A stretch of DNA of 64,000 nt from an uncultured Campylobacterota bacterium (GCA_937141405.1 CAKZQQ010000005.1:310001-374000), one strand, 5' to 3'. Positions 1-64,000 are shown, counted from the first letter of the stretch. Numbers and translations are program-made. Notes: generated from the sequence alone by a model not told the origin.

Positions 1-872
1 TTGAGCTTGCCGAAGGTCGTAAAGAGCGTGCCGTTTCTTGCATTGCGTGTCGGCATCACACAATCAAACATATCCACTCCTCTGCTTACATTTTCAACTA
101 AATCTTCAGGTGTACCGACACCCATGAGGTAGCGAGGCTTATCCTCCGGCATAAACGAAGTTGTGTACTCGACTGTCTCATACATCTGCTCGTTAAGCTC
201 CCCGACACTCAGCCCGCCTATGGCAAACCCGTCAAAATCAAGCGCACAGAGCTCTTGAGCTGACTTTTTGCGAAACTCTTTATCGATGCCGCCTTGGATG
301 ATTGCGAAGATATTTTGCTCTTTAGCGATTCCATGTGATTGGTTGGCTCTATGATAAGAGATCGACTGCTGTGCCCATCTTGTTGTGCGCTCTATACTCT
401 CTTTGATGCGCTCCTTTGTTGCGGGTAGGGCGACAAGGTCATCGAGTATCATCATGATATCACTGCCGAGGTTATACTGGATATCAAGCACTTTTTCAGG
501 CGTGAAGTAGTGTTTGGAGCCTTCTATATGGCTTCTAAAAGTGATGCCACCTTCATCGATCTTGACATTATCCGAGAGTGAAAAGGCTTGAAAACCACCG
601 CTATCAGTTAAAAAACTATGGGGAAATTTTGTAAATCCTTGCAATTTGCCCATATCACGGATAATCTCATCCCCGGGTCTGAGGTAGAGATGATAGGTGT
701 TGCCCAAGATGATCTTTGGGGTTAGTATCCCTTGCAAATCGATGGCATCGAGTGATTTAACTGCACCCACGGTACCAACAGGCATAAAAACAGGTGTTTG
801 TATCGTTGAGTGCGCTGTTTTGATGGTGCAAGCGCGGGCATTTTTATCTGTTTTATCTAATTGAAATTCCAT
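1..872 (-). CDS. tgt: queuine tRNA-ribosyltransferase, 3' end cut by window
   Basis: Tgt exchanges guanine 34 for preQ1 in GUN-anticodon tRNAs, a step of queuosine synthesis in the cytoplasm. About 290 codons from the ATG at 872 are visible. The TIM-barrel hallmarks are present: [10 protein letters not shown] with the acid/base Asp near residue 90, and [13 protein letters not shown] with the nucleophilic Asp near residue 270. The C-terminal zinc site (Cys/His ligands) lies beyond base 1, so completeness cannot be judged. A weak AAGGA lies 14 nt upstream of the start. The gene is divergent from the TrkA-C protein gene at 933, an arrangement I recall from Helicobacter and Campylobacter. Confidence 0.96.
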
Positions 873-877
873 TTTGA

Positions 878-883
878 TATAAT
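878..883 (+). promoter_or_regulatory. putative -10 box (TATAAT) for the TrkA-C protein gene
   Basis: A perfect TATAAT lies in the 60-bp divergent spacer between tgt and the gene at 933, giving a predicted leader of about 40 nt. No good -35 is seen, which is usual for the main sigma factor of this phylum. Confidence 0.4.
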
Positions 884-932
884 AATCCTTAAAATAATAG
901 TGATATTTTACCAACACTATATAGAGAGCTAT

Positions 933-2363
933 ATGAAACAGATACTAATTTTTGCCGAAGGCGAGATTGCAAAACATTTTGTTAGTCGATTGAACAAAAA
1001 AAGAGTTGCGCAAAATCAATATCATGTAGTGAGCTACAAAAGCGATATGTCTGAACCTAAAAACAATCAAAATATCACTTTCTCTAAAGCTGATCCGACA
1101 AGCTTTAGCAGGATAAGCGCTCTTTTTGACGAGGCAAAGTATTCTCAAGTTTTTATCATTTTGGATAGTGCTGAGGATGTCAAGCATACTATGAAAAATA
1201 TACGGACGATCGATGAGCGCATTCGTATCGTGCTTGTTAACCAATGGGAAGATAAACGGCTTGGCAGGGGGTACAATAATGTCACGATATTGGATGTATT
1301 TGATCTTATTTCCACCCATATCTATGATTTCCTCCCCAATATACCGGTCATTGCAAAAAATGTCGGGTTAGGTGAAGGCGAGATTATGGAGATGCGTATT
1401 CCTTTTGGGAGTGCATACGCCTTTAGACATATTGGCTCTATCGTGCAGAAAAAATGGAAAATAACAGCCATCTATAGAGACGCTAAACAGATCATACCGA
1501 CAAATGCAACGATGATAAAGCCCAACGATACTATATTGGCAATAGGAAGACCTCTTGTGCTCGATAGTGTCTATAAGGGGGTCAACAGCCATAAGGGGCT
1601 TTTCCCGGAGCCTTTTGGAAAAAATCTCTATCTCTTTTTTGATTTTAGTGAAGATAAAGAAAATGCCTTACGCTATATCGAAGAGGCAAAATATTTTGCA
1701 AGCAAATTGGAGAAAAAAGAGCTTATTGTCAGGATTGTTAATCCGACCGATTTCCCACTCATAGAAAAGCTCAAAGAGATGCAAGATGAAAAGCTCACAC
1801 TCTTGATATCTTATGGTGCCGAAGAGGAGAAGTTTATCATTACGGATGATGTACAAAAGTATGATATCGGTATGGTGTTTTCAAGTGTCAATACTTTTTT
1901 GCAAGAGGGGCGTATGCATATGTTGTATGAGCTTAAAAAACTTGTTTACCTCTTTGGAGATACCTCTTTGGAATATATCGATTCATGTATGGTAAGGATG
2001 AATGATAAGGAGAAGATGGAGTCGATCTCATCGAGCGCGTTTGACATTGCCGAGACATTCGGATTGAAGCTTATGCTTTGTGATTATGACCCTGAGGCTG
2101 ATTTTGATAATAAAAAGATGATTGTTGAACACTATGAAGCGCTTTCTCACATATTTAATACAGAGCTTGAGGTAGAACAAAAAGTAGCCAATCCTGTGCG
2201 GGAAATATCAAAAATGAAAAACATCTTGCAGGTTGTGCCGTTTAACGGAAAATGGCAAGCCGATTCTTATTTTCAATTCTTTGCGATGAAATTTTCTGAT
2301 TATCTTTTGACAAAACATAAACATTCAAAAATACTTGTTCCATACGATGTCGGTGACGAGTAG
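933..2363 (+). CDS. COG3400-type protein with TrkA-C domain
   Basis: A 476-residue cytoplasmic protein of unknown exact role. The N-terminal ~130 residues look like a TrkA-N/Rossmann-type fold, and residues ~150-215 look like a TrkA-C (RCK-C) ligand-binding domain. The remainder has no motif I recognise. In known families RCK domains gate or regulate cation channels and transporters; this one has no membrane segment. An in-frame ATG exists at 861, but I chose 933 because the protein then starts [16 protein letters not shown], directly on the first beta strand. It sits between tgt and aroB, and the mechanosensitive channel two genes downstream may be a functional partner (inference). Confidence 0.8.
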
Positions 2364-2399
2364 AGATATTTTAACCACAAATAAGATACAATCAGGGTA

Positions 2400-2405
2400 T
2401 ATAAT
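2400..2405 (+). promoter_or_regulatory. putative -10 box (TATAAT) upstream of aroB
   Basis: A perfect TATAAT in the 65-bp gap before aroB is followed by a T-rich stretch and the AAGG ribosome site. It could start the aroB-MscS-mtaB-ftsH-like-bioV transcript. No -35 was recognised. Confidence 0.4.
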
Positions 2406-2428
2406 TTTTTTATTTTAAGGCTAATGTC

Positions 2429-3487
2429 ATGATAATTCCTATTCATTTTCAACCAAAATCTTCTATGGATTATGAGATAACTATCGATGAGTTGCCTTGT
2501 TTACGTTTTGATAAAAGGGTGGCGATTATTACAAACCCGACCATTGCAGCGTTACATCTTGAAACGCTTCTCTCCAAGCTCGAAGTCAGAGAGCTGCATA
2601 TCGTAGAGATACCCGATGGCGAAGCCTATAAAAATATGGAGAGCGTAGAGTTTATCCTCGATAAGCTTTTTGGTTTTAAACTAGACAGAAAGTCGATGCT
2701 TATAGCCTTTGGAGGTGGTGTCATAGGTGATATAACGGGCTTTAGTGCCAGTTTGTATCAAAGAGGGATTGATTTTATCCAGATACCGACCACTCTGCTT
2801 TCGCAAGTTGATGCAAGTGTCGGCGGTAAGACAGGAGTCAATAACAAATACGGCAAAAATCTAATCGGCTCATTTTATCAGCCAAAAGCAGTCTATATCG
2901 ACCCAAAATTTCTTGATACACTCCCTTTGAGAGAGTTTGTAGCAGGCATTGCGGAGATGATTAAGGTGGCAGTGACATTTGATGCCGAGTATTTTAAATA
3001 CCTCCAGAGTGTTGATTTGCACGATAAAGAGATGCTCAAAGAGGCGATAGCAAAAGCAGTAACTATCAAAGCCGATGTTGTTGCAAAAGACGAGAAAGAG
3101 AGTGGCATCAGAGCAGTACTTAACTATGGCCATACATTTGCACATGTGATAGAAAATGAGACCAACTACTCAACATATCTTCATGGTGAGGCTGTGGCTA
3201 TAGGAATCGTTATGGCAAATGCACTTGCATGTAAGCTTGGATTGCTTGATGAACATGAAGCTAAGCAGATCAAATCGCTCTTAAAGCATTATGGTTTGCC
3301 GACAGAGTACTCCATAAATGATGTCGAGAGTTTCTATGAGCACTTCTTCTTAGATAAAAAGAGTGCTAACAATGCGATCACTTTTGTTTTACCGCAAGGG
3401 ATAGGTGATTTTAAACTCAAAGCAGATATTGATAGTGATGTGATTAAAGAGGTATTACAAGATTTTGGAGAAGAAAAGAGTGAGTAG
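2429..3487 (+). CDS. aroB: 3-dehydroquinate synthase
   Basis: AroB converts DAHP to 3-dehydroquinate, the second step of the shikimate pathway, using NAD and a divalent metal in the cytoplasm. The 352 residues match the family length. The NAD-binding GGGVIGD motif lies near residue 95, and metal-ligand segments follow in GHTFAHVIE and HGEAVAIG (around residues 230-255). AAGG precedes the ATG. The 3' end overlaps the channel gene by 8 nt, implying translational coupling. The next pathway enzyme, type II dehydroquinase, is encoded at 30260-30745. Confidence 0.97.
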   Translation: MIIPIHFQPKSSMDYEITIDELPCLRFDKRVAIITNPTIAALHLETLLSKLEVRELHIVEIPDGEAYKNMESVEFILDKLFGFKLDRKSMLIAFGGGVIGDITGFSASLYQRGIDFIQIPTTLLSQVDASVGGKTGVNNKYGKNLIGSFYQPKAVYIDPKFLDTLPLREFVAGIAEMIKVAVTFDAEYFKYLQSVDLHDKEMLKEAIAKAVTIKADVVAKDEKESGIRAVLNYGHTFAHVIENETNYSTYLHGEAVAIGIVMANALACKLGLLDEHEAKQIKSLLKHYGLPTEYSINDVESFYEHFFLDKKSANNAITFVLPQGIGDFKLKADIDSDVIKEVLQDFGEEKSE

Positions 3488-5186
3488 ATATTGTATGAGA
3501 TTATTATCTCTATTTTTTGTCGTTACTTTGGCTGTTTTTGCATCCAATAATGTTACACAGGTAGCAAATTCGGAGCAAAACCAAACATCAAATCAAGATC
3601 TCAACGCAAATATTGAGTCTGTAGGCTCCAACGCAGAGTATATCCAAGAGCTTATCGCCCAAAAAGAGAACATAAACAAAGAACTCAATGAAAATAGTGT
3701 ATGGTATAAGGTCTATAGCAATTATAATACCTATAGAGATCTCATGACGAAACAAGATATTCTCAACAATGAGATGAGCTCACTCTTAAGTAAAAAGCAG
3801 ACCCTTAGCGTGCAAGCACAGCTTGAAGAGCTTGGAAAAGAAAAAGACACCATAAGAGAGAAGATACAGCTTCTCTCCGGTGAGTATAAAGATGATCCTT
3901 TTAGAAAACTCCTTATGCCTCCGCAGATTGAAGAGGCGCCAAGTGTCGGGAATCCTTTCGCGATACTCAGTGGTGTCTCTTATAAAAAGAAACTCGATAG
4001 TGATCGATTGGAGTATAAAAGCAAATATCAATCTTTAGAGAATATCATTATCAATCTTGAGAAAAAGCAGGACATCTTAGAGGAACTCATCAAGCTCTCC
4101 ACGCCGGAAAATGCAGCTGCTTATCAAGAAGAATTTGAGAGCACAACGCTTCAAATCCAAACCTTTTTACCTGTTTTGGATATCTTTAAAACAACCTATG
4201 ATGTCTACGAGAAGAAGCTTGAAGAGGTTAAACTTCCTGTTGATTCAGCCATCAAAAAAGAGCTAGAGAAGCTTATCTCCATAGGGGGTGTTGTTCTTTT
4301 CTTTCTTATACTGATCATTGGACTCAAATACCTTGTCAAGCGCTATATGTCCGATACGGAGCGTTTTTATACCATCAACAAAGCACTCAACATCACTTTT
4401 ATCGTCCTCCTCCTTTTTACGATGCTTTCAGCCTATATCGAAAATGTCTCCTATTTTGTGACAGTTGTCGGTTTTGCATCGGCGGGTATCGCGATTGCGA
4501 TGAAGGACTGGTTTATGAGCCTTTTGGGATGGTTTGTTATCATCTTCGGTGGGGCGATTAGAGTAGGTGATAGGGTAAAATTCATAAAAAACGGTGCCGT
4601 TTATGTAGGGGATATCGTTGATATCTCACTCCTTAGAATGACACTCCATGAAGATATCACTCTTACGACCTTTATGTCCAACAGAAGATCGGGTCGTATC
4701 GTCTTTATCCCAAACAATTATGTTTTTACCGATATGATCGCAAACTATTCACATGACGGGCTTAGCACGGTTTGGGATGGGATCGACTTTCTTGTTACTT
4801 TTGATTCAAACTATAAAAAAGCCGCTGAATTATCAAAACAGATAGCAACAAAATACTCAAAAGGTTATACGGATATTACTAAAAAAAGGCTCAATAAAAT
4901 ACGCAGTCACTACAGCATGAAGAGTATCAATGTCGAGCCAAGGATATTTACTTTTATCGAGCCGTATGGAGTCAAGATAAGTGTTTGGTATCATACAAAT
5001 AGTTTTGCGACCTTGACACTAAGAAGCACCATATCCTCAGAGATACTTAGACTCATCGAAGAGAATGATGATATCTTTATCGCGTATCCGACGCAGTCTG
5101 TCTATGTCGATAAGCACTCCCCGCAATTGGCTTCACATGAGCCATTTGATCCCGCCCATACGGAGCAAAAAGAGGTCAAATCTTGA
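3480..5186 (+). CDS. MscS-family mechanosensitive ion channel
   Basis: A 568-residue inner-membrane channel predicted to release solutes on hypo-osmotic shock. In order: a signal-like hydrophobic segment (~6-25); a long charged, coiled-coil-rich periplasmic region (~50-255); transmembrane helices around 268-290 and 305-325; the Gly/Ala-rich pore helix FASAGIAIAMKDW; and the cytoplasmic MscS beta domain. I chose GTG 3480 because a GGAG lies 9 nt upstream; TTG 3465 and ATG 3495 are alternatives. It overlaps aroB by 8 nt and shares a 4-nt overlap with mtaB. Channels of this size with an N-terminal coiled coil resemble the YbdG/YnaI or MscK-like groups; the exact subtype is uncertain. Confidence 0.9.
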   Translation: MSRYCMRLLSLFFVVTLAVFASNNVTQVANSEQNQTSNQDLNANIESVGSNAEYIQELIAQKENINKELNENSVWYKVYSNYNTYRDLMTKQDILNNEMSSLLSKKQTLSVQAQLEELGKEKDTIREKIQLLSGEYKDDPFRKLLMPPQIEEAPSVGNPFAILSGVSYKKKLDSDRLEYKSKYQSLENIIINLEKKQDILEELIKLSTPENAAAYQEEFESTTLQIQTFLPVLDIFKTTYDVYEKKLEEVKLPVDSAIKKELEKLISIGGVVLFFLILIIGLKYLVKRYMSDTERFYTINKALNITFIVLLLFTMLSAYIENVSYFVTVVGFASAGIAIAMKDWFMSLLGWFVIIFGGAIRVGDRVKFIKNGAVYVGDIVDISLLRMTLHEDITLTTFMSNRRSGRIVFIPNNYVFTDMIANYSHDGLSTVWDGIDFLVTFDSNYKKAAELSKQIATKYSKGYTDITKKRLNKIRSHYSMKSINVEPRIFTFIEPYGVKISVWYHTNSFATLTLRSTISSEILRLIEENDDIFIAYPTQSVYVDKHSPQLASHEPFDPAHTEQKEVKS

Positions 5187-6433
5187 GCAAAAGAGTTTTT
5201 TTTAAAACATTCGGTTGCCGAACAAATCAATTTGATACTCAGGTTATGATGCAAAATTTGGGCCCGCATACTATCAGCCAAAGCGAGAGCGATTGTGATG
5301 TTGTTGTGGTTAATTCATGCACAGTTACCAACGGGGCAGACAGTTCTGTGAGGGGGTATATATCGTCTCTAAAGAGAAAAAATCCAAACGCAAGGGTGAT
5401 TCTAGCGGGTTGTGGCGCGTATCAAAAAGGTGAAGAGCTTTTAAAGCAGAAAAAAGTTTTTGGCATCATTGGGCATTCAAAAAAAGAGTCTATAGCCGAT
5501 TTTATAAGTACAAAAGAGTCGTTTGTAGAGCTTGGTGATTTTGACCATATTGATGAGACAATTGTTCAAGATTTTATAGGCAAGAGCAGGGCATTCATAA
5601 AGATACAAGAGGGGTGTGATTTTGAGTGTTCTTACTGTATCATCCCCAAAGTAAGAGGGGCATCAAGATCGCACAAAGAGGCAACCATCTTGGAGCAGAT
5701 CGATATACTTGCGCACAATGGATTTGGTGAGTTCATCTTGACGGGCACCAATGTCGGAAGTTACGGTAAAGGCACAGATACATCTTTGGCACGACTCCTC
5801 AAGAAGATTTCGCTCATCAGAGGCGTGAGGAGAGTCCGCATAGGCTCGATGGAGCCTTCTCAGATCGATAGTGAGTTCCTAGAGCTTTTAGATGAGCCGT
5901 GGATGGCAAAACATCTGCATATCGCTTTGCAGCATACGAGTGATACAATGCTAGAACGTATGAAGAGAAACAATAGATTTGCCGGCGACCAAAAGCTTTT
6001 TGAACTGATTGCTTCAAGGGGTTATGCTTTGGGAACAGATTTTATAGTGGCACATCCCGGCGAGAGTGATGCCCTATGGCAAGAAGCATTGCAAAGGGTA
6101 GAGGCGTTGCCTCTTACTCATATCCATGCCTTTACCTACTCAAAAAGAGACGGGACGGAGTCTGCTTTGATGCGCGATAGCGTACATGGAGATACTGCCA
6201 AATCAAGACACAGAGAGCTTACAGCTTTGATAAAGGATAAAAACTATAGATTTAGAAAAGAACACAGTAAGAATCTTGAAGTTTTGATAGAGCAAAGTGA
6301 TAGAGGGTTTTATAGAGGGTATGATCAGTATTATAATAACGTAGAGGTGCTCACCAAGCGAGATATAGCCAATAGTTGGGTGAGCTTAGAAGATGTGGAG
6401 GTCAAAGATGAAAAAAACTATTCAAAAATTTAG
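5183..6433 (+). CDS. mtaB: tRNA methylthiotransferase, MtaB type
   Basis: A radical-SAM enzyme that adds a methylthio group to t6A37 of tRNA (ms2t6A) in the cytoplasm. Its 416 residues contain an N-terminal UPF0004 domain with Cys ligands (FGCRTN, NSCTVT, AGCGAY), a radical-SAM motif CxxxCxxC in EGCDFECSYC near residue 145, and a C-terminal TRAM-like tail. The start is TTG at 5183 overlapping the preceding stop (TTGA), with AGAGG upstream. The FGC and GADSSVRG segments favour MtaB over MiaB. The 3' end overlaps the FtsH-like gene by 26 nt. Confidence 0.92.
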   Translation: MSKRVFFKTFGCRTNQFDTQVMMQNLGPHTISQSESDCDVVVVNSCTVTNGADSSVRGYISSLKRKNPNARVILAGCGAYQKGEELLKQKKVFGIIGHSKKESIADFISTKESFVELGDFDHIDETIVQDFIGKSRAFIKIQEGCDFECSYCIIPKVRGASRSHKEATILEQIDILAHNGFGEFILTGTNVGSYGKGTDTSLARLLKKISLIRGVRRVRIGSMEPSQIDSEFLELLDEPWMAKHLHIALQHTSDTMLERMKRNNRFAGDQKLFELIASRGYALGTDFIVAHPGESDALWQEALQRVEALPLTHIHAFTYSKRDGTESALMRDSVHGDTAKSRHRELTALIKDKNYRFRKEHSKNLEVLIEQSDRGFYRGYDQYYNNVEVLTKRDIANSWVSLEDVEVKDEKNYSKI

Positions 6434-8063
6434 ATTTACGCAACTAAAGATAGTCTCAATCCTATTTTTTGTTTTGGTTGCACTCATTCTTTTTGCTTTT
6501 TTGAGAGACAACACAGAGGTTATAACGCATGAACAAGCAAATATGCTCTATAGCGAAGATAAGATCACAAAGATAGTCGTAGAGGGCAAATATCTACTGC
6601 TTCATACGCAAGATAATGTCTATAAAGTATATAAATATGCTATTAATTATAAAAAATACTTTGAGAAATTTCCTGTTGAGCTTAAAGAGGAGTCGCACTA
6701 TCTAGGTTGGTTCTTTTTCGCCTTGATTACTTTGATGCTTCTTACACTTTTTTATCGCTATAAAGACTATCTCAAAAAAGGGACAAGCGTCGAATCATTG
6801 CGTGCAGGCTTTGCAAATCAAGGCAATGAAGCCATAGAGGCGATAAGCTCAAATGTGAGATTTTCAGATGTTGCCGGCATAAAAGATGTTAAGGAGGAGC
6901 TTGAGGAGATCATCGATTTCTTGAAAAATCCAAAGAAATATAAATCACTCGATATCAAACTTCCAAAAGGCGTACTCCTCATCGGGCCTCCGGGTGTTGG
7001 AAAGACCATGATATCCAAAGCAGTTGCCGGCGAAGCCGGTGTTCCGTTCTTCTATCAAAGCGGTGCCTCTTTTGCTCAGATATATGTAGGTATGGGGGCA
7101 AAGAGGGTCAGAAATCTTTTTGCAAAAGCAAAACAGATGGCGCCAAGTATCGTATTTATCGATGAGATTGATGCAGTCGGTAAGAGCAGGGGCAATCTAA
7201 GAAACGACGAGCGAGAAGCAACACTCAATCAACTGCTTACAGAGATGGACGGCTTTGAAGAGAATAGCGGTGTTATCGTCATCGCAGCGACAAATAAGGT
7301 TGAAGTGTTAGACGAGGCACTCCTAAGAGCAGGGAGGTTTGATAGAAGGATATATCTCTCTTTGCCTGATATCGAAGAGCGCACAAAGACATTGGAGCTT
7401 TATCTTAAACATAAAAATCATAATGTTGATATCAATCAACTTGCTAAAATGACGGCAGGTTTTAACTTTGCAGCTATCGATACACTCGTCAATGAAGCGG
7501 CTCTCCATGCGCTTAGGAAAGAGAAAAAAATAGTCGAGATTGAAGACTTTGAGGCAGTCAAAGATAAGGTAATATTGGGCAAAAAGAGACTCCTTGTGCT
7601 CAATGAAAAAGAGATGGAAGTGCAAGCTGTCTATCAGGCAGCAAAAGCGCTTGTGGCAACTTGGCTTGATATAGAGTTTGATAGGATAGGAATATTTTAC
7701 AATAGATTTTTAGCATCCAATGATGATATGGCAAGTAAAAATCAACTGCTTAATCGCATCAAAGTTTATCTTGCAGGCACTGCGGCGACAAAGAAATATT
7801 ATGGGGAGAACTTTGTCAACTCCAGTAGTGATATCAAGGAGGCAAAGGCTCTTGCACAGCGATTGACTTTTGATCTTTCCATGGGAGATAAGTTCTTTTC
7901 CGATGCAAAAGAGAGCGAGGATATATTGCAAGCATCACTCGATGATGCCGCCTCAATCATAGAGAAACTTGCCTCTGTGCATAAAAATATCACAGGATAT
8001 TTGCTAGAAAATGAGTCTATCACACAAGAAGAGACGAGAGAGATGTTGCGTGAGATTTTTTAG
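6408..8063 (+). CDS. FtsH-like AAA ATPase lacking the protease zinc motif
   Basis: A 551-residue membrane-anchored AAA protein. The layout follows FtsH: TM1 (~residues 13-32), a short periplasmic segment, TM2 (~105-122), then an AAA domain with Walker A GPPGVGKT (~193), Walker B VFIDEID (~250) and the second region of homology ending LLRAGRFDRR. Where FtsH has the HEAGH zinc site, this protein reads YQAAKAL (residues ~409-415), so both zinc His and the catalytic Glu are missing. It is therefore probably an unfoldase or assembly factor, not a protease. GGAGG 9 nt upstream selects ATG 6408. H. pylori has a second ftsH-like gene in the same gene order (recalled, not checked). Confidence 0.88.
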   Translation: MKKTIQKFRFTQLKIVSILFFVLVALILFAFLRDNTEVITHEQANMLYSEDKITKIVVEGKYLLLHTQDNVYKVYKYAINYKKYFEKFPVELKEESHYLGWFFFALITLMLLTLFYRYKDYLKKGTSVESLRAGFANQGNEAIEAISSNVRFSDVAGIKDVKEELEEIIDFLKNPKKYKSLDIKLPKGVLLIGPPGVGKTMISKAVAGEAGVPFFYQSGASFAQIYVGMGAKRVRNLFAKAKQMAPSIVFIDEIDAVGKSRGNLRNDEREATLNQLLTEMDGFEENSGVIVIAATNKVEVLDEALLRAGRFDRRIYLSLPDIEERTKTLELYLKHKNHNVDINQLAKMTAGFNFAAIDTLVNEAALHALRKEKKIVEIEDFEAVKDKVILGKKRLLVLNEKEMEVQAVYQAAKALVATWLDIEFDRIGIFYNRFLASNDDMASKNQLLNRIKVYLAGTAATKKYYGENFVNSSSDIKEAKALAQRLTFDLSMGDKFFSDAKESEDILQASLDDAASIIEKLASVHKNITGYLLENESITQEETREMLREIF

Positions 8064-8568
8064 TGGTTTTTTGTTTGCAAATGAGCAAAAGCTCTTTAGC
8101 AAATACCTTAGAGATGATGATTTTACCGTAGCGGGCTTTAGTCATGGGGCGCAAAAGGCTCTAAAGTTTGCGCTTGCTAGCGAAACTAGGATTGATCGGC
8201 TTATCTTACTTTCTCCCGCTTTTTTTCAAGAGAGAGAGGAAGCTTTCAAAAGAGCACAAAAACTATATTTTGCAACCAATAAAGAGCTTTATGTTAAAAA
8301 TTTTCTTCAAAGTGTAGTCTATCCCGCAACAGAGAGAGATATCAGTTGTTATTTGGAAGAGGGGAGTCAAGAAGAGCTTGATGCACTTTTAGAGTATGTT
8401 TGGGATCAAGATAAGCTAGCTACGCTAAAAAGTCAAGGAATGGAGATAGAGGTCTTTTTGGGCGCGAGTGATAGAATCATAGATGCCGAGAAAGTCGCGG
8501 ATTTTTTTGCTCAAAATGCAACAGTTTATCTCATAAAAGAGGCAGGACATTTACTTGATATTTTATAA
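8050..8568 (+). CDS. bioV: BioV-like pimeloyl-ACP methyl ester esterase
   Basis: A small alpha/beta hydrolase (172 residues). A catalytic triad is visible: Ser in GFSHGAQ (~residue 30), Asp in GASDRIID (~140) and His in EAGHLLD (~165). BioV of Helicobacter frees pimeloyl-ACP from its methyl ester for biotin synthesis; the MRFFSGF start and compact, lidless size fit that type. The GTG at 8050 was chosen because GAGAGAG lies upstream and the predicted start matches the family; the overlap with the preceding gene is 14 nt. No other biotin gene is in the window. A different small carboxylesterase remains possible. Confidence 0.72.
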   Translation: MRFFSGFLFANEQKLFSKYLRDDDFTVAGFSHGAQKALKFALASETRIDRLILLSPAFFQEREEAFKRAQKLYFATNKELYVKNFLQSVVYPATERDISCYLEEGSQEELDALLEYVWDQDKLATLKSQGMEIEVFLGASDRIIDAEKVADFFAQNATVYLIKEAGHLLDIL

Positions 8569-8588
8569 TATAAATAAAGTACGATAAG

Positions 8589-9404
8589 ATGAAAAAAGTA
8601 GTAGTTATCACGGGATGCTCGAGCGGAATAGGGCTAGAGACTTCGCTATACCTTCAAAAGATGGGTTATCTAGTTTGTCCAACAGCAAGAAAAACAGAAG
8701 ATGTTTTAAAGCTTCAAAAACTAGGTTTCGAGGATGCGATGCAGCTTGATGTTAGAGACCACGATATGATTAGCAAAGTCATTAGTGAAGTCAAGATGAG
8801 ATATAAAAAGATAGATATTTGGTTCAATAACGCCGGATATGGGCAGCCCGGAGCACTTGAAGATGTGCCGACAAATGCACTAAAAGAGCAGTTTGAGACC
8901 AATGTTTTTGGGCTCCATGAGTGCACAAGACAGATAGTGCCCATCATGTTAGAGCAGGGCTTTGGTAGAATCATCCAGCATAGCTCAGTTCTTGGCATCG
9001 TAGCACTGAGCGGAAGAGGGGCATATAATGCAAGCAAGTATGCGATCGAGGGGTTGTGTGATACACTCAGATTCGAACTCAAAGAGACACCTATCGAGAT
9101 GATTACGCTCAATACAGGACCGATTACGAGTGATTTTAGAAAAAATGCAATCATAAAACTCAAAGAAAATATCGATATAAATCACTCAAGATTTAAAGAA
9201 AAATACGAAAGTTCTCTCGCAGGAACGGCAAAAGGTGTCCCATTTAATGAAGAGGCGATAGCAGTCGCTAAGATTGTGCATAAGATTATTGAAGTAAAAA
9301 ATCCAAAGCCTAGATACTATATAACAAAAGCAACGTATCTATTGGGTGCGCTCAAGAGAGTGCTCTCTACAGGTCTATTGGATAAAATACTTTCAAGGAT
9401 ATAA
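8589..9404 (+). CDS. short-chain dehydrogenase/reductase (SDR)
   Basis: A 271-residue classical SDR oxidoreductase. The nucleotide-binding TGCSSGIG motif is at residues 8-15, the structural NNAG near residue 83, and the catalytic Ser plus YxxxK appear as SSVLG and YNASK (~residue 150). The substrate cannot be read from the sequence. SDRs beginning VVVITGCSSGIG are often annotated as oxidoreductases on lipid or retinol-like substrates. It lies 20 nt after the bioV-like gene and 9 nt before mog, probably in the same transcript. Confidence 0.9.
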   Translation: MKKVVVITGCSSGIGLETSLYLQKMGYLVCPTARKTEDVLKLQKLGFEDAMQLDVRDHDMISKVISEVKMRYKKIDIWFNNAGYGQPGALEDVPTNALKEQFETNVFGLHECTRQIVPIMLEQGFGRIIQHSSVLGIVALSGRGAYNASKYAIEGLCDTLRFELKETPIEMITLNTGPITSDFRKNAIIKLKENIDINHSRFKEKYESSLAGTAKGVPFNEEAIAVAKIVHKIIEVKNPKPRYYITKATYLLGALKRVLSTGLLDKILSRI

Positions 9405-9413
9405 GGAGCGAGT

Positions 9414-9941
9414 GTGGATTTGATCAAAATCGGAGTGATAACAACAAGCGACAGAGCGTCGCAAGGGATTTATGAAGACATCTCGGGAAAAGCGATTATA
9501 GAGGTGATGGGTGAGTATCTCCTTAATGAATGTGCATATGAGTATCGATGTATCCCTGATGAGCAGCCTATCATAGAAGCTACTCTGCTTGAATTGGCAA
9601 AGAGCGGGTGTGACCTTATCGTCACGACAGGAGGAACGGGTCCGGCACCTAGAGACGTGACTCCTGAGGCGACTGAAGCCGTTTGCCAAAAGATGCTTCC
9701 CGGTTTTGGAGAACTTATGCGCTCTACGAGTCTTCGCTTTGTGCCTACAGCCATACTCTCTCGCCAAAGCGCAGGTGTGTGTGAAAAGTCGCTTATCGTT
9801 AATCTTCCTGGTAAACCCAAATCAATACGAGAATGTCTAGAGGCAGTTTTTCCCGCTATTCCATATTGTTGCGATCTTATCGGGGCTTCTTATATGGAAG
9901 CCAATAGTGAAAATATCACGATATTTAGACCAAAACAGTAG
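9414..9941 (+). CDS. mog: molybdopterin adenylyltransferase (Mog/MoaB family)
   Basis: A 175-residue MoaB/Mog-fold protein that adenylates molybdopterin before molybdate insertion. The MPT-binding signature TTGGTGPAPRDVTPEAT is at ~residues 72-88, and a second motif, NLPGKPKSI, follows at ~130. The GTG start has an AAGGAG ribosome site 5 nt upstream. It follows the SDR gene closely. Mog and MoaB are hard to separate by eye; the PAPRDVTPEA segment and C-terminal extension favour Mog. Confidence 0.9.
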   Translation: MDLIKIGVITTSDRASQGIYEDISGKAIIEVMGEYLLNECAYEYRCIPDEQPIIEATLLELAKSGCDLIVTTGGTGPAPRDVTPEATEAVCQKMLPGFGELMRSTSLRFVPTAILSRQSAGVCEKSLIVNLPGKPKSIRECLEAVFPAIPYCCDLIGASYMEANSENITIFRPKQ

Positions 9942-9973
9942 TTTTTAGATAAGGTTTTATATATCTATTATAT

Positions 9974-10017
9974 TAAGATAAGCAAAAATCCTTATTTATA
10001 ATTTTTTCTTTATCTTA
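9974..10017. repeat. inverted repeat TAAGATAA / TTATCTTA
   Basis: Two perfect 8-bp arms separated by 28 AT-rich bases lie between mog and the haem protein gene. This could be a weak terminator of the mog transcript or an operator for the next gene. Low base complexity makes chance plausible. Confidence 0.25.
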
Positions 10018-10074
10018 CTATTAGTCATTTTTGTCTAGAATTATGACCAACTAAAACCTAAAGGTGTCTATCTT

Positions 10075-10617
10075 ATGCGATCTCTCTTACTTCTAACACT
10101 TCTAACTCTTTTTGTTTCTGCAGATACAAACAATAATCCTTATAAAAATGAAGCTATCAAAGCTGTCAAAACATTAGGCAAAGCACTCAAGGGTGACCTT
10201 CAAAAATATATGAAACAAGATCCATCCGGTTTAGCCGCTTTTGGTTTTTGCACAGGAAAAGCACAGGAGATTACTGAGAGTGTTAACAAAAAATTACCAA
10301 ACAATGTAAGTGTCAGAAGAACATCAAGCAAGGTAAGAAACCCACAAAATAAAAAAGATACTCTTGATAAATGGGTGATGATTAGTCAGTATGGGCCCGG
10401 AAAAGCAAATCACAAAAATCTTTTTATCGTCGAAGGTGATGGTTTTACAAGAGCCTATAAGCCGCTTTTTGCAGATAAAGCATGTCTTAAATGCCATGGA
10501 GAAAATATCGCTGAGCCACTCAAGGCAGCTATAGACACAGCATACCCTCAAGATAAAGCAGTTGATTATAAAGAGGGCGAACTAAGAGGTTTTATCATCT
10601 CAGAAGTCAAACACTAA
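10075..10617 (+). CDS. periplasmic c-type haem protein (DUF3365/Tll0287-like)
   Basis: A 180-residue exported protein. A signal peptide (~1-16, ending SAD) leads into a Tll0287-like/DUF3365 domain, and a single CLKCH haem-attachment motif lies near residue 140. These proteins are periplasmic haem sensors or small electron carriers; the precise role here is unknown. It has its own upstream region with a possible -10 (TAGAAT at 10036) and an AAGG ribosome site. It is convergent with the methyltransferase gene, with only 6 bases between stop codons, so the two transcripts must overlap or end inside each other. Confidence 0.85.
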   Translation: MRSLLLLTLLTLFVSADTNNNPYKNEAIKAVKTLGKALKGDLQKYMKQDPSGLAAFGFCTGKAQEITESVNKKLPNNVSVRRTSSKVRNPQNKKDTLDKWVMISQYGPGKANHKNLFIVEGDGFTRAYKPLFADKACLKCHGENIAEPLKAAIDTAYPQDKAVDYKEGELRGFIISEVKH

Positions 10618-10623
10618 TGTAAC

Positions 10624-11223
10624 TTATTTTTTTGCCATAAGCACAAAGACATCAAAATTGCCATGCGGTTTTTCGATGCTATGTGCTTTTTCTGTGCTAA
10701 TCTCTTTAAATCCAGCAGCTTTTGCCATCTCTTTTAAATTTTCAAAATCAAAGCCAAAATGATATACACCGTCATTGTTGTCATGAAAAGTTCCATCTTC
10801 GCTTCCCAAATCAGCAATAGCTATAAAGCCTTTTTCTTGCAACATTCCATAGAGTTTGTGAAATAGGGCACTTATATCTTTGATGTGATGCATAGTCATG
10901 GAGGAGATGATGCCATCAAAACACTCTTGACACTCATACTCCGCTAAAGAACTTTTTACTATGGAGACAGGGCAGTCAAACTGACTCACTTTGGATTGGA
11001 GTTCCGCGAGCATAGAAGCAGAGCTATCAAGCGCTGTGATCTCTTTCACTTTTGCGGATATAAAGTAGCCAAGCAATCCAGTACCTGCCCCTACATCCAA
11101 AATCTTATAAGTCGGCTTCATATCTATATTATTTAGTATGACATCTGCAATACCTTTTGCATTTTGAACTCTTCGACTACTCATATCCCAATTTTTTGAC
11201 TTATGCTCAAATTTATCTTTCAT
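10624..11223 (-). CDS. class I SAM-dependent methyltransferase
   Basis: A 199-residue soluble methyltransferase. Motif I is ILDVGAGTGLLG (~residues 40-51), an acidic residue follows (ALDSS), and motif IV-like DGIISSMTMHHI is at ~105. The substrate is not evident. It lies 25 nt downstream of the TetR gene on the same strand, so it is probably expressed from the TetR-controlled promoter at 11905-11933. TetR/methyltransferase pairs often modify or resist small hydrophobic compounds (inference). Confidence 0.87.
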   Translation of the reverse strand: MKDKFEHKSKNWDMSSRRVQNAKGIADVILNNIDMKPTYKILDVGAGTGLLGYFISAKVKEITALDSSASMLAELQSKVSQFDCPVSIVKSSLAEYECQECFDGIISSMTMHHIKDISALFHKLYGMLQEKGFIAIADLGSEDGTFHDNNDGVYHFGFDFENLKEMAKAAGFKEISTEKAHSIEKPHGNFDVFVLMAKK

Positions 11224-11248
11224 CTATTCCCTTTTAATATTAATTAAT

Positions 11249-11875
11249 TTAAAAAAGCGTATCTTTTTTCTCTATCTTGATGCTATCCCAAAAGAAGTCA
11301 ACATGCTTCTCAAAAAGAGAGACTATAGAGGAGGTTGATTTTTTATCTACTTTTAAAAGTGATACCTCCATCTGGTAAAAGAAGAGGGGTGCAAAGAACT
11401 CATGGGCAAGCATAAGTGGGTCAGATGAACGAATCATATCCTCTTGCATCATCATGAAGAGGAGTCCGGAGAGTTTTTTGACATTCTCTTGAAATAGAGA
11501 CTCATTATATATGTCTCGTATCTTTCCATTACTAAATATCTCTTGCATCATAAGGCGAAATAGGGAGTCATTTTGGTTATCAAAGCTGATAAGCTTGAAT
11601 TTGTTCGATATAGAGTGTAGTAGGCTCTTGCCTTGCTTGTAGGCATCAGGATCAGCGTTGATCTCCTGAAAGATATTGGCTATGAGTAGGGAGGCGAGAT
11701 CGTTTATGATGGTCTCTAGTATCTCGTCTTTGTTCTTAAAGTGGTTATAGAGTGCACTTTGCTCAATGCCGATAGCTTTTGCTATCTCCCTTACCGTTGT
11801 AGCCTTGTAGCCATTGCTAGCAAATAGCTTTAAAGAGGTATCAAGTATCTTTTGCTTCGTGCTTTTATCGCCCAT
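11249..11875 (-). CDS. TetR-family transcriptional regulator
   Basis: A 208-residue repressor. The N-terminal helix-turn-helix is clear (QKILDTSLKLFASNGY, then TTVREIAKAIG and SALYNHFKNKDEI, residues ~8-52). The helical C-terminal ligand domain is unlike any I can name. The promoter immediately upstream carries an operator in its spacer, so autorepression is likely. The product of the downstream gene, a SAM methyltransferase, may act on the inducer. Three further copies of the same operator lie upstream, without an obvious gene to serve. Confidence 0.92.
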   Translation of the reverse strand: MGDKSTKQKILDTSLKLFASNGYKATTVREIAKAIGIEQSALYNHFKNKDEILETIINDLASLLIANIFQEINADPDAYKQGKSLLHSISNKFKLISFDNQNDSLFRLMMQEIFSNGKIRDIYNESLFQENVKKLSGLLFMMMQEDMIRSSDPLMLAHEFFAPLFFYQMEVSLLKVDKKSTSSIVSLFEKHVDFFWDSIKIEKKDTLF

Positions 11876-11904
11876 ATCGTCCGTCCTATAGGGGGTTTAA
11901 GGGT

Positions 11905-11933
11905 ATTATAGTGAACATCTGTTCTTTTGTCAA
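11905..11933 (-). promoter_or_regulatory. consensus sigma70 promoter of tetR with operator in spacer
   Basis: Read on the minus strand: TTGACA (11933-11928), a 17-bp spacer, TATAAT (11910-11905). Both hexamers are perfect. The spacer contains GAACAnnTGTTC operator 1 (11913-11924), so a bound repressor would block polymerase. This is the strongest-looking promoter in the window. Confidence 0.85.
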
Positions 11934-12052
11934 GTAGGTAAGAAAGAAAAGAAGTGAACATCTGTTCTTTTCTCCTTTTCTCAATAGAGTATAAAGTGAA
12001 CAGTTGTTCTTAAGGCAATGAGCATAGATTATGCTAATGTGAACATCTGTTC
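11913..12052. promoter_or_regulatory. array of four TetR operators (GAACAnnTGTTC)
   Basis: Four copies of an inverted repeat occur at 11913-11924, 11956-11967, 11998-12009 and 12041-12052. Three read GAACATCTGTTC and one GAACAGTTGTTC; all are preceded by GT and followed by TT or T. Start-to-start distances are 43, 42 and 43 bp, about four helical turns, so all sites face the same side of the DNA. They lie just upstream of tetR and are its natural operators (inference). Confidence 0.8.
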
Positions 12053-12593
12053 TTATCTATCTTTGCAAGCTCCCTGATATAGGGCTTTAGAGCCTACCCA
12101 CTTATTATCTATAATTGAGAATAGGGCATATTATATATTTATTAGTATTAGATATTAAATAATATACTATAAAGTATCGATGGCAATAAAAGAAAAAGTC
12201 CATTTTAATATTAATTAACATATAATTAAATGCTTACTTGTAAAAAAGAGCAGATCATAAAACTCAAAAATCGCAAAAAATTTTCGTCTGCTAACGCAGA
12301 TAGATACATATTGAAATTTTATAAAATCTTTATCATTAAGATATTAAACTTATCCCTAGAAGCAAAAATGCTAAAAACTACAAAAAAAATTTCTATTAAA
12401 ATAGAATTTGAAAGTAGTAAGCGTCTAATATATATAATTTTAATAGAATTTATATTATGTTAACCAATGTATATATTGAGGTAAATATGGAGGGTTCAGC
12501 AAAAGAAAGGTACACAAGTTGGTTATATTGTGCCGCACCTCGACTCTCAAAAGTATATTCTACTCTATATTTAACCATTCTTGATATAGATGA
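12053..12593. other. AT-rich intergenic stretch without a convincing gene
   Basis: About 540 bases between the operator array and the DUF2238 promoter. Short frames at 12230-12463 and 12457-12645 lack ribosome sites and a protein-like composition. A small stem (GGCT/AGCC) lies near 12085, and a 16-bp AT-only motif (TTTTAATATTAATTAA) near 12203 also occurs near 11232. I see no RNA gene or recognisable remnant. A decayed gene once controlled by the operators is possible. Confidence 0.5.
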
Positions 12594-12599
12594 TATAAT
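12594..12599 (+). promoter_or_regulatory. putative -10 box for the DUF2238 gene
   Basis: A perfect TATAAT is placed 17 bp after a weak TTAACC -35-like hexamer (12571-12576). It is 30 nt before the start codon and just ahead of the AGGAG ribosome site. Confidence 0.45.
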
Positions 12600-12628
12600 G
12601 GTAGTAACTATTTTCATAGGAGTGACTT

Positions 12629-13225
12629 ATGCCGGCATCACATAAATGGTTCTATGGTCTCTACATTGTTATCTGGATCGCCTTAGCTATTGATCCAAAA
12701 TTCCCGGATGATTGGTTACTTGAAAATGTACTTGTATTTATATTTTTCCCTATTGTGGTTTGGTTGGATATCAAATACAAATTTTCAATCACTGCTCTTT
12801 GCTTTTTACTACTCTTTGGTATCTTGCATGCACTAGGAGCCCATTTTACATACGCAAAGATGCCATACTTTGATAGCATTACTCATCTTTTTGGGTTTGA
12901 GCGCAATAACTTTGATAGAATGGTACACTTTCTTTTTGGGGCTTTGGTCTTTAAGCCTCTCTTTGAGATCATCATTCACTATATCAAGCAAGTGAAACTC
13001 GCCCTGCTTTTTGTCTTTACCCTCATCGCTACGATTGCTACTCTATATGAATTGCTAGAATGGACTGCTGCGATGACATTGTATCCTGAGCTTGGCATGG
13101 CATATCTCGGAACGCAAGGCGATATCTGGGATGCACACAAAGATACACTCGTTGCTATTATCGGAGCGCTGTGCAATATCATCTTTTTTTATTGGCATTA
13201 TAGAAAAGCATTTGAGAGGAAATAG
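12629..13225 (+). CDS. DUF2238 (YjdF-type) inner-membrane protein
   Basis: A 198-residue integral membrane protein with about five transmembrane helices. The family-typical polar motif FDRMVHFLFG (~residue 93) and the YELLEW and GDIWDAHKD segments (~135 and ~160) are present, matching the YjdF/DUF2238 family. The function of the family is unknown; conserved His/Asp/Glu residues in or near helices hint at a metal- or proton-related role (inference). AGGAGTG 7 nt upstream supports the ATG. The stop is 5 bp before the tRNA 3' end. Confidence 0.85.
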   Translation: MPASHKWFYGLYIVIWIALAIDPKFPDDWLLENVLVFIFFPIVVWLDIKYKFSITALCFLLLFGILHALGAHFTYAKMPYFDSITHLFGFERNNFDRMVHFLFGALVFKPLFEIIIHYIKQVKLALLFVFTLIATIATLYELLEWTAAMTLYPELGMAYLGTQGDIWDAHKDTLVAIIGALCNIIFFYWHYRKAFERK

Positions 13226-13230
13226 AAATA

Positions 13231-13308
13231 TGGTCGGAGTGACAGGACTTGAACCTGCGACCTCTACCACCCCAAGGTAGCGCGCTAGCCAGACTGCGCC
13301 ACACCCCG
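13231..13308 (-). tRNA. tRNA-Pro(GGG)
   Basis: A 78-nt cloverleaf on the minus strand with encoded CCA. The acceptor stem is CGGGGTG/CACTCCG with one G-T pair. The anticodon arm is CTACC-TTGGGGT-GGTAG with anticodon GGG, and the T-loop is GTTCAAGT. The encoded CCA is the TGG at 13231-13233 on the plus strand. It reads CCC/CCU proline codons. Confidence 0.96.
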
Positions 13309-13325
13309 ACTTTTGAAGAGCGAAA

Positions 13326-13353
13326 ATTATAGCATAGCTTTGCTAATGCTATA
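13326..13353 (-). promoter_or_regulatory. tRNA-Pro promoter -10 overlapping an inverted repeat
   Basis: On the minus strand a perfect TATAAT (13331-13326) lies 18 nt before the tRNA 5' end. It overlaps an 11-bp imperfect hairpin, TATAGCATAGC-TTT-GCT(A)ATGCTATA (13328-13353). The promoter call is firm; a role for the hairpin is open. Confidence 0.55.
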
Positions 13354-13435
13354 AGTATATATACCGCCCTATTTGAGTACAAATTTTTGTTATAAAAATT
13401 ATTACAAATATTATCCTATTGTTATAACCTACTCC

Positions 13436-13441
13436 TATAAT
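13436..13441 (+). promoter_or_regulatory. putative -10 box for the PAS protein gene
   Basis: A perfect TATAAT lies 34 nt before the start codon, followed by a strong AGAGGAGG ribosome site. No -35 was recognised. Confidence 0.45.
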
Positions 13442-13475
13442 CCTCTTATAGTCAGAAATCTTAGAGGAGGCTACT

Positions 13476-13976
13476 ATGACACAAGCGAGAGTTGCTCAAG
13501 GTCAAGAGGAATCATATAGGGAATTTTTTGTAAATTCAAACAAAAATTATTTTCGATCAGTTATACAATCAAAATCAAAATACGAAGAGTATAGATATGA
13601 TCGTGGTATAAGCATAAGCTCTACAAATGTAAAAGGGATCATAACCTATGTCAATAAAAACTTTTGTGAAATGAGCGGATACGAAAAACATGAGCTATTG
13701 GGAAAAAGTCACAATGTCATCAGGCATCCTGATATGCCAAGAGAGATATTTAGAGAGATGTGGGAATGCATCGATAGTGGCAAAGATTGGTCTGGAATCA
13801 TAAAAAATCTAAGAAAAGACGGTAAGTACTACTGGGCGCATAGTCATGTGATTCCGATCATTGAAAATAACTTTATCGTCGGATATAGCTCTTTGAGAAA
13901 ACCGGTCTTGAGAAATGAGCTTGATGAAGTAATCATCCGATACAATAAAATGCTTTTAGCAGAGGCCATTTACTGA
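13476..13976 (+). CDS. PAS-domain sensor protein (Aer-like, no output domain)
   Basis: A 166-residue soluble protein with one PAS domain (~residues 45-145). GIITYVNKNFCEMSGY, the HNVIRHPDMP motif and KNLRKDGKYYWAHS are typical of FAD-binding Aer-type PAS domains that sense redox state. No transmembrane helix, kinase, GGDEF or chemotaxis-signalling domain follows, so it must act on a partner. It has its own promoter and is followed by a convergent gene. Stand-alone PAS proteins of this size are common in Campylobacterota, where some work with separate signalling proteins (recalled). Confidence 0.88.
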   Translation: MTQARVAQGQEESYREFFVNSNKNYFRSVIQSKSKYEEYRYDRGISISSTNVKGIITYVNKNFCEMSGYEKHELLGKSHNVIRHPDMPREIFREMWECIDSGKDWSGIIKNLRKDGKYYWAHSHVIPIIENNFIVGYSSLRKPVLRNELDEVIIRYNKMLLAEAIY

Positions 13977-14182
13977 TACGCGCTATTTTGCAAATCATAA
14001 AGTACTGCAAAAGTGATGAGGTTTATGTTTAATCACATAAAGTACAACATAGAGCGGACACTCTACTTACTTACTACTTTGCACTTGAACTGGAGAGTCT
14101 AAGAAAAATGGAGACTCAATGCCTATGCTATGACGAGATATATAAATAGATTATCATCTTATGTACCTTTGCCTTTTTGTAT

Positions 14183-15016
14183 TTATTCTATTTTTGTTAG
14201 CATAGTTTGATATATCCAGCCTTCTTTTTGAACACCCTCCTCTTGTTCAAATCTTACTTTAACCCAACCATCTTCGGAATCAATCTTAATAACAGATATA
14301 TTTTTATTTAGTTTACAAATGATATTTTTATTATCATCTGTGCTCGGGCTTGTTCTAATGCGGACATTATCTCGATTAATTTTATAAACAGTAGTATCGT
14401 ATTGAATGAATTGACTCAATGTTATGCATAAAAAGAAAATATTAAATAAATAACGTATTATTTTTGCCCAAAATTTAGGATATTTTTTTTCTTTGTACGA
14501 TTCAATTAAGTCTTTAGAGTCTGGCATCAGTTCATAGATAAATTCAGCCTGCCAATTAATACTTTGAAGATCGTTATCTGTAATCTCTATTTCACTATTC
14601 TTTATAACTTTAATAATTTCTTTGTTCTTTAGTACTTCATCAATATTTATTTGAGATAAAAGCTCTTGAAGGTTTTGTTGTAAAGAATGATCAATCTCAA
14701 AGAAAATTGAATCAAAAACCTTTCTTTGGTTTTCAAAAATAGGTTGAAGTATCTTGTTAATCTCATCAATATTTAAATAAAAATTTTTATTTAACTCAGA
14801 AAAAATAGTTGAGAGATCATTATTTATTCCGATTGAAATATTTGGAATGTTAGATGTCATTTCTTGTATGCATCTTCCAATCTCAGTACAATAAGAAAAT
14901 GTACTTTGATTAATTTGTCTTATTGCGTTAAAGCTGGCTTCTAAATCTCTATTTATTATTGATATTGGGTGCTTAAGATTGTTAATTTGTTTCATTGTGT
15001 ACTCTAAATCATGCAT
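14183..15016 (-). CDS. membrane-anchored helical protein with C-terminal SH3 domain
   Basis: A 277-residue protein of unknown function. The first ~180 residues are hydrophilic and helical (coiled-coil-like, rich in Asn/Ile/Gln). One transmembrane helix follows (~188-208). The last ~65 residues form a bacterial SH3 (SH3_3-type) domain with NVRIRTSPS and DGWVKVRF, presumably periplasmic. AAGGAG 5 nt upstream supports ATG 15016. Base composition is more AT-rich than in neighbouring housekeeping genes. Such SH3 domains commonly bind peptidoglycan peptides. It is divergent from the 42-residue basic protein gene. Confidence 0.75.
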   Translation of the reverse strand: MHDLEYTMKQINNLKHPISIINRDLEASFNAIRQINQSTFSYCTEIGRCIQEMTSNIPNISIGINNDLSTIFSELNKNFYLNIDEINKILQPIFENQRKVFDSIFFEIDHSLQQNLQELLSQINIDEVLKNKEIIKVIKNSEIEITDNDLQSINWQAEFIYELMPDSKDLIESYKEKKYPKFWAKIIRYLFNIFFLCITLSQFIQYDTTVYKINRDNVRIRTSPSTDDNKNIICKLNKNISVIKIDSEDGWVKVRFEQEEGVQKEGWIYQTMLTKIE

Positions 15017-15120
15017 GCTTCTCCTTTTTAAAAGTATATAATAACTTTAGCTCATTTTTTTTGACACCAATAAAAATATGTCATTTTGTCATATTTTTAT
15101 ATGTAATTATGATTTTACTT

Positions 15121-15126
15121 TATAAT
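15121..15126 (+). promoter_or_regulatory. putative -10 box for the 42-residue protein gene
   Basis: A perfect TATAAT is 45 nt upstream of the start codon and followed by a short leader with the ribosome site AAAGGAGG. Confidence 0.5.
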
Positions 15127-15170
15127 GAATTGCCGAAAGGCAAATTAAAACGAAAGGAGGAAGATATCGC

Positions 15171-15299
15171 ATGGCAAACAAAAATCAGACATCTAAAAGC
15201 GTTGCTTCTAAAGCTTCAAAAACTTTAAGAAGTAAATCTGCTTCTAAGATATGTAAAAGTTTGGCCGGTAGTGCATTAAGCCAAACAAAGAAAAAGTAG
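15171..15299 (+). CDS. 42-residue Lys/Ser-rich small protein
   Basis: The frame encodes 42 residues beginning MANKNQTSKSVASKASK and ending LAGSALSQTKKK, very rich in Lys, Ser and Ala. A near-perfect ribosome site (AAAGGAGG, 8-9 nt upstream), a TATAAT promoter and a hairpin followed by a T-rich run make it a complete transcription unit. I recall similar tiny proteins with SKxVASKASxxL and SLAGSALSQ segments in other Proteobacteria, without known function. Basic composition suggests nucleic-acid binding (inference). It would be missed by a 60-codon gene-calling limit. Confidence 0.75.
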   Translation: MANKNQTSKSVASKASKTLRSKSASKICKSLAGSALSQTKKK

Positions 15300-15311
15300 T
15301 TTAAATACTAT

Positions 15312-15344
15312 AAGCATCTTAAGATTTAATATTTTGAGATGCTT
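15312..15344 (+). terminator. hairpin terminator of the 42-residue protein gene
   Basis: Perfect 8-bp arms AAGCATCT / AGATGCTT with a 17-nt loop are followed by a CTTT-rich pyrimidine run. It overlaps the 3' end of the convergent membrane-protein gene. Confidence 0.6.
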
Positions 15345-15784
15345 CTTTCTTTCTTTCTTTTTCTGAAATAGAACATGATAAATATCAACACTACCATACT
15401 CAAAACAGCCGAAAGGATGGCAAGCTCTTTACTGTTATCTACTTGAATAACAAAAAAGACAAACGCATTGCAAGATCCTGCAAGTAGGATCATAATGATA
15501 ATGCCGGCAAGTCTAAGCTTATCAAAAAAACCAAAGATAAAGCTTGCTACCGTTCCGCCACCGATGCCAATAAGAATGAAAAGCGGATTGATATTTAAAA
15601 ATACATTTTCCCCTGCACTGATATCATCGAGCGAAAAAGTGATTGTTCTTAAAAATAAAATAAACATTTCAAATATCAGTAGATAGAAAGACGATATAAC
15701 CTGCAAGGCAACAAACACGAAAGCGAGATAATAAAAGAGTTTCTCGTTTGTATCCCTATCAATGCTTTCAAATGTTTCTTCCAT
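15326..15784 (-). CDS. four-helix membrane protein, paralogue A
   Basis: A 152-residue integral membrane protein with four predicted transmembrane helices and a basic C-terminus. The family is not recognised. It is a clear paralogue of the protein at 22152-22604: the first 15 residues (MEETFESIDRDTNEK) and the central ASFIFGFFDKLR are identical. ATG 15784 is preceded by GGGAG at the same spacing as in the paralogue. The last codons contain a (CTTT)4 tract on the plus strand (15345-15360), giving a tail unlike that of copy B. Upstream lies a fragment of the copD-like gene that precedes copy B. Confidence 0.75.
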   Translation of the reverse strand: MEETFESIDRDTNEKLFYYLAFVFVALQVISSFYLLIFEMFILFLRTITFSLDDISAGENVFLNINPLFILIGIGGGTVASFIFGFFDKLRLAGIIIMILLAGSCNAFVFFVIQVDNSKELAILSAVLSMVVLIFIMFYFRKRKKERSISKY

Positions 15785-15800
15785 TTTCTCTCCCAATATT

Positions 15801-15848
15801 TTAAAGTGCTTTTCTTATAACGATTGCGTAATGCAATATCCAAAGATG
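15801..15848 (-). pseudogene. 3' remnant of a copD-like gene
   Basis: The minus strand encodes [15 protein letters not shown] followed by TAA, matching the last residues ([15 protein letters not shown]) of the intact protein at 22622-23074. Most base differences are synonymous. Similarity stops at about 15849, where an in-frame stop soon appears. It is at the same position relative to paralogue A as the intact gene is to paralogue B, so a copD-paralogue pair was duplicated and later cut. Confidence 0.75.
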
Positions 15849-15962
15849 AGCATTTTAAATTTTATTATAACCCGTATTAACAAAAAAACCTTTAATTATT
15901 ATATTTTAAATTTATATTTTTTTCTTTTTAAGTGAGATCAAAGATATCCGCTATTATTATTT

Positions 15963-15981
15963 GATAATGCTTTTCATTATT
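15963..15981 (+). promoter_or_regulatory. putative Fur box of the TonB operon
   Basis: GATAATGCTTTTCATTATT matches the classical 19-bp Fur consensus at 15 of 19 positions, with both GATAAT/ATTAT arms conserved. It sits directly before the AAGGAG ribosome site and after a TATTAT -10-like hexamer (~15953), where bound Fur would block initiation. Iron-repressed expression of the downstream receptor operon is the expected outcome (inference). Confidence 0.65.
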
Positions 15982-15995
15982 AAAAAGGAGTTAGA

Positions 15996-18545
15996 GTGAA
16001 AAAATTGGGGTTTATAGCAGTGAATATCGTATTATTGAGTGTTAGTGGTTACGGGGAGCAAATAGAGTTAAAAGATTTGAATGTGACTGCAAAACTAGAT
16101 AACAATATAACAATAAACAAAACATCACCTATCGAAGATAAATACCTTGGTGGGAACAAAATAACAAGAGAATATATAAATAAAGTACCAAAAGGCGACG
16201 GTACTTTAACCGGATTACTAAAAACAAATCCAAATGTACAATTTAATACAGGATCAAGAAGCTCAAGCAATGCAGGAGAAATTGAACCCGAGGATATCAG
16301 TATAAACGGTGCGCCTTTTTGGCAAAATAATTATATAGTTGACGGGATTAGTATCAATAATGATATAAATCCTGCCGGTAGCCATTCTCAAAATAAGCTA
16401 GATTCTGTATTTCCGGACATCGGTTCCACATCTCAAGGGTTGAACCTAGACACTGACCTTTTTGAAAGTGTTGAAGTCCTTGATAGTTCAGTTTCAGCAA
16501 AATATGGTGATTTTGAAGGGGGTGTGGTTAATGTCAAAATACGAGATCCAAAAAAAGGTTTTCATGGAAAAATAACTGTTTCACACACCGACGACTCCAT
16601 GACAAAATTTCATATAAACGAAGAAGATTTGGAGGACTTTGAAAACTCAACAGATTCCGACTATCAAGCTCAATTTTCTAAATGGAAAACCGGAGTTACT
16701 ATGGAGGGCTTTTTGACGAATGATTTTGGACTTTTGTTCAACTACAATAAAACATATTCCAAGATTCCCCTGAATGGCTATACTGATAAAGTGGATGATA
16801 CGCTTTATCCATCATCAAAAAATCAGACACGATTAAGTGAGAATTATTATCTAAAAGGACTTTGGTATGTGAATGACAGACTCACCATAAGACCTTTTAT
16901 ATCATATGCTCCAACTGAATATACATACTATAGGGAAAATGCAGTAAATAGTGATTATTCCTATGAATCGGGTGGCTTTAATGCCGGAGCGGAGATTGAT
17001 TATGAATTTGATTGGGCAACATTGAAGCAAAATATAGGAATAAACAGCTTTAGCGCATCAAGAGATGCCGACGGGTCACCTATGAGGTCTTGGAAATATT
17101 CCGAAGACGATAAAAATTGGGGGACGGGAAAATTAAGTTATGAAGGAAGCGGTGGTGATATCTACCAATCGCAAGATACATTTACTTATAATGCCGATCT
17201 TATAATCGATCCTTTTGAGGTAGGATTTACAAAGCATATCATTTCAGCCGGTGCGGAATATACATACAAAAAAGGAACATTTGAAATAAAAGAAGCATGG
17301 ATGCAAGGCTCAACCATATCCTCATTGGGAGAAGACGAGGAGTGTCCGGAGGGAGATGAGTGGTGCTCGGAAGCTGCAGTGAGTAGACAAACAGGAAGAC
17401 GTGCGAGTATGAATGGTTATGGCCAATACTTTTCTAGAATGAACTATTACAATAAGGGAAATGTGGAAGCAGCCATCAATAAAGGTGCGCTATGGTTGCA
17501 AGATGAGATAGAAATCGGTAGATTTACTTTGCGACCGGGCATAAGAGTTGAGCGTGATGATTATCTTGACAATACGAATTTTTCCTATAGATTTGCCGGT
17601 AAATGGGATATTTTTGGAAATGATAAAACAAATATCACAGCAGGTGCCAATAGATATTACGGCAGAAACATTTTTGCATATAAACTCCGTGTCGGCAAAT
17701 TATCTCTCATGGACCAACTCAAAAGAGATAGCGTAGATGATGAATGGTATCTTTATAGAGATGGGAAAAGCAGTTATATAGTCAATGAAAATTTAAAAAC
17801 ACCTTATACGGATGAGCTTGCAGGTGGGATATCTCAAAAGATCGGAAATTTTATTGCAAATGCAAAATATGTTCACAGAGAAGGTAAAAAACAAATCGTT
17901 TCCGCAAAGGCTTCTAATGTAGGTATAGATTATGATACTGATTTATATCAATCTCCAACCACATATGTTAATGACGGTAAAAGTACAAGTGATGTCTATT
18001 CTCTTGTCGTTAGAAATTTAAATACATTAAATTTGTTTGGAACAGAAAATAATTTTGAGCTTTCTTTTAATCATACGGAAGTTAAAAGAAATTTTAATGA
18101 TTATGATGACAAATTGGATTCAGATATCCTCGGTGGAGAAATGGGAATAATACTTGATGGAAAAGTTATAAGCTACAAGGATTTACCTGCAAGCGACTAT
18201 GATCTGCCTTGGACGATAAACGCAAGTATATTCACAAAAATTCCAACTTCATTTGCTGTTATGCAATGGACAAATACACTTACCTATACCGATGGCTATC
18301 GATATATCGATGAAATAGACGAGACGGATGATTATTATATATATGAGACAAAAAAATCAAAAAGAAGAATGACTTGGGATTCACGACTTGGTTTTGGCTG
18401 GAAAGTGCAAAAAAATAAACAGCTTTTTGTGAATGTGGATGTTTTTAATGTACTCAATAAAAAGGTTGTTGCTTATGATAACGGTAGCGATATCCATTAT
18501 GAGACGGGAAGACAATTTTGGGTTACAGCAGGATATCAATGGTAA
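15996..18545 (+). CDS. TonB-dependent outer-membrane receptor
   Basis: An 849-residue outer-membrane transporter. It has a signal peptide (~1-20), a TonB-box-like LKDLNVTAK (~25-33), a plug domain (~45-180, with EDISINGAPFWQNNYIVDGI) and a 22-strand-type beta barrel ending in an aromatic residue (GYQW). One acidic extracellular loop near residue 450 carries two Cys (EECPEGDEWC). The start is GTG with AAGGAG 5 nt upstream. The Fur box implies an iron or metal-chelate ligand, but the substrate cannot be read. It is the first gene of the operon with TonB, an ABC ATPase, a permease and a large membrane protein. Confidence 0.9.
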   Translation: MKKLGFIAVNIVLLSVSGYGEQIELKDLNVTAKLDNNITINKTSPIEDKYLGGNKITREYINKVPKGDGTLTGLLKTNPNVQFNTGSRSSSNAGEIEPEDISINGAPFWQNNYIVDGISINNDINPAGSHSQNKLDSVFPDIGSTSQGLNLDTDLFESVEVLDSSVSAKYGDFEGGVVNVKIRDPKKGFHGKITVSHTDDSMTKFHINEEDLEDFENSTDSDYQAQFSKWKTGVTMEGFLTNDFGLLFNYNKTYSKIPLNGYTDKVDDTLYPSSKNQTRLSENYYLKGLWYVNDRLTIRPFISYAPTEYTYYRENAVNSDYSYESGGFNAGAEIDYEFDWATLKQNIGINSFSASRDADGSPMRSWKYSEDDKNWGTGKLSYEGSGGDIYQSQDTFTYNADLIIDPFEVGFTKHIISAGAEYTYKKGTFEIKEAWMQGSTISSLGEDEECPEGDEWCSEAAVSRQTGRRASMNGYGQYFSRMNYYNKGNVEAAINKGALWLQDEIEIGRFTLRPGIRVERDDYLDNTNFSYRFAGKWDIFGNDKTNITAGANRYYGRNIFAYKLRVGKLSLMDQLKRDSVDDEWYLYRDGKSSYIVNENLKTPYTDELAGGISQKIGNFIANAKYVHREGKKQIVSAKASNVGIDYDTDLYQSPTTYVNDGKSTSDVYSLVVRNLNTLNLFGTENNFELSFNHTEVKRNFNDYDDKLDSDILGGEMGIILDGKVISYKDLPASDYDLPWTINASIFTKIPTSFAVMQWTNTLTYTDGYRYIDEIDETDDYYIYETKKSKRRMTWDSRLGFGWKVQKNKQLFVNVDVFNVLNKKVVAYDNGSDIHYETGRQFWVTAGYQW

Positions 18546-19312
18546 AAAATATAACCGTAAAAGAGAGCCCAAATTTTTTAGCTTCATTTATTGCATCATT
18601 GGTGCTACATTTAGCTATCGGAGGGTATATAATTTATGATTTTAAAGACAATCTTAGTATTGCAAAAAATCTTCAAACAGATACATCACTGGATATCTCT
18701 TTTTTACAAATTTCAGATCAGAATACACAAGAAGAGGCAGCATCAACGAAAAGCAAGTCATCTGCTATTTGTCAAAATGAACCGAGTTTTGTTGAAAAAG
18801 ATGAGCAACAGCTCGTTGATGATGTTACAAAAAAACACCCTATAGAAAAAAGTAAAAATCAAATAGAGAAAAAAGAAATTAAAAAGAAAAAGATTGCAAC
18901 AAAAAAAATAGAAACAAAAAAAACTTCTCAAAATAATAATGGGTTTGCTTCAAATATAGATGCGCACAATGATTTTAGCAATACAGGCGGTAATCGATCA
19001 AGCGGTGAAAATAATGATAAGAATGCAAAAAGCGGGACAAATCTGATAGGACTTATTTATGCAGCTCTCAAGAAAAACACAACATATCCCAAGAATGCCA
19101 GGGAAAGGGAGATAGAAGGAAAGGTAGTTGTTCAATTTAGATTAAAAGATCTATCTCACTTTGATTTTATAAAGATTGTTAAAAGTAGTGATTCTCTTAT
19201 TCTCGATAGACATGCAATCAAGATAGTGAAGTCTTCTAAAAGATATTTTCCACCAAAATCGGTAGGCGTGACCGTCATTGCACCGATAGTTTTTAATTTA
19301 AATAACAATTAG
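18539..19312 (+). CDS. TonB-family energy transducer
   Basis: A 257-residue periplasm-spanning protein. An N-terminal transmembrane anchor (~residues 12-35), a long Lys/Glu/Asn-rich linker (~60-165) and a C-terminal TonB domain (~175-257) with KNTTYPKNAREREIEGKV and VVQFRL are seen. The linker is Lys/Glu-rich, not Pro-rich, but the fold signature YPxxAREREIEGKV is typical. The ATG at 18539 lies inside the receptor gene (7-nt overlap) with AGGA upstream. No exbB or exbD is adjacent, so it must borrow a proton channel encoded elsewhere. Confidence 0.88.
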   Translation: MVKNITVKESPNFLASFIASLVLHLAIGGYIIYDFKDNLSIAKNLQTDTSLDISFLQISDQNTQEEAASTKSKSSAICQNEPSFVEKDEQQLVDDVTKKHPIEKSKNQIEKKEIKKKKIATKKIETKKTSQNNNGFASNIDAHNDFSNTGGNRSSGENNDKNAKSGTNLIGLIYAALKKNTTYPKNAREREIEGKVVVQFRLKDLSHFDFIKIVKSSDSLILDRHAIKIVKSSKRYFPPKSVGVTVIAPIVFNLNNN

Positions 19313-19327
19313 TACTTAAGGATAATA

Positions 19328-20170
19328 ATGAATGTAATAGAGTGTAGAAATCTTTCTCATAGTTTTGGAAAAAATAAAATCTATGAAAAATTAAATTTTA
19401 ATGTTCCACGCGGGAAAGTTGTGGGTTTGCTAGGGAAAAATGGTGTTGGTAAATCAACAACCATAAATATACTCATGGGCAATCTTGAGCCGACAAGCGG
19501 AGAGTGTTTAATATTTGGGGAAAATAGTAATAATCTAAGTGCAAATACAAAATCGCGCATAGGCCTTTTGTATGAGGGGTATGTGACATATGATTATCTA
19601 AAAATCAAAGACCTCTATAAGCTTTATGAGAAAGAGTATGCGGCAAGATTTAAAAAAGAGCTCTTTTTTGACCTTTTTAAAAAACTCGGCATTAGTGAAA
19701 ATCAGAAGATATCAACACTTTCTTGCGGTCAAAGATCACAAGTTGTTCTTGGGCTTATCTTTGCAAGCGATCCGGATCTTTTAATTCTTGATGATTATTC
19801 ACTCGGATTGGATACCGGATATAGGCGGCTTTTTATCGATTATCTAAAAAAATTTATAGAAAATAAAGATAAAAGCGTTTTGATGACAACGCATATAGTT
19901 AATGATCTTGATGAACTCTTGGATGAGATTATCATAATGAGGAAAGGTAAAGAGCCGCTCAATATAGGATATAAAAAATTTAGAGATACATTTCGAGGGT
20001 TTTCGCTGCCCGGAAATACAAATTTGGAAAACATCGATGGCATTGAAAGTATTTTGAATCTCGGAGATGAAATGCAAATTTTTGGATTTTTTAAAAAGAA
20101 ACCGATAAATGCAAAAGAGTTAAAGTTAAACCTTGAAGATGCATTTTTGGGTTATACAGGGAGATATTGA
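19328..20170 (+). CDS. ABC transporter ATP-binding protein
   Basis: A 280-residue nucleotide-binding subunit. Walker A GKNGVGKST is at 36-44, the signature is LSCGQ, Walker B is LLILDDY, and the H-loop His is in TTHIVND. Two departures stand out: the catalytic Glu after Walker B is Asp (DD in place of DE), and the signature is LSCGQ where LSGGQ is usual. The domain order with a C-terminal ~70-residue extension resembles ABC-2-type exporter ATPases. It starts 15 nt after TonB and shares an ATGA overlap with the permease gene. Confidence 0.9.
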   Translation: MNVIECRNLSHSFGKNKIYEKLNFNVPRGKVVGLLGKNGVGKSTTINILMGNLEPTSGECLIFGENSNNLSANTKSRIGLLYEGYVTYDYLKIKDLYKLYEKEYAARFKKELFFDLFKKLGISENQKISTLSCGQRSQVVLGLIFASDPDLLILDDYSLGLDTGYRRLFIDYLKKFIENKDKSVLMTTHIVNDLDELLDEIIIMRKGKEPLNIGYKKFRDTFRGFSLPGNTNLENIDGIESILNLGDEMQIFGFFKKKPINAKELKLNLEDAFLGYTGRY

Positions 20171-20850
20171 TGTTTAAAAAAGAGTTTTATAAATTTAAAG
20201 ATATTTATCTGCTTCTTGTAGTGCTTATAGCATCCTTCTTGGCTTATTTGGCATTTAGTCTCAAAGATATGGTTCAAAATTTCGGAGCTTTGAGCGTAAA
20301 TCTTTCTTTTCTTTTTAAAAAGAAATTTACCTTTTTTCATCTAGATGATATGAATCTTATATTTGCTTTTGTCATTGCTGTTTTTGTTTTTTTTCATGAA
20401 AGAATAAGCGGAAGATTAAGACTGTCACTCCATTTTCCTCATAGCAGCGTTAGAAATATTGGTTTTATCATCATGTGTGGATTATTATTTGTCTTTTTTG
20501 TTTATTTTGTTGAAATGATGCTTCTAAACATTATCCTAGGTACCGTGTATGCAAAAGAGATTATGTATGTTTTAAACTATTCATTGTCTCTTAATTATAT
20601 TTTTGGTTTTCTGCTTTACATATTTTGTTGTGGATTTATCATCGAACCGGTAAAGAAAAGAGCGATTGTCAATTTTATTGTTATGCTCGGATCTATTTAT
20701 CTTTATTATGAGATAAACCCTGATATATATGCTCTTGATAGTTTTTATGCAAATGATCTCGGTTTTTATTATATGGGTATTGTGGCACTTTATGCACTCT
20801 CAGCAGCCTTTATAGCATTTGATAATTATAAGCGAGGATATATAAAATGA
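20167..20850 (+). CDS. ABC-transporter permease-like membrane protein
   Basis: A 227-residue, very hydrophobic protein with about six predicted transmembrane helices and no signal peptide. No motif is recognised beyond a general ABC-2 permease character. The ATGA overlap with the ATPase gene upstream and the ATGA overlap with the next gene indicate stoichiometric, coupled translation. It is the likely membrane partner of the ATPase (inference from context). Confidence 0.75.
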   Translation: MMFKKEFYKFKDIYLLLVVLIASFLAYLAFSLKDMVQNFGALSVNLSFLFKKKFTFFHLDDMNLIFAFVIAVFVFFHERISGRLRLSLHFPHSSVRNIGFIIMCGLLFVFFVYFVEMMLLNIILGTVYAKEIMYVLNYSLSLNYIFGFLLYIFCCGFIIEPVKKRAIVNFIVMLGSIYLYYEINPDIYALDSFYANDLGFYYMGIVALYALSAAFIAFDNYKRGYIK

Positions 20851-22040
20851 AGATATTAAAGATTGTATATCTTGGGGTGTTCATCTTGTTTCTTGCTCTA
20901 TTTTTACCAAGAATTATCGATACGGCTCTTGGCGAGGCTAAAAAAAATCCTAAAGTATATTTTTCTGAAAATTTAAATCAGTTTTTGATACAAGGTTATG
21001 ATAGAGAGGCAAAGAAATCTTATTTTTTGACCGAAAGTGGCGATGAATTGAGCACTGAGAGTTTTATGCAAAATCTTCCTTTCAAATTTTATAGCTACCT
21101 ACTTGCAAAAGGAATTTTTCCTAATCAATATACAGATTGGGCAAATGTAGATAAAATAAGAGCAAACTCCCAGATATTAGCAATAAAGCCTAGTTTTTAT
21201 AATCAAAAATCAATACCGCTTTTTACACTTTTGGAATCTAAACCAAAATTTCTAAAATTACAATTTAATAATTATGGTATTAGAGGAAAAAAAGATAGGA
21301 TCGAGTTTGTAAATCTCGAAACATTAAAAGTAGATGATGCATTGTCACAAACCTATACTGATGCACTCAAGCAATCAGGTTTTATTTTCCCATTAAAGTG
21401 CTATTATTCAAACCCAACAACAAGAAAAGTTTTTGATGAGGGCGCATTTTTACAAGACAAACGAAATACAATCTTTCATTTGAAAATGGTAAATGGCAAA
21501 CCTTTAGTAAAAAATACAAAAATTAAAAATGCTACTATAAAAAAGATTATAATTAAAGAAAATCAACGAAAAGAGTTTTACGGTGCACTTATAGACGATT
21601 CAGGAGTAAAGCTCATTAGTTATGATAACTATAAACTTATACCGCTTCCAGGCAGCATGTACGAGCCGGAAAGCATGGTTTATTCTCTTTTTATAACGCC
21701 ACTTAGCAAGACGGTTATTATAAATATGGATGATAAAGTTGAAGCATATAAGCTAGATAATAGCTATCAAATATTGAGGAATTTTTCTTTTCCGATTGAA
21801 AAAAACAATCAATGGATGACAAATATAAAAAAATATCTTTTACCCTTTACATTGAAGAGAAAGGATGGATATAGGTATGAGTATACTCTAAGTGATTTTA
21901 GTTTTTTAGTGCTTTTGGCAAATGCATTATTTGTATTACTCTATTTTGGCTTAACTTTTAAAAGAAAAGTACCGATTTTACATTTTATGATCATAGGAGT
22001 ATTTGGAATATATGGATTTATAGCACTTTGTTTATATTGA
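20847..22040 (+). CDS. membrane protein with large extracytoplasmic domain (DUF4857-like)
   Basis: A 397-residue protein with one N-terminal transmembrane helix (~5-24), a ~300-residue soluble region probably in the periplasm, and two C-terminal helices (~352-395). I think it matches DUF4857, which I recall beside ABC transporters in Bacteroidota, but this needs a profile search. No enzymatic motif is seen. It is coupled to the permease by an ATGA overlap and ends the operon before a strong hairpin. A role as periplasmic partner or second permease of the ABC unit is inference. Confidence 0.65.
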   Translation: MKILKIVYLGVFILFLALFLPRIIDTALGEAKKNPKVYFSENLNQFLIQGYDREAKKSYFLTESGDELSTESFMQNLPFKFYSYLLAKGIFPNQYTDWANVDKIRANSQILAIKPSFYNQKSIPLFTLLESKPKFLKLQFNNYGIRGKKDRIEFVNLETLKVDDALSQTYTDALKQSGFIFPLKCYYSNPTTRKVFDEGAFLQDKRNTIFHLKMVNGKPLVKNTKIKNATIKKIIIKENQRKEFYGALIDDSGVKLISYDNYKLIPLPGSMYEPESMVYSLFITPLSKTVIINMDDKVEAYKLDNSYQILRNFSFPIEKNNQWMTNIKKYLLPFTLKRKDGYRYEYTLSDFSFLVLLANALFVLLYFGLTFKRKVPILHFMIIGVFGIYGFIALCLY

Positions 22041-22052
22041 TTTTTGGTGCTC

Positions 22053-22078
22053 CTCCACCCCTATGTATTTGGGTGGAG
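22053..22078 (+). terminator. hairpin terminator of the TonB/ABC operon
   Basis: Perfect 8-bp GC-rich arms CTCCACCC / GGGTGGAG with a 10-nt loop lie 13 nt after the last stop codon, followed by TTTAAAG. The T-run is short, so it may be only partly rho-independent. Confidence 0.65.
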
Positions 22079-22151
22079 TTTAAAGACCCACTATAAAAAG
22101 AGTTGGCTTACTGCCGCCCTCACCTATCGATGAGACATATCAAAGATTATT

Positions 22152-22604
22152 TTATTTTAGTGCAAGCTTTCTTTTTCTTTCTCTAAAATAGAGCACGATA
22201 AATATCAACACCGTTACACTTGCTCCGGCAACAAAGAGAACAAGCTCTCCCCCACTCTTTTTTCCCATAATAGAAAATAAAAAGAGATTACAAAAACCTG
22301 CAACAAAGATCATGATGATAGCCCCGAGAGTTCTTAGTTTGTCAAAAAAACCAAAGATAAAGCTTGCTATTGCCATGCCGCCTACTCCAAAGATGGTAAT
22401 AGCCGAATGCATATTTAAGAATACCTTCTCCCACTCATTTAGATCATCAGCTGAAAATGTGAGCGTCTTAAATATAGCAAAAATGAGTTCAAAAGCGAGA
22501 AAGTAGTAATAGCTAACAACATGGATCACTACTAATCCAAAAGCAATGAAATAGTAAACCTTCTCGTTCGTATCCCTATCGATGCTTTCAAATGTTTCTT
22601 CCAT
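22152..22604 (-). CDS. four-helix membrane protein, paralogue B
   Basis: A 150-residue integral membrane protein with four predicted transmembrane helices, of unrecognised family, paralogous to the protein at 15326-15784. ATG 22604 is selected because AGGAG lies 6 nt upstream and both copies then begin with the identical MEETFESIDRDTNEK. An in-frame upstream start at 22664 would run back into the copD-like gene. It is 17 nt after the copD-like stop, in the probable transcript lepA / copD-like / this gene. Confidence 0.78.
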   Translation of the reverse strand: MEETFESIDRDTNEKVYYFIAFGLVVIHVVSYYYFLAFELIFAIFKTLTFSADDLNEWEKVFLNMHSAITIFGVGGMAIASFIFGFFDKLRTLGAIIMIFVAGFCNLFLFSIMGKKSGGELVLFVAGASVTVLIFIVLYFRERKRKLALK

Positions 22605-22621
22605 AGTATCTCCTAATGATT

Positions 22622-23074
22622 TTAAAGTGCTTCTCTTATAACGATGGCATAATGGAGTATCCAAAGATTAAGCAGCAAGATAAGCAGCGAAGAGGCTCGC
22701 GAGATGAGATGCTGCACTTTAGTTCGCTCTTTATCGTTGGTGATGATGGCTATGATGAAATGTATGATTGTGAGTACCACAACGATAGCGACTAAGATCA
22801 ACTTTTTTTGCAAAGCATTGATAACCTCCGAGCCGTCTCCATTAAAGAGTGGCGCTAGCAGAGAAAAACTCTGTGCCATGATCGTGCCTGTTATAAGCAG
22901 AATGACGAGTGAGACGAGTTGATAGTATCCAAATATCGGCCCTATTTTTGGATAGACAGCTTGTTGCGCTTTTTTATCTCTAAGAAAGATTCCAATCATC
23001 GCCATAAAGATTGAACCCCCTATCCATGCGATCGCCGCAAAAAGATGGAGATGGAGTGTTATCTGTTCCATCAT
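22622..23074 (-). CDS. CopD-like four-helix membrane protein
   Basis: A 150-residue membrane protein with four hydrophobic helices and conserved His residues in the first ([16 protein letters not shown]) and later helices, typical of CopD-domain/DUF2269-like proteins linked to copper or haem. Exact substrate unknown. It overlaps the lepA stop by 4 nt (ATGA), so it is translationally coupled to lepA. A 15-codon copy of its 3' end survives at 15801-15848. Confidence 0.72.
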
Positions 23075-24879
23075 GTATCCAGTTTGAGTACTGCCATAAA
23101 TGCCTCTTGCGGCACCTCGACTCTCCCTATGGATTTCATCCTCTTTTTTCCGGCCTTTTGTTTCTCTAGAAGTTTTCTCTTACGCGTGATATCTCCACCG
23201 TAACATTTTGCCGTTACATTTTTGCCCATCGATTTGACATTGGTTCTTGCTATGATATTGTTACCGATACTTGCTTGAATAGCTACCTCAAAAAGCTGTC
23301 TTGGGATAAGCTCTTTGAGTTTTTCGACAAATGCAAGTCCCCTATTGCGTGCTTTATCTTGCGGTACGATGATAGAGAGTGAGTCAACCACCTCGCCTGC
23401 AACGCGGATATCGAGTCGGACTAGATCCCCCTCTCTAAAACCAATTGGCTCATAATCAAAGCTTGCATACCCCTTGGTGATACTTTTGAGCTTGTCGTAA
23501 AAATCCATAACGATCTCATTCATAGGGATGTCATATTCAAGTAACACCCTGCTCTCATTGAGATAATCCATCTTTATCTGTATACCTCTTCGCTCATTGA
23601 GTAGCTTGATAAGTGCACCTATATATTCACTTGGTGTTAAAAAGGTCGCTTTGACATAAGGTTCAAATATCTTCTCAATCTTTTGCGGTTCAGGTAATTC
23701 GCTCGGATTTTGTATCTCTATCCTTTTGCCGTCAGTTTGCAATACCTCATAGACAACGGTTGGTGCGGTTGCTATGAGATCGAGATCAAACTCTCGCTCA
23801 AGTCGTTCAATGACAACTTCCATGTGAAGCATTCCTAAAAAGCCTGTTCTAAATCCACTCCCAAGTGCCATGGAGCTCTCAGGCTCAAAGCTGAGCGAGC
23901 TATCATTCAGCTTGAGTTTATTGAGCGCATCTCTGAGATCTTCAAACTTATCGGTCTCTATAGGGTAGATACCGGCAAAAACAAACGGTTTTGCCGGTGC
24001 AAAACCACCGATAGGTTGTACGGTCGGATGTTTTGCATCTGTGATGGTGTCGCCGACTTGTATGGATTCGAGATTTTTTAATCCCATAACGACGATGCCA
24101 ACCTCACCCGTATGAATCTCTTTTGTTTTAACCGGTGCGATAGGATTTGGATACATCAGATCGAGTATCTGATGCTCTTTTTTTGCACCCATAACTTTTA
24201 CCGTCTGCCCTTTTTTGATGCTGCCTTCAAAGACTCGCACGAGCGCAAGTGCCCCTAGATAGTTATCAAACCAGCTATCATAGATCAGCGCTTTTGCAGG
24301 TGCATCTTCTTTACCGCTTGGCGCCGGAATCTTTTCGATAATGGTATCAATAAGCTCTTGTACGCCTTGCCCTGTTTTTGCTGAGATGAGATTGTGCTCA
24401 GTTGTATCGAGCCCTATCGCCTCTTCGAGTTCGCTGAGCACCCGAATGGGATCAGCAGCAGGTAGATCGATTTTATTGACAACAGGAAGGAGCTCCAAGT
24501 TATTTTCTATAGCTATATAGACATTGGCGATAGTCTGTGCCTCAACCCCTTGTGCTGCATCAACGATAAGGAGCGCACCTTCACTTGATTTGAGTGAGCG
24601 GCTTACCTCATAGGAGAAATCGACATGACCGGGAGTGTCTATGAGGTTAAGGATATAGTGCTTGTCATCTTTAATATAATCAAGTCGCACGCTTTGTGCT
24701 TTGATAGTAATGCCCCGCTCTTTTTCGATATCCATCGTATCCATAACTTGTGCCGACATTTTTCTCTCTGCAACTGCACCGCACTCTTGGATGATACGAT
24801 CTGCAAGCGTTGATTTGCCATGATCAATATGTGCTATGATAGAGAAATTTCTTATCTGTGATTGTGGAACTTTTGGCAT
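23071..24879 (-). CDS. lepA: elongation factor 4 (LepA)
   Basis: A 602-residue translational GTPase that acts on ribosomes during initiation or stress. G1 is AHIDHGKST (~17), followed by [16 protein letters not shown] and NKIDLP. The EF-4-specific C-terminal domain ends [20 protein letters not shown]. Length is normal. It is 27 nt downstream of prs and overlaps the copD-like gene by 4 nt. Confidence 0.98.
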
Positions 24880-24906
24880 ATATATGCACCTTTAAAATTA
24901 TTAATA

Positions 24907-25842
24907 TTATCTGATATCAAAAAGAGAATTTACACTTTCATTACTGTGTACTCTGCGTATAACCTCTCCTAAAAGCGGAGCAGTCGAGAGCATTTTTATC
25001 TTTTTACAAGACTGTTTCATGGGAATAGTATTTGTTACAATAAGCTCATCAAGTGCGCCATTTTCTATCCGATCAAATGCCGGTCCTGAGAGTACCGGGT
25101 GTGTACAACACGCCATAACACTAACAGCCCCTTTGTTTTTCAGTGCTTCAGCAGCTTTGACCATCGTGCCGGCTGTATCGATCATATCGTCGATGAGAAT
25201 CACATCTTTACCGTCAACATCACCGATAATATTCATCACTTCTGCAACATTTGCCCGCTCTCTTCTTTTGTCCACAATGATCATATCAAGACCAAGTCTA
25301 GAAGCAAAATATCTTGCTCTTGCAACACCACCGATATCCGGAGATGCGATAACAGGGTTTTTGAATTTTTTAGATTTTATATAATCAACAAAAAGAATTG
25401 CACCATAGAGGTTATCAACAGGAATATCAAAAAAACCTTGGATTTGTGAAGCATGAAGATCGACTGTGACCATTCTTGTGATCCCGGCTGTCTCAAAAAG
25501 ATTTGCAACAAGTTTAGCAGATATGGGCACTCTAGGCGCTGCTTTTCTATCTTGTCTTGCATACCCGTAATACGGTGTTACTGCAGTAATTGATTTTGCC
25601 GAAGAGCGTTTGAGTGCATCGGTCATAACAAGAAGTTCCATAAGATTATCATTAGCAGGAGCACAGGTCGGTTGGATGATAAAGACATCTTTGCCTCTGA
25701 CACTTTCGGCTATTTGAACATTAATCTCACCGTCTGAAAATCTATTGATTGTTGCCTTGCAAAGAGGCACATCAAGATATTTTACTATCTCATTTGATAA
25801 CTCTGGGTTTGCAGTTCCCGAAAAGATCATATAGCCACCCAT
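24907..25842 (-). CDS. prs: ribose-phosphate pyrophosphokinase
   Basis: Makes PRPP from ribose-5-phosphate and ATP for nucleotide, His and Trp synthesis in the cytoplasm. Its 311 residues include the [11 protein letters not shown] motif (~33-43), the ATP-binding RQDRKAAPR region (~100-108) and the PRPP loop DDMIDTAGT (~220). The start MGGYMIFSG matches other Campylobacterota proteins as I recall them. It is divergent from the DUF2062 gene and probably co-transcribed with lepA. Confidence 0.97.
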
Positions 25843-25910
25843 GTAAATTGCCCCTCTTGTCGTTATTTATATGCAATTGTACTAAAAAGATAATAAAAGG
25901 AGGTTTTAAA

Positions 25911-25955
25911 ATGGAAATGATTAAACTTATAAACAAAAAACTAAATGAGAGATGA
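25911..25955 (+). CDS. 14-residue leader peptide coupled to the DUF2062 gene
   Basis: An ATG preceded by a near-perfect AAAGGAGG begins a frame encoding MEMIKLINKKLNER. Its TGA overlaps the next gene's ATG (ATGATG). The following gene has no ribosome site of its own in the usual window, so translation of this leader probably delivers ribosomes to it. No attenuation hairpin or run of one amino acid is visible. Confidence 0.5.
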   Translation: MEMIKLINKKLNER

Positions 25956-26467
25956 TGATAAGAAGGCTATTCAAAAATAGGTCAATTAAAAATAGATTTA
26001 ATGCTTTTCTCGATAAATATAAAATTCCACGAGAATATCTCTCTGTCAATCGAAAATCAGTTTCACGAGCATTGGCCGTTGGTGCTTTTTGGCTTTTTAT
26101 ACCAATGCCGTTTCAGATGCTTGCCGTTCTTGGTGTCACCCCGTTTTTTATCTTTAATGTTCCAGTCGCATTGCTTATGGTTTGGATCAGTAATCCTGCC
26201 ACTATGCCTGCTATGTATTATGTGGAATATCTTTTGGGAAATCTCATTTTAGGCAATGAGGGAGAAGAGAGTGTTGAGATATCGATGCACTGGTTTACAA
26301 CACACTGGGATGATATATTTATCTCCATGTATGTCGGCGCATTCACACTTTCCATTTTCTTTGCTGTTTTACTCTATTTTTTATCAAATTGGCTCTGGAG
26401 AGATTCGGTTAAAAGAGAGAAAAATGAAAAAGATGTGATAAGAAGACGGATCAATAAAGAGTCCTGA
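25952..26467 (+). CDS. DUF2062 membrane protein
   Basis: A 171-residue protein with an N-terminal basic stretch and about three transmembrane helices. The family-typical WLFIPMPFQM and ISNPATMPAMYYVEY segments (~50-95) identify DUF2062, a family of unknown role often fused to glycosyltransferases in other bacteria. ATG 25952 overlaps the leader stop; ATG 25955 is a second possible start. It ends flush against the convergent mnmA, with no base between stop codons. Confidence 0.82.
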   Translation: MMIRRLFKNRSIKNRFNAFLDKYKIPREYLSVNRKSVSRALAVGAFWLFIPMPFQMLAVLGVTPFFIFNVPVALLMVWISNPATMPAMYYVEYLLGNLILGNEGEESVEISMHWFTTHWDDIFISMYVGAFTLSIFFAVLLYFLSNWLWRDSVKREKNEKDVIRRRINKES

Positions 26468-27496
26468 CTAGGAGATAACACCGCCGCCAAGGAGTCTCTC
26501 CCCATCATAAAAAGCTGCTATTTGCCCCTTGGCTACGCCAAATACACCCTCTTTGAGATGTGCGATGATACTACCCTCTTCTTCTATCTTAAGTTCACAC
26601 TCTACAGGTTTACTTTGGTATCTTACTTTGATTTTACAGACAAATGCATCTTTGGGCGGGTCGATAAGCCAATTGAGCTCTTTTACCGTAACGGTATCAA
26701 CTTCAAGCTCATCATAGGTGCCAACCGTTATGATGTTATCTTTAGCATTGATGTCTAAAACATAATGAGGATCATGTGCGCCATGGACATTGAATCCTCT
26801 TCTTTTTCCTATAGTGTAGTGCATATAGCCGCTATGATCGCCGATGACATCACCTTGTGTATTGATCACATCCCCTGCTTTATCGATATCCATATGCTCT
26901 TTGAGGATGTCGGTATAGTTCTCTTCGACAAAACATATCTCAAGACTCTCTTTTTGTTCAGCAATATCTTTAAGAATCGCTATCTCTTTAGCGCTCTTTT
27001 TGATATCATCTTTAAATTTTTCACCCAAAGGAAAGAGAATTCTCTCAAGCTTATCTTTGCGTACCTTGGCTAAAAAGTAGCTCTGATCTTTGCTCTTGTC
27101 ATTCCCCTCATAGATTACCCCATCTATCAAACGAACATAGTGTCCGGTTGCCAAGTAATCAGCGCCAAGCGTATCGGCTATCTCGAAAAGTTTATCAAAT
27201 TTTATCTCTCTATTGCATACCACACAAGGATTTGGTGTTAATCCCTCTTCGTAACTTTTGACAAAATAGTCATAAACTTTCTCTTTAAAATCACTGCTAA
27301 GATCACAAAAGTGTGTCTTTATCCCTAGAAGCTCCCCTACTTTCTGAACACTGTTATAATTTTTTTCATGATAGGTATCATTGTTGTGCAACTTCATATA
27401 GACACCCTCAACCTCATAACCCAAATCTTTGAGTATAAGTGCGCTCATGGTGGAGTCGACACCTCCACTCATGCCGAGCAAAACCTTTTTGCTCAT
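26468..27496 (-). CDS. mnmA: tRNA 2-thiouridine(34) synthase
   Basis: MnmA thiolates U34 of Lys, Glu and Gln tRNAs in the cytoplasm. Its 342 residues carry the PP-loop GMSGGVDST (~8-16), the first catalytic Cys in NPCVVCNREIKF (~98-105) and the second in EICFVEE (~190). The start overlaps the flhF stop by 4 nt (ATGA), so it is coupled to flhF, an unusual neighbour. Confidence 0.97.
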   Translation of the reverse strand: MSKKVLLGMSGGVDSTMSALILKDLGYEVEGVYMKLHNNDTYHEKNYNSVQKVGELLGIKTHFCDLSSDFKEKVYDYFVKSYEEGLTPNPCVVCNREIKFDKLFEIADTLGADYLATGHYVRLIDGVIYEGNDKSKDQSYFLAKVRKDKLERILFPLGEKFKDDIKKSAKEIAILKDIAEQKESLEICFVEENYTDILKEHMDIDKAGDVINTQGDVIGDHSGYMHYTIGKRRGFNVHGAHDPHYVLDINAKDNIITVGTYDELEVDTVTVKELNWLIDPPKDAFVCKIKVRYQSKPVECELKIEEEGSIIAHLKEGVFGVAKGQIAAFYDGERLLGGGVIS

Positions 27497-28737
27497 AAAC
27501 TCTCTTTAAATTTCTCTATGATGTATTCGCTTGTTGCAACATCAAGGTCATCGGGAACTTCCTGACCGCTTGCAATGTAGCTCACCGGCGTCGGACAAGT
27601 AATCAAAAAATCAACCAAAGCGCCGACATGATAGGTCTCGTCAAATTTTGTTAATATCAAGCTTTCAAGGTCTAAAAAAGAGAAGTGGTTATACATATTT
27701 TCTAAATCTTGCAACTTAAAAGTAGCGGGCAAAACAAGTGTTGTTGCTATCTTTATCTCTTTATCTTGTGTGATAAATGATACCGTTTGCGAGAGTCTTT
27801 GAAGATCAAACGGTGAGATACCCGCTGTATCAACGAGTATAACATCGATACCCTTTAATGATTCGATCTCCTCGGCAAACTCTTGCGTATTGTAAACATT
27901 TCTATAACTAAGCCCCATCATTTCGGCATACTTTTCCATCTGCGTACCGGCGCCTACTCTATAGTGATCGAGATTAATCATAGCAACACTATAAGATTTG
28001 GTAAACATATAACCAAATCTTGCTGCGATTTTTGCTAAAGTAGTTGTCTTACCTACGCCTGTCGGTCCGGCAAAAAGGATAATCTTAGGGATTTCAATGG
28101 ACTCTTCTTTGCATATTATGTGAGAGTCTATCTCTTCAATGATATACTCTTTAAGAGTTCCAAAATCCTTTTTTATCTCTTCGTCCGTAATGAGTTCTAT
28201 CGTCTCTTGAAGCCACGCTTTTGATATGCCGTTTTTTATAAAAAGTTCTATGACTTTATCAACAACGCTACTGTTCTTTTCTCCTGTAGGGATAATCTCT
28301 TTTTTAAAGAGTTCCATCTCTTGTTTGAGTTTTGATATCTCCTCTTTGAGCAGTCTATTTTCATCATCTTGGTCATTTTGCACAAATTCACTCTGAGAGC
28401 TTGGGATACCATCTTCGTTTTCACTATTGAATATTGTCATAAAGTTGCCGTCTTGCACCTCTTGAGTATCCTGATGGCTCGACTCTTCAGTAATAACTTC
28501 ATAGGTATCTTGTGTATCTTGATTGCTCTTTCTATCGATAAAAATCTCATGGGTATCATGAGAAAAATACCTCCCCTCTATTTTTTCCTCAACGCTCACC
28601 GTGATCTCAAAACGCATCTCTCCGTTTTTGTATCTAACTTGTTTGGCGTTTACAAGTTTAAAATTTTGCCCATACTTTTTATGTATTTGGTCATAAGCAT
28701 CTTGGGCATCTTTGCCAATAAAGATTTCATCTGTCAT
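27493..28737 (-). CDS. flhF: flagellar biosynthesis GTPase FlhF
   Basis: An SRP-type GTPase that sets polar flagellar position and number. Its 414 residues comprise an N-terminal basic/variable region (~1-130), an acidic linker, and an NG domain with GPTGVGKTTTLAKIAARF (~220) and DTAGISPFD (~300). ATG 28737 overlaps the folK stop (ATGA) and has GAGAGG upstream; a start at 28758 is less likely. It is the third gene after the M24 peptidase and folK, as in Campylobacter, but the usual next gene flhG is replaced here by mnmA. Confidence 0.95.
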   Translation of the reverse strand: MTDEIFIGKDAQDAYDQIHKKYGQNFKLVNAKQVRYKNGEMRFEITVSVEEKIEGRYFSHDTHEIFIDRKSNQDTQDTYEVITEESSHQDTQEVQDGNFMTIFNSENEDGIPSSQSEFVQNDQDDENRLLKEEISKLKQEMELFKKEIIPTGEKNSSVVDKVIELFIKNGISKAWLQETIELITDEEIKKDFGTLKEYIIEEIDSHIICKEESIEIPKIILFAGPTGVGKTTTLAKIAARFGYMFTKSYSVAMINLDHYRVGAGTQMEKYAEMMGLSYRNVYNTQEFAEEIESLKGIDVILVDTAGISPFDLQRLSQTVSFITQDKEIKIATTLVLPATFKLQDLENMYNHFSFLDLESLILTKFDETYHVGALVDFLITCPTPVSYIASGQEVPDDLDVATSEYIIEKFKESL

Positions 28738-29234
28738 AGTGTGCCTCTCTCCATCCAATAAATCGGTATAACAACACTCTCTCTCTTCATCGCCTTTTCA
28801 TAAGGGATAGTTAACAAAGGAGTGTTAATAATTCTATTATTATATCCTAACATATCTATATCAATCTTTCTAGGGGCATTTTGAAATGTTCTTTTGCGTC
28901 CAAGTCTCTTTTCTATCGCAAGAAGATAACGCATCAATTTTTTAGGCTCAAGCTCAGAATAAATAGTAATAATAGCATTATAAAAATATGGTTGATCAAG
29001 ATATCCAAACGGGGGATTTTTTAAGATAGGCGATGTTTGCACAACTGAGACTAGAGAGCTTTTTTGTAGCATAATAACGAGTCTATCAAAGCGTCTAAGG
29101 ACATCGCCTATATTGCCGCCGATTGAGAGTGTCGCTAAGCCCTTTTTTTTCTTTATATGTGAAGTTTTCAATGGAAAGAATGGTTTTATAATCTTAGTAA
29201 AACTACTTTTTCTAATCTTTTTTTTTAATACCAT
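28734..29234 (-). CDS. folK: HPPK, folate pyrophosphokinase
   Basis: A 166-residue 6-hydroxymethyl-7,8-dihydropterin pyrophosphokinase, transferring pyrophosphate from ATP in folate synthesis. SIGGNIGDV (~37), RKIDIDMLGY (~112) and the preceding GRKRTFQNAPR carry the substrate- and metal-binding residues. The first ~30 residues are basic and longer than in E. coli. It shares 1-4 nt overlaps with the peptidase and flhF genes. Confidence 0.93.
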   Translation of the reverse strand: MVLKKKIRKSSFTKIIKPFFPLKTSHIKKKKGLATLSIGGNIGDVLRRFDRLVIMLQKSSLVSVVQTSPILKNPPFGYLDQPYFYNAIITIYSELEPKKLMRYLLAIEKRLGRKRTFQNAPRKIDIDMLGYNNRIINTPLLTIPYEKAMKRESVVIPIYWMERGTL

Positions 29235-30250
29235 TAGAGTATCACTGCCTTGGAGTTTTTCATCACAACCATATCTTCTATGCGGATTCCAAATTCATTT
29301 TCTAGATAGATACCCGGCTCAATAGTAAAAACCATACCATCTTCTATGATGATATCTGATTTACTTGAGATAAAAGGCATCTCGTGGATATCAAGCCCGA
29401 CTCCATGCCCTGTTGAGTGGACAAAATATTTGCCATATCCACTCTTTTCTATCACATCTCTTGCGAGCGCATCTATCTGGCTTGCCTTCATGCCGCATCT
29501 GGCTTTTTCTATGGCCCTATCGTGTGCTTTTCTGACGATATCATAGACTTTTTGCACTTTTTTGTCTTTGATCTTTTGCTTTAAATTAAAATCTACAGCA
29601 TCATCGATATAGGCCATCCTTGTTCTATCTGAGCAATATCTTTTATATTTTAATCCGGCATCAAAGAGTAGTAGATCATTTTTTTTCAATCTCTCTTTTG
29701 AAGGTTTTGCGTGTGGGTTTGCCGCATTGGCATTGAGCGCAACTATAGGATCAAAACTAAGAGCATATTTTCCTTTTTTGCTCAATACTTTTTTGGCAAT
29801 ATCGGTAAGAAAGCGCTCATCTTTGCCGATATTTTTTTCTAGCTTTTTAGCAAATCTATCAAAAGCTTTTGCACCCAAAGAGACTGCCTTTGCAAGAAGA
29901 GCCTGCTCCTCTTTACTCTTTATAATTCGTCTTTTCTGCGAAAGATTTTTAATAGGTAAAAATGTAGTATCTGAATTTCGAGAGAGGATTTGATAAGCGT
30001 GCAAGCTCCACTCTTGCGGGTCAAAGTATATTTTTTTAAGATGACTATTTTTGAGTAGTTCTGATACACCCTTTAGGATATCATTTGCGATGATAATTTG
30101 TGCATTTTTTATGGTAGTTTTTGCTTCGAGCGCATATCTGCCATCGGTGATAAAAAAAATTTCACTTCCGGCTTTGATGAGAATCGCATTATCTGAGCTG
30201 TATCCACACTCATAATAAAGTGCGCTCTCGTCTTTAAAAATATAATTCAT
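29234..30250 (-). CDS. pepP: M24-family aminopeptidase (Xaa-Pro type)
   Basis: A 338-residue creatinase-fold metallopeptidase removing N-terminal residues before proline. The N-terminal half is the non-catalytic domain; the C-terminal half carries metal ligands in DAGLKYKRYCSDRTR (Asp, Asp), HSTGHGVGLDIHE (His), TIEPGIYL (Glu) and GIRIEDMV (Glu). The length suits short bacterial Xaa-Pro aminopeptidases. It lies 9 bp after aroQ and overlaps folK by 1 nt. Confidence 0.92.
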   Translation of the reverse strand: MNYIFKDESALYYECGYSSDNAILIKAGSEIFFITDGRYALEAKTTIKNAQIIIANDILKGVSELLKNSHLKKIYFDPQEWSLHAYQILSRNSDTTFLPIKNLSQKRRIIKSKEEQALLAKAVSLGAKAFDRFAKKLEKNIGKDERFLTDIAKKVLSKKGKYALSFDPIVALNANAANPHAKPSKERLKKNDLLLFDAGLKYKRYCSDRTRMAYIDDAVDFNLKQKIKDKKVQKVYDIVRKAHDRAIEKARCGMKASQIDALARDVIEKSGYGKYFVHSTGHGVGLDIHEMPFISSKSDIIIEDGMVFTIEPGIYLENEFGIRIEDMVVMKNSKAVIL

Positions 30251-30259
30251 CAGTAGCTA

Positions 30260-30745
30260 TTATTTTTTTGCCTCTTTAAGCGCTTTTTTTTGTGTATCTT
30301 TTATCGCTTCAATCTCTTTTAATATCTGCACCATAGCCATAAGTGCGAGATGATACCCAAAAGGCCCCATGCCGACAATTTGACCTGAAACCACAGGAGC
30401 GATGAGTGATTTATGTCTAAACTCTTCTCTTTGGTGAATATTTGTGAGGTGTACTTCAATGGTAGGTATCTTAACAGCGCTAATTGCATCTCTGATTGCT
30501 ATCGATGTGTGTGTATAAGCAGCAGAGTTGATGATGATACCATCAGCAACACCGAGGCACTCTTGAATCCTATCAACAAGCTCACCCTCTAGGTTACTTT
30601 GAAAAAAATCGATCTCAGCATTATTTTGTTTTGCCGTTGCTGCCATTTGTGCATGAATGTCATCAAGTTTCATATGACCATAAATGTGTTGCTCTCTTAC
30701 CCCAAGCATATTTAGGTTTGGACCTTGGATTACGACTATTTTCAT
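30260..30745 (-). CDS. aroQ: type II 3-dehydroquinate dehydratase
   Basis: Converts 3-dehydroquinate to 3-dehydroshikimate. Its 161 residues show [11 protein letters not shown] (~8-18, near the catalytic Tyr/Arg loop), NSAAYTHTS (~75) and [15 protein letters not shown] (~100). It is the first gene of the aroQ-pepP-folK-flhF-mnmA run, with a GAAAGG ribosome site and a TATAAT at 30786-30781 on the minus strand. aroB, the preceding enzyme, is 27 kb away in this window. Confidence 0.97.
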
Positions 30746-30780
30746 CTTTGACCTTTCTATATCAGTAATATTGTTGTATT

Positions 30781-30786
30781 ATTATA
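30781..30786 (-). promoter_or_regulatory. putative -10 box of the aroQ operon
   Basis: A perfect TATAAT on the minus strand lies 36 nt upstream of the aroQ ATG, in the divergent spacer with the deaminase gene. Confidence 0.4.
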
Positions 30787-30817
30787 TCCAATTTGAGATT
30801 AATATTAAGGAGGTATC

Positions 30818-32035
30818 TTGAATATTATTATCGCCCCGTTTGTCTATATTGATGGAACATACAAGAGAGATATGGCAATCATTTTTGATAAGATTATTCA
30901 TGATGTCTGTCCGGCAAAAGAGATCCCCGATATCTATCGCGATATACCCACGGTATACTTAGAAGCAAATAGTGTCCTCTACCCCGGCTTTATCAACGCT
31001 CACGTTCATTTAGAATTTTCATCAAACGAGACTACCCTCACCTATGGAGAGTTCATGCCTTGGCTTGAATCTGTAATGGCAAATAGAGATGAGATAGCCA
31101 AAAGAAGTGACAAAAAATCTATGGAAATGGCTCTTGAGGCAATGTTAGCAAGCGGTATAACTTCCATAGGTGCAATCAGTAGTTTTGGCAGTGATTTAGA
31201 AGTCTGCGCCAATGCTAAACAAAGAGTGGTCTATTTTAATGAAGTGATAGGAAGCAATGAAGCATTCATCGATGATTTTTATGCCTCTTTTGAAAAAAGA
31301 TTTTTGGCCTCACATCGCTATAATTCCCATAAATTTAAAGCTTCAGTAGCGATACACTCTCCCTATTCCGTGCATCCAAAGTTACTGCGAATGGCCATAG
31401 AGCTTGCTAAGTTATATAAAACGCCCCTCACCTCCCATCTACTTGAGAGCCGCGAAGAGAGAGAGTGGCTCAAAGAAAATAGCGGTGGGTTTAGGGCATT
31501 TTTTGAGAAACTTTTTGGCGTTAAAGAGTCTGTTACCGATATTGAGAGTTTTCTTGAGGCATTTGATGCGTATCCTACGCTTTTTGTCCATGCGACGCAG
31601 GTTTACGAAGATGAGATAAAAAGACTGCAACACTCTGGCCACTCCATAGCGCATTGCCCGAGATCAAATAGACTCTTAGGGCAAGATAGATTGAAGATAG
31701 AAGCGATAGAGGATAGAATACCCTACTGCCTAGCAACAGACGGCAAAAGCTCTAATTGGTCACTAAATATATTTGATGAGATGCGAGCCGCTCTTATGTT
31801 GCATGCTCATCTTGATTTGCATAAGTTGGCCGCTTCACTTTTAAAATCCATCACAGTAAATCCGGCGCAGGCGTTAGGTTTAAATTGTGGTATCATTGCA
31901 AAAGAGTTGAGTGCAGATTTTTCCATAGTACGCTTAAGAGATGAGCCAAAAAGCCTAGATGATATAGCACTTTGGACTATCTTGCATACCAACAATGTTG
32001 ATAAAGTTTATATACAAGGAGAGCAGTGTGTTTAG
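30818..32035 (+). CDS. aminofutalosine deaminase (menaquinone pathway)
   Basis: A 405-residue amidohydrolase. Metal-binding HVHLEF (~64), a central His, HCPRSNRLLG (~280) and ATDGKSSNWSLNIFDEMRAAL (~308) match the Campylobacterota aminofutalosine deaminase, which converts 6-amino-6-deoxyfutalosine to futalosine in menaquinone synthesis. The TTG start at 30818 has a perfect AAGGAGG upstream. A neighbouring aroQ and downstream sppA are the same neighbours I recall in Campylobacter. A generic amidohydrolase is the fallback call. Confidence 0.85.
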   Translation: MNIIIAPFVYIDGTYKRDMAIIFDKIIHDVCPAKEIPDIYRDIPTVYLEANSVLYPGFINAHVHLEFSSNETTLTYGEFMPWLESVMANRDEIAKRSDKKSMEMALEAMLASGITSIGAISSFGSDLEVCANAKQRVVYFNEVIGSNEAFIDDFYASFEKRFLASHRYNSHKFKASVAIHSPYSVHPKLLRMAIELAKLYKTPLTSHLLESREEREWLKENSGGFRAFFEKLFGVKESVTDIESFLEAFDAYPTLFVHATQVYEDEIKRLQHSGHSIAHCPRSNRLLGQDRLKIEAIEDRIPYCLATDGKSSNWSLNIFDEMRAALMLHAHLDLHKLAASLLKSITVNPAQALGLNCGIIAKELSADFSIVRLRDEPKSLDDIALWTILHTNNVDKVYIQGEQCV

Positions 32036-32879
32036 TTTTTTAAGTAGCGCGATTAAATGGATATCTGAGAGATTTTGGGGTATGGTTTTTATACTTATTG
32101 TTTTTATGCTTATACTTCCAAAAAGTGACAATATAGGTGCGGCCAATCTTCAAGAGATAGAGTTAAAAGGTACTATTATGGATGCGACAAGAATAGTCGA
32201 GGAGATCTATAGTGCAAAAAATGATAGTACAATCAAAGGAGTTTTGCTCAATATCGACTCTCCCGGTGGTGCCGTAGCTCCATCTGTTGAGATATCGTAT
32301 GCTATCAAATCACTTAGCGAGAAAAAGCCTGTTGTTGTTTATGCTTCCGGCACTATGGCAAGTGGAGGATATTATAGCGCTATTTATGGCAATGAGATTA
32401 TCGCTAACCCGGGCTCTCTTGTCGGTTCAATCGGGGTAATCATGCAAGGAGTCAATGCAGAAGAACTCCTAAAGACTATTGGGGTTAAGCCGCAGATAGT
32501 TAAAGAGGGAAAATATAAAGAGATTGGCACACCGATGCGAGAGTGGAAAGATTTTGAGAGAGTTGAGCTTGAGAGCATCACGAAGGAGACTTACGATATG
32601 TTTGTTCATGATGTTGCGAATGCTAGAAAACTTGATGTAGCCAATGCTTCAGTGTATGCTGATGCCCATATCTTCACAGCAGCCAAGGCAAAAGAGGTTG
32701 GACTTATCGATGCTGTAGGTACACGAGAGGATGCGAAAAATAGACTTTTGAAATTAAGTGGTGTTAAAAATCCACTCTGGAGACAAAAAGATAGAGTTGA
32801 GCAATTTTTTGAAAAGTTACAACAGAATATGGTATCACAAGTGATTGCGTATATAAGCGGACCAAAAACCTCGCTTTAA
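32028..32879 (+). CDS. sppA: signal peptide peptidase SppA (36K type)
   Basis: A 283-residue inner-membrane S49 protease that clears cleaved signal peptides. It has one N-terminal transmembrane helix (~15-33), the Ser nucleophile in SGTMASGGYY (~112) and the general-base Lys in VKEGKYKEIG (~165). GTG 32028 has AAGGAG 5 nt upstream and overlaps the deaminase gene by 8 nt. It converges on mrdA with only 3 nt between stop codons. Confidence 0.94.
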   Translation: MFSFLSSAIKWISERFWGMVFILIVFMLILPKSDNIGAANLQEIELKGTIMDATRIVEEIYSAKNDSTIKGVLLNIDSPGGAVAPSVEISYAIKSLSEKKPVVVYASGTMASGGYYSAIYGNEIIANPGSLVGSIGVIMQGVNAEELLKTIGVKPQIVKEGKYKEIGTPMREWKDFERVELESITKETYDMFVHDVANARKLDVANASVYADAHIFTAAKAKEVGLIDAVGTREDAKNRLLKLSGVKNPLWRQKDRVEQFFEKLQQNMVSQVIAYISGPKTSL

Positions 32880-32882
32880 TAG

Positions 32883-34652
32883 TTACTCCGAGAGATACCC
32901 TTCTTTGTAGAGCCATCTGTATATATCCGCAGCAATTGGACCGGCACTACTTCCGCCGTGTCCACCATGCTCTACTAAAACAGTAACGATGATTTTTGGA
33001 TTTTCAAATGGTCCATAAGTCGTGAGCCATGCGTGCGATCGATGATAATACTCCATATCCTCTTCTCTGATTTTATTTCTGATATCTTTTGGCAATGAAA
33101 CCACCTGTGATGTTCCCGTCTTGCCGGCAACTTTGATTGGAAGATTGCTCATATATCTAAGTGCCGTTCCTCCCGGTGTATTACAAACATCATACATCCC
33201 TTTTTGAATGATATCAAGATGTTTTTTTGATATATCAACTGCTTTTGGTTTGACGATATTATTTTTTGCGATCTGTGGTGTTGGGAGTTTTGCAGTTGCT
33301 AGCATAGCAGTATATCGAGCTACCTGCAAAGGTGTGGCAAGAGAGTACCCTTGCCCGATAGATGAGTTGATCGTCTCTCCAAAATACCACGATTTTTTAT
33401 ATCTCTTCATCTTCCACTCTTTATCCGGCATAATCCCACTACTTTCATGAGGGAGATCTATCCCGCTCTTTGCACCAAACCCAAACTCTCTGAGGTATCT
33501 ACTCATATTATTAATGCCGACTATGATACTTTTATTATAAAAATAGACATCACAACTCTCTCGTATCGCTTTTCTGAGATCAACATTACCATGTCCTGAT
33601 GTTTTCCAGCATCTAAATCTATGTTTATTGGCCCCTACTTCTATATATCCTTTGCAAAATTCATTTTTATCTAAGATACCCGGATTTGATTTTTCAAAAG
33701 CAAGTGCCATACCCATTTTGATGGTTGAACCGGGCGGATAGAGCCCATTTAAAAATTTATTGGTAAATGGAGTGTCGACATTATAGAGAAGTTTTTGCCA
33801 ATCTTTATGAGATATCCCGCCGACAAAATCATTGGAATCAAAACTAGGAGCGCTGATAGCAGCAAGAACTTCGCCATTCGTTTTCATAACCACAGCCGCA
33901 CCGGCATCATCCCCAAATCGCTCATAAATCATTTTTTGCAATCTTGAGTCAATGTTGAGCTTTAAGTCTCTATTTTCCAAAGGATCTTTGTGCTCAATCT
34001 TCTCAATCTCTTGATTGACTGCATTTACTTTAATCGTATCAAATCCAAGTTCGCCTTGCAAAAAAGCATTATAATGCTTCTCAATACCGGATTTCCCAAC
34101 TTTTCCAACTTCGGCCACTATGGCATCTTTATCATTATCTTCTCTATTGGATCTTCCCGTATACCCAACGATATGGGAAGTGTATTTACCGTAAGGGTAG
34201 TATCTCTTTGATTCGGCTTCAATGTCGATAATTTGATTTAAACTCAATTTTGTATATGCGCCTATCATGTCGTTGTAAGGAATAAAGTCGACTACCTTTA
34301 TATAGTCGTGATTATAGTAAGAGTTATTTTTTTTGTAAACATTGAGCATAATGGTCTCATTGAGATCATTAAAACTACTTTTGAGTTCTTTTATGGCTTT
34401 AAGCAGATCGTTATCGTCATTTTTAAGATGCGGTTTTAGAGAGATTGAAAAACCAATCTGGTTGATGGCTAGCAGCTCACCGTTTCGATCATATATCTCA
34501 CCTCTAAGTGGAGGGATTGGTATCACTTTGTGGCTATTCTTTTTTGCAAGATTCTCATAATAATAGTTTGATTTTATACTTACTTGGTATATGCGACCCA
34601 ATAAGATGACCCAAAAAATTGTAAATACAGCTATAACAATTTTGTACTTCAT
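32883..34652 (-). CDS. mrdA: penicillin-binding protein 2 (transpeptidase)
   Basis: A 589-residue class B PBP that cross-links peptidoglycan during cell elongation. It has an N-terminal membrane anchor (~5-22), a dimerisation domain, and a transpeptidase domain with the Ser-x-x-Lys motif in PPGSTIKM (~310) and AGKTGTSQV near residue 505. It overlaps the upstream membrane-protein gene by 4 nt (ATGA), in an arrangement like C. jejuni pbpC-Cj0651-engB (recalled). Confidence 0.95.
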   Translation of the reverse strand: MKYKIVIAVFTIFWVILLGRIYQVSIKSNYYYENLAKKNSHKVIPIPPLRGEIYDRNGELLAINQIGFSISLKPHLKNDDNDLLKAIKELKSSFNDLNETIMLNVYKKNNSYYNHDYIKVVDFIPYNDMIGAYTKLSLNQIIDIEAESKRYYPYGKYTSHIVGYTGRSNREDNDKDAIVAEVGKVGKSGIEKHYNAFLQGELGFDTIKVNAVNQEIEKIEHKDPLENRDLKLNIDSRLQKMIYERFGDDAGAAVVMKTNGEVLAAISAPSFDSNDFVGGISHKDWQKLLYNVDTPFTNKFLNGLYPPGSTIKMGMALAFEKSNPGILDKNEFCKGYIEVGANKHRFRCWKTSGHGNVDLRKAIRESCDVYFYNKSIIVGINNMSRYLREFGFGAKSGIDLPHESSGIMPDKEWKMKRYKKSWYFGETINSSIGQGYSLATPLQVARYTAMLATAKLPTPQIAKNNIVKPKAVDISKKHLDIIQKGMYDVCNTPGGTALRYMSNLPIKVAGKTGTSQVVSLPKDIRNKIREEDMEYYHRSHAWLTTYGPFENPKIIVTVLVEHGGHGGSSAGPIAADIYRWLYKEGYLSE

Positions 34653-35104
34653 GCTACTACCGCCACGATGATATCAATAAGTAGCGAATATAAAAGCAGG
34701 AGATCCATGTCAATACTTTTAGTCTCAAAGATAAAGTCATAGATATTGATAAGCAAAATGTAGACAAAATCGATAGCTACTATATTGAAAATAATTTGGC
34801 ATAATTTACAATTTAAAAATATCTCTTTGCTTGTATAGATAAATATATAAACTAAAAGCGAAGCAATAATACTAAGCGTAATAGGCAGCGAGAGATTAAA
34901 ATCCAGATTTAAAAGATAAAGTGATGCGAAAAAAATATAGAGATAGTCATTTTTAGAAATACCTTGGACAAGTATATAGCCGGCATACCCTATAAGAAGA
35001 GGAAAAAATACATGAATCGATATAAGCATAGGATAAAAAACAACAAAAAGGAGTATCAGTACAAACATTAATGGTGTTTTAAATCGTCGCTTTTCTACCG
35101 CCAT
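34649..35104 (-). CDS. small multi-pass membrane protein (MreD-like position)
   Basis: A 151-residue protein with about five transmembrane helices and no recognised motif. It lies directly upstream of mrdA with an ATGA overlap. In other bacteria the MreD protein of the elongasome occupies this position relative to PBP2, so an MreD-like role is plausible, but sequence similarity cannot be shown here. Confidence 0.7.
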   Translation of the reverse strand: MAVEKRRFKTPLMFVLILLFVVFYPMLISIHVFFPLLIGYAGYILVQGISKNDYLYIFFASLYLLNLDFNLSLPITLSIIASLLVYIFIYTSKEIFLNCKLCQIIFNIVAIDFVYILLINIYDFIFETKSIDMDLLLLYSLLIDIIVAVVA

Positions 35105-35112
35105 AACAAACC

Positions 35113-35574
35113 TTAAAATCTATATACAAGTGCCACTTCGTTGCACACCGGAAAATGAATACATTTTATACAATCAGCCCAAATTTTATGTTCAGGGATT
35201 TCGTCTTTTTCAATCTCAATAAAACCCATTTTTTTAAAAAAGTCGGCTATATAAGTAAGCGCAAGCACCTCTCTTTGAATACCAAGTTCTTTGGCTTCAT
35301 TGATGGCATATTCAACCATAGCGCGCCCGATATTTTGTTTTCTAAAATCATTATGAACAATAAGGCTTCTAACTTCGGCAATATCTCGCGAATGGATATG
35401 CAAAGCCGTGTAGCCGACAAGTTTATCACCCTCTTTCGCTAAAATATATGATCTAATATTTGTTGCAATTTCATCATCACTACGCGCAAGTATAATGCCG
35501 GTATTTACATCCTCGGCAACAAGCTCTTGCATTGCTTTGATATCATTGAGGGTTGCTTTTTTAAGCTCTATCAC
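35113..35574 (-). CDS. GNAT acetyltransferase, probable short N-acetylglutamate synthase
   Basis: A 153-residue acetyltransferase. The acetyl-CoA loop is NDFRKQNIGRAMV (~77-89). The C-terminal segment with three Cys (CIKCIHFPVC) and NEVALVYRF matches the short ArgA-type N-acetylglutamate synthases as I recall them. It would start arginine synthesis. The GTG start overlaps the engB stop by 4 nt. It sits oddly between engB and the PBP2 pair; an unrelated GNAT role is possible. Confidence 0.75.
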   Translation of the reverse strand: MIELKKATLNDIKAMQELVAEDVNTGIILARSDDEIATNIRSYILAKEGDKLVGYTALHIHSRDIAEVRSLIVHNDFRKQNIGRAMVEYAINEAKELGIQREVLALTYIADFFKKMGFIEIEKDEIPEHKIWADCIKCIHFPVCNEVALVYRF

Positions 35575-36179
35575 GACTCTACTCCAAAAATTGTTTTAAG
35601 CACCTCTTTGTGAAGCGGCTCAAGTGTATGTGGCTTGAGATTTGTAAATGCGATTGTACCCGGAAAATCTTTTTGCAAAGCATATCTCTCTTTTTGATTG
35701 AGTTTATCAATCTTCGTAAAGAGCGTGATATATCTTTGATCGGGTCTTATGATACTCTTGATAAATGCCTCAACTTCTTTGTCAATATCCATATTTGGGT
35801 GTCTTGCATCGCGCAGATGAATAAAAATTCTTATGGAGACTCTATTGGTGATAAAATCAACAAGATTTTTTTGCCACTCTTCTTTTATGGTTTTTGAAAC
35901 TTTTGCATAGCCAAATCCGGGCAAATCAACGAGACGCAACGGATATATACTGTTTTCATCCCCATAATCTATATCAAAGAAGTTAATAAGTCTCGTTTTT
36001 CCCGGCGTTGATGAACTCTTTGCTAGGCTCTTTTTATTTGTATAGGCATTAATAGTAGAGCTTTTCCCTACATTTGATCTTCCTAAGAAAACGATTTCAC
36101 TTTTATCTTCGCTGAGCGAATCTTTTTTGCTTTGTGCAGATTTGATAAAAACGGCTGATTTTATAATCGGTCTTTGCAC
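35571..36179 (-). CDS. engB: ribosome-biogenesis GTPase EngB/YsxC
   Basis: A 202-residue GTPase needed for 50S subunit assembly. GRSNVGKSS (G1, ~33-41), TPGKTR (G2), DLPGFGYAKV (G3) and TKIDK (G4) are complete. It is flanked by lptA (1-nt overlap) and the acetyltransferase (4-nt overlap) in a run that couples LPS transport genes and cell-wall genes. Confidence 0.96.
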   Translation of the reverse strand: MQRPIIKSAVFIKSAQSKKDSLSEDKSEIVFLGRSNVGKSSTINAYTNKKSLAKSSSTPGKTRLINFFDIDYGDENSIYPLRLVDLPGFGYAKVSKTIKEEWQKNLVDFITNRVSIRIFIHLRDARHPNMDIDKEVEAFIKSIIRPDQRYITLFTKIDKLNQKERYALQKDFPGTIAFTNLKPHTLEPLHKEVLKTIFGVES

Positions 36180-36640
36180 TACTTATCCTTAGTTTCAAAT
36201 ATAAACTCTATCGGCTGGTTTTTTTTGCCATCCACTCTAGCTTGCTTTTTATTCATATCGAGAATCATCACATTGCCCGTTAAAACTCTTTTATTGATAA
36301 GATCTTCAACCCGGGCATCAATTTTGAGATGATAGACATTGGTGCTTGGGAAATATCTCACCTCACCTGCCTTTCCTTTGTATTCATTGCCATCTTTTTT
36401 GATATAAAAATCTACACTCCCTACGGCCTTATACTCTTTTGCTTTATTATTTTTATCCAAATAGACAATTGCCTCTTTTGAATTAAGCCGGCTAATCCCC
36501 TCTTTTATCTTGACATTACCACGAAAATGAACCTCTTTTGTAAGATCATTCGCCTCCATGGTTTGTGATTTTATCTCTACTTTCTCTCCATAGATAAAGA
36601 GGGAGAAGAGCATGAAGAGAAAAGAGATTTTTTTTACCAA
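36179..36640 (-). CDS. lptA: LPS transport periplasmic protein LptA
   Basis: A 153-residue exported OstA/LptA-fold protein with a signal peptide (~1-18). Repeated beta motifs (EANDLTKEVHFRGNVKI, NSKEAIVYLDKNN) match the OstA domain that bridges inner- and outer-membrane LPS machinery. It is 62 nt downstream of lptC on the same strand, consistent with one Lpt unit. Confidence 0.9.
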   Translation of the reverse strand: MVKKISFLFMLFSLFIYGEKVEIKSQTMEANDLTKEVHFRGNVKIKEGISRLNSKEAIVYLDKNNKAKEYKAVGSVDFYIKKDGNEYKGKAGEVRYFPSTNVYHLKIDARVEDLINKRVLTGNVMILDMNKKQARVDGKKNQPIEFIFETKDK

Positions 36641-36702
36641 TTTGTTTCCTAAAAATTATTTTATTATATTATATCATTTTGCATCTATGAGCACTCTTTT
36701 TA

Positions 36703-37215
36703 TCACTCTGTTGTAAAGATTGTTGCCTGTGGATTTTCTACTGATATCATTTTTTCATCAAAAAGATAACGAAGCGTATCTCCTAAGAGTCTATTTTTAT
36801 CCATACGAGCACTAAAAGGTTTTAAGATATCTAGTATCTTTTTATTTTTATCATAACTTGCACTTTGTGTCTCACAATAGAATCCGTTTGTAGCGAGCAT
36901 TTTGACATCGCCTTTTAAAGTGATGATGTCTCCTTTATAGGTGCCCGCGTTGCCTACTATATACTTTATGTCACTATTTGAAAATTTAATATTTTTTAAT
37001 TTTAATGTATTGTCTATCTGTATTCCCTGAACGGCAAAAGCCGAACTTATCGTGGAATTTTTATCAACCTCTCTAAAAATAGTATCTTGAAATTGTAAAT
37101 CTTTTGTTGCTACACCGGCAGTGACTTCCTTCTCTTTTTCTGTATTAAATGAGAGCGAAAAGAGAATTGTCAAAACGATAAAGAGAACAATGATATACTC
37201 AATTCTTAGCGCCAT
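36703..37215 (-). CDS. lptC: LPS export protein LptC
   Basis: A 170-residue bitopic protein: one N-terminal transmembrane helix (~5-22) and a periplasmic LptC/OstA-like beta domain. The position between kdsC and lptA supports the assignment more than any single motif. The start overlaps the kdsC 3' end by 10 nt. Confidence 0.85.
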   Translation of the reverse strand: MALRIEYIIVLFIVLTILFSLSFNTEKEKEVTAGVATKDLQFQDTIFREVDKNSTISSAFAVQGIQIDNTLKLKNIKFSNSDIKYIVGNAGTYKGDIITLKGDVKMLATNGFYCETQSASYDKNKKILDILKPFSARMDKNRLLGDTLRYLFDEKMISVENPQATIFTTE

Positions 37216-37703
37216 AATTGTATAAATTCTTCTTCAATATTTTCATGCTTCAAGAGATACTCTATCATCTCTCTGACAGCGCCTTTACCGCCATTTTGAT
37301 TCAATTTTACATCAACTAACTCTTTGATATAGGTTACGGCATCGTTTGGCGCAAAGGATATCTTAGCTTTTTTAAGCATAGGGATGTCATTAAAATCATC
37401 CCCGATAATTGCAATATTTTCATAACTCAAACCGGATGCTCTAAGCAGCTCAGAGAGTGCAGCATCTTTGTCATCAACACCCTCATAAAACTGCTCTATA
37501 CCAAGTTCTTTTGCTCTTTTTCTTGCTACATTTGAGTATCTTCCGGTAATGATAGCGGCTTTCCTGCCAAGCTTTATCCATGAGCTGATTGCTAAACCAT
37601 CTTTGACGTTAAAAGATTTGATCTCATCACCCTTTTCGCTATAGGTGATACTGCCATCAGTTAGGGTGCCATCAACATCGAGAACAATAAGCTCTATACT
37701 CAC
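37206..37703 (-). CDS. kdsC: KDO-8-phosphate phosphatase
   Basis: A 165-residue HAD hydrolase that releases KDO for LPS core synthesis. The catalytic VLDVDGTLTDG is at ~7-17, then ITGRYSNVARKRAKELGI (~52-70) and GDDFNDIPML (~100). It is a cap-less C0 HAD of normal length. It overlaps hisB by 4 nt and lptC by 10 nt. Confidence 0.95.
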   Translation of the reverse strand: MSIELIVLDVDGTLTDGSITYSEKGDEIKSFNVKDGLAISSWIKLGRKAAIITGRYSNVARKRAKELGIEQFYEGVDDKDAALSELLRASGLSYENIAIIGDDFNDIPMLKKAKISFAPNDAVTYIKELVDVKLNQNGGKGAVREMIEYLLKHENIEEEFIQLWR

Positions 37704-38272
37704 AGAGTACCCTTTGTACTTGGAATTCCTGCATTTAAATTTGGGCTCAGTGCTCTGCGAAGTGCAACAGCTAAAGCTTTAAATGAGGCCTCTATGATAT
37801 GGTGTTTGTTTGTGCCTCTATTGTAGATCATATGCATAGTTAGAGGGAGATTAAGAGCAAACGATTTGAAAAATTCCTCCGCAAGCTCAACATCAAAGTC
37901 ACCCACTTTTCCTCCGATAGGCATATCATAGACAATATAGCCTCTATTAGAGAGATCGATATCACAACTTACGCTTGCTTCGTCCATTACGATTGTCGCA
38001 TTGCCGTATCGTTCTATGTTTTTTGCAGGGTAAACTCCTTGTTTAAGCGCTTCGGCTATGACGATGGCGATATCTTCGACACTATGATGGTCATCAATAT
38101 GCGTATCACCGCTACACCTAACCTCTAAATCCATATGTGCATGGCGCGCTAAAGCCTCAAGCATATGATCCAAAAATCCTACCCCGGTATCGATAGTGCT
38201 TTTCCCGCTCCCGTATATCTCCGCTTTTACCTCTATATCGGTCTCTTTTGTTTTTCGTTTTGCCTCAACCAT
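37700..38272 (-). CDS. hisB: imidazoleglycerol-phosphate dehydratase
   Basis: Step 6 of histidine synthesis. The 190-residue monofunctional form lacks the histidinol-phosphatase domain found in E. coli. Metal-binding His clusters are visible in DHMLEALARHAHMDL (~38), DDHHSVEDIA (~62) and NKHHIIEASFKALA (~155). It interrupts the rlpA-kdsC pair known from Campylobacter; coupling by ATGA to kdsC suggests it is a settled operon member. Confidence 0.96.
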   Translation of the reverse strand: MVEAKRKTKETDIEVKAEIYGSGKSTIDTGVGFLDHMLEALARHAHMDLEVRCSGDTHIDDHHSVEDIAIVIAEALKQGVYPAKNIERYGNATIVMDEASVSCDIDLSNRGYIVYDMPIGGKVGDFDVELAEEFFKSFALNLPLTMHMIYNRGTNKHHIIEASFKALAVALRRALSPNLNAGIPSTKGTL

Positions 38273-38291
38273 ATATCAACCTCTTTATAAA

Positions 38292-39023
38292 TTAATTTCG
38301 AACCAAAAATGCACCGCTAATATCGTAATCATCTATGAAGTCTCTTGCTTCGTTTTCTGATCCAAAGCCCATAACCCACACTCTATATATCGGCTCACCG
38401 TCATAGTCATCAAAAGCTTTTACGACCACCTGATAGCGCGATGAAAGTTTTGAATATTTTTTTTGATAGATGTAGGCTCCTGCTTTTCTCTTAAAGGCAC
38501 CTACTTGGACGCCGAAATTACCCAATCTAACCTTTTGATTTTTACGCTGAGATGAGGCAATCTTACCTGCAAAACCGACAACTTCAATCTCAACTTTAGC
38601 AACACCGCTTCTATCGAGTCCCAACTTTTTACCGGCTGCGTAGCTACAATCAATGATTCTACCGGAAACAAAAGGACCGCGATCATTAATGCGAACGATC
38701 GTGCTTGTGCCGTTTTTAAGATTTTTAACTTTTACCATGGTATCCATCGGCCATGTTTTGTGTGCAGCTGTGTTTGCGTGCATATCGTATTGTTCGCCAT
38801 TGCTGGTTTTTTTGCCATGAAAATTTGGCCCATACCAACTTGCCACACCTCTCATCCTCTCACCGACGGAAACATAGGTTGGATAATATCTTTTACCTAA
38901 AACTTTATAACTGCGCATGGTGGCTTTTTGCCCTGCTTTAGAGGTATATGTCTGTTTTTGAGAACAAGCCGTTAGAAAAAAGATAGAAAAGAGGATAGTG
39001 CATAGTGTGAAGATTCGAACCAA
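38292..39023 (-). CDS. rlpA: septal-ring lytic transglycosylase RlpA (SPOR domain)
   Basis: A 243-residue lipoprotein. The signal peptide has a lipobox ending LTACS (~20). A double-psi beta-barrel follows (~58-155, GVASWYGPNFHGKKTSNGE with the conserved His, and the catalytic-type Asp in RINDRGPF). A C-terminal SPOR domain (~170-243) binds denuded glycan at the septum. The TTG start at 39023 is preceded by GGGAG. It stands between tatD and hisB. Confidence 0.92.
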   Translation of the reverse strand: MVRIFTLCTILFSIFFLTACSQKQTYTSKAGQKATMRSYKVLGKRYYPTYVSVGERMRGVASWYGPNFHGKKTSNGEQYDMHANTAAHKTWPMDTMVKVKNLKNGTSTIVRINDRGPFVSGRIIDCSYAAGKKLGLDRSGVAKVEIEVVGFAGKIASSQRKNQKVRLGNFGVQVGAFKRKAGAYIYQKKYSKLSSRYQVVVKAFDDYDGEPIYRVWVMGFGSENEARDFIDDYDISGAFLVRN

Positions 39024-39072
39024 AATAAACTCCCAAAAAAAGCTATTTAATTATGGCTTGATTTGGCTTTGA

Positions 39073-39852
39073 TTACGCTTTTATGCGATCAAAAAGTCTC
39101 AGTGCATTTTTAGTCGTTATCCTACATAATTGCTCATAGTCAATGTTTAAAATATCGCCTATTTTTTGTGCAACGTAATGTGTGTATGCAGGTTCATTTC
39201 TTTTGCCTCTAAAAGGCTCAGGAGTAAGATAAGGGGCATCGGTTTCAAGCAAAAGGGTCTCAAGAGGGATTTTAGGGAGAGTATGGATGAGTTTTTTAGC
39301 ATTCTTAAATGTAACAACACCTCCTATCCCAAAATAAAATCCACTTTTAGAAAGCTTGATAAGCTGCTCATCGGCATTGTAGCAGTGCAAGACGCCCCCC
39401 TTCTTTGGCTTGGTCTGTTCAAGCATCTCAAAAGAGTCGAGTGAGGCATCACGGATATGGACTATCATTGGGAGGCTATACTTATCGGCTAGTTTGATTT
39501 GATCTAAAAAAACCTCTTTTTGCATTTTTTTGTACGGAGCAATTGCTTCGTGTTCATCGGGCAATCTATAATAATCAAGTCCACACTCGCCTATAGCAAC
39601 ACACTTTTCATGCCTTAAAAACTGCTCTAGGTATTTTTGATCATAGGAAGAAGCATCATAAGGGTGTACGCCGACACTAAAATAGATATCATCGTATTTT
39701 TCACTTAAGGCTATAGCCCTTTTGAGTGTTTTTGGGTCAGCTCCGGGAATAATCCACTTTACGACATCATGCTTGATAGAGCGCTTCAGCACATCCTCTA
39801 TATCATCTATATATCGTGCATCATCCAAATGGACATGTGTATCGATAATCAT
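39073..39852 (-). CDS. tatD: TatD-family metal-dependent DNase
   Basis: A 259-residue TIM-barrel hydrolase with metal ligands HVHLD (~6-10), GECGLDYY (~92), HIRDASLDS (~130), HCYNADEQ (~155) and LETDAPYL (~205). The family acts as 3'-5' DNase in repair and is often named for its link to tat operons. Start ATG 39852. Gene order next to rlpA is the same as in Campylobacter, minus one transglycosylase gene (recalled). Confidence 0.94.
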   Translation of the reverse strand: MIIDTHVHLDDARYIDDIEDVLKRSIKHDVVKWIIPGADPKTLKRAIALSEKYDDIYFSVGVHPYDASSYDQKYLEQFLRHEKCVAIGECGLDYYRLPDEHEAIAPYKKMQKEVFLDQIKLADKYSLPMIVHIRDASLDSFEMLEQTKPKKGGVLHCYNADEQLIKLSKSGFYFGIGGVVTFKNAKKLIHTLPKIPLETLLLETDAPYLTPEPFRGKRNEPAYTHYVAQKIGDILNIDYEQLCRITTKNALRLFDRIKA

Positions 39853-39894
39853 AACAATTATCCTAGTATTAAATTGAAACTATTTGTGAGAAAA

Positions 39895-39932
39895 TATATC
39901 CAAGCCTTCTTTAAAAGAGGCTTTTGGATATA
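39895..39932 (-). terminator. long hairpin after the cytochrome c gene
   Basis: Outer arms TATATCC / GGATATA and inner arms AAGCC-TCTTT / AAAGA-GGCTT form a nearly continuous stem of about 17 bp with small bulges, starting 7 nt after the cytochrome stop codon on the minus strand. It probably ends that transcript before tatD. Confidence 0.6.
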
Positions 39933-39939
39933 AGAAGAA

Positions 39940-40239
39940 TTATTTTAAAGTCGCGACGTAAGCAGAAACTTCTTTGATAGCAGCATCATCAAGTGTTGCA
40001 ACCATACCTTTCATTGAAGCACCTAAACCGTATTGGTTAAGTGAACCGTCTTTATAACCGTGAATTGATTTTTCTACAGCTGCAGCGTCCATACCGGCTA
40101 TGTGTTTGGATTTACCAAGAGCAGCCATTTTACCATCAGCTCCGTGACAGCTCGCACATTTTGTAGCATAAATTGTAGCACCATCAGCCATAAGCATTGT
40201 TGCTCCCGCGAATATTGTTGCAATTACTATTTTTTTCAT
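39940..40239 (-). CDS. small periplasmic cytochrome c (c553 type)
   Basis: A 99-residue protein: signal peptide (~1-19), haem motif CASCH (~28-32) and a probable Met ligand in GASMKGM (~75), the class I cytochrome layout. It likely shuttles electrons between periplasmic enzymes and terminal oxidases. It lies 30 nt downstream of the haem-less secreted protein and shares its strand. Confidence 0.93.
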   Translation of the reverse strand: MKKIVIATIFAGATMLMADGATIYATKCASCHGADGKMAALGKSKHIAGMDAAAVEKSIHGYKDGSLNQYGLGASMKGMVATLDDAAIKEVSAYVATLK

Positions 40240-40269
40240 TTTTTCTCCTTTGTTTTGTGATTGCCCTAT

Positions 40270-40590
40270 TTAGCAGCTTGGTACATTTCCTGAATCAGAT
40301 GCATACTCATAAGAGAAATCATAAAGATATCCACTCCAAGCATCTTTGTAAGCGTCGCTTATTCCTGGACATATTACTTTTACTTCATCAGCAAATTTAC
40401 CGGCAGTATTGATCTCTTCCCACTCATCTTGCGTATGACTAGCAGCAAATTTAGCACCACTAAAACCACAGACATCTTTCATATATTTACTATAGAGTTT
40501 TTGACCTTTAGCAGCATCAGCGCTGAGTGTTGTTGTCATCATTGCAAAGCCAAAAAGAGCAGCTATAGCAAGTTTTGTTATCTTTTTCAT
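40270..40590 (-). CDS. secreted cytochrome-like protein without haem motif
   Basis: A 106-residue exported protein (signal peptide ~1-24). The mature start AAKGQKLYSKYMKDVCGFSGAKFA resembles the first helix of class I cytochromes, but the CxxCH site is replaced by CGFSG. Three Cys remain (about 42, 74 and 106), the last at the very C-terminus. The function is unknown; a disulfide-bonded protein with a cytochrome-like fold is one reading. It is expressed just before the c553-type gene. Confidence 0.7.
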   Translation of the reverse strand: MKKITKLAIAALFGFAMMTTTLSADAAKGQKLYSKYMKDVCGFSGAKFAASHTQDEWEEINTAGKFADEVKVICPGISDAYKDAWSGYLYDFSYEYASDSGNVPSC

Positions 40591-40682
40591 CCATTAATCC
40601 TTTTGTTGAGATGGAGCATTGTAGCATAAAAATTGTGATATTTTTGTGATATTTTGTTAAAAAAATGTTAAAAAAAGAAAAA

Positions 40683-41021
40683 TTATTCCAATTTTCCAAA
40701 TACTTTATATTTTTCCCAATAGATATCAATTATCCTATCTAGTTCTGCTTCATTTAATTTTGTCGGTTTTTTTATGCCATATCTATCCAAAAACATATCT
40801 TGCATGACAGAAGTATCTCGAGAAGGCTCCTTGAGGTAACGCTTGAGTCCTGCTTTGAGGTTGTTTTCACCGCTGTATGTCGATAGATACCTCATAAACA
40901 TATTTTGTAGTGATGAGGATAGTTTTTTGTGACAATGTACGCAATTTTTTTCATAAGCATCCTCTCCCATTAAGGGCGTATAAATCAAAAGAAGAGAGAG
41001 AACGAGAGCTACTCTTACCAT
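40683..41021 (-). CDS. small c-type cytochrome linked to a two-component system
   Basis: A 112-residue exported protein: signal peptide (~1-19) and one haem motif CVHCH (~27-31) followed by a helical region (LSSSLQNMFMRYLS). It overlaps the 3' end of the histidine-kinase gene by 7 nt, so it is translated from the same message as the signalling pair. It may report redox state to, or be regulated by, that system (inference). Confidence 0.85.
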   Translation of the reverse strand: MVRVALVLSLLLIYTPLMGEDAYEKNCVHCHKKLSSSLQNMFMRYLSTYSGENNLKAGLKRYLKEPSRDTSVMQDMFLDRYGIKKPTKLNEAELDRIIDIYWEKYKVFGKLE

Positions 41022-42205
41022 GTTAAAACTATCCTTGTACCTTGATTTTTTGTTGAAGCTACATCTATTGATATATTATACTCTTGTGCGATCTTATTGA
41101 CAATACTGAGCCCTATGCCAAAGCCTCCTTCACTCTCATTGAAACGCATATATCTATCAAACATATAGGGTATATCTTCGTTTGACATACCTACTCCGGT
41201 ATCTTCAACGGCAAGCATATTTTTTTTCAATGTTATAAAAATCTTACCGCCGCGCTTATTGTATTTTATAGCATTTGAGATAAGATTATCCAAAACTCGT
41301 ATTATTTTATTTTTATTGATAGTGATACGAGAATTTTTAATATCAAGTACGAAAGAGATATTTTTGGATTTTGCCAGTAGGTCAAAATACTCTATCCTAT
41401 CTTCTATGATAGGACCAAGGGCAATTTTCTTGTCATCGCTTTTTGCATCAGCCTCCAGTGTAATATAGGTAAGGTCTTTATAGAGCACAGAGACGGTTCT
41501 AGCAGCAATCACAATTCTTTTTATCCTTTTTTGATCTTCCGGATCAATCTTACTTTGATCTATCATCTCAACATTAGCAAGTATGGCACTTAAAGGGGTA
41601 TTGAGTTCATGGGTGGTATCTTTGATAAATCTATCGAGCAAAACGATTGATTCTCGCATGGGCCTTACAAAAACCTTTGCTAAGAAGATGCCGGACAAAG
41701 AGAGAAGAAGAAAGGAGATACCACTATAAAAAATGATATTCCTCCATGCTTCAGCAATCCAAATACCGTCATCTTTCACCTCAATAAAAAGGTATTTGGC
41801 TCCAAGATAATATTCATCAAGCATCTTAACATAGTGGACATATCCATCTTTTGTCCTATAGACATCCCTTGTGAAGTCTACCTCCGGAGATTTAAGAATT
41901 GAAAATATCTTGACAAACTCTATATCGTAAATTGCACTTTTGAAAGACTCATTTCTTGGATACTCTTTTCTCTCATCAAAATAGTGGTGGAGTGTTTTGA
42001 GTTTTTTTATCTGATCGTAAGCATAGGTTGAAAGTATGGCTCTTTTGCCTGAGAGCGCAATCTTTTTTTGCGATTCATAATAAAATATAGATATGAGAGC
42101 AATAATGCTTGCAACAAGCAAAATATAAATAATGATAAATCTATATAGAGATATCTTCTCACTTTTTAAGAGTGAATTTGTATCCCTGTTTTTTGATGCT
42201 CTCAA
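41015..42205 (-). CDS. sensor histidine kinase
   Basis: A 396-residue membrane kinase. TM1 is ~23-43, a ~110-residue periplasmic sensor follows, TM2 is ~150-172, then HisKA with the phospho-acceptor in TTHELNTPLSA (~198) and HATPase with NLISNAIKYN, EDTGVGMS and GFGIGLSI. TTG 42205 is preferred because AAGGA lies 5 nt upstream; TTG 42220 is the alternative. It overlaps the response-regulator gene 3' end and the cytochrome gene. Confidence 0.92.
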   Translation of the reverse strand: MRASKNRDTNSLLKSEKISLYRFIIIYILLVASIIALISIFYYESQKKIALSGKRAILSTYAYDQIKKLKTLHHYFDERKEYPRNESFKSAIYDIEFVKIFSILKSPEVDFTRDVYRTKDGYVHYVKMLDEYYLGAKYLFIEVKDDGIWIAEAWRNIIFYSGISFLLLSLSGIFLAKVFVRPMRESIVLLDRFIKDTTHELNTPLSAILANVEMIDQSKIDPEDQKRIKRIVIAARTVSVLYKDLTYITLEADAKSDDKKIALGPIIEDRIEYFDLLAKSKNISFVLDIKNSRITINKNKIIRVLDNLISNAIKYNKRGGKIFITLKKNMLAVEDTGVGMSNEDIPYMFDRYMRFNESEGGFGIGLSIVNKIAQEYNISIDVASTKNQGTRIVLTW

Positions 42206-42842
42206 TGGATTCCTTACCAATTACTTTTCTTAGATTTTTAATGTATGTTCGAAGAGCTGTATCGCTTGGTTCCTCATCATAGCCCCAAAGATAATCGTAG
42301 ATGCTTTCGTGCGATATAATCTCTCCTTTATGTTGCATAAAAAGCTTTAAAAGTTTTGACTCTTTATTGCCGATATTAACACTCTTATTATCAATGATAA
42401 GCTCATTGTTTATGACATTGTATTCGATATGATTTGTGAGCCTGATAGTATCTTTAACTTCATGAAAAAATTCCCTCTTTAGGAGTGTTTCAACTCTGAT
42501 TAGAAGCTCTTTTAATGCAAAAGGTTTTCTGATGTAATCATCGCAGCCACTATCAAAGCCTTTTTCCAAATCATTTATGCTATTGAGTGAAGTGATATAA
42601 ATTGCAGGTGTTTGCACTCCATTGCCTCGCACCTCTTTAAGTACTTCAAATCCATTCATTCCCGGAGTATTCACATCAAGCAATAAAAGATCATATCTAT
42701 TTTCATAAAGCATATCTTGTGCCTCTATTCCATCGTAGGCGTTCTCGATGCTATATCCTTCAGAAATAAAAAAATCACAGATAGTCTCATTGAGCGTGGT
42801 ATCATCTTCGAGAAGAAAAAGTTTGATTTTTTCTTTTGACAT
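42159..42842 (-). CDS. OmpR-type response regulator
   Basis: A 227-residue regulator. The receiver domain has the phospho-acceptor Asp in LLLLDVNTPGMNG (~55) and the Lys in YIRKPFALKELL (~105); a winged-helix DNA-binding domain ends LRTYIKNLRKVIG and IKKQGYKF. It is the first gene of the regulator-kinase-cytochrome operon. A target promoter is not evident in the window. Confidence 0.95.
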   Translation of the reverse strand: MSKEKIKLFLLEDDTTLNETICDFFISEGYSIENAYDGIEAQDMLYENRYDLLLLDVNTPGMNGFEVLKEVRGNGVQTPAIYITSLNSINDLEKGFDSGCDDYIRKPFALKELLIRVETLLKREFFHEVKDTIRLTNHIEYNVINNELIIDNKSVNIGNKESKLLKLFMQHKGEIISHESIYDYLWGYDEEPSDTALRTYIKNLRKVIGKESIESIKKQGYKFTLKK

Positions 42843-42930
42843 ATAAACTCCATAGATTAATAAAAAGCAAGTATATCATAACTTATTTGATAAGTTTTTT
42901 GAGAATGTATAAAACTAAAAACTTATCTGC

Positions 42931-44010
42931 TTAAGGTTTTATACCGGCTTGTGCTTTTTTCTTTTTCTCTAAAAGTTTCTTATCTCGAATGATTCTGCTT
43001 TTATCTTTTGCAAAAGCTTGCATATCTTCCACTTCATCCATCTCATCAACTATCTCAACACCCAAAAGTGCTTCAAATACATCTTCTAGCGTGACAATAC
43101 CGGCAGTTTGCCCATAATTGTCGTGCACTAAAAAAAGATGCGTTTTTCTCTTGACAAATTGATCTATAAGTGTTGAGATTGGGATATTTTCAGAAACTCT
43201 GTGGATATCAAGTGCGATATCTTTCATAAGCGTTCCGTTTCGCTCCTCAATACTCTCTTCAAGTATCGCTTGGCTCAAAACAAATCCGATGACATTATCG
43301 ATTGTATCTTCGTAGATTGGGATTCTTGAGTGGATATACATCCTGTCATCTTCTATCGCCTCTTCAACCTTTGTATCGGCACTCAAGGCAAAAACAACAC
43401 TTCTAGGCGTCATAACATCTTCCGATTTGATATTTTTGAGCTTCAAAAGGTTCTCTATGAGGTGGCTCTCTTTGGAGAGGATTGATCCCTCTTTTTCTCC
43501 CATAGCAACCATTGCCATGATCTCATCTCTAGAGAAATTACCCTCTTTCTCTTTTCCGTTTGATATAAAATTGGTAATGATACCGCTAAACCAGACGAGT
43601 GGATAGGTCAATCGTATAAGCCATTTGATAAAAAATGCGGAAGGAAAAAGAAGTTTTTTCCAGTACAGTGCGCCTATCGTTTTTGGTATGATCTCAGAGA
43701 AATAGAGTATGAGTAGTGTTAGTATAAAAGCTACGAGGGCTTGCCATTTAGAGCCAAAAAGCAACTGTGCTTGTGCACCAACACCTGCTGCACCGATTGT
43801 ATGTGCAAAAGTATTTACGATGAGTATTGATGATATCGGGCGATCAATATTTAATTTTAATTTTTTTATATATTCAATATTGGGCGAATATTTTTGCTTT
43901 GAAAGCGACTCTATATAAGAGTTTGTGCTTGATAAGAGTACAGCTTCTAAAACAGAGCAGATGAAAGATAAAAAGAGTGCTATAAAAAGGTATGTCAACA
44001 GAAGAGTCAT
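42931..44010 (-). CDS. CNNM/CorC-type membrane protein with CBS pair
   Basis: A 359-residue protein: DUF21/CNNM transmembrane domain (~1-140, four helices) followed by two CBS domains (~195-320, starting MTPRSVVFALSAD and ending GIVTLEDVFEALLG). The CorC_HlyC transporter-associated domain after the CBS pair is missing or very short. Such proteins are linked to Mg2+/Co2+ efflux. The start codon overlaps the stop of a possible 21-codon leader frame (44007-44072). Confidence 0.9.
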   Translation of the reverse strand: MTLLLTYLFIALFLSFICSVLEAVLLSSTNSYIESLSKQKYSPNIEYIKKLKLNIDRPISSILIVNTFAHTIGAAGVGAQAQLLFGSKWQALVAFILTLLILYFSEIIPKTIGALYWKKLLFPSAFFIKWLIRLTYPLVWFSGIITNFISNGKEKEGNFSRDEIMAMVAMGEKEGSILSKESHLIENLLKLKNIKSEDVMTPRSVVFALSADTKVEEAIEDDRMYIHSRIPIYEDTIDNVIGFVLSQAILEESIEERNGTLMKDIALDIHRVSENIPISTLIDQFVKRKTHLFLVHDNYGQTAGIVTLEDVFEALLGVEIVDEMDEVEDMQAFAKDKSRIIRDKKLLEKKKKAQAGIKP

Positions 44011-44072
44011 GCTGGAAACCTAAAAAGTGGGAAGTTTTTCAAACAGCGCCTATGATAATCGCTTGAGTTCAT
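44007..44072 (-). CDS. possible 21-residue leader frame coupled to the CorC-type gene
   Basis: On the minus strand an ATG at 44072 starts a 21-codon frame whose TGA overlaps the downstream ATG (ATGA). An AAGGA lies about 12 nt upstream of the frame, rather far, and a minus-strand TATAAT is at 44115-44110. The downstream gene has only a weak AGG of its own. A leader controlling transporter translation is possible, chance is too. Confidence 0.3.
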   Translation of the reverse strand: MNSSDYHRRCLKNFPLFRFPA

Positions 44073-44109
44073 TTTTCGTTTTATTCCTTGAATATTGATT
44101 GATTTCGCA

Positions 44110-44115
44110 ATTATA
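44110..44115 (-). promoter_or_regulatory. putative -10 box of the CorC-type gene
   Basis: A perfect TATAAT on the minus strand lies 100 nt upstream of the start codon, leaving an unusually long leader for this genome. Confidence 0.4.
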
Positions 44116-44133
44116 TCATAAAAAAAACAAAAA

Positions 44134-45660
44134 TCATCCTAAAATCTTTTTTGCAAACTCGAGCGCTTCGCTTGTAGGCTCTTTTCCATCAATGATTCTT
44201 GCTATTTCCGTTATCCGCTCATTGCCGCTTAATATCTTGACCTCACTTTGAGATCCCTGCTTTGTAACAAGAAGATGTTGATCAGCCTTAGAGCTTAGAT
44301 GTGGCTGGTGAGAGATGGCAAATATTTGATAATCCTTTGAGAGCTGTTTTAGCATCTGCGCAATAGCAATCGACTCATCCCCGCTCACATTTGCATCAAT
44401 CTCATCAAGGATAAGCACCCCCCTATCTCCTTGTTTGCCCGAAGCAGAAGCAAGAAGTGCTATTTTGAGGCGATTGAACTCACCGCCGCTAAGTGTCTCA
44501 ATCTTGGAACTTCCAAGCGATAAGTCAAGTGTATCAATCCCGCTCTCCCCTAAAGCATCACAAGCAAAAAGAAAAGTAGCATGATGAAGTTTAAGCCTCT
44601 CAAGATAGCCTCCAAGTATTTTTTCGATATCTTTTGCCTTGCTCTGTCTAGTTTGAGATATCTTTTGCGCTTCATCTTGGAGACTATCACGTAAGAGAGC
44701 AATCTCTTTGTTGAGTTGTTCTTTGTCGCTTTTGATATGCACAAAGGTCTCTATCTCCTCTTTTTTCTTATGAAGATGCTCTAGGGTCTGCTCTAAAGAG
44801 CCATATCTATTTTTAAGGCTTGAGAGCTTCTCAATGCGGTCTAATATCTGCTCAATGTCAAGCTCGCCGAGCTCTTCTTGGAGCGATGTGGCATCTTCAA
44901 TGTTGGCACGAAGTTGATCAAAGGCATCAGCAAAATAAGTGGCATCTTTGTCTAAAAGTCTATGCAGCTCATGCACTTTTGATTCAAGCTCAAAAAGCCC
45001 CTCAAGAGAACCTAGAGTATCTTTGATTTTATCAAGTTGTGAGAGTCTGCTTTTTATCTTTAAGAGCTCCTCATCTTCTCCTATTTTAGGGTTGATGCTC
45101 TCTATTTTTTCTACCTCAAATTTTGCAAACTCTAAAAGCTCATTAGCATTCTGCTCTTTTTGCTCGATTGCTTCAAGCTGCTCTTGAAGCAGGATATATC
45201 TCGCGTATTTTTCTCTATAGCCTGCCAAGAGATTACCATATAAGTGATCTTCTTGCATGATAGAGTCATCTAAAATGTTGAGCAGATTCTGAGAGCTAAT
45301 CGTGCTTTTATCTCGTACGCTTAAATAACGAACATGGTTTTCAAAAAGCTCTTGTAGTCCTCGCTTTGATATAAGTTGATCATTCAGGAAAAAACGGAGT
45401 TTATCTTTTTTGATACTTTTTAATATAATATCATCTTCAAACACATAGGCATCATGAAATAAAGACTCAGGAGGACTCAGGGAGAGTTCACAAAGAGCCG
45501 CATAAGAGGGCTGATTGTATCCAAAGCAACCCAAAATAGCACCCATCAAGATGCTCTTACCCGCACCACTCGGACCGGTAATAACGATAAGAGAATCCTC
45601 AAAATCAAGCGCAACATTTTTAAAACTTATCAACTCTTTTAGGTGAACTCTTTGTATCAT
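44134..45660 (-). CDS. recN: DNA repair protein RecN
   Basis: A 508-residue SMC-like ATPase for double-strand-break repair. Walker A GPSGAGKS is at ~30-37, a long coiled-coil centre spans ~150-340, and LSGGEFNRLKIALLAS (signature) with VLILDEIDANVSG (Walker B) follow near 385-425. It is 2 bp after nadK on the same strand, an old pairing found in many bacteria. Confidence 0.95.
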   Translation of the reverse strand: MIQRVHLKELISFKNVALDFEDSLIVITGPSGAGKSILMGAILGCFGYNQPSYAALCELSLSPPESLFHDAYVFEDDIILKSIKKDKLRFFLNDQLISKRGLQELFENHVRYLSVRDKSTISSQNLLNILDDSIMQEDHLYGNLLAGYREKYARYILLQEQLEAIEQKEQNANELLEFAKFEVEKIESINPKIGEDEELLKIKSRLSQLDKIKDTLGSLEGLFELESKVHELHRLLDKDATYFADAFDQLRANIEDATSLQEELGELDIEQILDRIEKLSSLKNRYGSLEQTLEHLHKKKEEIETFVHIKSDKEQLNKEIALLRDSLQDEAQKISQTRQSKAKDIEKILGGYLERLKLHHATFLFACDALGESGIDTLDLSLGSSKIETLSGGEFNRLKIALLASASGKQGDRGVLILDEIDANVSGDESIAIAQMLKQLSKDYQIFAISHQPHLSSKADQHLLVTKQGSQSEVKILSGNERITEIARIIDGKEPTSEALEFAKKILG

Positions 45661-45662
45661 AT

Positions 45663-46544
45663 TTAGCGTCTATCGCCCCAACTTAATTTCTCTCTAAGAA
45701 CATCAAAGTAGCTGCCTTCAATACTATGAAGTAACCTTGCACCTCTTTTTGCACCCCTGATGTGAAGTATATCCCCCGTTTGTAGTTCATAATCATCTTG
45801 ACCGTCTATAACGGCGATAAGATTATCCTCTCTTGAGCTGAGCTCTATGGTAAAATCAGCAGGAACAACTAAGGGTCTTTGCGTGAGTGAATGCGCAGAG
45901 ATAGGTGTCATGATAAAGGCTTTTGTTAGAGGGTACATCACCGGACCGCCGGCAGCAAGATTATACGCAGTTGAGCCGGTAGGTGTTGAGACAACGAGTC
46001 CATCTCCCCTATAGGTGTTAAACCACTTTTCATCAATTGCAGCATCGATTTTGACCATTTTGTAGATGTTGGGGCGCGTTAAAACAATATCATTGAGAGC
46101 AAAAAAGCTTTTGCTTTTATGTGTTTTACTCTCTATCATCCCCTCCATCATCATTCTTTCATCAATTCTATATTTCCCGGTTCTCAGCCCGTCTAGGAAA
46201 TTATCAATGTTTGCAACACAGATATCAGTTAAAAAGCCTAGATTTCCCGCATTGATCCCAAGAACAGCTTTTTTGTACTTGTAAGCTCTTCTACTTGATG
46301 AGAGGAGCGTTCCATCGCCACCTAAAGCTACGATAAAATCTGTTTCAGTGCAAAGCGTTTCAAAATCAACCCCCTGCTCGCCTACAAGCGTGGCGGATTC
46401 ATCAAGAAGGATAGGTTCTATATCGTGCGCTATAAATGTCTTTTTAACTTTTTCCCATAGCTCTTTTATGCTCGTATCAGGTCGTAAAACAAATCCGGCT
46501 TTTTTTAGACTTTCTAGGTTGTAATTCAATGAAAAATACCTCAA
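45663..46544 (-). CDS. nadK: NAD kinase
   Basis: A 293-residue enzyme phosphorylating NAD to NADP. The GGDGTLL motif is at ~75-81, then NAGNLGFLTD (~96) and the second conserved region GDGLVVSTPTGSTAYNLAAGGP (spanning ~180-201). The TTG start at 46544 is provisional; an in-frame TTG at 46532 is also possible. It is divergent from aspS across 111 bp. Confidence 0.95.
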   Translation of the reverse strand: MRYFSLNYNLESLKKAGFVLRPDTSIKELWEKVKKTFIAHDIEPILLDESATLVGEQGVDFETLCTETDFIVALGGDGTLLSSSRRAYKYKKAVLGINAGNLGFLTDICVANIDNFLDGLRTGKYRIDERMMMEGMIESKTHKSKSFFALNDIVLTRPNIYKMVKIDAAIDEKWFNTYRGDGLVVSTPTGSTAYNLAAGGPVMYPLTKAFIMTPISAHSLTQRPLVVPADFTIELSSREDNLIAVIDGQDDYELQTGDILHIRGAKRGARLLHSIEGSYFDVLREKLSWGDRR

Positions 46545-46615
46545 ATTTAATTGGCATAGAATACCACAAAAAGACTTTGTGATTGTTTTTCAAATGCTTC
46601 TCAATAAATTTTAGA

Positions 46616-46621
46616 TATAAT
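46616..46621 (+). promoter_or_regulatory. putative -10 box of the aspS-adk operon
   Basis: A perfect TATAAT lies 35 nt before the aspS start, followed by an AAGGA ribosome site. Confidence 0.45.
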
Positions 46622-46655
46622 CCCAGCTCATAAAGATATACGTTAAGGATTTAGT

Positions 46656-48422
46656 TTGAGAACACACTATTGTGCAGATATTCGAGAAGAGCATATCGGT
46701 CAAGAAGTAACGGTTGCAGGGTGGGTTATGAGCCGTAGAGATCACGGTGGAGTCATTTTTATCGACCTGAGAGACAATGATGAAATTGTTCAACTCGTTT
46801 GTGATCCGGCCGACGATATCGCTTCACACAAAATAGCAGAAGAAGTAAGAGATCAGTTTGTACTTATAGCAAAAGGATTTGTAAGAGCAAGAGGCGAAGG
46901 ATTGGAGAATCCAAATCTTAAAACAGGGAAGATCGAGATAGTTACAAAATCCCTTATCATTGAAAATAGATCATTGACTATGCCGTTTGAGCTTGATGAT
47001 GAACGCGTGAATGAAGAGATAAAACTCAAATATAGATACCTTGATCTCCGATCAAATAGATCTCACAAAATATTTAAACTAAGAAGTAAAGCAACAATAG
47101 CTGCTCGAAACTCACTAGATAAGCAAGGGTTCTTAGAAGTAGAAACACCTATCTTAACAAAATCAACTCCCGAGGGCGCACGAGACTATCTTGTCCCTAG
47201 TCGTGTGCATGGTGGAGAGTTCTATGCCCTCCCCCAATCTCCACAGCTTTTTAAACAACTTTTGATGGTTGCTGGATTTGATAGATATTTTCAAGTAGCA
47301 AAATGTTTTAGAGATGAAGATCTCAGAGCTGATAGACAGCCGGAATTTACACAGATAGATGTTGAGATGAGCTTTTGTAAACAAGAGGATGTTATCGGCA
47401 TTGCCGAAAAACTTCTTTATGACATATTTAGCGGGTGTGGATTTAATGTACCGGAAACATTTAAGCGTATAACATACGGTGAAGCTATGGAAAAATACGG
47501 AAGCGATAAACCTGATATGCGTTATGATCTTAGTATGGTGGATATGATTGATATCTTTGCGCGTTGCGACAATGAAATCTTTGCAAATTTGGCAAAAGAT
47601 AGCAAAAAAAATAGGATTAAAGCTCTTAAAGTACCAAACGGCGATAATATCTTCTCCAAAAGACAGATGAAGGGCTTTGAGGAATATGTGCGAAAATTTG
47701 GCGCCGGAGGACTTGGATACTTTCAGATGAAAGAGGATGGACTCAAAGGGCCACTCACAAAATTTTTCACACAAGAGGATATCGATGCGATTATTGCTCG
47801 TAGCGAACTTCAAGTCGGCGATGTTGTCTTTTTCGGTGCAGGTGAGAAAAAACTTGTATGGGACTACATGGGTAGATTTAGAGTATTTCTTGCAAACGAG
47901 ATGGATATCATTCCAAAAGATACGTTTGAATTTTTATGGGTCGTTGATTTCCCTATGTTTGAAGTTGAAGAGGGTCAAACAAAAGCACTGCATCACCCTT
48001 TTACCATGCCATGCCTTGATGAAAATGGAGCCATAGCAAATAGAGAGGATATAGAAGCAATTGGATCAATCGCTTATGATATCGTACTTAACGGTTATGA
48101 GATTGGCGGCGGTTCTATCCGTATCCATAAAGAAGAGATACAAAAAGAGGTCTTTAAGCTGCTTAATATCGGTGATGAAGAGGCAAATGAGAAGTTTGGT
48201 TTCTTGCTTGATGCACTCAAGTTCGGAGCACCACCGCATGGTGGTTTTGCTCTAGGGCTTGATAGATTGATTATGATTATGAGTGGTACAAGCTCGATAA
48301 GAGATGTGATAGCTTTCCCTAAAACACAAAGAGCACAATGTCTTTTAACGGCTGCACCGAGCAGCATTGATGAGACTCAACTTGATGAGCTCTCACTTAG
48401 AATTAGAAAATTAAATAAATAA
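46656..48422 (+). CDS. aspS: aspartyl-tRNA synthetase
   Basis: A 588-residue class IIb synthetase. It has an N-terminal OB fold (~1-100, [19 protein letters not shown]), class II motif 2 ([16 protein letters not shown], ~215), a bacterial GAD insertion and motif 3 ([12 protein letters not shown], ~530). The TTG start is followed by MRTHYCADI. Campylobacterota enzymes are usually non-discriminating and also charge tRNA-Asn (family knowledge). It is followed by adk 13 bp on. Confidence 0.97.
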
Positions 48423-48435
48423 TAAGGATAATGGC

Positions 48436-49020
48436 ATGAAAAAACTATTTTTAATTATTGGAGCACCGGGTTCAGGTAAAACTACAGATGCACAGCTTAT
48501 TGCACAAAGAAACGGAGAGGTTACACACTACTCTACCGGCGATATGTTTAGAGCCGAGATAGGAAGTGGAAGTGAGCGAGGCAAGCTTATCGATAGTTAT
48601 GTAAGCAAAGGAAATCTTGTACCTATCGATATCGTTATAGAGACAATTGTTGCAGCGATTAAAAAGGCACCGACAGATGTAATCGTGATAGATGGATATC
48701 CAAGAAGTACCGAGCAGATGGTTGAGCTCGATAAATATCTTGAAAATGAAGAGAGTGTTGAGCTTGTAAGTGTAATCGAAGTGAGAGTGAGTGAAGAGGT
48801 TGCAAAAGGCAGAATCCTTGGGCGTGCGGCAGAATCAGAAGTAGTAAGAGATGATGATAATGTAGAGGTGTTTTACAATCGCATGAAAGTATATACCGAT
48901 CCTCTGGACGAAATACAAGATTTTTATATCAAAAAAGGTCTCTTAAAAGTCATCAACGGAGAGCGAACTATTGAAGAGATCGTTGATGAGATGGATGCAT
49001 TCGTAAAATCAAATATATAA
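48436..49020 (+). CDS. adk: adenylate kinase
   Basis: A 194-residue nucleotide kinase, the short form lacking the zinc-lid insertion. The P-loop is GAPGSGKTT (~9-17), the AMP-binding region [10 protein letters not shown] (~34), DGYPRS (~88) and a short lid. AAGGA precedes the ATG. The aspS-adk pairing is typical of the phylum. Confidence 0.96.
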
Positions 49021-49114
49021 CTTGCTCATAAAGAGTTTGACGTTTTTTTTCAATTTTTCACTATTTCTTCATCATTTTTAGTTAAAATAGTAAAAAGACG
49101 CAAAGGATTGTTGC

Positions 49115-49654
49115 ATGAGAATCATCGTAAAACTTTTTATGGTACTATCTCTTCTCTTTTTGGCTGGTGCATTTGCCAGTGAAAAAGAGATATTGGAAGC
49201 TGAAGCTAATCTTGCTGTTAAAAAATTTAATGACCGCGTTGAAGGCGGAGAAGATTTTTTAAGCAAGGTCAAGGGGTATCTTGTTTTTCCTTCGGTCATG
49301 CGAGGAGGATTAGTATTCGGTGGAGAGTTTGGTAAGGGCGTCTTAATAATCGATAATCAAACAGAAGGCTATTTCAATATGGTCTCAGGATCCGTAGGCT
49401 TACAAATAGGTGTTCAAAAGAGAGCTATAATTATAGCTTTTGTAAGTCAGCGGGCACTTGATTCATTTCTTGCAACAAATGGCTTTACGGTTGGTGTAGA
49501 CGGTAGTCTTAACTTTGCACATTGGGGAACAAGTAGAGATTTAAGCACGGCGATGTTTGGTAGAGATGTTGTTGTTTTTGCTTTTGACGAAACGGGCATT
49601 ATGGGTGGTGTGTCAGTTGACGGTAGTAAAATCACGCGCATAAACCTCGACTAA
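49115..49654 (+). CDS. secreted SYLF (YSC84) lipid-binding domain protein
   Basis: A 179-residue protein with a signal peptide (~1-21) and a SYLF domain: KVKGYLVFPSVMRGGLVFGGEFGKGVL (spanning ~50-76), then SVGLQIGVQKRAIII and the C-terminal MGGVSVDG. SYLF proteins bind phosphoinositide-like lipids in eukaryotes; the bacterial role is unknown. It has its own T-rich upstream region with a TAAAAT -10-like hexamer. Confidence 0.88.
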   Translation: MRIIVKLFMVLSLLFLAGAFASEKEILEAEANLAVKKFNDRVEGGEDFLSKVKGYLVFPSVMRGGLVFGGEFGKGVLIIDNQTEGYFNMVSGSVGLQIGVQKRAIIIAFVSQRALDSFLATNGFTVGVDGSLNFAHWGTSRDLSTAMFGRDVVVFAFDETGIMGGVSVDGSKITRINLD

Positions 49655-49660
49655 AATAAC

Positions 49661-49678
49661 CCACTCATTATAGAGTGG
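49661..49678 (+). terminator. short hairpin after the SYLF gene
   Basis: Arms CCACTC / GAGTGG with a 6-nt loop lie 6 nt after the stop codon; no T-run follows, so termination strength is doubtful. Confidence 0.35.
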
Positions 49679-49707
49679 CAAATCTAAACTAAAGGTCACT
49701 CCCCTTT

Positions 49708-50838
49708 ATGAAGTATGCGACAACGGGAACGAAGACTGCTTTACTTATGCTTGCAATGCTGGGCATTATGTCAAATACAGCCATAATAACCTCTATTCCA
49801 CAATTTGAAGATCTGTTTTCGGATGTTAAAAAGATCAATCTGCTTGCAAAGCTTATGATTACTCTCCCTTCACTCATGATAGCAATCAGTTCACCTTTTT
49901 TAGGGCATATTATCTATAAGACTTCTGTTATCAAGAGTGCTATTGTTGCTCTGCTCTTTTTTGCACTTTTTGGAACAGCAGGACTCTATCTCAACGGCAT
50001 CTATTCTCTTTTAATTTCAAGGCTACTTCTTGGTGTTGCAATCGCCATTCTTATGATTGTAACCACTACACTCATCGGGACATATTTTAAACATGAAGCG
50101 CGATATAAATTTATGGGAATTCAAAACTCTTTTGTCTCCATAGGAGGTATCCTTTTTATTGCGTGTGGCGGATTTCTCAGTGATATAGATTGGAGATATC
50201 CTTTTGGGCTTTATTGTGTTAGTGTTTTTATGCTTCCTTTTGTGATTAGAAATATTGATGAGCCCAAAGATGTCGAAGAACCTACTTACGAAATAAACGT
50301 CTCCGGAAATCTTCTTTTTGTCTATTTTTTAGGCTTCTTGCTAATGACAGTGTTTTATACTCTACCTACACAGATGCCATTTTTGATCATGAATCACTTT
50401 GGGGCAAGCGGAACACTCACGGGGCTTATCGTTGCAGATGCAATGCTTTTTTATGCCCTTGGTGCGCTAAGTTTCACAACTCTTAAAAAACATTTTATGT
50501 ATGGAGATATCTACACTATAGGCTTTGGTATACTCGGTATCGGTTTTATAGTTATAGGCAATATCAATACTGTTCCCCTCTTTTTTTTGAGCGCCCCTAT
50601 TGTGGGCTTTGGTGGTGGACTTTTGATGACCACAACAACATCATGGGTGCTTGATCTTGCGCATTATTCTGAACGCACTAAAGCTTCGGGCTATCTTACT
50701 TCAGCGATCTTTAGCGGGCAATTTGTCTCGCCGATTTTATTTCACCCGCTTGTATCATTTTTAGGATTGCAGTATTTCTTTTTAGGACTGGGCATATTTA
50801 TAGGTATCATGATTGTTATATCGAGAGTTTTAAGGTGA
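49708..50838 (+). CDS. MFS transporter
   Basis: A 376-residue major-facilitator protein with about 12 predicted transmembrane helices. The loop 2-3 segment (SPFLGHIIYKTSVIK) replaces the usual GxxxDRxGRR, and SRLLLGVAIAILMI marks helix 4. The substrate is unknown; drug or sugar efflux is common for such lengths. It ends flush against the convergent PqiC-like gene, with no intergenic base. Confidence 0.88.
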   Translation: MKYATTGTKTALLMLAMLGIMSNTAIITSIPQFEDLFSDVKKINLLAKLMITLPSLMIAISSPFLGHIIYKTSVIKSAIVALLFFALFGTAGLYLNGIYSLLISRLLLGVAIAILMIVTTTLIGTYFKHEARYKFMGIQNSFVSIGGILFIACGGFLSDIDWRYPFGLYCVSVFMLPFVIRNIDEPKDVEEPTYEINVSGNLLFVYFLGFLLMTVFYTLPTQMPFLIMNHFGASGTLTGLIVADAMLFYALGALSFTTLKKHFMYGDIYTIGFGILGIGFIVIGNINTVPLFFLSAPIVGFGGGLLMTTTTSWVLDLAHYSERTKASGYLTSAIFSGQFVSPILFHPLVSFLGLQYFFLGLGIFIGIMIVISRVLR

Positions 50839-51369
50839 TTATCTATCAAGATATTTTGCTATATCACTGTAAAGCATATTAAGAACGGCAAAAAGTGCCT
50901 CCTCATAAGATGATGTTAATACTAAATGCTTTTCAAAATATATAATTTTGCTTTTTTTGTTGCTTGTATAGTATCTCGCTTTTAATATTATCTCTTCATC
51001 TACAAGAGAGAGAGATTCGATAGAGAGCGTCAGCCTTTTAGTCGGTTCTTTGTAAAAACCCCATGGGTAAGATGCGATTTTTGCTTGTGGATAACTCTCG
51101 CTAAGGTATGCTACCAGCGAAGCTTGCAAGGTCTCATCAAATGGCTCAACCCATCGCTTATTTGCAATATTTTTTACATCCCCGTCTTTATCAACATAAG
51201 TAAACTTTTTGCTCATAAGATAAGCAGGCATCGTAGGCTTTTCAATCCCAAGGCTCATCTTAGCATTTAATTTATGTTGCGGCTCCAAATCAAGTACTTT
51301 ATACTCTAGGTTTCTTTCTGCACAACCAAGAAAAAAGAGTGATACGGTTACCAAAATGACAAATCTCAT
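50839..51369 (-). CDS. pqiC: PqiC/YmbA-type transport auxiliary lipoprotein
   Basis: A 176-residue lipoprotein with a lipobox ending FFLGC (~16). The rest resembles the ABC-type transport auxiliary domain (DUF330/YmbA) that anchors the PqiB tunnel at the outer membrane. It overlaps pqiB by 4 nt (ATGA) at the end of the operon. Confidence 0.82.
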   Translation of the reverse strand: MRFVILVTVSLFFLGCAERNLEYKVLDLEPQHKLNAKMSLGIEKPTMPAYLMSKKFTYVDKDGDVKNIANKRWVEPFDETLQASLVAYLSESYPQAKIASYPWGFYKEPTKRLTLSIESLSLVDEEIILKARYYTSNKKSKIIYFEKHLVLTSSYEEALFAVLNMLYSDIAKYLDR

Positions 51370-52811
51370 TCCCCGCCTCCAAATATCAGCGCATTTGGTT
51401 TTTCATCAAGATGTATCAGGAGTTTTTTTGCCTCATTTGAAGTTTGTGTAATCTCTCGCATCATATCTGTCATCTGTTTGGCAAAAATAGAATCTTCACC
51501 ATAATGTTTTGCCATCCTATCAATGCTTTTAACTGCACTATTTAAAGAGCTCATCAGATTATCCTCCTGTGCTTCAAGTGGAGGGAGTTTATAGCACTCA
51601 TTCTCCATTTTTGCAAGCACAACAACACCTTTGGCACCCCTCTTCTTTTTGAGCTCTATAAAACTTCTGCTGGTGATAGGATCAGTAACGCTTAGATAGG
51701 CTCTAAGACCACCCTTAATGGCATCGCTAAAATTATCAAGACCACTCTTTTGAGAGAGTGAAGGATCATGAAAAAATCCAAGATCAATAAGGAGGCGAAT
51801 ATCAGTAAAAATCTTTTGGCTCTTGGCATCATATGTTGATGTGAGTGAGACTATCTTTCCAACATCAAAGCCTTGAAATTTAATCGAAGAGCCTCTCGCG
51901 AGAGAGCCTATAGGACCATCGGTACTGAGCGTAAACTCTTGTATATTTTTATTCACAGCTTTTTGAGCAATCAAGTTTTGATCTTGATCTTTGCTTGATC
52001 TCAGCTCAAACACATAACTATCGAGCTCCTCTTTTGATGCTTTTGTTTTTGAGGCAGAAAAAGAGATAGCTCCTTGAATCAGTGTGCTTAAGGGGGATAC
52101 AGAAAGGCTGATACTATTACCCTTGAAGTTAATGTCAAAAAGATCATTAATCCAAAAGCTCGTATCAAAACCTAAAAGATCAGCAAAACGAGACTCTATA
52201 TAGACGCCTATCTCTACTCCTTTGCCATCTTTGGACGGCTTCATATCGACTATTTCACCCGATGGTATACCTTTATAAAAAACGGGCGCACCCATGGAGA
52301 GGTTATTGACATTTTTAGCAATGAGGGTACAGTATCTCCCCCCTCCTTTTGTATCTCGAAGATCATTCAAGCCTATAAACTTTTTTTTGATTGGAGCATC
52401 TTCATTTTTTATCGCGTCCATATTGATATATGTGCCCGTAAGCAGCGTATCTAGCCCGCTTATCCCGGAATATCCAACATGAGGACGCACAATCCAAAAT
52501 CTCGTTTTTTTATTGAGAAAAAACTCTACCTCTCTATCCATTTGCGCTGTGATTATGACACCATTGCCATCATCTTTTAGCCGTATATGCTTTACAACCC
52601 CGACTGGAATATCTTTATAACGTATCTGACTCTCACCCGCTTTGAGACCACTATTTTCCTTGAATTCTATCTCGATTTTTGAGCCAAGATCGGCATAATA
52701 TTGATAGGCGAGCCAAAGTGCTATAAAAAGTGCAATAATCGGAACAATCCATATAGAGGTTAAGAAATCAAATTTATTTTTCTTATCTGGTTTTGCTATC
52801 TCGTGAGTCAC
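51366..52811 (-). CDS. pqiB: MCE-family intermembrane transport protein PqiB
   Basis: A 481-residue protein anchored by one N-terminal transmembrane helix (~20-40), with three MlaD/MCE domains (around 45-135, 160-220 and 285-385; GLKAGESQIRYKDIPVGVV, GAPVFYKGIPSGEIV and LARGSSIKFQGFDVGKIV) and a C-terminal helical needle. In E. coli PqiB forms a stacked tunnel moving lipids across the periplasm. It is shorter than the E. coli protein. The GTG start lies inside pqiA2 (29-nt overlap). Confidence 0.92.
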   Translation of the reverse strand: MTHEIAKPDKKNKFDFLTSIWIVPIIALFIALWLAYQYYADLGSKIEIEFKENSGLKAGESQIRYKDIPVGVVKHIRLKDDGNGVIITAQMDREVEFFLNKKTRFWIVRPHVGYSGISGLDTLLTGTYINMDAIKNEDAPIKKKFIGLNDLRDTKGGGRYCTLIAKNVNNLSMGAPVFYKGIPSGEIVDMKPSKDGKGVEIGVYIESRFADLLGFDTSFWINDLFDINFKGNSISLSVSPLSTLIQGAISFSASKTKASKEELDSYVFELRSSKDQDQNLIAQKAVNKNIQEFTLSTDGPIGSLARGSSIKFQGFDVGKIVSLTSTYDAKSQKIFTDIRLLIDLGFFHDPSLSQKSGLDNFSDAIKGGLRAYLSVTDPITSRSFIELKKKRGAKGVVVLAKMENECYKLPPLEAQEDNLMSSLNSAVKSIDRMAKHYGEDSIFAKQMTDMMREITQTSNEAKKLLIHLDEKPNALIFGGGE

Positions 52812-53433
52812 CCTGCCCCTCCTTATGTTTTTCGATAGAACCTATATCAAAACTTTGTGCCGCTAGAAGTGTAAAAAATACACTCAAAGCAAATGCTGTT
52901 GCTGCATTTCCTGCGATAATCTCAACACTTTTAAGATGAATAAGTGAAGCTAAAATTGCTACAACAAATACATCAATCATCGACCATGGTCCGATAATCT
53001 CTGCAAGATAATACATATTCTTTTTTGTACTATTGCTTACCTCTTGTTTTGGATACTTTGCATTAATAATCAGATACAATAGTATCACAAATTTTACAAT
53101 AGGAACAAATATCGAAGCAAAAAGTATGATAAGAGATATAGGATAAGAGCCTTGCTGCCAAAGGAGTATGACCCCTCCAAGTATCGTACTGCTAATCTCA
53201 TGCCCAAAATTCTTTGTAATCATCATTGGATAGATGTTTGCAGGGATATAGGCGATGATTGCGGTAATCAGAAAGGCAACACTCTTCTCATTTTTAAAAT
53301 ACTTATAGCTATAGAGCGATGAGTGGCATCTACGGCATTTTGTCAATCTACCTCTATCATAGTTGACCGCCTCGCACAGCGGACACCTCAGAAGATCCTC
53401 TTTGCTTTCAAAAATCTTGTTACTCATCTTCAA
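52783..53433 (-). CDS. pqiA: PqiA domain protein, second half as a separate gene
   Basis: A 216-residue inner-membrane protein: an N-terminal zinc ribbon (RCPLCEAV and CRRCHSSLYSY, ~16-45) then four transmembrane helices of the PqiA domain. In E. coli two PqiA domains are fused in one protein; here each has its own gene. It overlaps the upstream copy by 14 nt and pqiB by 29 nt. Confidence 0.88.
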   Translation of the reverse strand: MKMSNKIFESKEDLLRCPLCEAVNYDRGRLTKCRRCHSSLYSYKYFKNEKSVAFLITAIIAYIPANIYPMMITKNFGHEISSTILGGVILLWQQGSYPISLIILFASIFVPIVKFVILLYLIINAKYPKQEVSNSTKKNMYYLAEIIGPWSMIDVFVVAILASLIHLKSVEIIAGNAATAFALSVFFTLLAAQSFDIGSIEKHKEGQGDSRDSKTR

Positions 53434-54049
53434 AAACTTTTTGATAATTAAACCAAAGCGTATGCATAGGCATCACTCTGGTGATATAGAGATCGATTAT
53501 AACAAATGCGACGAGTGAGAAAAATGCTATGCCTATATTGATCTGTACAAAACCTATAAGCTTCACAAGAGCAACAAGGATACTGATGAGAAATATATCG
53601 CTCATATGCCATGGAAGGATATAGCCTAAAAATATAAGAAGTTTTCTAGCTAGCTCTTTTTCTCTTTTAAAATAGATCAATCCAAAAAGCATGATATGAA
53701 TCATAACGATAACAATCGGAGAGATAAATATCAATACAGACACCATGAGCGCAACAAACCAAAAACCTTCACTAGAAAGAGTAACCATTGTCTTAAATAT
53801 CGTGACATACTGCTCACTGCCTAAAAAATCGATTTGAACAAGTGGAAAAAAATTTGTTAAAATTAAAAATATCATAGAAGCAAGAGAGAGCGCAAAAGCT
53901 TTTTTAATGCTATCTTTATCACAACTATAAAGAGTAGTACCACAATAGGAACACGTAGCAATCTCTCCATGCTCAAGTTGCTCAACTTCGTGAATTTTAT
54001 GACATTTTTTGCAAATTATAAGCTTATCGAGCTCTCTATCTGTTATCAT
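53420..54049 (-). CDS. pqiA: PqiA domain protein, first half as a separate gene
   Basis: A 209-residue inner-membrane protein with an N-terminal zinc ribbon (ICKKCHKI and CSYCGTTLYSC, ~12-45) and four transmembrane helices including LILTNFFPLVQID and YILPWHMSDIFLIS. First gene of the four-gene pqiA-pqiA-pqiB-pqiC operon, divergent from the lipid-kinase-like gene with 34 bp between starts. Confidence 0.88.
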   Translation of the reverse strand: MITDRELDKLIICKKCHKIHEVEQLEHGEIATCSYCGTTLYSCDKDSIKKAFALSLASMIFLILTNFFPLVQIDFLGSEQYVTIFKTMVTLSSEGFWFVALMVSVLIFISPIVIVMIHIMLFGLIYFKREKELARKLLIFLGYILPWHMSDIFLISILVALVKLIGFVQINIGIAFFSLVAFVIIDLYITRVMPMHTLWFNYQKVFEDE

Positions 54050-54083
54050 AATGCCATTATATCAAATAAATTAAAGAGCGCAC

Positions 54084-54758
54084 ATGAAGATACTTTCACT
54101 TGGCAAAGCTATAAAACACGATCTTCTAGAGATTGATTATATCGATGATATAGACGAGATAGACTCGCTCAAAAAGTACGATTATCTTATCGTAAAAGGT
54201 GGTGACGGTGCCATAAGACGCTCTGTTGCAAAAGCTTACGCTAAAGATATGCCCTCTCTTATCGTAGATGCAAGCGGCTCTTTTAATGTGATTGCAAAAT
54301 ACTATAAATTGCCAAAAGTTGAGACGATACTTGATGATATAGCACAAAAAAAGACAAAGACTCAAAAGCATCGACTCAAAAAGCTCAACGATGAGATATT
54401 TCTTTTTAGTGCCGGCAACATGGGGGATGTGCAGCATATCGCTGTTTCGGAAAATCTGAGATCAGGATACCTAAAAGACGGCGTGGGTAAATATCTGATT
54501 GCATTTATATTTTTGTTACCTCTACACATCTTTACAACACCGTGGATGCTTTTCGTAAAAGATAGATTTTTTATCTTTGATTTGCTCCCCTTTTTAAAAA
54601 GAGTCGGCAATTTCTATGGAGAGTTGGAAAAACCTATCAAAAGAGAACTTAGTAGTGAGTATAATTTTGTGGAATTAGACGGAGATATCGTTGTGATTAA
54701 AACTAAGGATATACACATAGAAGTGATTGATTACATCAATATTGTATCATATCGTTAA
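54084..54758 (+). CDS. diacylglycerol/lipid kinase-like protein, short
   Basis: A 224-residue protein with motifs of the DAGK/NAD-kinase superfamily: VKGGDGAIRR (GGDGT-like, ~37-46), a Gly-rich ASGSFNVIAKYY (~65-76, like the GTxND loop) and SAGNMGDVQHIA (~108). It lacks ~60-80 residues compared with typical YegS/DagK proteins, and the usual Thr after GGDG is Ala. Activity is uncertain. It overlaps the convergent helicase gene by 23 nt and is divergent from the lipid-transport operon. Confidence 0.7.
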   Translation: MKILSLGKAIKHDLLEIDYIDDIDEIDSLKKYDYLIVKGGDGAIRRSVAKAYAKDMPSLIVDASGSFNVIAKYYKLPKVETILDDIAQKKTKTQKHRLKKLNDEIFLFSAGNMGDVQHIAVSENLRSGYLKDGVGKYLIAFIFLLPLHIFTTPWMLFVKDRFFIFDLLPFLKRVGNFYGELEKPIKRELSSEYNFVELDGDIVVIKTKDIHIEVIDYINIVSYR

Positions 54759-56025
54759 GTGTCTCGTAAAACGCCTCCACTCTTTGATCTACACGTATAA
54801 TTTTATCGAGATAGTTTTCAAAATTTGCGCCGTTAAAATCGATATAAAGTCCATCAATATTTGTAGCTCTTGATATCGCAACATAAAATTGACTCGGAGC
54901 AAAAATACGATCAACATTGCACACAAGTGAGTCTATGCTCATTCCTTGCGCTTTGTGTATGGTAATCGCGTAAGCAAGCTTGATAGGAAATTGAGAAAAG
55001 ATTGCTACAGCTGCTTGTTTGATCTCGCCACTACTATCTATGGTAATCTCACTCAACTCAAAATCATGCCGCTCGACGCGTACAAAAACATCGTCTTTTG
55101 CTACGATGATGCAATCCTCTTCTATGCTGTGCACAACGCCTCTATCACCATTGATAAATTTCCCCCATTTGTTAACACAAAAGAGGATCGGTGAACCTTT
55201 TTTTATCTTGAGTGACTCACTGACAGGGAGATTTTTTATCCAACTCTCTAGCCTTTTTTCATGAACTTTAGTTTTTGTATCTATCGATGCTACAAAAGTA
55301 TATTCGAGTGCATCGAGTGCATCGAGCATCTTAGCATTGATATTTTCTGCTTGTGCGTTTGTACCATAGAGGTGTGTGTAGAGGCTGTTTTCGCTTGGAA
55401 AAGATTTTTGCTCTAGATGATTGAGTGTCGAGCGTACATCATTATCGCAAATGCCTTGACGAATCTTAGAGAGTATCTGCGTAAAACGTGCATCATTATT
55501 TCTATGCATTGTCGTGAGTTCGATATTGAGAGGCGCTATCTTTTTCCAAGAACTCGACTCAAAAGCATAGAGCAACTCACCAAAAAGTGCACCGTTTGAT
55601 GCAACAACGGGCGGAAGTTGATAGAAATCGCCCACAAGCAAGAGTCTCCCTCGAAATCCCATAGATTCTAGTCGATAGACGATCATATCAAAAAGTGCCG
55701 CACTTACCATCGATATCTCATCTATGATGATCAAATCAGACGCGCTTATAATCTTTTTGAGCTCCTTGAGTCTCGATTTACTTCTTTTATCGTTGTGGAC
55801 CAACTCTTCGAGCGAAGCACTAATCCCAAAGATAAAAAAACTGTGGATGGTAACCCCGCCTATATTAACAGCGCTCACGCCTGTTGAACCTAATGCGATG
55901 ACAGATTTATCATTTGAGCGAAAATGGCTGATAATCTCATTTGTGATATAACTCTTGCCGACTCCCGCGCCACCTGTTAAAAAAAGATGGTTATCTTCCA
56001 TAAGAGCTATAATCTTCTCTTTCAA
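54736..56025 (-). CDS. PIF1/RecD-like SF1 helicase
   Basis: A 429-residue SF1B helicase. Walker A is GGAGVGKSY (~18-26), motif Ia GSTGVSAVNIGGVTIHSFF (~45), Walker B LIIIDEISMVSA (~95), motif III LVGDFYQLPPV (~130), and the C-terminal TIHKAQGMSIDSL (~360). PIF1 proteins unwind structured DNA or RNA-DNA hybrids during replication. Its last 23 nt overlap the lipid-kinase-like gene on the opposite strand. Confidence 0.93.
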   Translation of the reverse strand: MKEKIIALMEDNHLFLTGGAGVGKSYITNEIISHFRSNDKSVIALGSTGVSAVNIGGVTIHSFFIFGISASLEELVHNDKRSKSRLKELKKIISASDLIIIDEISMVSAALFDMIVYRLESMGFRGRLLLVGDFYQLPPVVASNGALFGELLYAFESSSWKKIAPLNIELTTMHRNNDARFTQILSKIRQGICDNDVRSTLNHLEQKSFPSENSLYTHLYGTNAQAENINAKMLDALDALEYTFVASIDTKTKVHEKRLESWIKNLPVSESLKIKKGSPILFCVNKWGKFINGDRGVVHSIEEDCIIVAKDDVFVRVERHDFELSEITIDSSGEIKQAAVAIFSQFPIKLAYAITIHKAQGMSIDSLVCNVDRIFAPSQFYVAISRATNIDGLYIDFNGANFENYLDKIIRVDQRVEAFYETLNDMIQY

Positions 56026-56050
56026 TATCTGCCTTTAAATTTTTTTGTAT

Positions 56051-56090
56051 TAGAACCCTCTGGATAGCTAGAGATGTTCAGAAGGTTCTA
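56051..56090. repeat. 40-bp interrupted palindrome
   Basis: TAGAACC-C-TCTG on the left pairs with CAGA-A-GGTTCTA on the right: 11 of 12 positions are complementary, with a 16-nt centre. It lies 25 bp upstream of the helicase start on one side and about 60 bp from the CitE-like start on the other. A regulator site or bidirectional attenuator are options. Confidence 0.6.
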
Positions 56091-56128
56091 TTATAATTGC
56101 TTCACTTTAAAAAAGAGTGAAACTTTAC

Positions 56129-56134
56129 TATAAT
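56129..56134 (+). promoter_or_regulatory. putative -10 box of the CitE-like gene
   Basis: A perfect TATAAT lies 18 nt before the start codon, preceded by a TTCACT / AGTGAA inverted repeat (56101-56121) where a regulator could bind. Confidence 0.4.
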
Positions 56135-56151
56135 ATCCAAAAAGGAGCTCT

Positions 56152-57075
56152 ATGATCTTCAAAGATATCAATAGATTTAAAAATCTCTCAATCAAAGAGA
56201 CAAAAGCGCTCTTTGACGACAAACAAAAAAACAAAACGCTGCATCCAAAAAGAGGCGCAAATATGATGCTCAATCCTCTTAAACTTGAGCATCTCAATAG
56301 GCTTGACGAGCTCGAAGCCGATATGATAACTATCAATCTCGAAGATGCAATCGCCCCAAAAAGAAAGGAGGAGGCGCTCTATAACACAGCACTTTTCTTA
56401 TCACACCTGGAAAACTCGAAAAGCTTTATCATTATTCGCACCAATGAGCTAAGAAACGGTGGCGCGAAAGAGATTAAATTTTTAAATAACTTTGGGTTTG
56501 ATGCTATCCGTTTACCAAAAGTACACAGAAGCGATGATGTGGCCAAAACGCTTGAGATATTAGATAGCAGTAAAGAGCTCCATCTCTCGCTAGAGACCAA
56601 AGAGGCCTTTGCCGATATAGGCTCACTCAAGATTGACCCGCAAGTCACGACACTCAATCTAGGCATCCTTGATCTCTTGGCTTCACTTGATATCCCCCAA
56701 GAGAGACTCAAACTTGAGAACCCAACTATCGACTATATCCTCTCAAAATTTCTCATTGAATCAAAGAGTGTTGATTTTCACCCTATCTCTTTTATGTTTC
56801 AAGACTACAACGACACCGATACGTTTAGAGCATGGTGCCAAAAAGAGCGACTCTTGGGGTATGAATCCAAAGCCTGCATGGGACCAAAACAGGTGGAGAT
56901 AGCCAAAGAGGTGTTTGCCCCCTCCTGCGATGAACTACAAAGAGCCGCGAAGATCAAAGAGCTATTTGAGGCAAATACTAAAAAAGGAATCAATGGATTT
57001 ATGGATGAGACATATGGTTTCATAGATGAGCCTATCTATAAAGATGCGATAGGTTTGATTGCAAAATATACTTGA
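56152..57075 (+). CDS. HpcH/HpaI aldolase / citrate-lyase beta-like protein
   Basis: A 307-residue TIM-barrel lyase of the CitE-like family, acting on CoA thioesters or small oxo-acids using Mg2+. Conserved MITINLEDAIAPKRK (metal Glu/Asp, ~62-76), IRTNEL (~98) and LSLETKEAF (~145) are seen. No citF or citD lies nearby, so it is not part of citrate lyase; stand-alone CitE-like enzymes act on malyl-, citramalyl- or hydroxymethylglutaryl-CoA. AAAGGAG precedes the ATG. Confidence 0.82.
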   Translation: MIFKDINRFKNLSIKETKALFDDKQKNKTLHPKRGANMMLNPLKLEHLNRLDELEADMITINLEDAIAPKRKEEALYNTALFLSHLENSKSFIIIRTNELRNGGAKEIKFLNNFGFDAIRLPKVHRSDDVAKTLEILDSSKELHLSLETKEAFADIGSLKIDPQVTTLNLGILDLLASLDIPQERLKLENPTIDYILSKFLIESKSVDFHPISFMFQDYNDTDTFRAWCQKERLLGYESKACMGPKQVEIAKEVFAPSCDELQRAAKIKELFEANTKKGINGFMDETYGFIDEPIYKDAIGLIAKYT

Positions 57076-57097
57076 TTATCTACAAGCAGAATTCTAT

Positions 57098-57103
57098 TAT
57101 AAT
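57098..57103 (+). promoter_or_regulatory. putative -10 box of the ynb-like lipid operon
   Basis: A perfect TATAAT 24 nt before the first start codon, followed by the GGGGA ribosome site, gives the operon its own promoter, separate from the CitE-like gene. Confidence 0.45.
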
Positions 57104-57126
57104 AATAAAAAACTTTGGGGAACTCA

Positions 57127-57705
57127 ATGACGATATATGATCTCAAGCCAAAATTTCAAGCACTTCTCAGACCGATTGTAAAAAAACTTTATGAAAAAGG
57201 CATTTCTCCAAATCAGGTCACTATCGCAGCGCTTATACTCTCTTTTATCGGCGGTTTTTCTGTATTGTTAGCGCAAAAAAATCATACACTCTTACTCATC
57301 ATCCCTTTTATTATGTTTATTCGCATGGCACTCAATGCGATCGATGGTATCTTGGCAAAAGAGCATAACCTCACCTCCGATAAAGGAGCTGTGCTCAATG
57401 AGCTAGGCGATGTACTCTCTGATGTACTACTTTATCTACCGTTTATCTTTATCCTAAACCCCTTTATCGTTATCGCTTTTATCATACTCTCTATCTTGAG
57501 TGAATTTATCGGCGTGCTCTATTGGGCCGTATATAATGAACGAAGATACAATGGTCCTATGGGGAAAAGCGATAGAGCTTTCGTAATCGGCTTTATATCA
57601 TTAATCGTTGCTCTTTTTAGCAACGCTCTGTTCTTTTCAAACATCATACTTTCTCTCGCCATTTTTCTCCTGCTGCTAACACTCTACAATAGGATTAAGT
57701 TGTGA
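57127..57705 (+). CDS. CDP-alcohol phosphatidyltransferase (YnbA-like)
   Basis: A 192-residue inner-membrane enzyme with about five transmembrane helices. The CDP-alcohol motif runs DGILAK-x8-G-x3-N-x3-D-x3-D (~75-102): the usual Arg is Lys and the second Asp is Asn, a pattern I associate with the YnbA group. It would transfer a CDP-activated lipid headgroup to an unknown alcohol. ATG 57127 follows GGGGA; TTG 57115 is less likely. First of five coupled genes; overlap with the next is GTGA. Confidence 0.85.
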   Translation: MTIYDLKPKFQALLRPIVKKLYEKGISPNQVTIAALILSFIGGFSVLLAQKNHTLLLIIPFIMFIRMALNAIDGILAKEHNLTSDKGAVLNELGDVLSDVLLYLPFIFILNPFIVIAFIILSILSEFIGVLYWAVYNERRYNGPMGKSDRAFVIGFISLIVALFSNALFFSNIILSLAIFLLLLTLYNRIKL

Positions 57706-58625
57706 GCATCTTAGAGCCTAAGATTTACGCGACCCTACTATTGCTCTATGCGATACTGGTTTTTGCTTTTATCATATATAAGCTACTAGCAAGAAGAGAC
57801 AGCAAAGATTACACAGAGCTTAGAGCAAGGATAGTATCGTGGTTTTATATGATTACTATCTTTGCGCTTGGTGTTTATCTCAACGATATAGTAGGTATAA
57901 TCTTTCTAGCGCTCATAAGCTATCTCGCATTCAAAGAGTATGTATCGCTTATCCCAACACGCATCATCGATAGAAGAATCATATTTTACGGCTATCTCTT
58001 TATCATTCCTCAATACTACTTTGCCTATACGCAGTGGTATGAGATGTATATCATCACTATACCTGTTTATCTCTTTCTCTTTTTACCGTTTCGTCAGATA
58101 TGGATAGGTGAAACAGAAGGTTTCATCGGGAATACAAGCAAAGTATATTGGGGTGCTATGCTCTTTATATTTGCACTAAGTCATAGCGCGTTTCTCTATA
58201 AACTAGAACCGACAGAGGGCATAACCGGCCCTATGATGCTCTTGTATCTTCTCTTTTTAACCGAGATCAATGATGTCTTCCAATACATATGCGGGAAAAG
58301 TTTTGGCAAGAGAAAGATCGTTCCAAAAGTCAGTCCAAATAAAACAGTGGAGGGATTTTTAGGTGCATTAGTGCTTACAACTATAATGGCAATCGCTCTC
58401 TCATACCTCACTCCGTTTACTCTTTGGGAGTCTATCGCTGCCGGGATTATCATATCCTCAGGAGGTTTTATCGGAGATGTCGTTGTCTCGATGGTCAAAC
58501 GCGATGTTGGTGTCAAAGACTCCGGCAACTTAATAGCAGGTCATGGTGGTATACTCGACAGACTTGATAGTCTCACATACACGGCACCTCTATTTTTTCA
58601 TTTTATATACTATCTCTACTACTGA
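57702..58625 (+). CDS. CdsA-like phosphatidate cytidylyltransferase (YnbB-like)
   Basis: A 307-residue multi-pass membrane enzyme with about eight helices. It carries the full CdsA signature: SMVKRDVGVKDSGNLI, then HGGILDRLDSL (~262-290). CdsA makes CDP-diacylglycerol from phosphatidic acid and CTP; E. coli YnbB is a CdsA paralogue tied to the glycolipid MPIase (recalled). The GTG start overlaps the upstream stop by 4 nt. Because a main CdsA must exist elsewhere, this is likely a pathway-specific copy. Confidence 0.9.
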   Translation: MSILEPKIYATLLLLYAILVFAFIIYKLLARRDSKDYTELRARIVSWFYMITIFALGVYLNDIVGIIFLALISYLAFKEYVSLIPTRIIDRRIIFYGYLFIIPQYYFAYTQWYEMYIITIPVYLFLFLPFRQIWIGETEGFIGNTSKVYWGAMLFIFALSHSAFLYKLEPTEGITGPMMLLYLLFLTEINDVFQYICGKSFGKRKIVPKVSPNKTVEGFLGALVLTTIMAIALSYLTPFTLWESIAAGIIISSGGFIGDVVVSMVKRDVGVKDSGNLIAGHGGILDRLDSLTYTAPLFFHFIYYLYY

Positions 58626-59242
58626 TGATGTTAAAAAGTCTCTTTTTCACCTTTATAGTCAAACCTGTTATTATCCTCATCACCGGTATATCGATAAAAA
58701 ACCCTCAAAATCTACCAAAAAGCGGACAATTTATCATCATTGCAAATCACAATAGTCATCTTGATATTATGGCAATCATGTCGCTCTTTGATAGCACCGT
58801 GATACGAAAAGTGCGCCCCGTTGCTGCGAGTGACTATTTTTTTAAAAATAGAATCCTCAAATGGATATCGATTCACCTTATCGATATCGTGCCATTAGAT
58901 AGAAGCATAAAACACGCTCACAGTACGCATCCTTTGCAACCGGTCTACGATGCACTTGACCAAGGTGACTCGCTTATTATCTTTCCGGAGGGTAGCAGAG
59001 GCGATCCTGAGAAGCTGGGACGATTTAAAAATGGCATAGGACATTTAGCAAAAAAATACCAAAATATTGATATCATACCTATTGTTTTGGAAGAGACGGG
59101 AAAATGTCTACCCAAAAATGAGGCACTCTTGGTGCCCTTTATTATCAAAGCCGAGATCAAAAAGCCGATGAGATTTAAAAACTACTCCTTGGAGATACAA
59201 GATTTTGTATTGAAACTTGAGGAAAATTTCAAAAAAGGATGA
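58625..59242 (+). CDS. PlsC-type acyltransferase
   Basis: A 205-residue 1-acylglycerol-3-phosphate acyltransferase. The catalytic HxxxxD is NHNSHLDI (~38-45), the substrate-binding region is VPLDRS (~92) and FPEGSRG follows (~120). One N-terminal hydrophobic helix anchors it. The start forms a TGATG overlap with the CdsA-like stop. E. coli ynbABCD has no such gene between ynbB and ynbC (recalled), so this is an added step. Confidence 0.92.
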   Translation: MMLKSLFFTFIVKPVIILITGISIKNPQNLPKSGQFIIIANHNSHLDIMAIMSLFDSTVIRKVRPVAASDYFFKNRILKWISIHLIDIVPLDRSIKHAHSTHPLQPVYDALDQGDSLIIFPEGSRGDPEKLGRFKNGIGHLAKKYQNIDIIPIVLEETGKCLPKNEALLVPFIIKAEIKKPMRFKNYSLEIQDFVLKLEENFKKG

Positions 59243-60954
59243 TCATGTCAACTACAAAAAATTTTTTAGGATATCAAAAGAGAGAGCTGCAATCACGCAT
59301 ATGGAAAAACAAAACAAAACAAAACGGCAAAGTTATAGTTCTACTCCATAGAGGCCATGAACATTCAGAAAGACTCGATGAGGTAGCCAATTATGCTCCT
59401 TTTAATGCTTATAAAAAATATGCATACGACTACAGAGGTCACGGATATGAAAAGGGTGAGCCTTGCTATGATTTTATGGATTTAGTCAGAGATTTAGACT
59501 GCTTTATACAGTTTGTTCAAAAAGATGCAAAAGTAGCCATAGAAGATATCTTCATCATAGCAAACTCTGTTGCCGGGGTTGTTGCCTCCACTTGGCTCCA
59601 TGACTACGCTCCAAAAATTGCCGGAGCAGCTCTCGTAGCTCCTGCTTTTAAAATCAAGCTCTATATCCCACTTGCAAAACAAGGACTCGATCTTGCTGTA
59701 AAATTCAAACCAAAAATGCATATCAAATCTTATGTAAAATCCAAATTTTTAACTCACGATAAAAAAGAGCAAAAACGATACAATACCGATCCGCTTATCA
59801 CACCCGATATACCCGCAAAACAGCTCACAACACTTCTGGATACTGCAAAAAGAGTTGTCGAGGATGCTGCTGCTATTACCACCCCCCTACTCGTTTTAAG
59901 CGCAACAAAAGATTATGTAGTTGAGAGTAAAGTTCAAGGGGATTTTTTTGCAAATCTCTCCTCGCCACATAAGAAGTTTGTTCAGCTTGATGGCTTTTTT
60001 CATGGTGTGTTGTATGAGAGCAAAAAAGATATTGCACTCCAAGAGATCGATACATTTATGAAAAGTTGCTTTAGAGCACGCCGCAAACCAAACATTGATG
60101 ACCTCATAACATATACACAAAACGAAAGAGACAAGATTGCTTACGGCACACTTCCGCTCTGCCTAGAGACTTCTTTCTTTATACAAAGAAGCTATATAAA
60201 CTATCTCGGATCGCTTAGCGAAGGGATTAAAGTAGGGAAAAAATATGGTTTTGATTCCGGTGTGACGCTTGATTATGTCTACAGAAACAGACCTAGAGGC
60301 AGATACTATATAGGTGAGTTCGCCGATAAGGTCTATCTAAACTCCATCGGTTGGAAAGGTATACGACAAAGAAAGGTAAATCTTGAGACGCTTATGGTTG
60401 AAGCAATCGATGAGATAAAGTGGCAAAAAAGAGATGTTAAGGTCATGGATATCGCAGGAGGGCCTGCTAAGTATCTCATAGAGATGGCAAGAAAATATCC
60501 AAAGATTGATATATTGGTTCGAGACTACCAAGAGCAAAATATCGAACGAGGAGAAAAGCACGCTAGAAGATATGCACTCAAAAACATACGATATGCGCAG
60601 TGCGATGCTTTTGATCCGAAAAGCTACCAAGAGCAAGCATTTGAGCCAAATATCATCATCATCTCCGGAGTTTTCGAGCTCTTTGGCGATAATGCCACGA
60701 TACAAAAAGCGATTGAGGGTGCTAGCAAGATGCTTAAAAGCGGTGATATCCTGATCTATACCAATCAGCCTTGGCATCCACAGCTCACACAGATAGCCAA
60801 TGTCCTTGGCAATCACCAAGGCAAGAAATGGATTATGCGAAGAAGAACACAATGTGAGATGGATACACTTTTTGAAAAAAGTGGGTTTAGAAAAGAGTCT
60901 ATGCTGATTGATGATTATGGTATCTTTACTGTGACAAAAGCATACAAGATATGA
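59239..60954 (+). CDS. alpha/beta hydrolase - methyltransferase fusion (YnbC-like)
   Basis: A 571-residue soluble two-domain protein. Residues ~1-285 form an alpha/beta hydrolase: Ser in ANSVAGVVAS (~103), Asp in SATKDYVVES (~218) and His in GFFHGVLY (~250), with Ala replacing the first Gly of GxSxG. Residues ~290-571 include a class I methyltransferase with VMDIAGGPAKYLIEMA (~402). The same fusion is known in E. coli YnbC. It probably trims or methylates the lipid made by the preceding enzymes (inference). ATGA overlaps join it to both neighbours. Confidence 0.88.
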   Translation: MIMSTTKNFLGYQKRELQSRIWKNKTKQNGKVIVLLHRGHEHSERLDEVANYAPFNAYKKYAYDYRGHGYEKGEPCYDFMDLVRDLDCFIQFVQKDAKVAIEDIFIIANSVAGVVASTWLHDYAPKIAGAALVAPAFKIKLYIPLAKQGLDLAVKFKPKMHIKSYVKSKFLTHDKKEQKRYNTDPLITPDIPAKQLTTLLDTAKRVVEDAAAITTPLLVLSATKDYVVESKVQGDFFANLSSPHKKFVQLDGFFHGVLYESKKDIALQEIDTFMKSCFRARRKPNIDDLITYTQNERDKIAYGTLPLCLETSFFIQRSYINYLGSLSEGIKVGKKYGFDSGVTLDYVYRNRPRGRYYIGEFADKVYLNSIGWKGIRQRKVNLETLMVEAIDEIKWQKRDVKVMDIAGGPAKYLIEMARKYPKIDILVRDYQEQNIERGEKHARRYALKNIRYAQCDAFDPKSYQEQAFEPNIIIISGVFELFGDNATIQKAIEGASKMLKSGDILIYTNQPWHPQLTQIANVLGNHQGKKWIMRRRTQCEMDTLFEKSGFRKESMLIDDYGIFTVTKAYKI

Positions 60955-62267
60955 TGTACCATTTTCGCCATAAACTCTATGCTGCTGCTAGTATAAAGGA
61001 GCGTTTTGTTTGGGTCTTATATCTAGGAATTCTTTTTTTCTTACTTTACGGGAGTGCAAATCAGTTTGCAAGCATAAGTGCACCCCATCCTAGTATTGTC
61101 TTTTCTTGGGAGAGAAAGATACCTTTTTTAGACATCTTTATATTTCCCTATATGTCATCTGATATTCTCTTTGTCATAGCCCTAATGCTTCCACAAAAGA
61201 GGTTTGAGCTTAGAGTACTTTCTGTGAGAATCGCCATAGCGATAGCGATCTCTTCTCTTTTTTTTGTTATTTTCCCCTTGAGCTTCTCTTTTGAGAAACC
61301 AACGCCTATACATTATGTGTGGCTTTTTGATCTTTTAAGTGCCGATCTACCATACAATCAACTGCCCTCTTTGCATATAAGTTTGGCAATCATCATTTGG
61401 GACTCTATGCGAAGAAATATCGCTTCACCTATCGTCAAAAGTCTTCTCTTTTCTTGGATTGTTCTTATAGGGCTCTCAACGCTCTTTGTTTATCAGCATC
61501 ACTTTATCGATCTGCCAACAGGTGCTCTTGTCGGGATAGCCTGCGTTGCGCTTGTACCGTATAAAAAATATACCAAGATTACTGAAAAATTTATGACGCC
61601 TAGACACCTTAAGATGGCTCTCTATTATATAGGTGCAGCTACCCTCTCTGTGATCATAGCCTTTATGTTGTCCAATCTCTTCTCTCTACTATTTATCTAT
61701 CTCTTTTTCTCAATGCTTGCATTGAGTGTCGTCTATGCCTTTGGTTTTGAGTCTATATTGAGTGATCAGAGATTTTTTATCCTTTTTCTCCCTTATTTTA
61801 TCGGCAATCATATCTCATGGCTCTATTACAAAAAACATCTTCCACTTATTTCAAAATTTGAAAACAATCTCTTCTTTGGCAGATATCCGACAGAAGATGA
61901 ATACCATCTACTTAAAAAAAATTACAATATAGATTTTTTTATCAACCTCGCAAGTGATATGAAATTTAACAAATACTATAAGCCTGACATCACTTTTGAC
62001 CTGCTTGATATGACCATCCAAAATCCACAAAAACTCGATGAGATATATAGATTTATGAAAGCAAACAAAGATAAAAGGATATTTATTCATTGTAAATTTG
62101 GGCTTTCTCGTACGATAATTTCACTCATTTACTATCTAAGAAGAGAGAAAAGTATGGCGTGTGAATCCGCAACAAAAGAGATGAAAAAGATACAATCAGG
62201 CTATGAAATGAAAAAATATATGAAGGTAAATTGTACGCTTATAGATGCACATATATTTAGAAATTAG
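60951..62267 (+). CDS. PAP2 phosphatase - dual-specificity phosphatase fusion (YnbD-like)
   Basis: A 438-residue membrane protein. The N-terminal ~300 residues have about eight helices and PAP2 (lipid phosphate phosphatase) motifs: LPSLHISLA (~140) and YQHHFIDLPTGALVG (~180), though the first Arg/Lys-rich PAP2 motif is weak. The C-terminal ~140 residues are a dual-specificity phosphatase with HCKFGLSRT (Cys-x5-Arg, ~381). The same fusion is known as YnbD. It is the last gene of the operon, followed by a strong hairpin. Confidence 0.88.
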   Translation: MMYHFRHKLYAAASIKERFVWVLYLGILFFLLYGSANQFASISAPHPSIVFSWERKIPFLDIFIFPYMSSDILFVIALMLPQKRFELRVLSVRIAIAIAISSLFFVIFPLSFSFEKPTPIHYVWLFDLLSADLPYNQLPSLHISLAIIIWDSMRRNIASPIVKSLLFSWIVLIGLSTLFVYQHHFIDLPTGALVGIACVALVPYKKYTKITEKFMTPRHLKMALYYIGAATLSVIIAFMLSNLFSLLFIYLFFSMLALSVVYAFGFESILSDQRFFILFLPYFIGNHISWLYYKKHLPLISKFENNLFFGRYPTEDEYHLLKKNYNIDFFINLASDMKFNKYYKPDITFDLLDMTIQNPQKLDEIYRFMKANKDKRIFIHCKFGLSRTIISLIYYLRREKSMACESATKEMKKIQSGYEMKKYMKVNCTLIDAHIFRN

Positions 62268-62281
62268 AAGATGCAATGAGT

Positions 62282-62311
62282 TGCGACCAAGATAAGATTA
62301 TTTTGGTCGCA
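62282..62311. terminator. long hairpin between convergent units
   Basis: Perfect 9-bp arms TGCGACCAA / TTGGTCGCA extend inward through a G-T pair and ATAA/TTAT to a stem of about 14 bp. It stands 15 nt after the YnbD-like stop and 29 nt before the stop of the convergent small gene, so it may serve both directions. No T-run follows. Confidence 0.6.
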
Positions 62312-62339
62312 CATGGAGAAGATTTGATAAGTGGAGATT

Positions 62340-62543
62340 TTACTCCGCAACCTCTTCTTCTGATTTTTTTGAGCCGGCATTAAAGAGAAGAAATCCGACT
62401 ATCAATTCGATATAAGATGTATATCTCCATACCATATCAGGTAAATTTACGTGAAGAAAATCAGTCCATAAGTCAAAGCCCATATAGCTTCCGCCAAAAT
62501 CTATAAGCCCTATGGCTATAAGAATTATCCCGATAATTTTCAT
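62340..62543 (-). CDS. 67-residue membrane protein, tandem paralogue 1
   Basis: A small protein with two hydrophobic helices and a polar tail (SKKSEEE). It is paralogous to the next small gene: both begin with an IIGIIL segment and share the layout DFLHVNLPDMVWR / DFFHIQLPDIAWR before a second helix with EL(I/L)VG. AAGGAAAA precedes the ATG. Family and function unknown. Confidence 0.7.
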   Translation of the reverse strand: MKIIGIILIAIGLIDFGGSYMGFDLWTDFLHVNLPDMVWRYTSYIELIVGFLLFNAGSKKSEEEVAE

Positions 62544-62660
62544 ACAATTTTCCTTTTTGTTGTGTTTTGATTGAAGCTTTATGCAAATTATCTAAGATAT
62601 TACAAAGAGTTCATCAGTCAAAATAATAGTATTTTATTGTTTTAAAAAAGATTAATAATC

Positions 62661-62846
62661 TCAGAGAACTTCATCATTTCTTGATCCGGTTTTGCGGAGT
62701 ATAAGATATCCTACCAACAGTTCAACACATGCAGAGTGTCTCCATGCAATATCGGGCAGTTGTATATGAAAAAAATCAAGCCAAAAATCATACTGTATAA
62801 AATCAGCGATTCCAATGATTATAAGAATTATTCCAATTATCTGCAT
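62661..62846 (-). CDS. 61-residue membrane protein, tandem paralogue 2
   Basis: A second two-helix protein of the same family, 117 bp upstream of its paralogue. ATG 62846 is preferred over GTG 62852, giving MQIIGIILIIIGIADF in register with the neighbour's start; AAGGAAAA lies 10 nt upstream. The two copies probably arose by tandem duplication. Confidence 0.68.
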   Translation of the reverse strand: MQIIGIILIIIGIADFIQYDFWLDFFHIQLPDIAWRHSACVELLVGYLILRKTGSRNDEVL

Positions 62847-62881
62847 ATACACTTTTCCTTCAAATATCGTAGGTTAAAAAA

Positions 62882-63640
62882 CTAATCTAAAAAAGCCAAT
62901 AAAGAAGCAGCTACTGCCACATTGAGTGACTCAACACCTCTTTGCATCGGTATGATGATGCGATGATCACTCAAAGCCTCGATCGGCTCACTCACGCCCC
63001 TGCTTTCATTGCCGACAACAAATATGCTCTTTGTATCATACTCAATCTCCTTATAGCTTTTGGTGGCTTGCAAGCTCATTGTATAGACCTTTGCACCTTG
63101 CGATTGAAGCATTTTGAGTGATATATCAAGATCATCGACTCTTAAGATTGGCATCCTAAAAAGTGTGCCTGCACTTGCTTTGATAACCAAAGAGCCAAGT
63201 GTTGCATTTCCTTTTTTTGCCAAAAGAATAGCATCTATATTCCCCGCACATGCACTGCGTATGATGAGTCCCAGATTTTGAGGATTTTCTACACCGTCAA
63301 CTGCTAAGATTCTATAACTATCATGCGTCTGTAAAAAAGTTGCAATATCCATAAAACTTTGCATCTCTATATCCAGAGCGACACCTTGGTCTTGTTTGGC
63401 ATTTTTAGAGATTCTTGAGAGCTCACTTTTATCGTGAAAGAGTATCTCTGCTCCTCTTTTGATAGCCATTTTTTTGAGTCTATCAATGATCTCTATCGGC
63501 TTATTTGATGTTGAGAGGTGGAGTCTAAAGGGATGTGTGTTAGAATCAAGAAGCGCTTCATATACGGCGTTTCTACCGTATATTGTCAGCATTTTTTCAA
63601 AAAGAGCTCGCTTTTGCGTGTACTCTTTGGAGTCACTCAA
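62882..63640 (-). CDS. SpoU/TrmH-family RNA 2'-O-methyltransferase (RlmB-like)
   Basis: A 252-residue SPOUT enzyme: a substrate-binding N-terminal domain (IYGRNAVYEALLDS) and a knotted catalytic domain with VENPQNLGLIIRSA (motif 1, ~123), VGNESRGVS (motif 2, ~210) and ESLNVAVAASLLAF (motif 3, ~235). It methylates a ribose in rRNA or tRNA. The TTG at 63640, directly after the fabI stop with GGTGAG upstream, is preferred; ATG 63592 is a shorter alternative. Confidence 0.9.
   Translation of the reverse strand: MSDSKEYTQKRALFEKMLTIYGRNAVYEALLDSNTHPFRLHLSTSNKPIEIIDRLKKMAIKRGAEILFHDKSELSRISKNAKQDQGVALDIEMQSFMDIATFLQTHDSYRILAVDGVENPQNLGLIIRSACAGNIDAILLAKKGNATLGSLVIKASAGTLFRMPILRVDDLDISLKMLQSQGAKVYTMSLQATKSYKEIEYDTKSIFVVGNESRGVSEPIEALSDHRIIIPMQRGVESLNVAVAASLLAFLD

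Positions 63641-64000
<360 letters not shown>

Follow-up and report, generated by a model that had tools for sequence, protein, structure and literature searches.

In the Fus system of Pectobacterium, intact ferredoxin is imported by the receptor FusA, its iron-sulphur cluster is freed by the protease FusC, and FusB is a dedicated TonB homologue (PMC7593965, PMC13253070). FusD, a putative ABC transporter, is thought to import the freed cluster, according to PMC7593965, PMC13253070 and PMC6793856, and FusA and YddB are presented in the last of these as the founding receptors of “protease-associated import systems”. Within the FusA family, a protein substrate is proven for FusA only, and only in Pectobacterium has it been established that whole iron proteins enter by way of receptors of the FusA type. 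It is also already known that a DUF4857 protein and an ABC ATPase belong to a receptor locus within the low-iron response of Bacteroides thetaiotaomicron, with 37-128-fold induction of this DUF4857/ABC/TonB-dependent receptor locus in low iron (PMC10434189). The literature searched contained no report linking DUF4857 to FusA-type receptors or giving DUF4857 a role. The operon family described here points to iron as the likely purpose of this domain, which is found in Bacteroides and Campylobacterota, and names its constant partners.

We analysed a stretch of 64,000 nucleotides (the window) from an uncultured Campylobacterota bacterium. Five plus-strand genes are tightly packed between positions 15996 and 22040, and three of the four junctions overlap. 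The first gene, with a GTG start, encodes a FusA/YddB-family TonB-dependent receptor of 849 aa (15996-18545; Plug domain, Pfam E = 1.4e-8, with FusA and YddB matches), and its end is overlapped by the gene for a dedicated TonB protein of 257 aa with one N-terminal transmembrane segment (TM) (18539-19312; TonB_C, 6.9e-15). These genes are followed by those for a 280-aa ABC ATPase of the ABC-2/DrrA/GldA type (19328-20170; ABC_tran, 2.4e-21), a 226-aa ABC permease with about six TMs (20170-20850), and a 397-aa DUF4857 protein (20847-22040; Pfam E = 4e-58); the permease gene has one base in common with the ATPase stop codon and a four-base overlap with the DUF4857 gene. A Fur-box-like operator is located at the promoter, on the plus strand (15963-15981), 14 bases 5' of the receptor start codon. 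It matches the 19-bp consensus GATAATGATAATCATTATC at 15 of 19 positions, a score at which 0.4 sites would be expected per 64 kb in a first-order Markov control, and a Fur-like site is also present 5' of the receptor gene in a 93% relative (L002/L037). Downstream from the operon, a hairpin of eight perfect GC-rich pairs with a weak T tail (~22053-22078, plus strand) is a possible terminator, absent from the list produced by the terminator scan because only three T residues follow the stem. The original prediction, made from this DNA alone, had thus correctly delimited the five genes, the Fur box in front of them and the hairpin behind them, and its expectation that the 397-residue protein would prove to be DUF4857 was borne out. 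A Pfam search of the operon genes agreed with its statement that no periplasmic binding protein is encoded in the operon, and identified no FecCD permease there either; a siderophore importer of the FecBCDE type was rejected on these grounds, as had been anticipated. Elsewhere in the window, a better match to the Fur consensus (16/19), at 39844-39862, overlaps the start of a minus-strand gene for a TatD-like hydrolase, possibly by chance.

A search with the receptor sequence against all solved structures yielded only two significant PDB matches, 4zgv and 6ofr, a family link that the original prediction had missed. The match to the ferredoxin receptor FusA of Pectobacterium (4zgv; E = 1.8e-87) is nearly full length, spanning receptor residues 43-769 and the C-terminal end and covering both plug and barrel. 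The receptor is homologous along most of its length to 6ofr (E = 1.7e-74), which we assume to be E. coli YddB on the basis of the companion entries and PMC6793856. By sequence, the receptor is therefore a member of the FusA/YddB family and is closer to FusA and YddB than to siderophore receptors. Some receptors at related loci appear to be interrupted: in the close relative (L037/L002, a metagenome-assembled genome), the FusA-type receptor occupies two separate ORFs of 536 and 278 codons, through loss or assembly error, and at L067 (G173 C4) the receptor adjacent to DUF4857 is broken into three ORFs, with other FusA-type receptors intact in the same genome.

The ATPase groups with the ABC-2, DrrA, GldA and ABCA types rather than with importers, its best NCBIfam matches being PmtA, DrrA and GldA, consistent with the exporter-like character originally attributed to it. 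In the window ATPase, Walker B is followed by Asp at the position usually occupied by the catalytic Glu (LDDYS); this Asp-Asp-Tyr/Phe-Ser sequence is found in nearly all of 41 aligned homologues, with at least one outlier bearing Glu. The ATPase signature motif reads LS(C/F)GQ in most cases, across nearly the whole family. No Pfam match was obtained for the permease alone, three of 16 permease homologues gave weak matches to ABC2_membrane_4 (best E = 0.12), and a PDB profile search based on these 16 sequences identified no relative. The DUF4857 protein scored 197 bits against PF16149, for which the curated cut-off is 25. It has one N-terminal TM, an extracytoplasmic domain of about 320 residues and two C-terminal TMs. 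In a fused form found in other genomes, the six TMs of the permease precede a seventh, after which comes the ectodomain, at the C-terminus; this TM order places the ectodomain in the periplasm, so a periplasmic location is predicted for both the separate and the fused forms. A comparison of segments of the ectodomain with each other revealed no internal repeat, and a beta-propeller was rejected. The AlphaFold model of DUF4857 (two sequences) had a pLDDT of 39, too poor for the fold to be read, and a PDB profile search with 33 sequences identified no relative; we therefore infer a possible action on periplasmic cargo from the topology and neighbours of the protein.

DUF4857 was present in 38 of 397 sampled Campylobacterota genomes, a FusA-type receptor in 64 and both in 21 (odds ratio 9.1, Fisher p = 4e-9, with related genomes counted as independent). 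Neighbourhoods were rebuilt for 42 loci, and the DUF4857 tree resolved two clades with full support, clade A, which includes the window, and its sister, clade B. In clade A, the permease and DUF4857 are separate genes, with few exceptions, and a KxFDEG motif in the ectodomain is invariant. The ATPase-permease-DUF4857 module adjoins a FusA-family receptor in 20 of 21 clade A rows in a neighbour test, the number of independent cases being smaller, as one contig is entered as both L002 and L037 and some other rows are near-duplicates. The remaining row (G385) is cut by the contig end, with a receptor in the bases that are left, such that a receptor is present at all clade A loci. All five families of the window occur together on one strand at 14 loci (13 distinct), and gene order has been kept across many distinct genera, from four families; the co-occurrence on which the original prediction had staked itself is thus observed in other Campylobacterota. 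ExbB and ExbD are encoded at many clade A loci, and a PepSY_TM protein at several, but not at the window locus. In clade B, the permease and DUF4857 are fused into a protein of about 535 residues lacking the two C-terminal TMs. Linkage of the module to feoAB is seen in 12 of the 21 clade B rows, and a 100-residue protein and DUF4198 are often present as well. The feoAB linkage ties the ABC module to iron independently of the receptor. A scan of genome contigs returned the 93% relative only, and the viral contigs and plasmids searched contain no relative. Two further arrangements were observed. At L071 (1974-16677), the DUF4857 module shares its locus with ExbBD, TonB, two FusA-type receptors and an M16 protease belonging to the FusC/PqqL-like cluster. 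A di-haem cytochrome c peroxidase gene (CCP_MauG; L125, 6721-7788, and L129, 6720-7913) can be found, in another family, 3' of FusA-type receptors that lack DUF4857, an association also described in PMC6793856.

M16 proteases of roughly 880-950 residues, in which the HxxEH motif is intact, are encoded at seven sister loci. The one tested (L066) is related over most of its length to PqqL (E = 1.6e-77) and FusC (E = 2.6e-33). No FusC/PqqL-type protease was found in the window operon or in the rest of its genome (G000, 98% complete). Three M16 matches in this genome were considered as candidates for the missing FusC, and none was of the FusC/PqqL type: a generic enzyme of 438 residues, a membrane-anchored protein of 673 residues with HLVEH, and a protein of 431 residues without the motif. 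The 673-residue protein (L078, 9254-11275, contig C6) has an unusual architecture, with an N-terminal M16 domain and C-terminal hydrophobic segments. As the protease was sought and not found, the operon is not classed as a protease-associated import system: it is a variant rather than a full Fus system. Sister loci do have this protease.

We consider the operon likely to represent a new variant of iron piracy directed at proteins or large complexes. The reading that we favour, with a probability of roughly 0.45, is that of a Fur-controlled, iron starvation-induced system for the uptake of an iron-bearing protein or large iron complex, with the ABC/DUF4857 module acting on the periplasmic side. 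The FusA-type receptor, powered by the TonB protein of the operon and by ExbBD encoded elsewhere, would deliver the iron-bearing protein or complex to the periplasm. The ATPase, permease and DUF4857 may form a single inner-membrane complex with a large periplasmic domain handling the imported cargo, ATP being spent on helping to strip the iron or on clearing the remains, and freed ferrous iron would pass inward via FeoB. At sister loci, a FusC/PqqL-type protease would assist, the window operon operating without one. The genome encodes four ExbB, five TonB_C proteins and two full FeoB, and the existence of the Feo-linked clade makes it less likely that the ABC module is the sole iron importer. 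A large ATPase-driven periplasmic domain would be suited to performing mechanical work on a client in the periplasm; complexes of the ABC-2 type usually act as exporters or flippases, which counts against the favoured reading. We consider rather unlikely a bolder form of this proposal, in which the ATPase-permease-DUF4857 complex is a new ATP-driven machine for periplasmic iron liberation, freeing iron from FusA-imported proteins, replacing proteolysis in operons lacking the protease, and feeding FeoB where it lies beside feoAB. The interpretation initially proposed is supported in part, but “metal complex” alone does not describe the substrate class, given that the receptor belongs to the FusA/YddB family, which is defined by protein import, and that sister loci encode a PqqL/FusC-type protease. 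Nothing points to a role for copper.

The ABC/DUF4857 module might itself transport freed iron, an Fe-S cluster or haem through the inner membrane, in the manner proposed for FusD, with DUF4857 as a tethered capture domain replacing the binding protein. The Fus operon likewise has one ABC gene, fusD, for which cluster import is proposed in PMC6793856, and the window operon combines the lack of a binding protein with a large tethered periplasmic domain. This alternative is nevertheless doubtful, given the grouping of the ATPase with ABC-2-type proteins rather than importers and the position of the sister clade next to FeoB, which would render a second inner-membrane iron importer redundant. The original prediction was to be refuted by a true FecCD-type partner elsewhere, and the outcome is partly in its favour: the genome does contain three full FecCD permeases, but two of the three lie within ~2 kb of other TonB receptors.

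It is equally doubtful that the receptor takes up a small iron chelate, xenosiderophore or haem, the iron being reduced by PepSY_TM proteins and the emptied chelator exported by the ABC module. An exporter-type ATPase would fit such chelator recycling, and PepSY_TM proteins are indeed encoded at several sister loci and in the B. thetaiotaomicron locus, but there is no PepSY gene at the window locus, the nearest relatives of the receptor are FusA/YddB rather than any siderophore receptor, and a dedicated M16 protease is encoded at seven loci, with the one that was tested grouping with FusC/PqqL.

The same exporter-type ATPase would also be compatible with the export or maturation of an envelope component under iron stress, as suggested in the original prediction, with mere co-regulation of the module and the receptor. 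This is improbable: the neighbourhood is strictly that of a FusA-type receptor in one clade and frequently that of feoAB in the other, no envelope gene recurs at the examined DUF4857 loci, and we found nothing pointing to an envelope component.

The operon has a lower GC content (32.8%) than the rest of the window (37.9%), DUF4857 is absent from nine of the 11 members of the genus searched, and in congeners with enough flanking sequence other genes occupy the corresponding place, beside a conserved lepA-linked gene. The low GC content and the different genes at this place suggest that the operon was gained horizontally. The patchy occurrence within the genus might be taken to indicate that the five genes are chance neighbours with no common function, a highly improbable explanation in view of their overlaps and of the conservation of their order in many genera from four families. 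On either side of the operon lies a minus-strand gene for a membrane protein (15326-15781 and 22152-22601); the two proteins are paralogues, with 50% identity across 149 residues. The 93% relative has a single copy, downstream, and neither is present at the corresponding position in congeners.

In the mechanotransmission ABC complexes NosDFY, FtsEX and MacB, an ATPase and a membrane part drive an extracytoplasmic domain. FtsEX is described as a complex of this kind in PMC11491553, and the resemblance of the window's ABC/DUF4857 module to these complexes is one of possible working principle only, no sequence relation to DUF4857 having been found. Like fusA-fusB-fusC-fusD of Pectobacterium, the operon combines a FusA-family receptor, a dedicated TonB-type protein, an ABC system and a link to iron. 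An M16 protease also forms part of the likeness, but in seven sister loci, whereas the window operon and its genome lack a FusC-type enzyme; the ABC system of the window consists of an ABC-2 type ATPase, a permease and DUF4857, whereas FusD is described as a single gene. The YddB-PqqL system of E. coli has a homologous receptor and a protease of the type encoded at sister loci, and the main text of PMC6793856 reports no DUF4857/ABC module or TonB for it. The BT3625-BT3633 locus of B. thetaiotaomicron shares DUF4857, a hypothetical protein, an ABC ATPase and a TonB-dependent receptor in a strongly low iron-induced setting, and differs in having additional PepSY_TM, DUF4876 and fimbrillin genes of its own. 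The feoAB loci of other Campylobacterota have a fused permease-DUF4857 protein and no FusA-type receptor, but contain the same ATPase, permease and DUF4857 families in the same iron context, and the FusA-linked and Feo-linked settings together open the missing inner-membrane step of iron entry to gene deletion.
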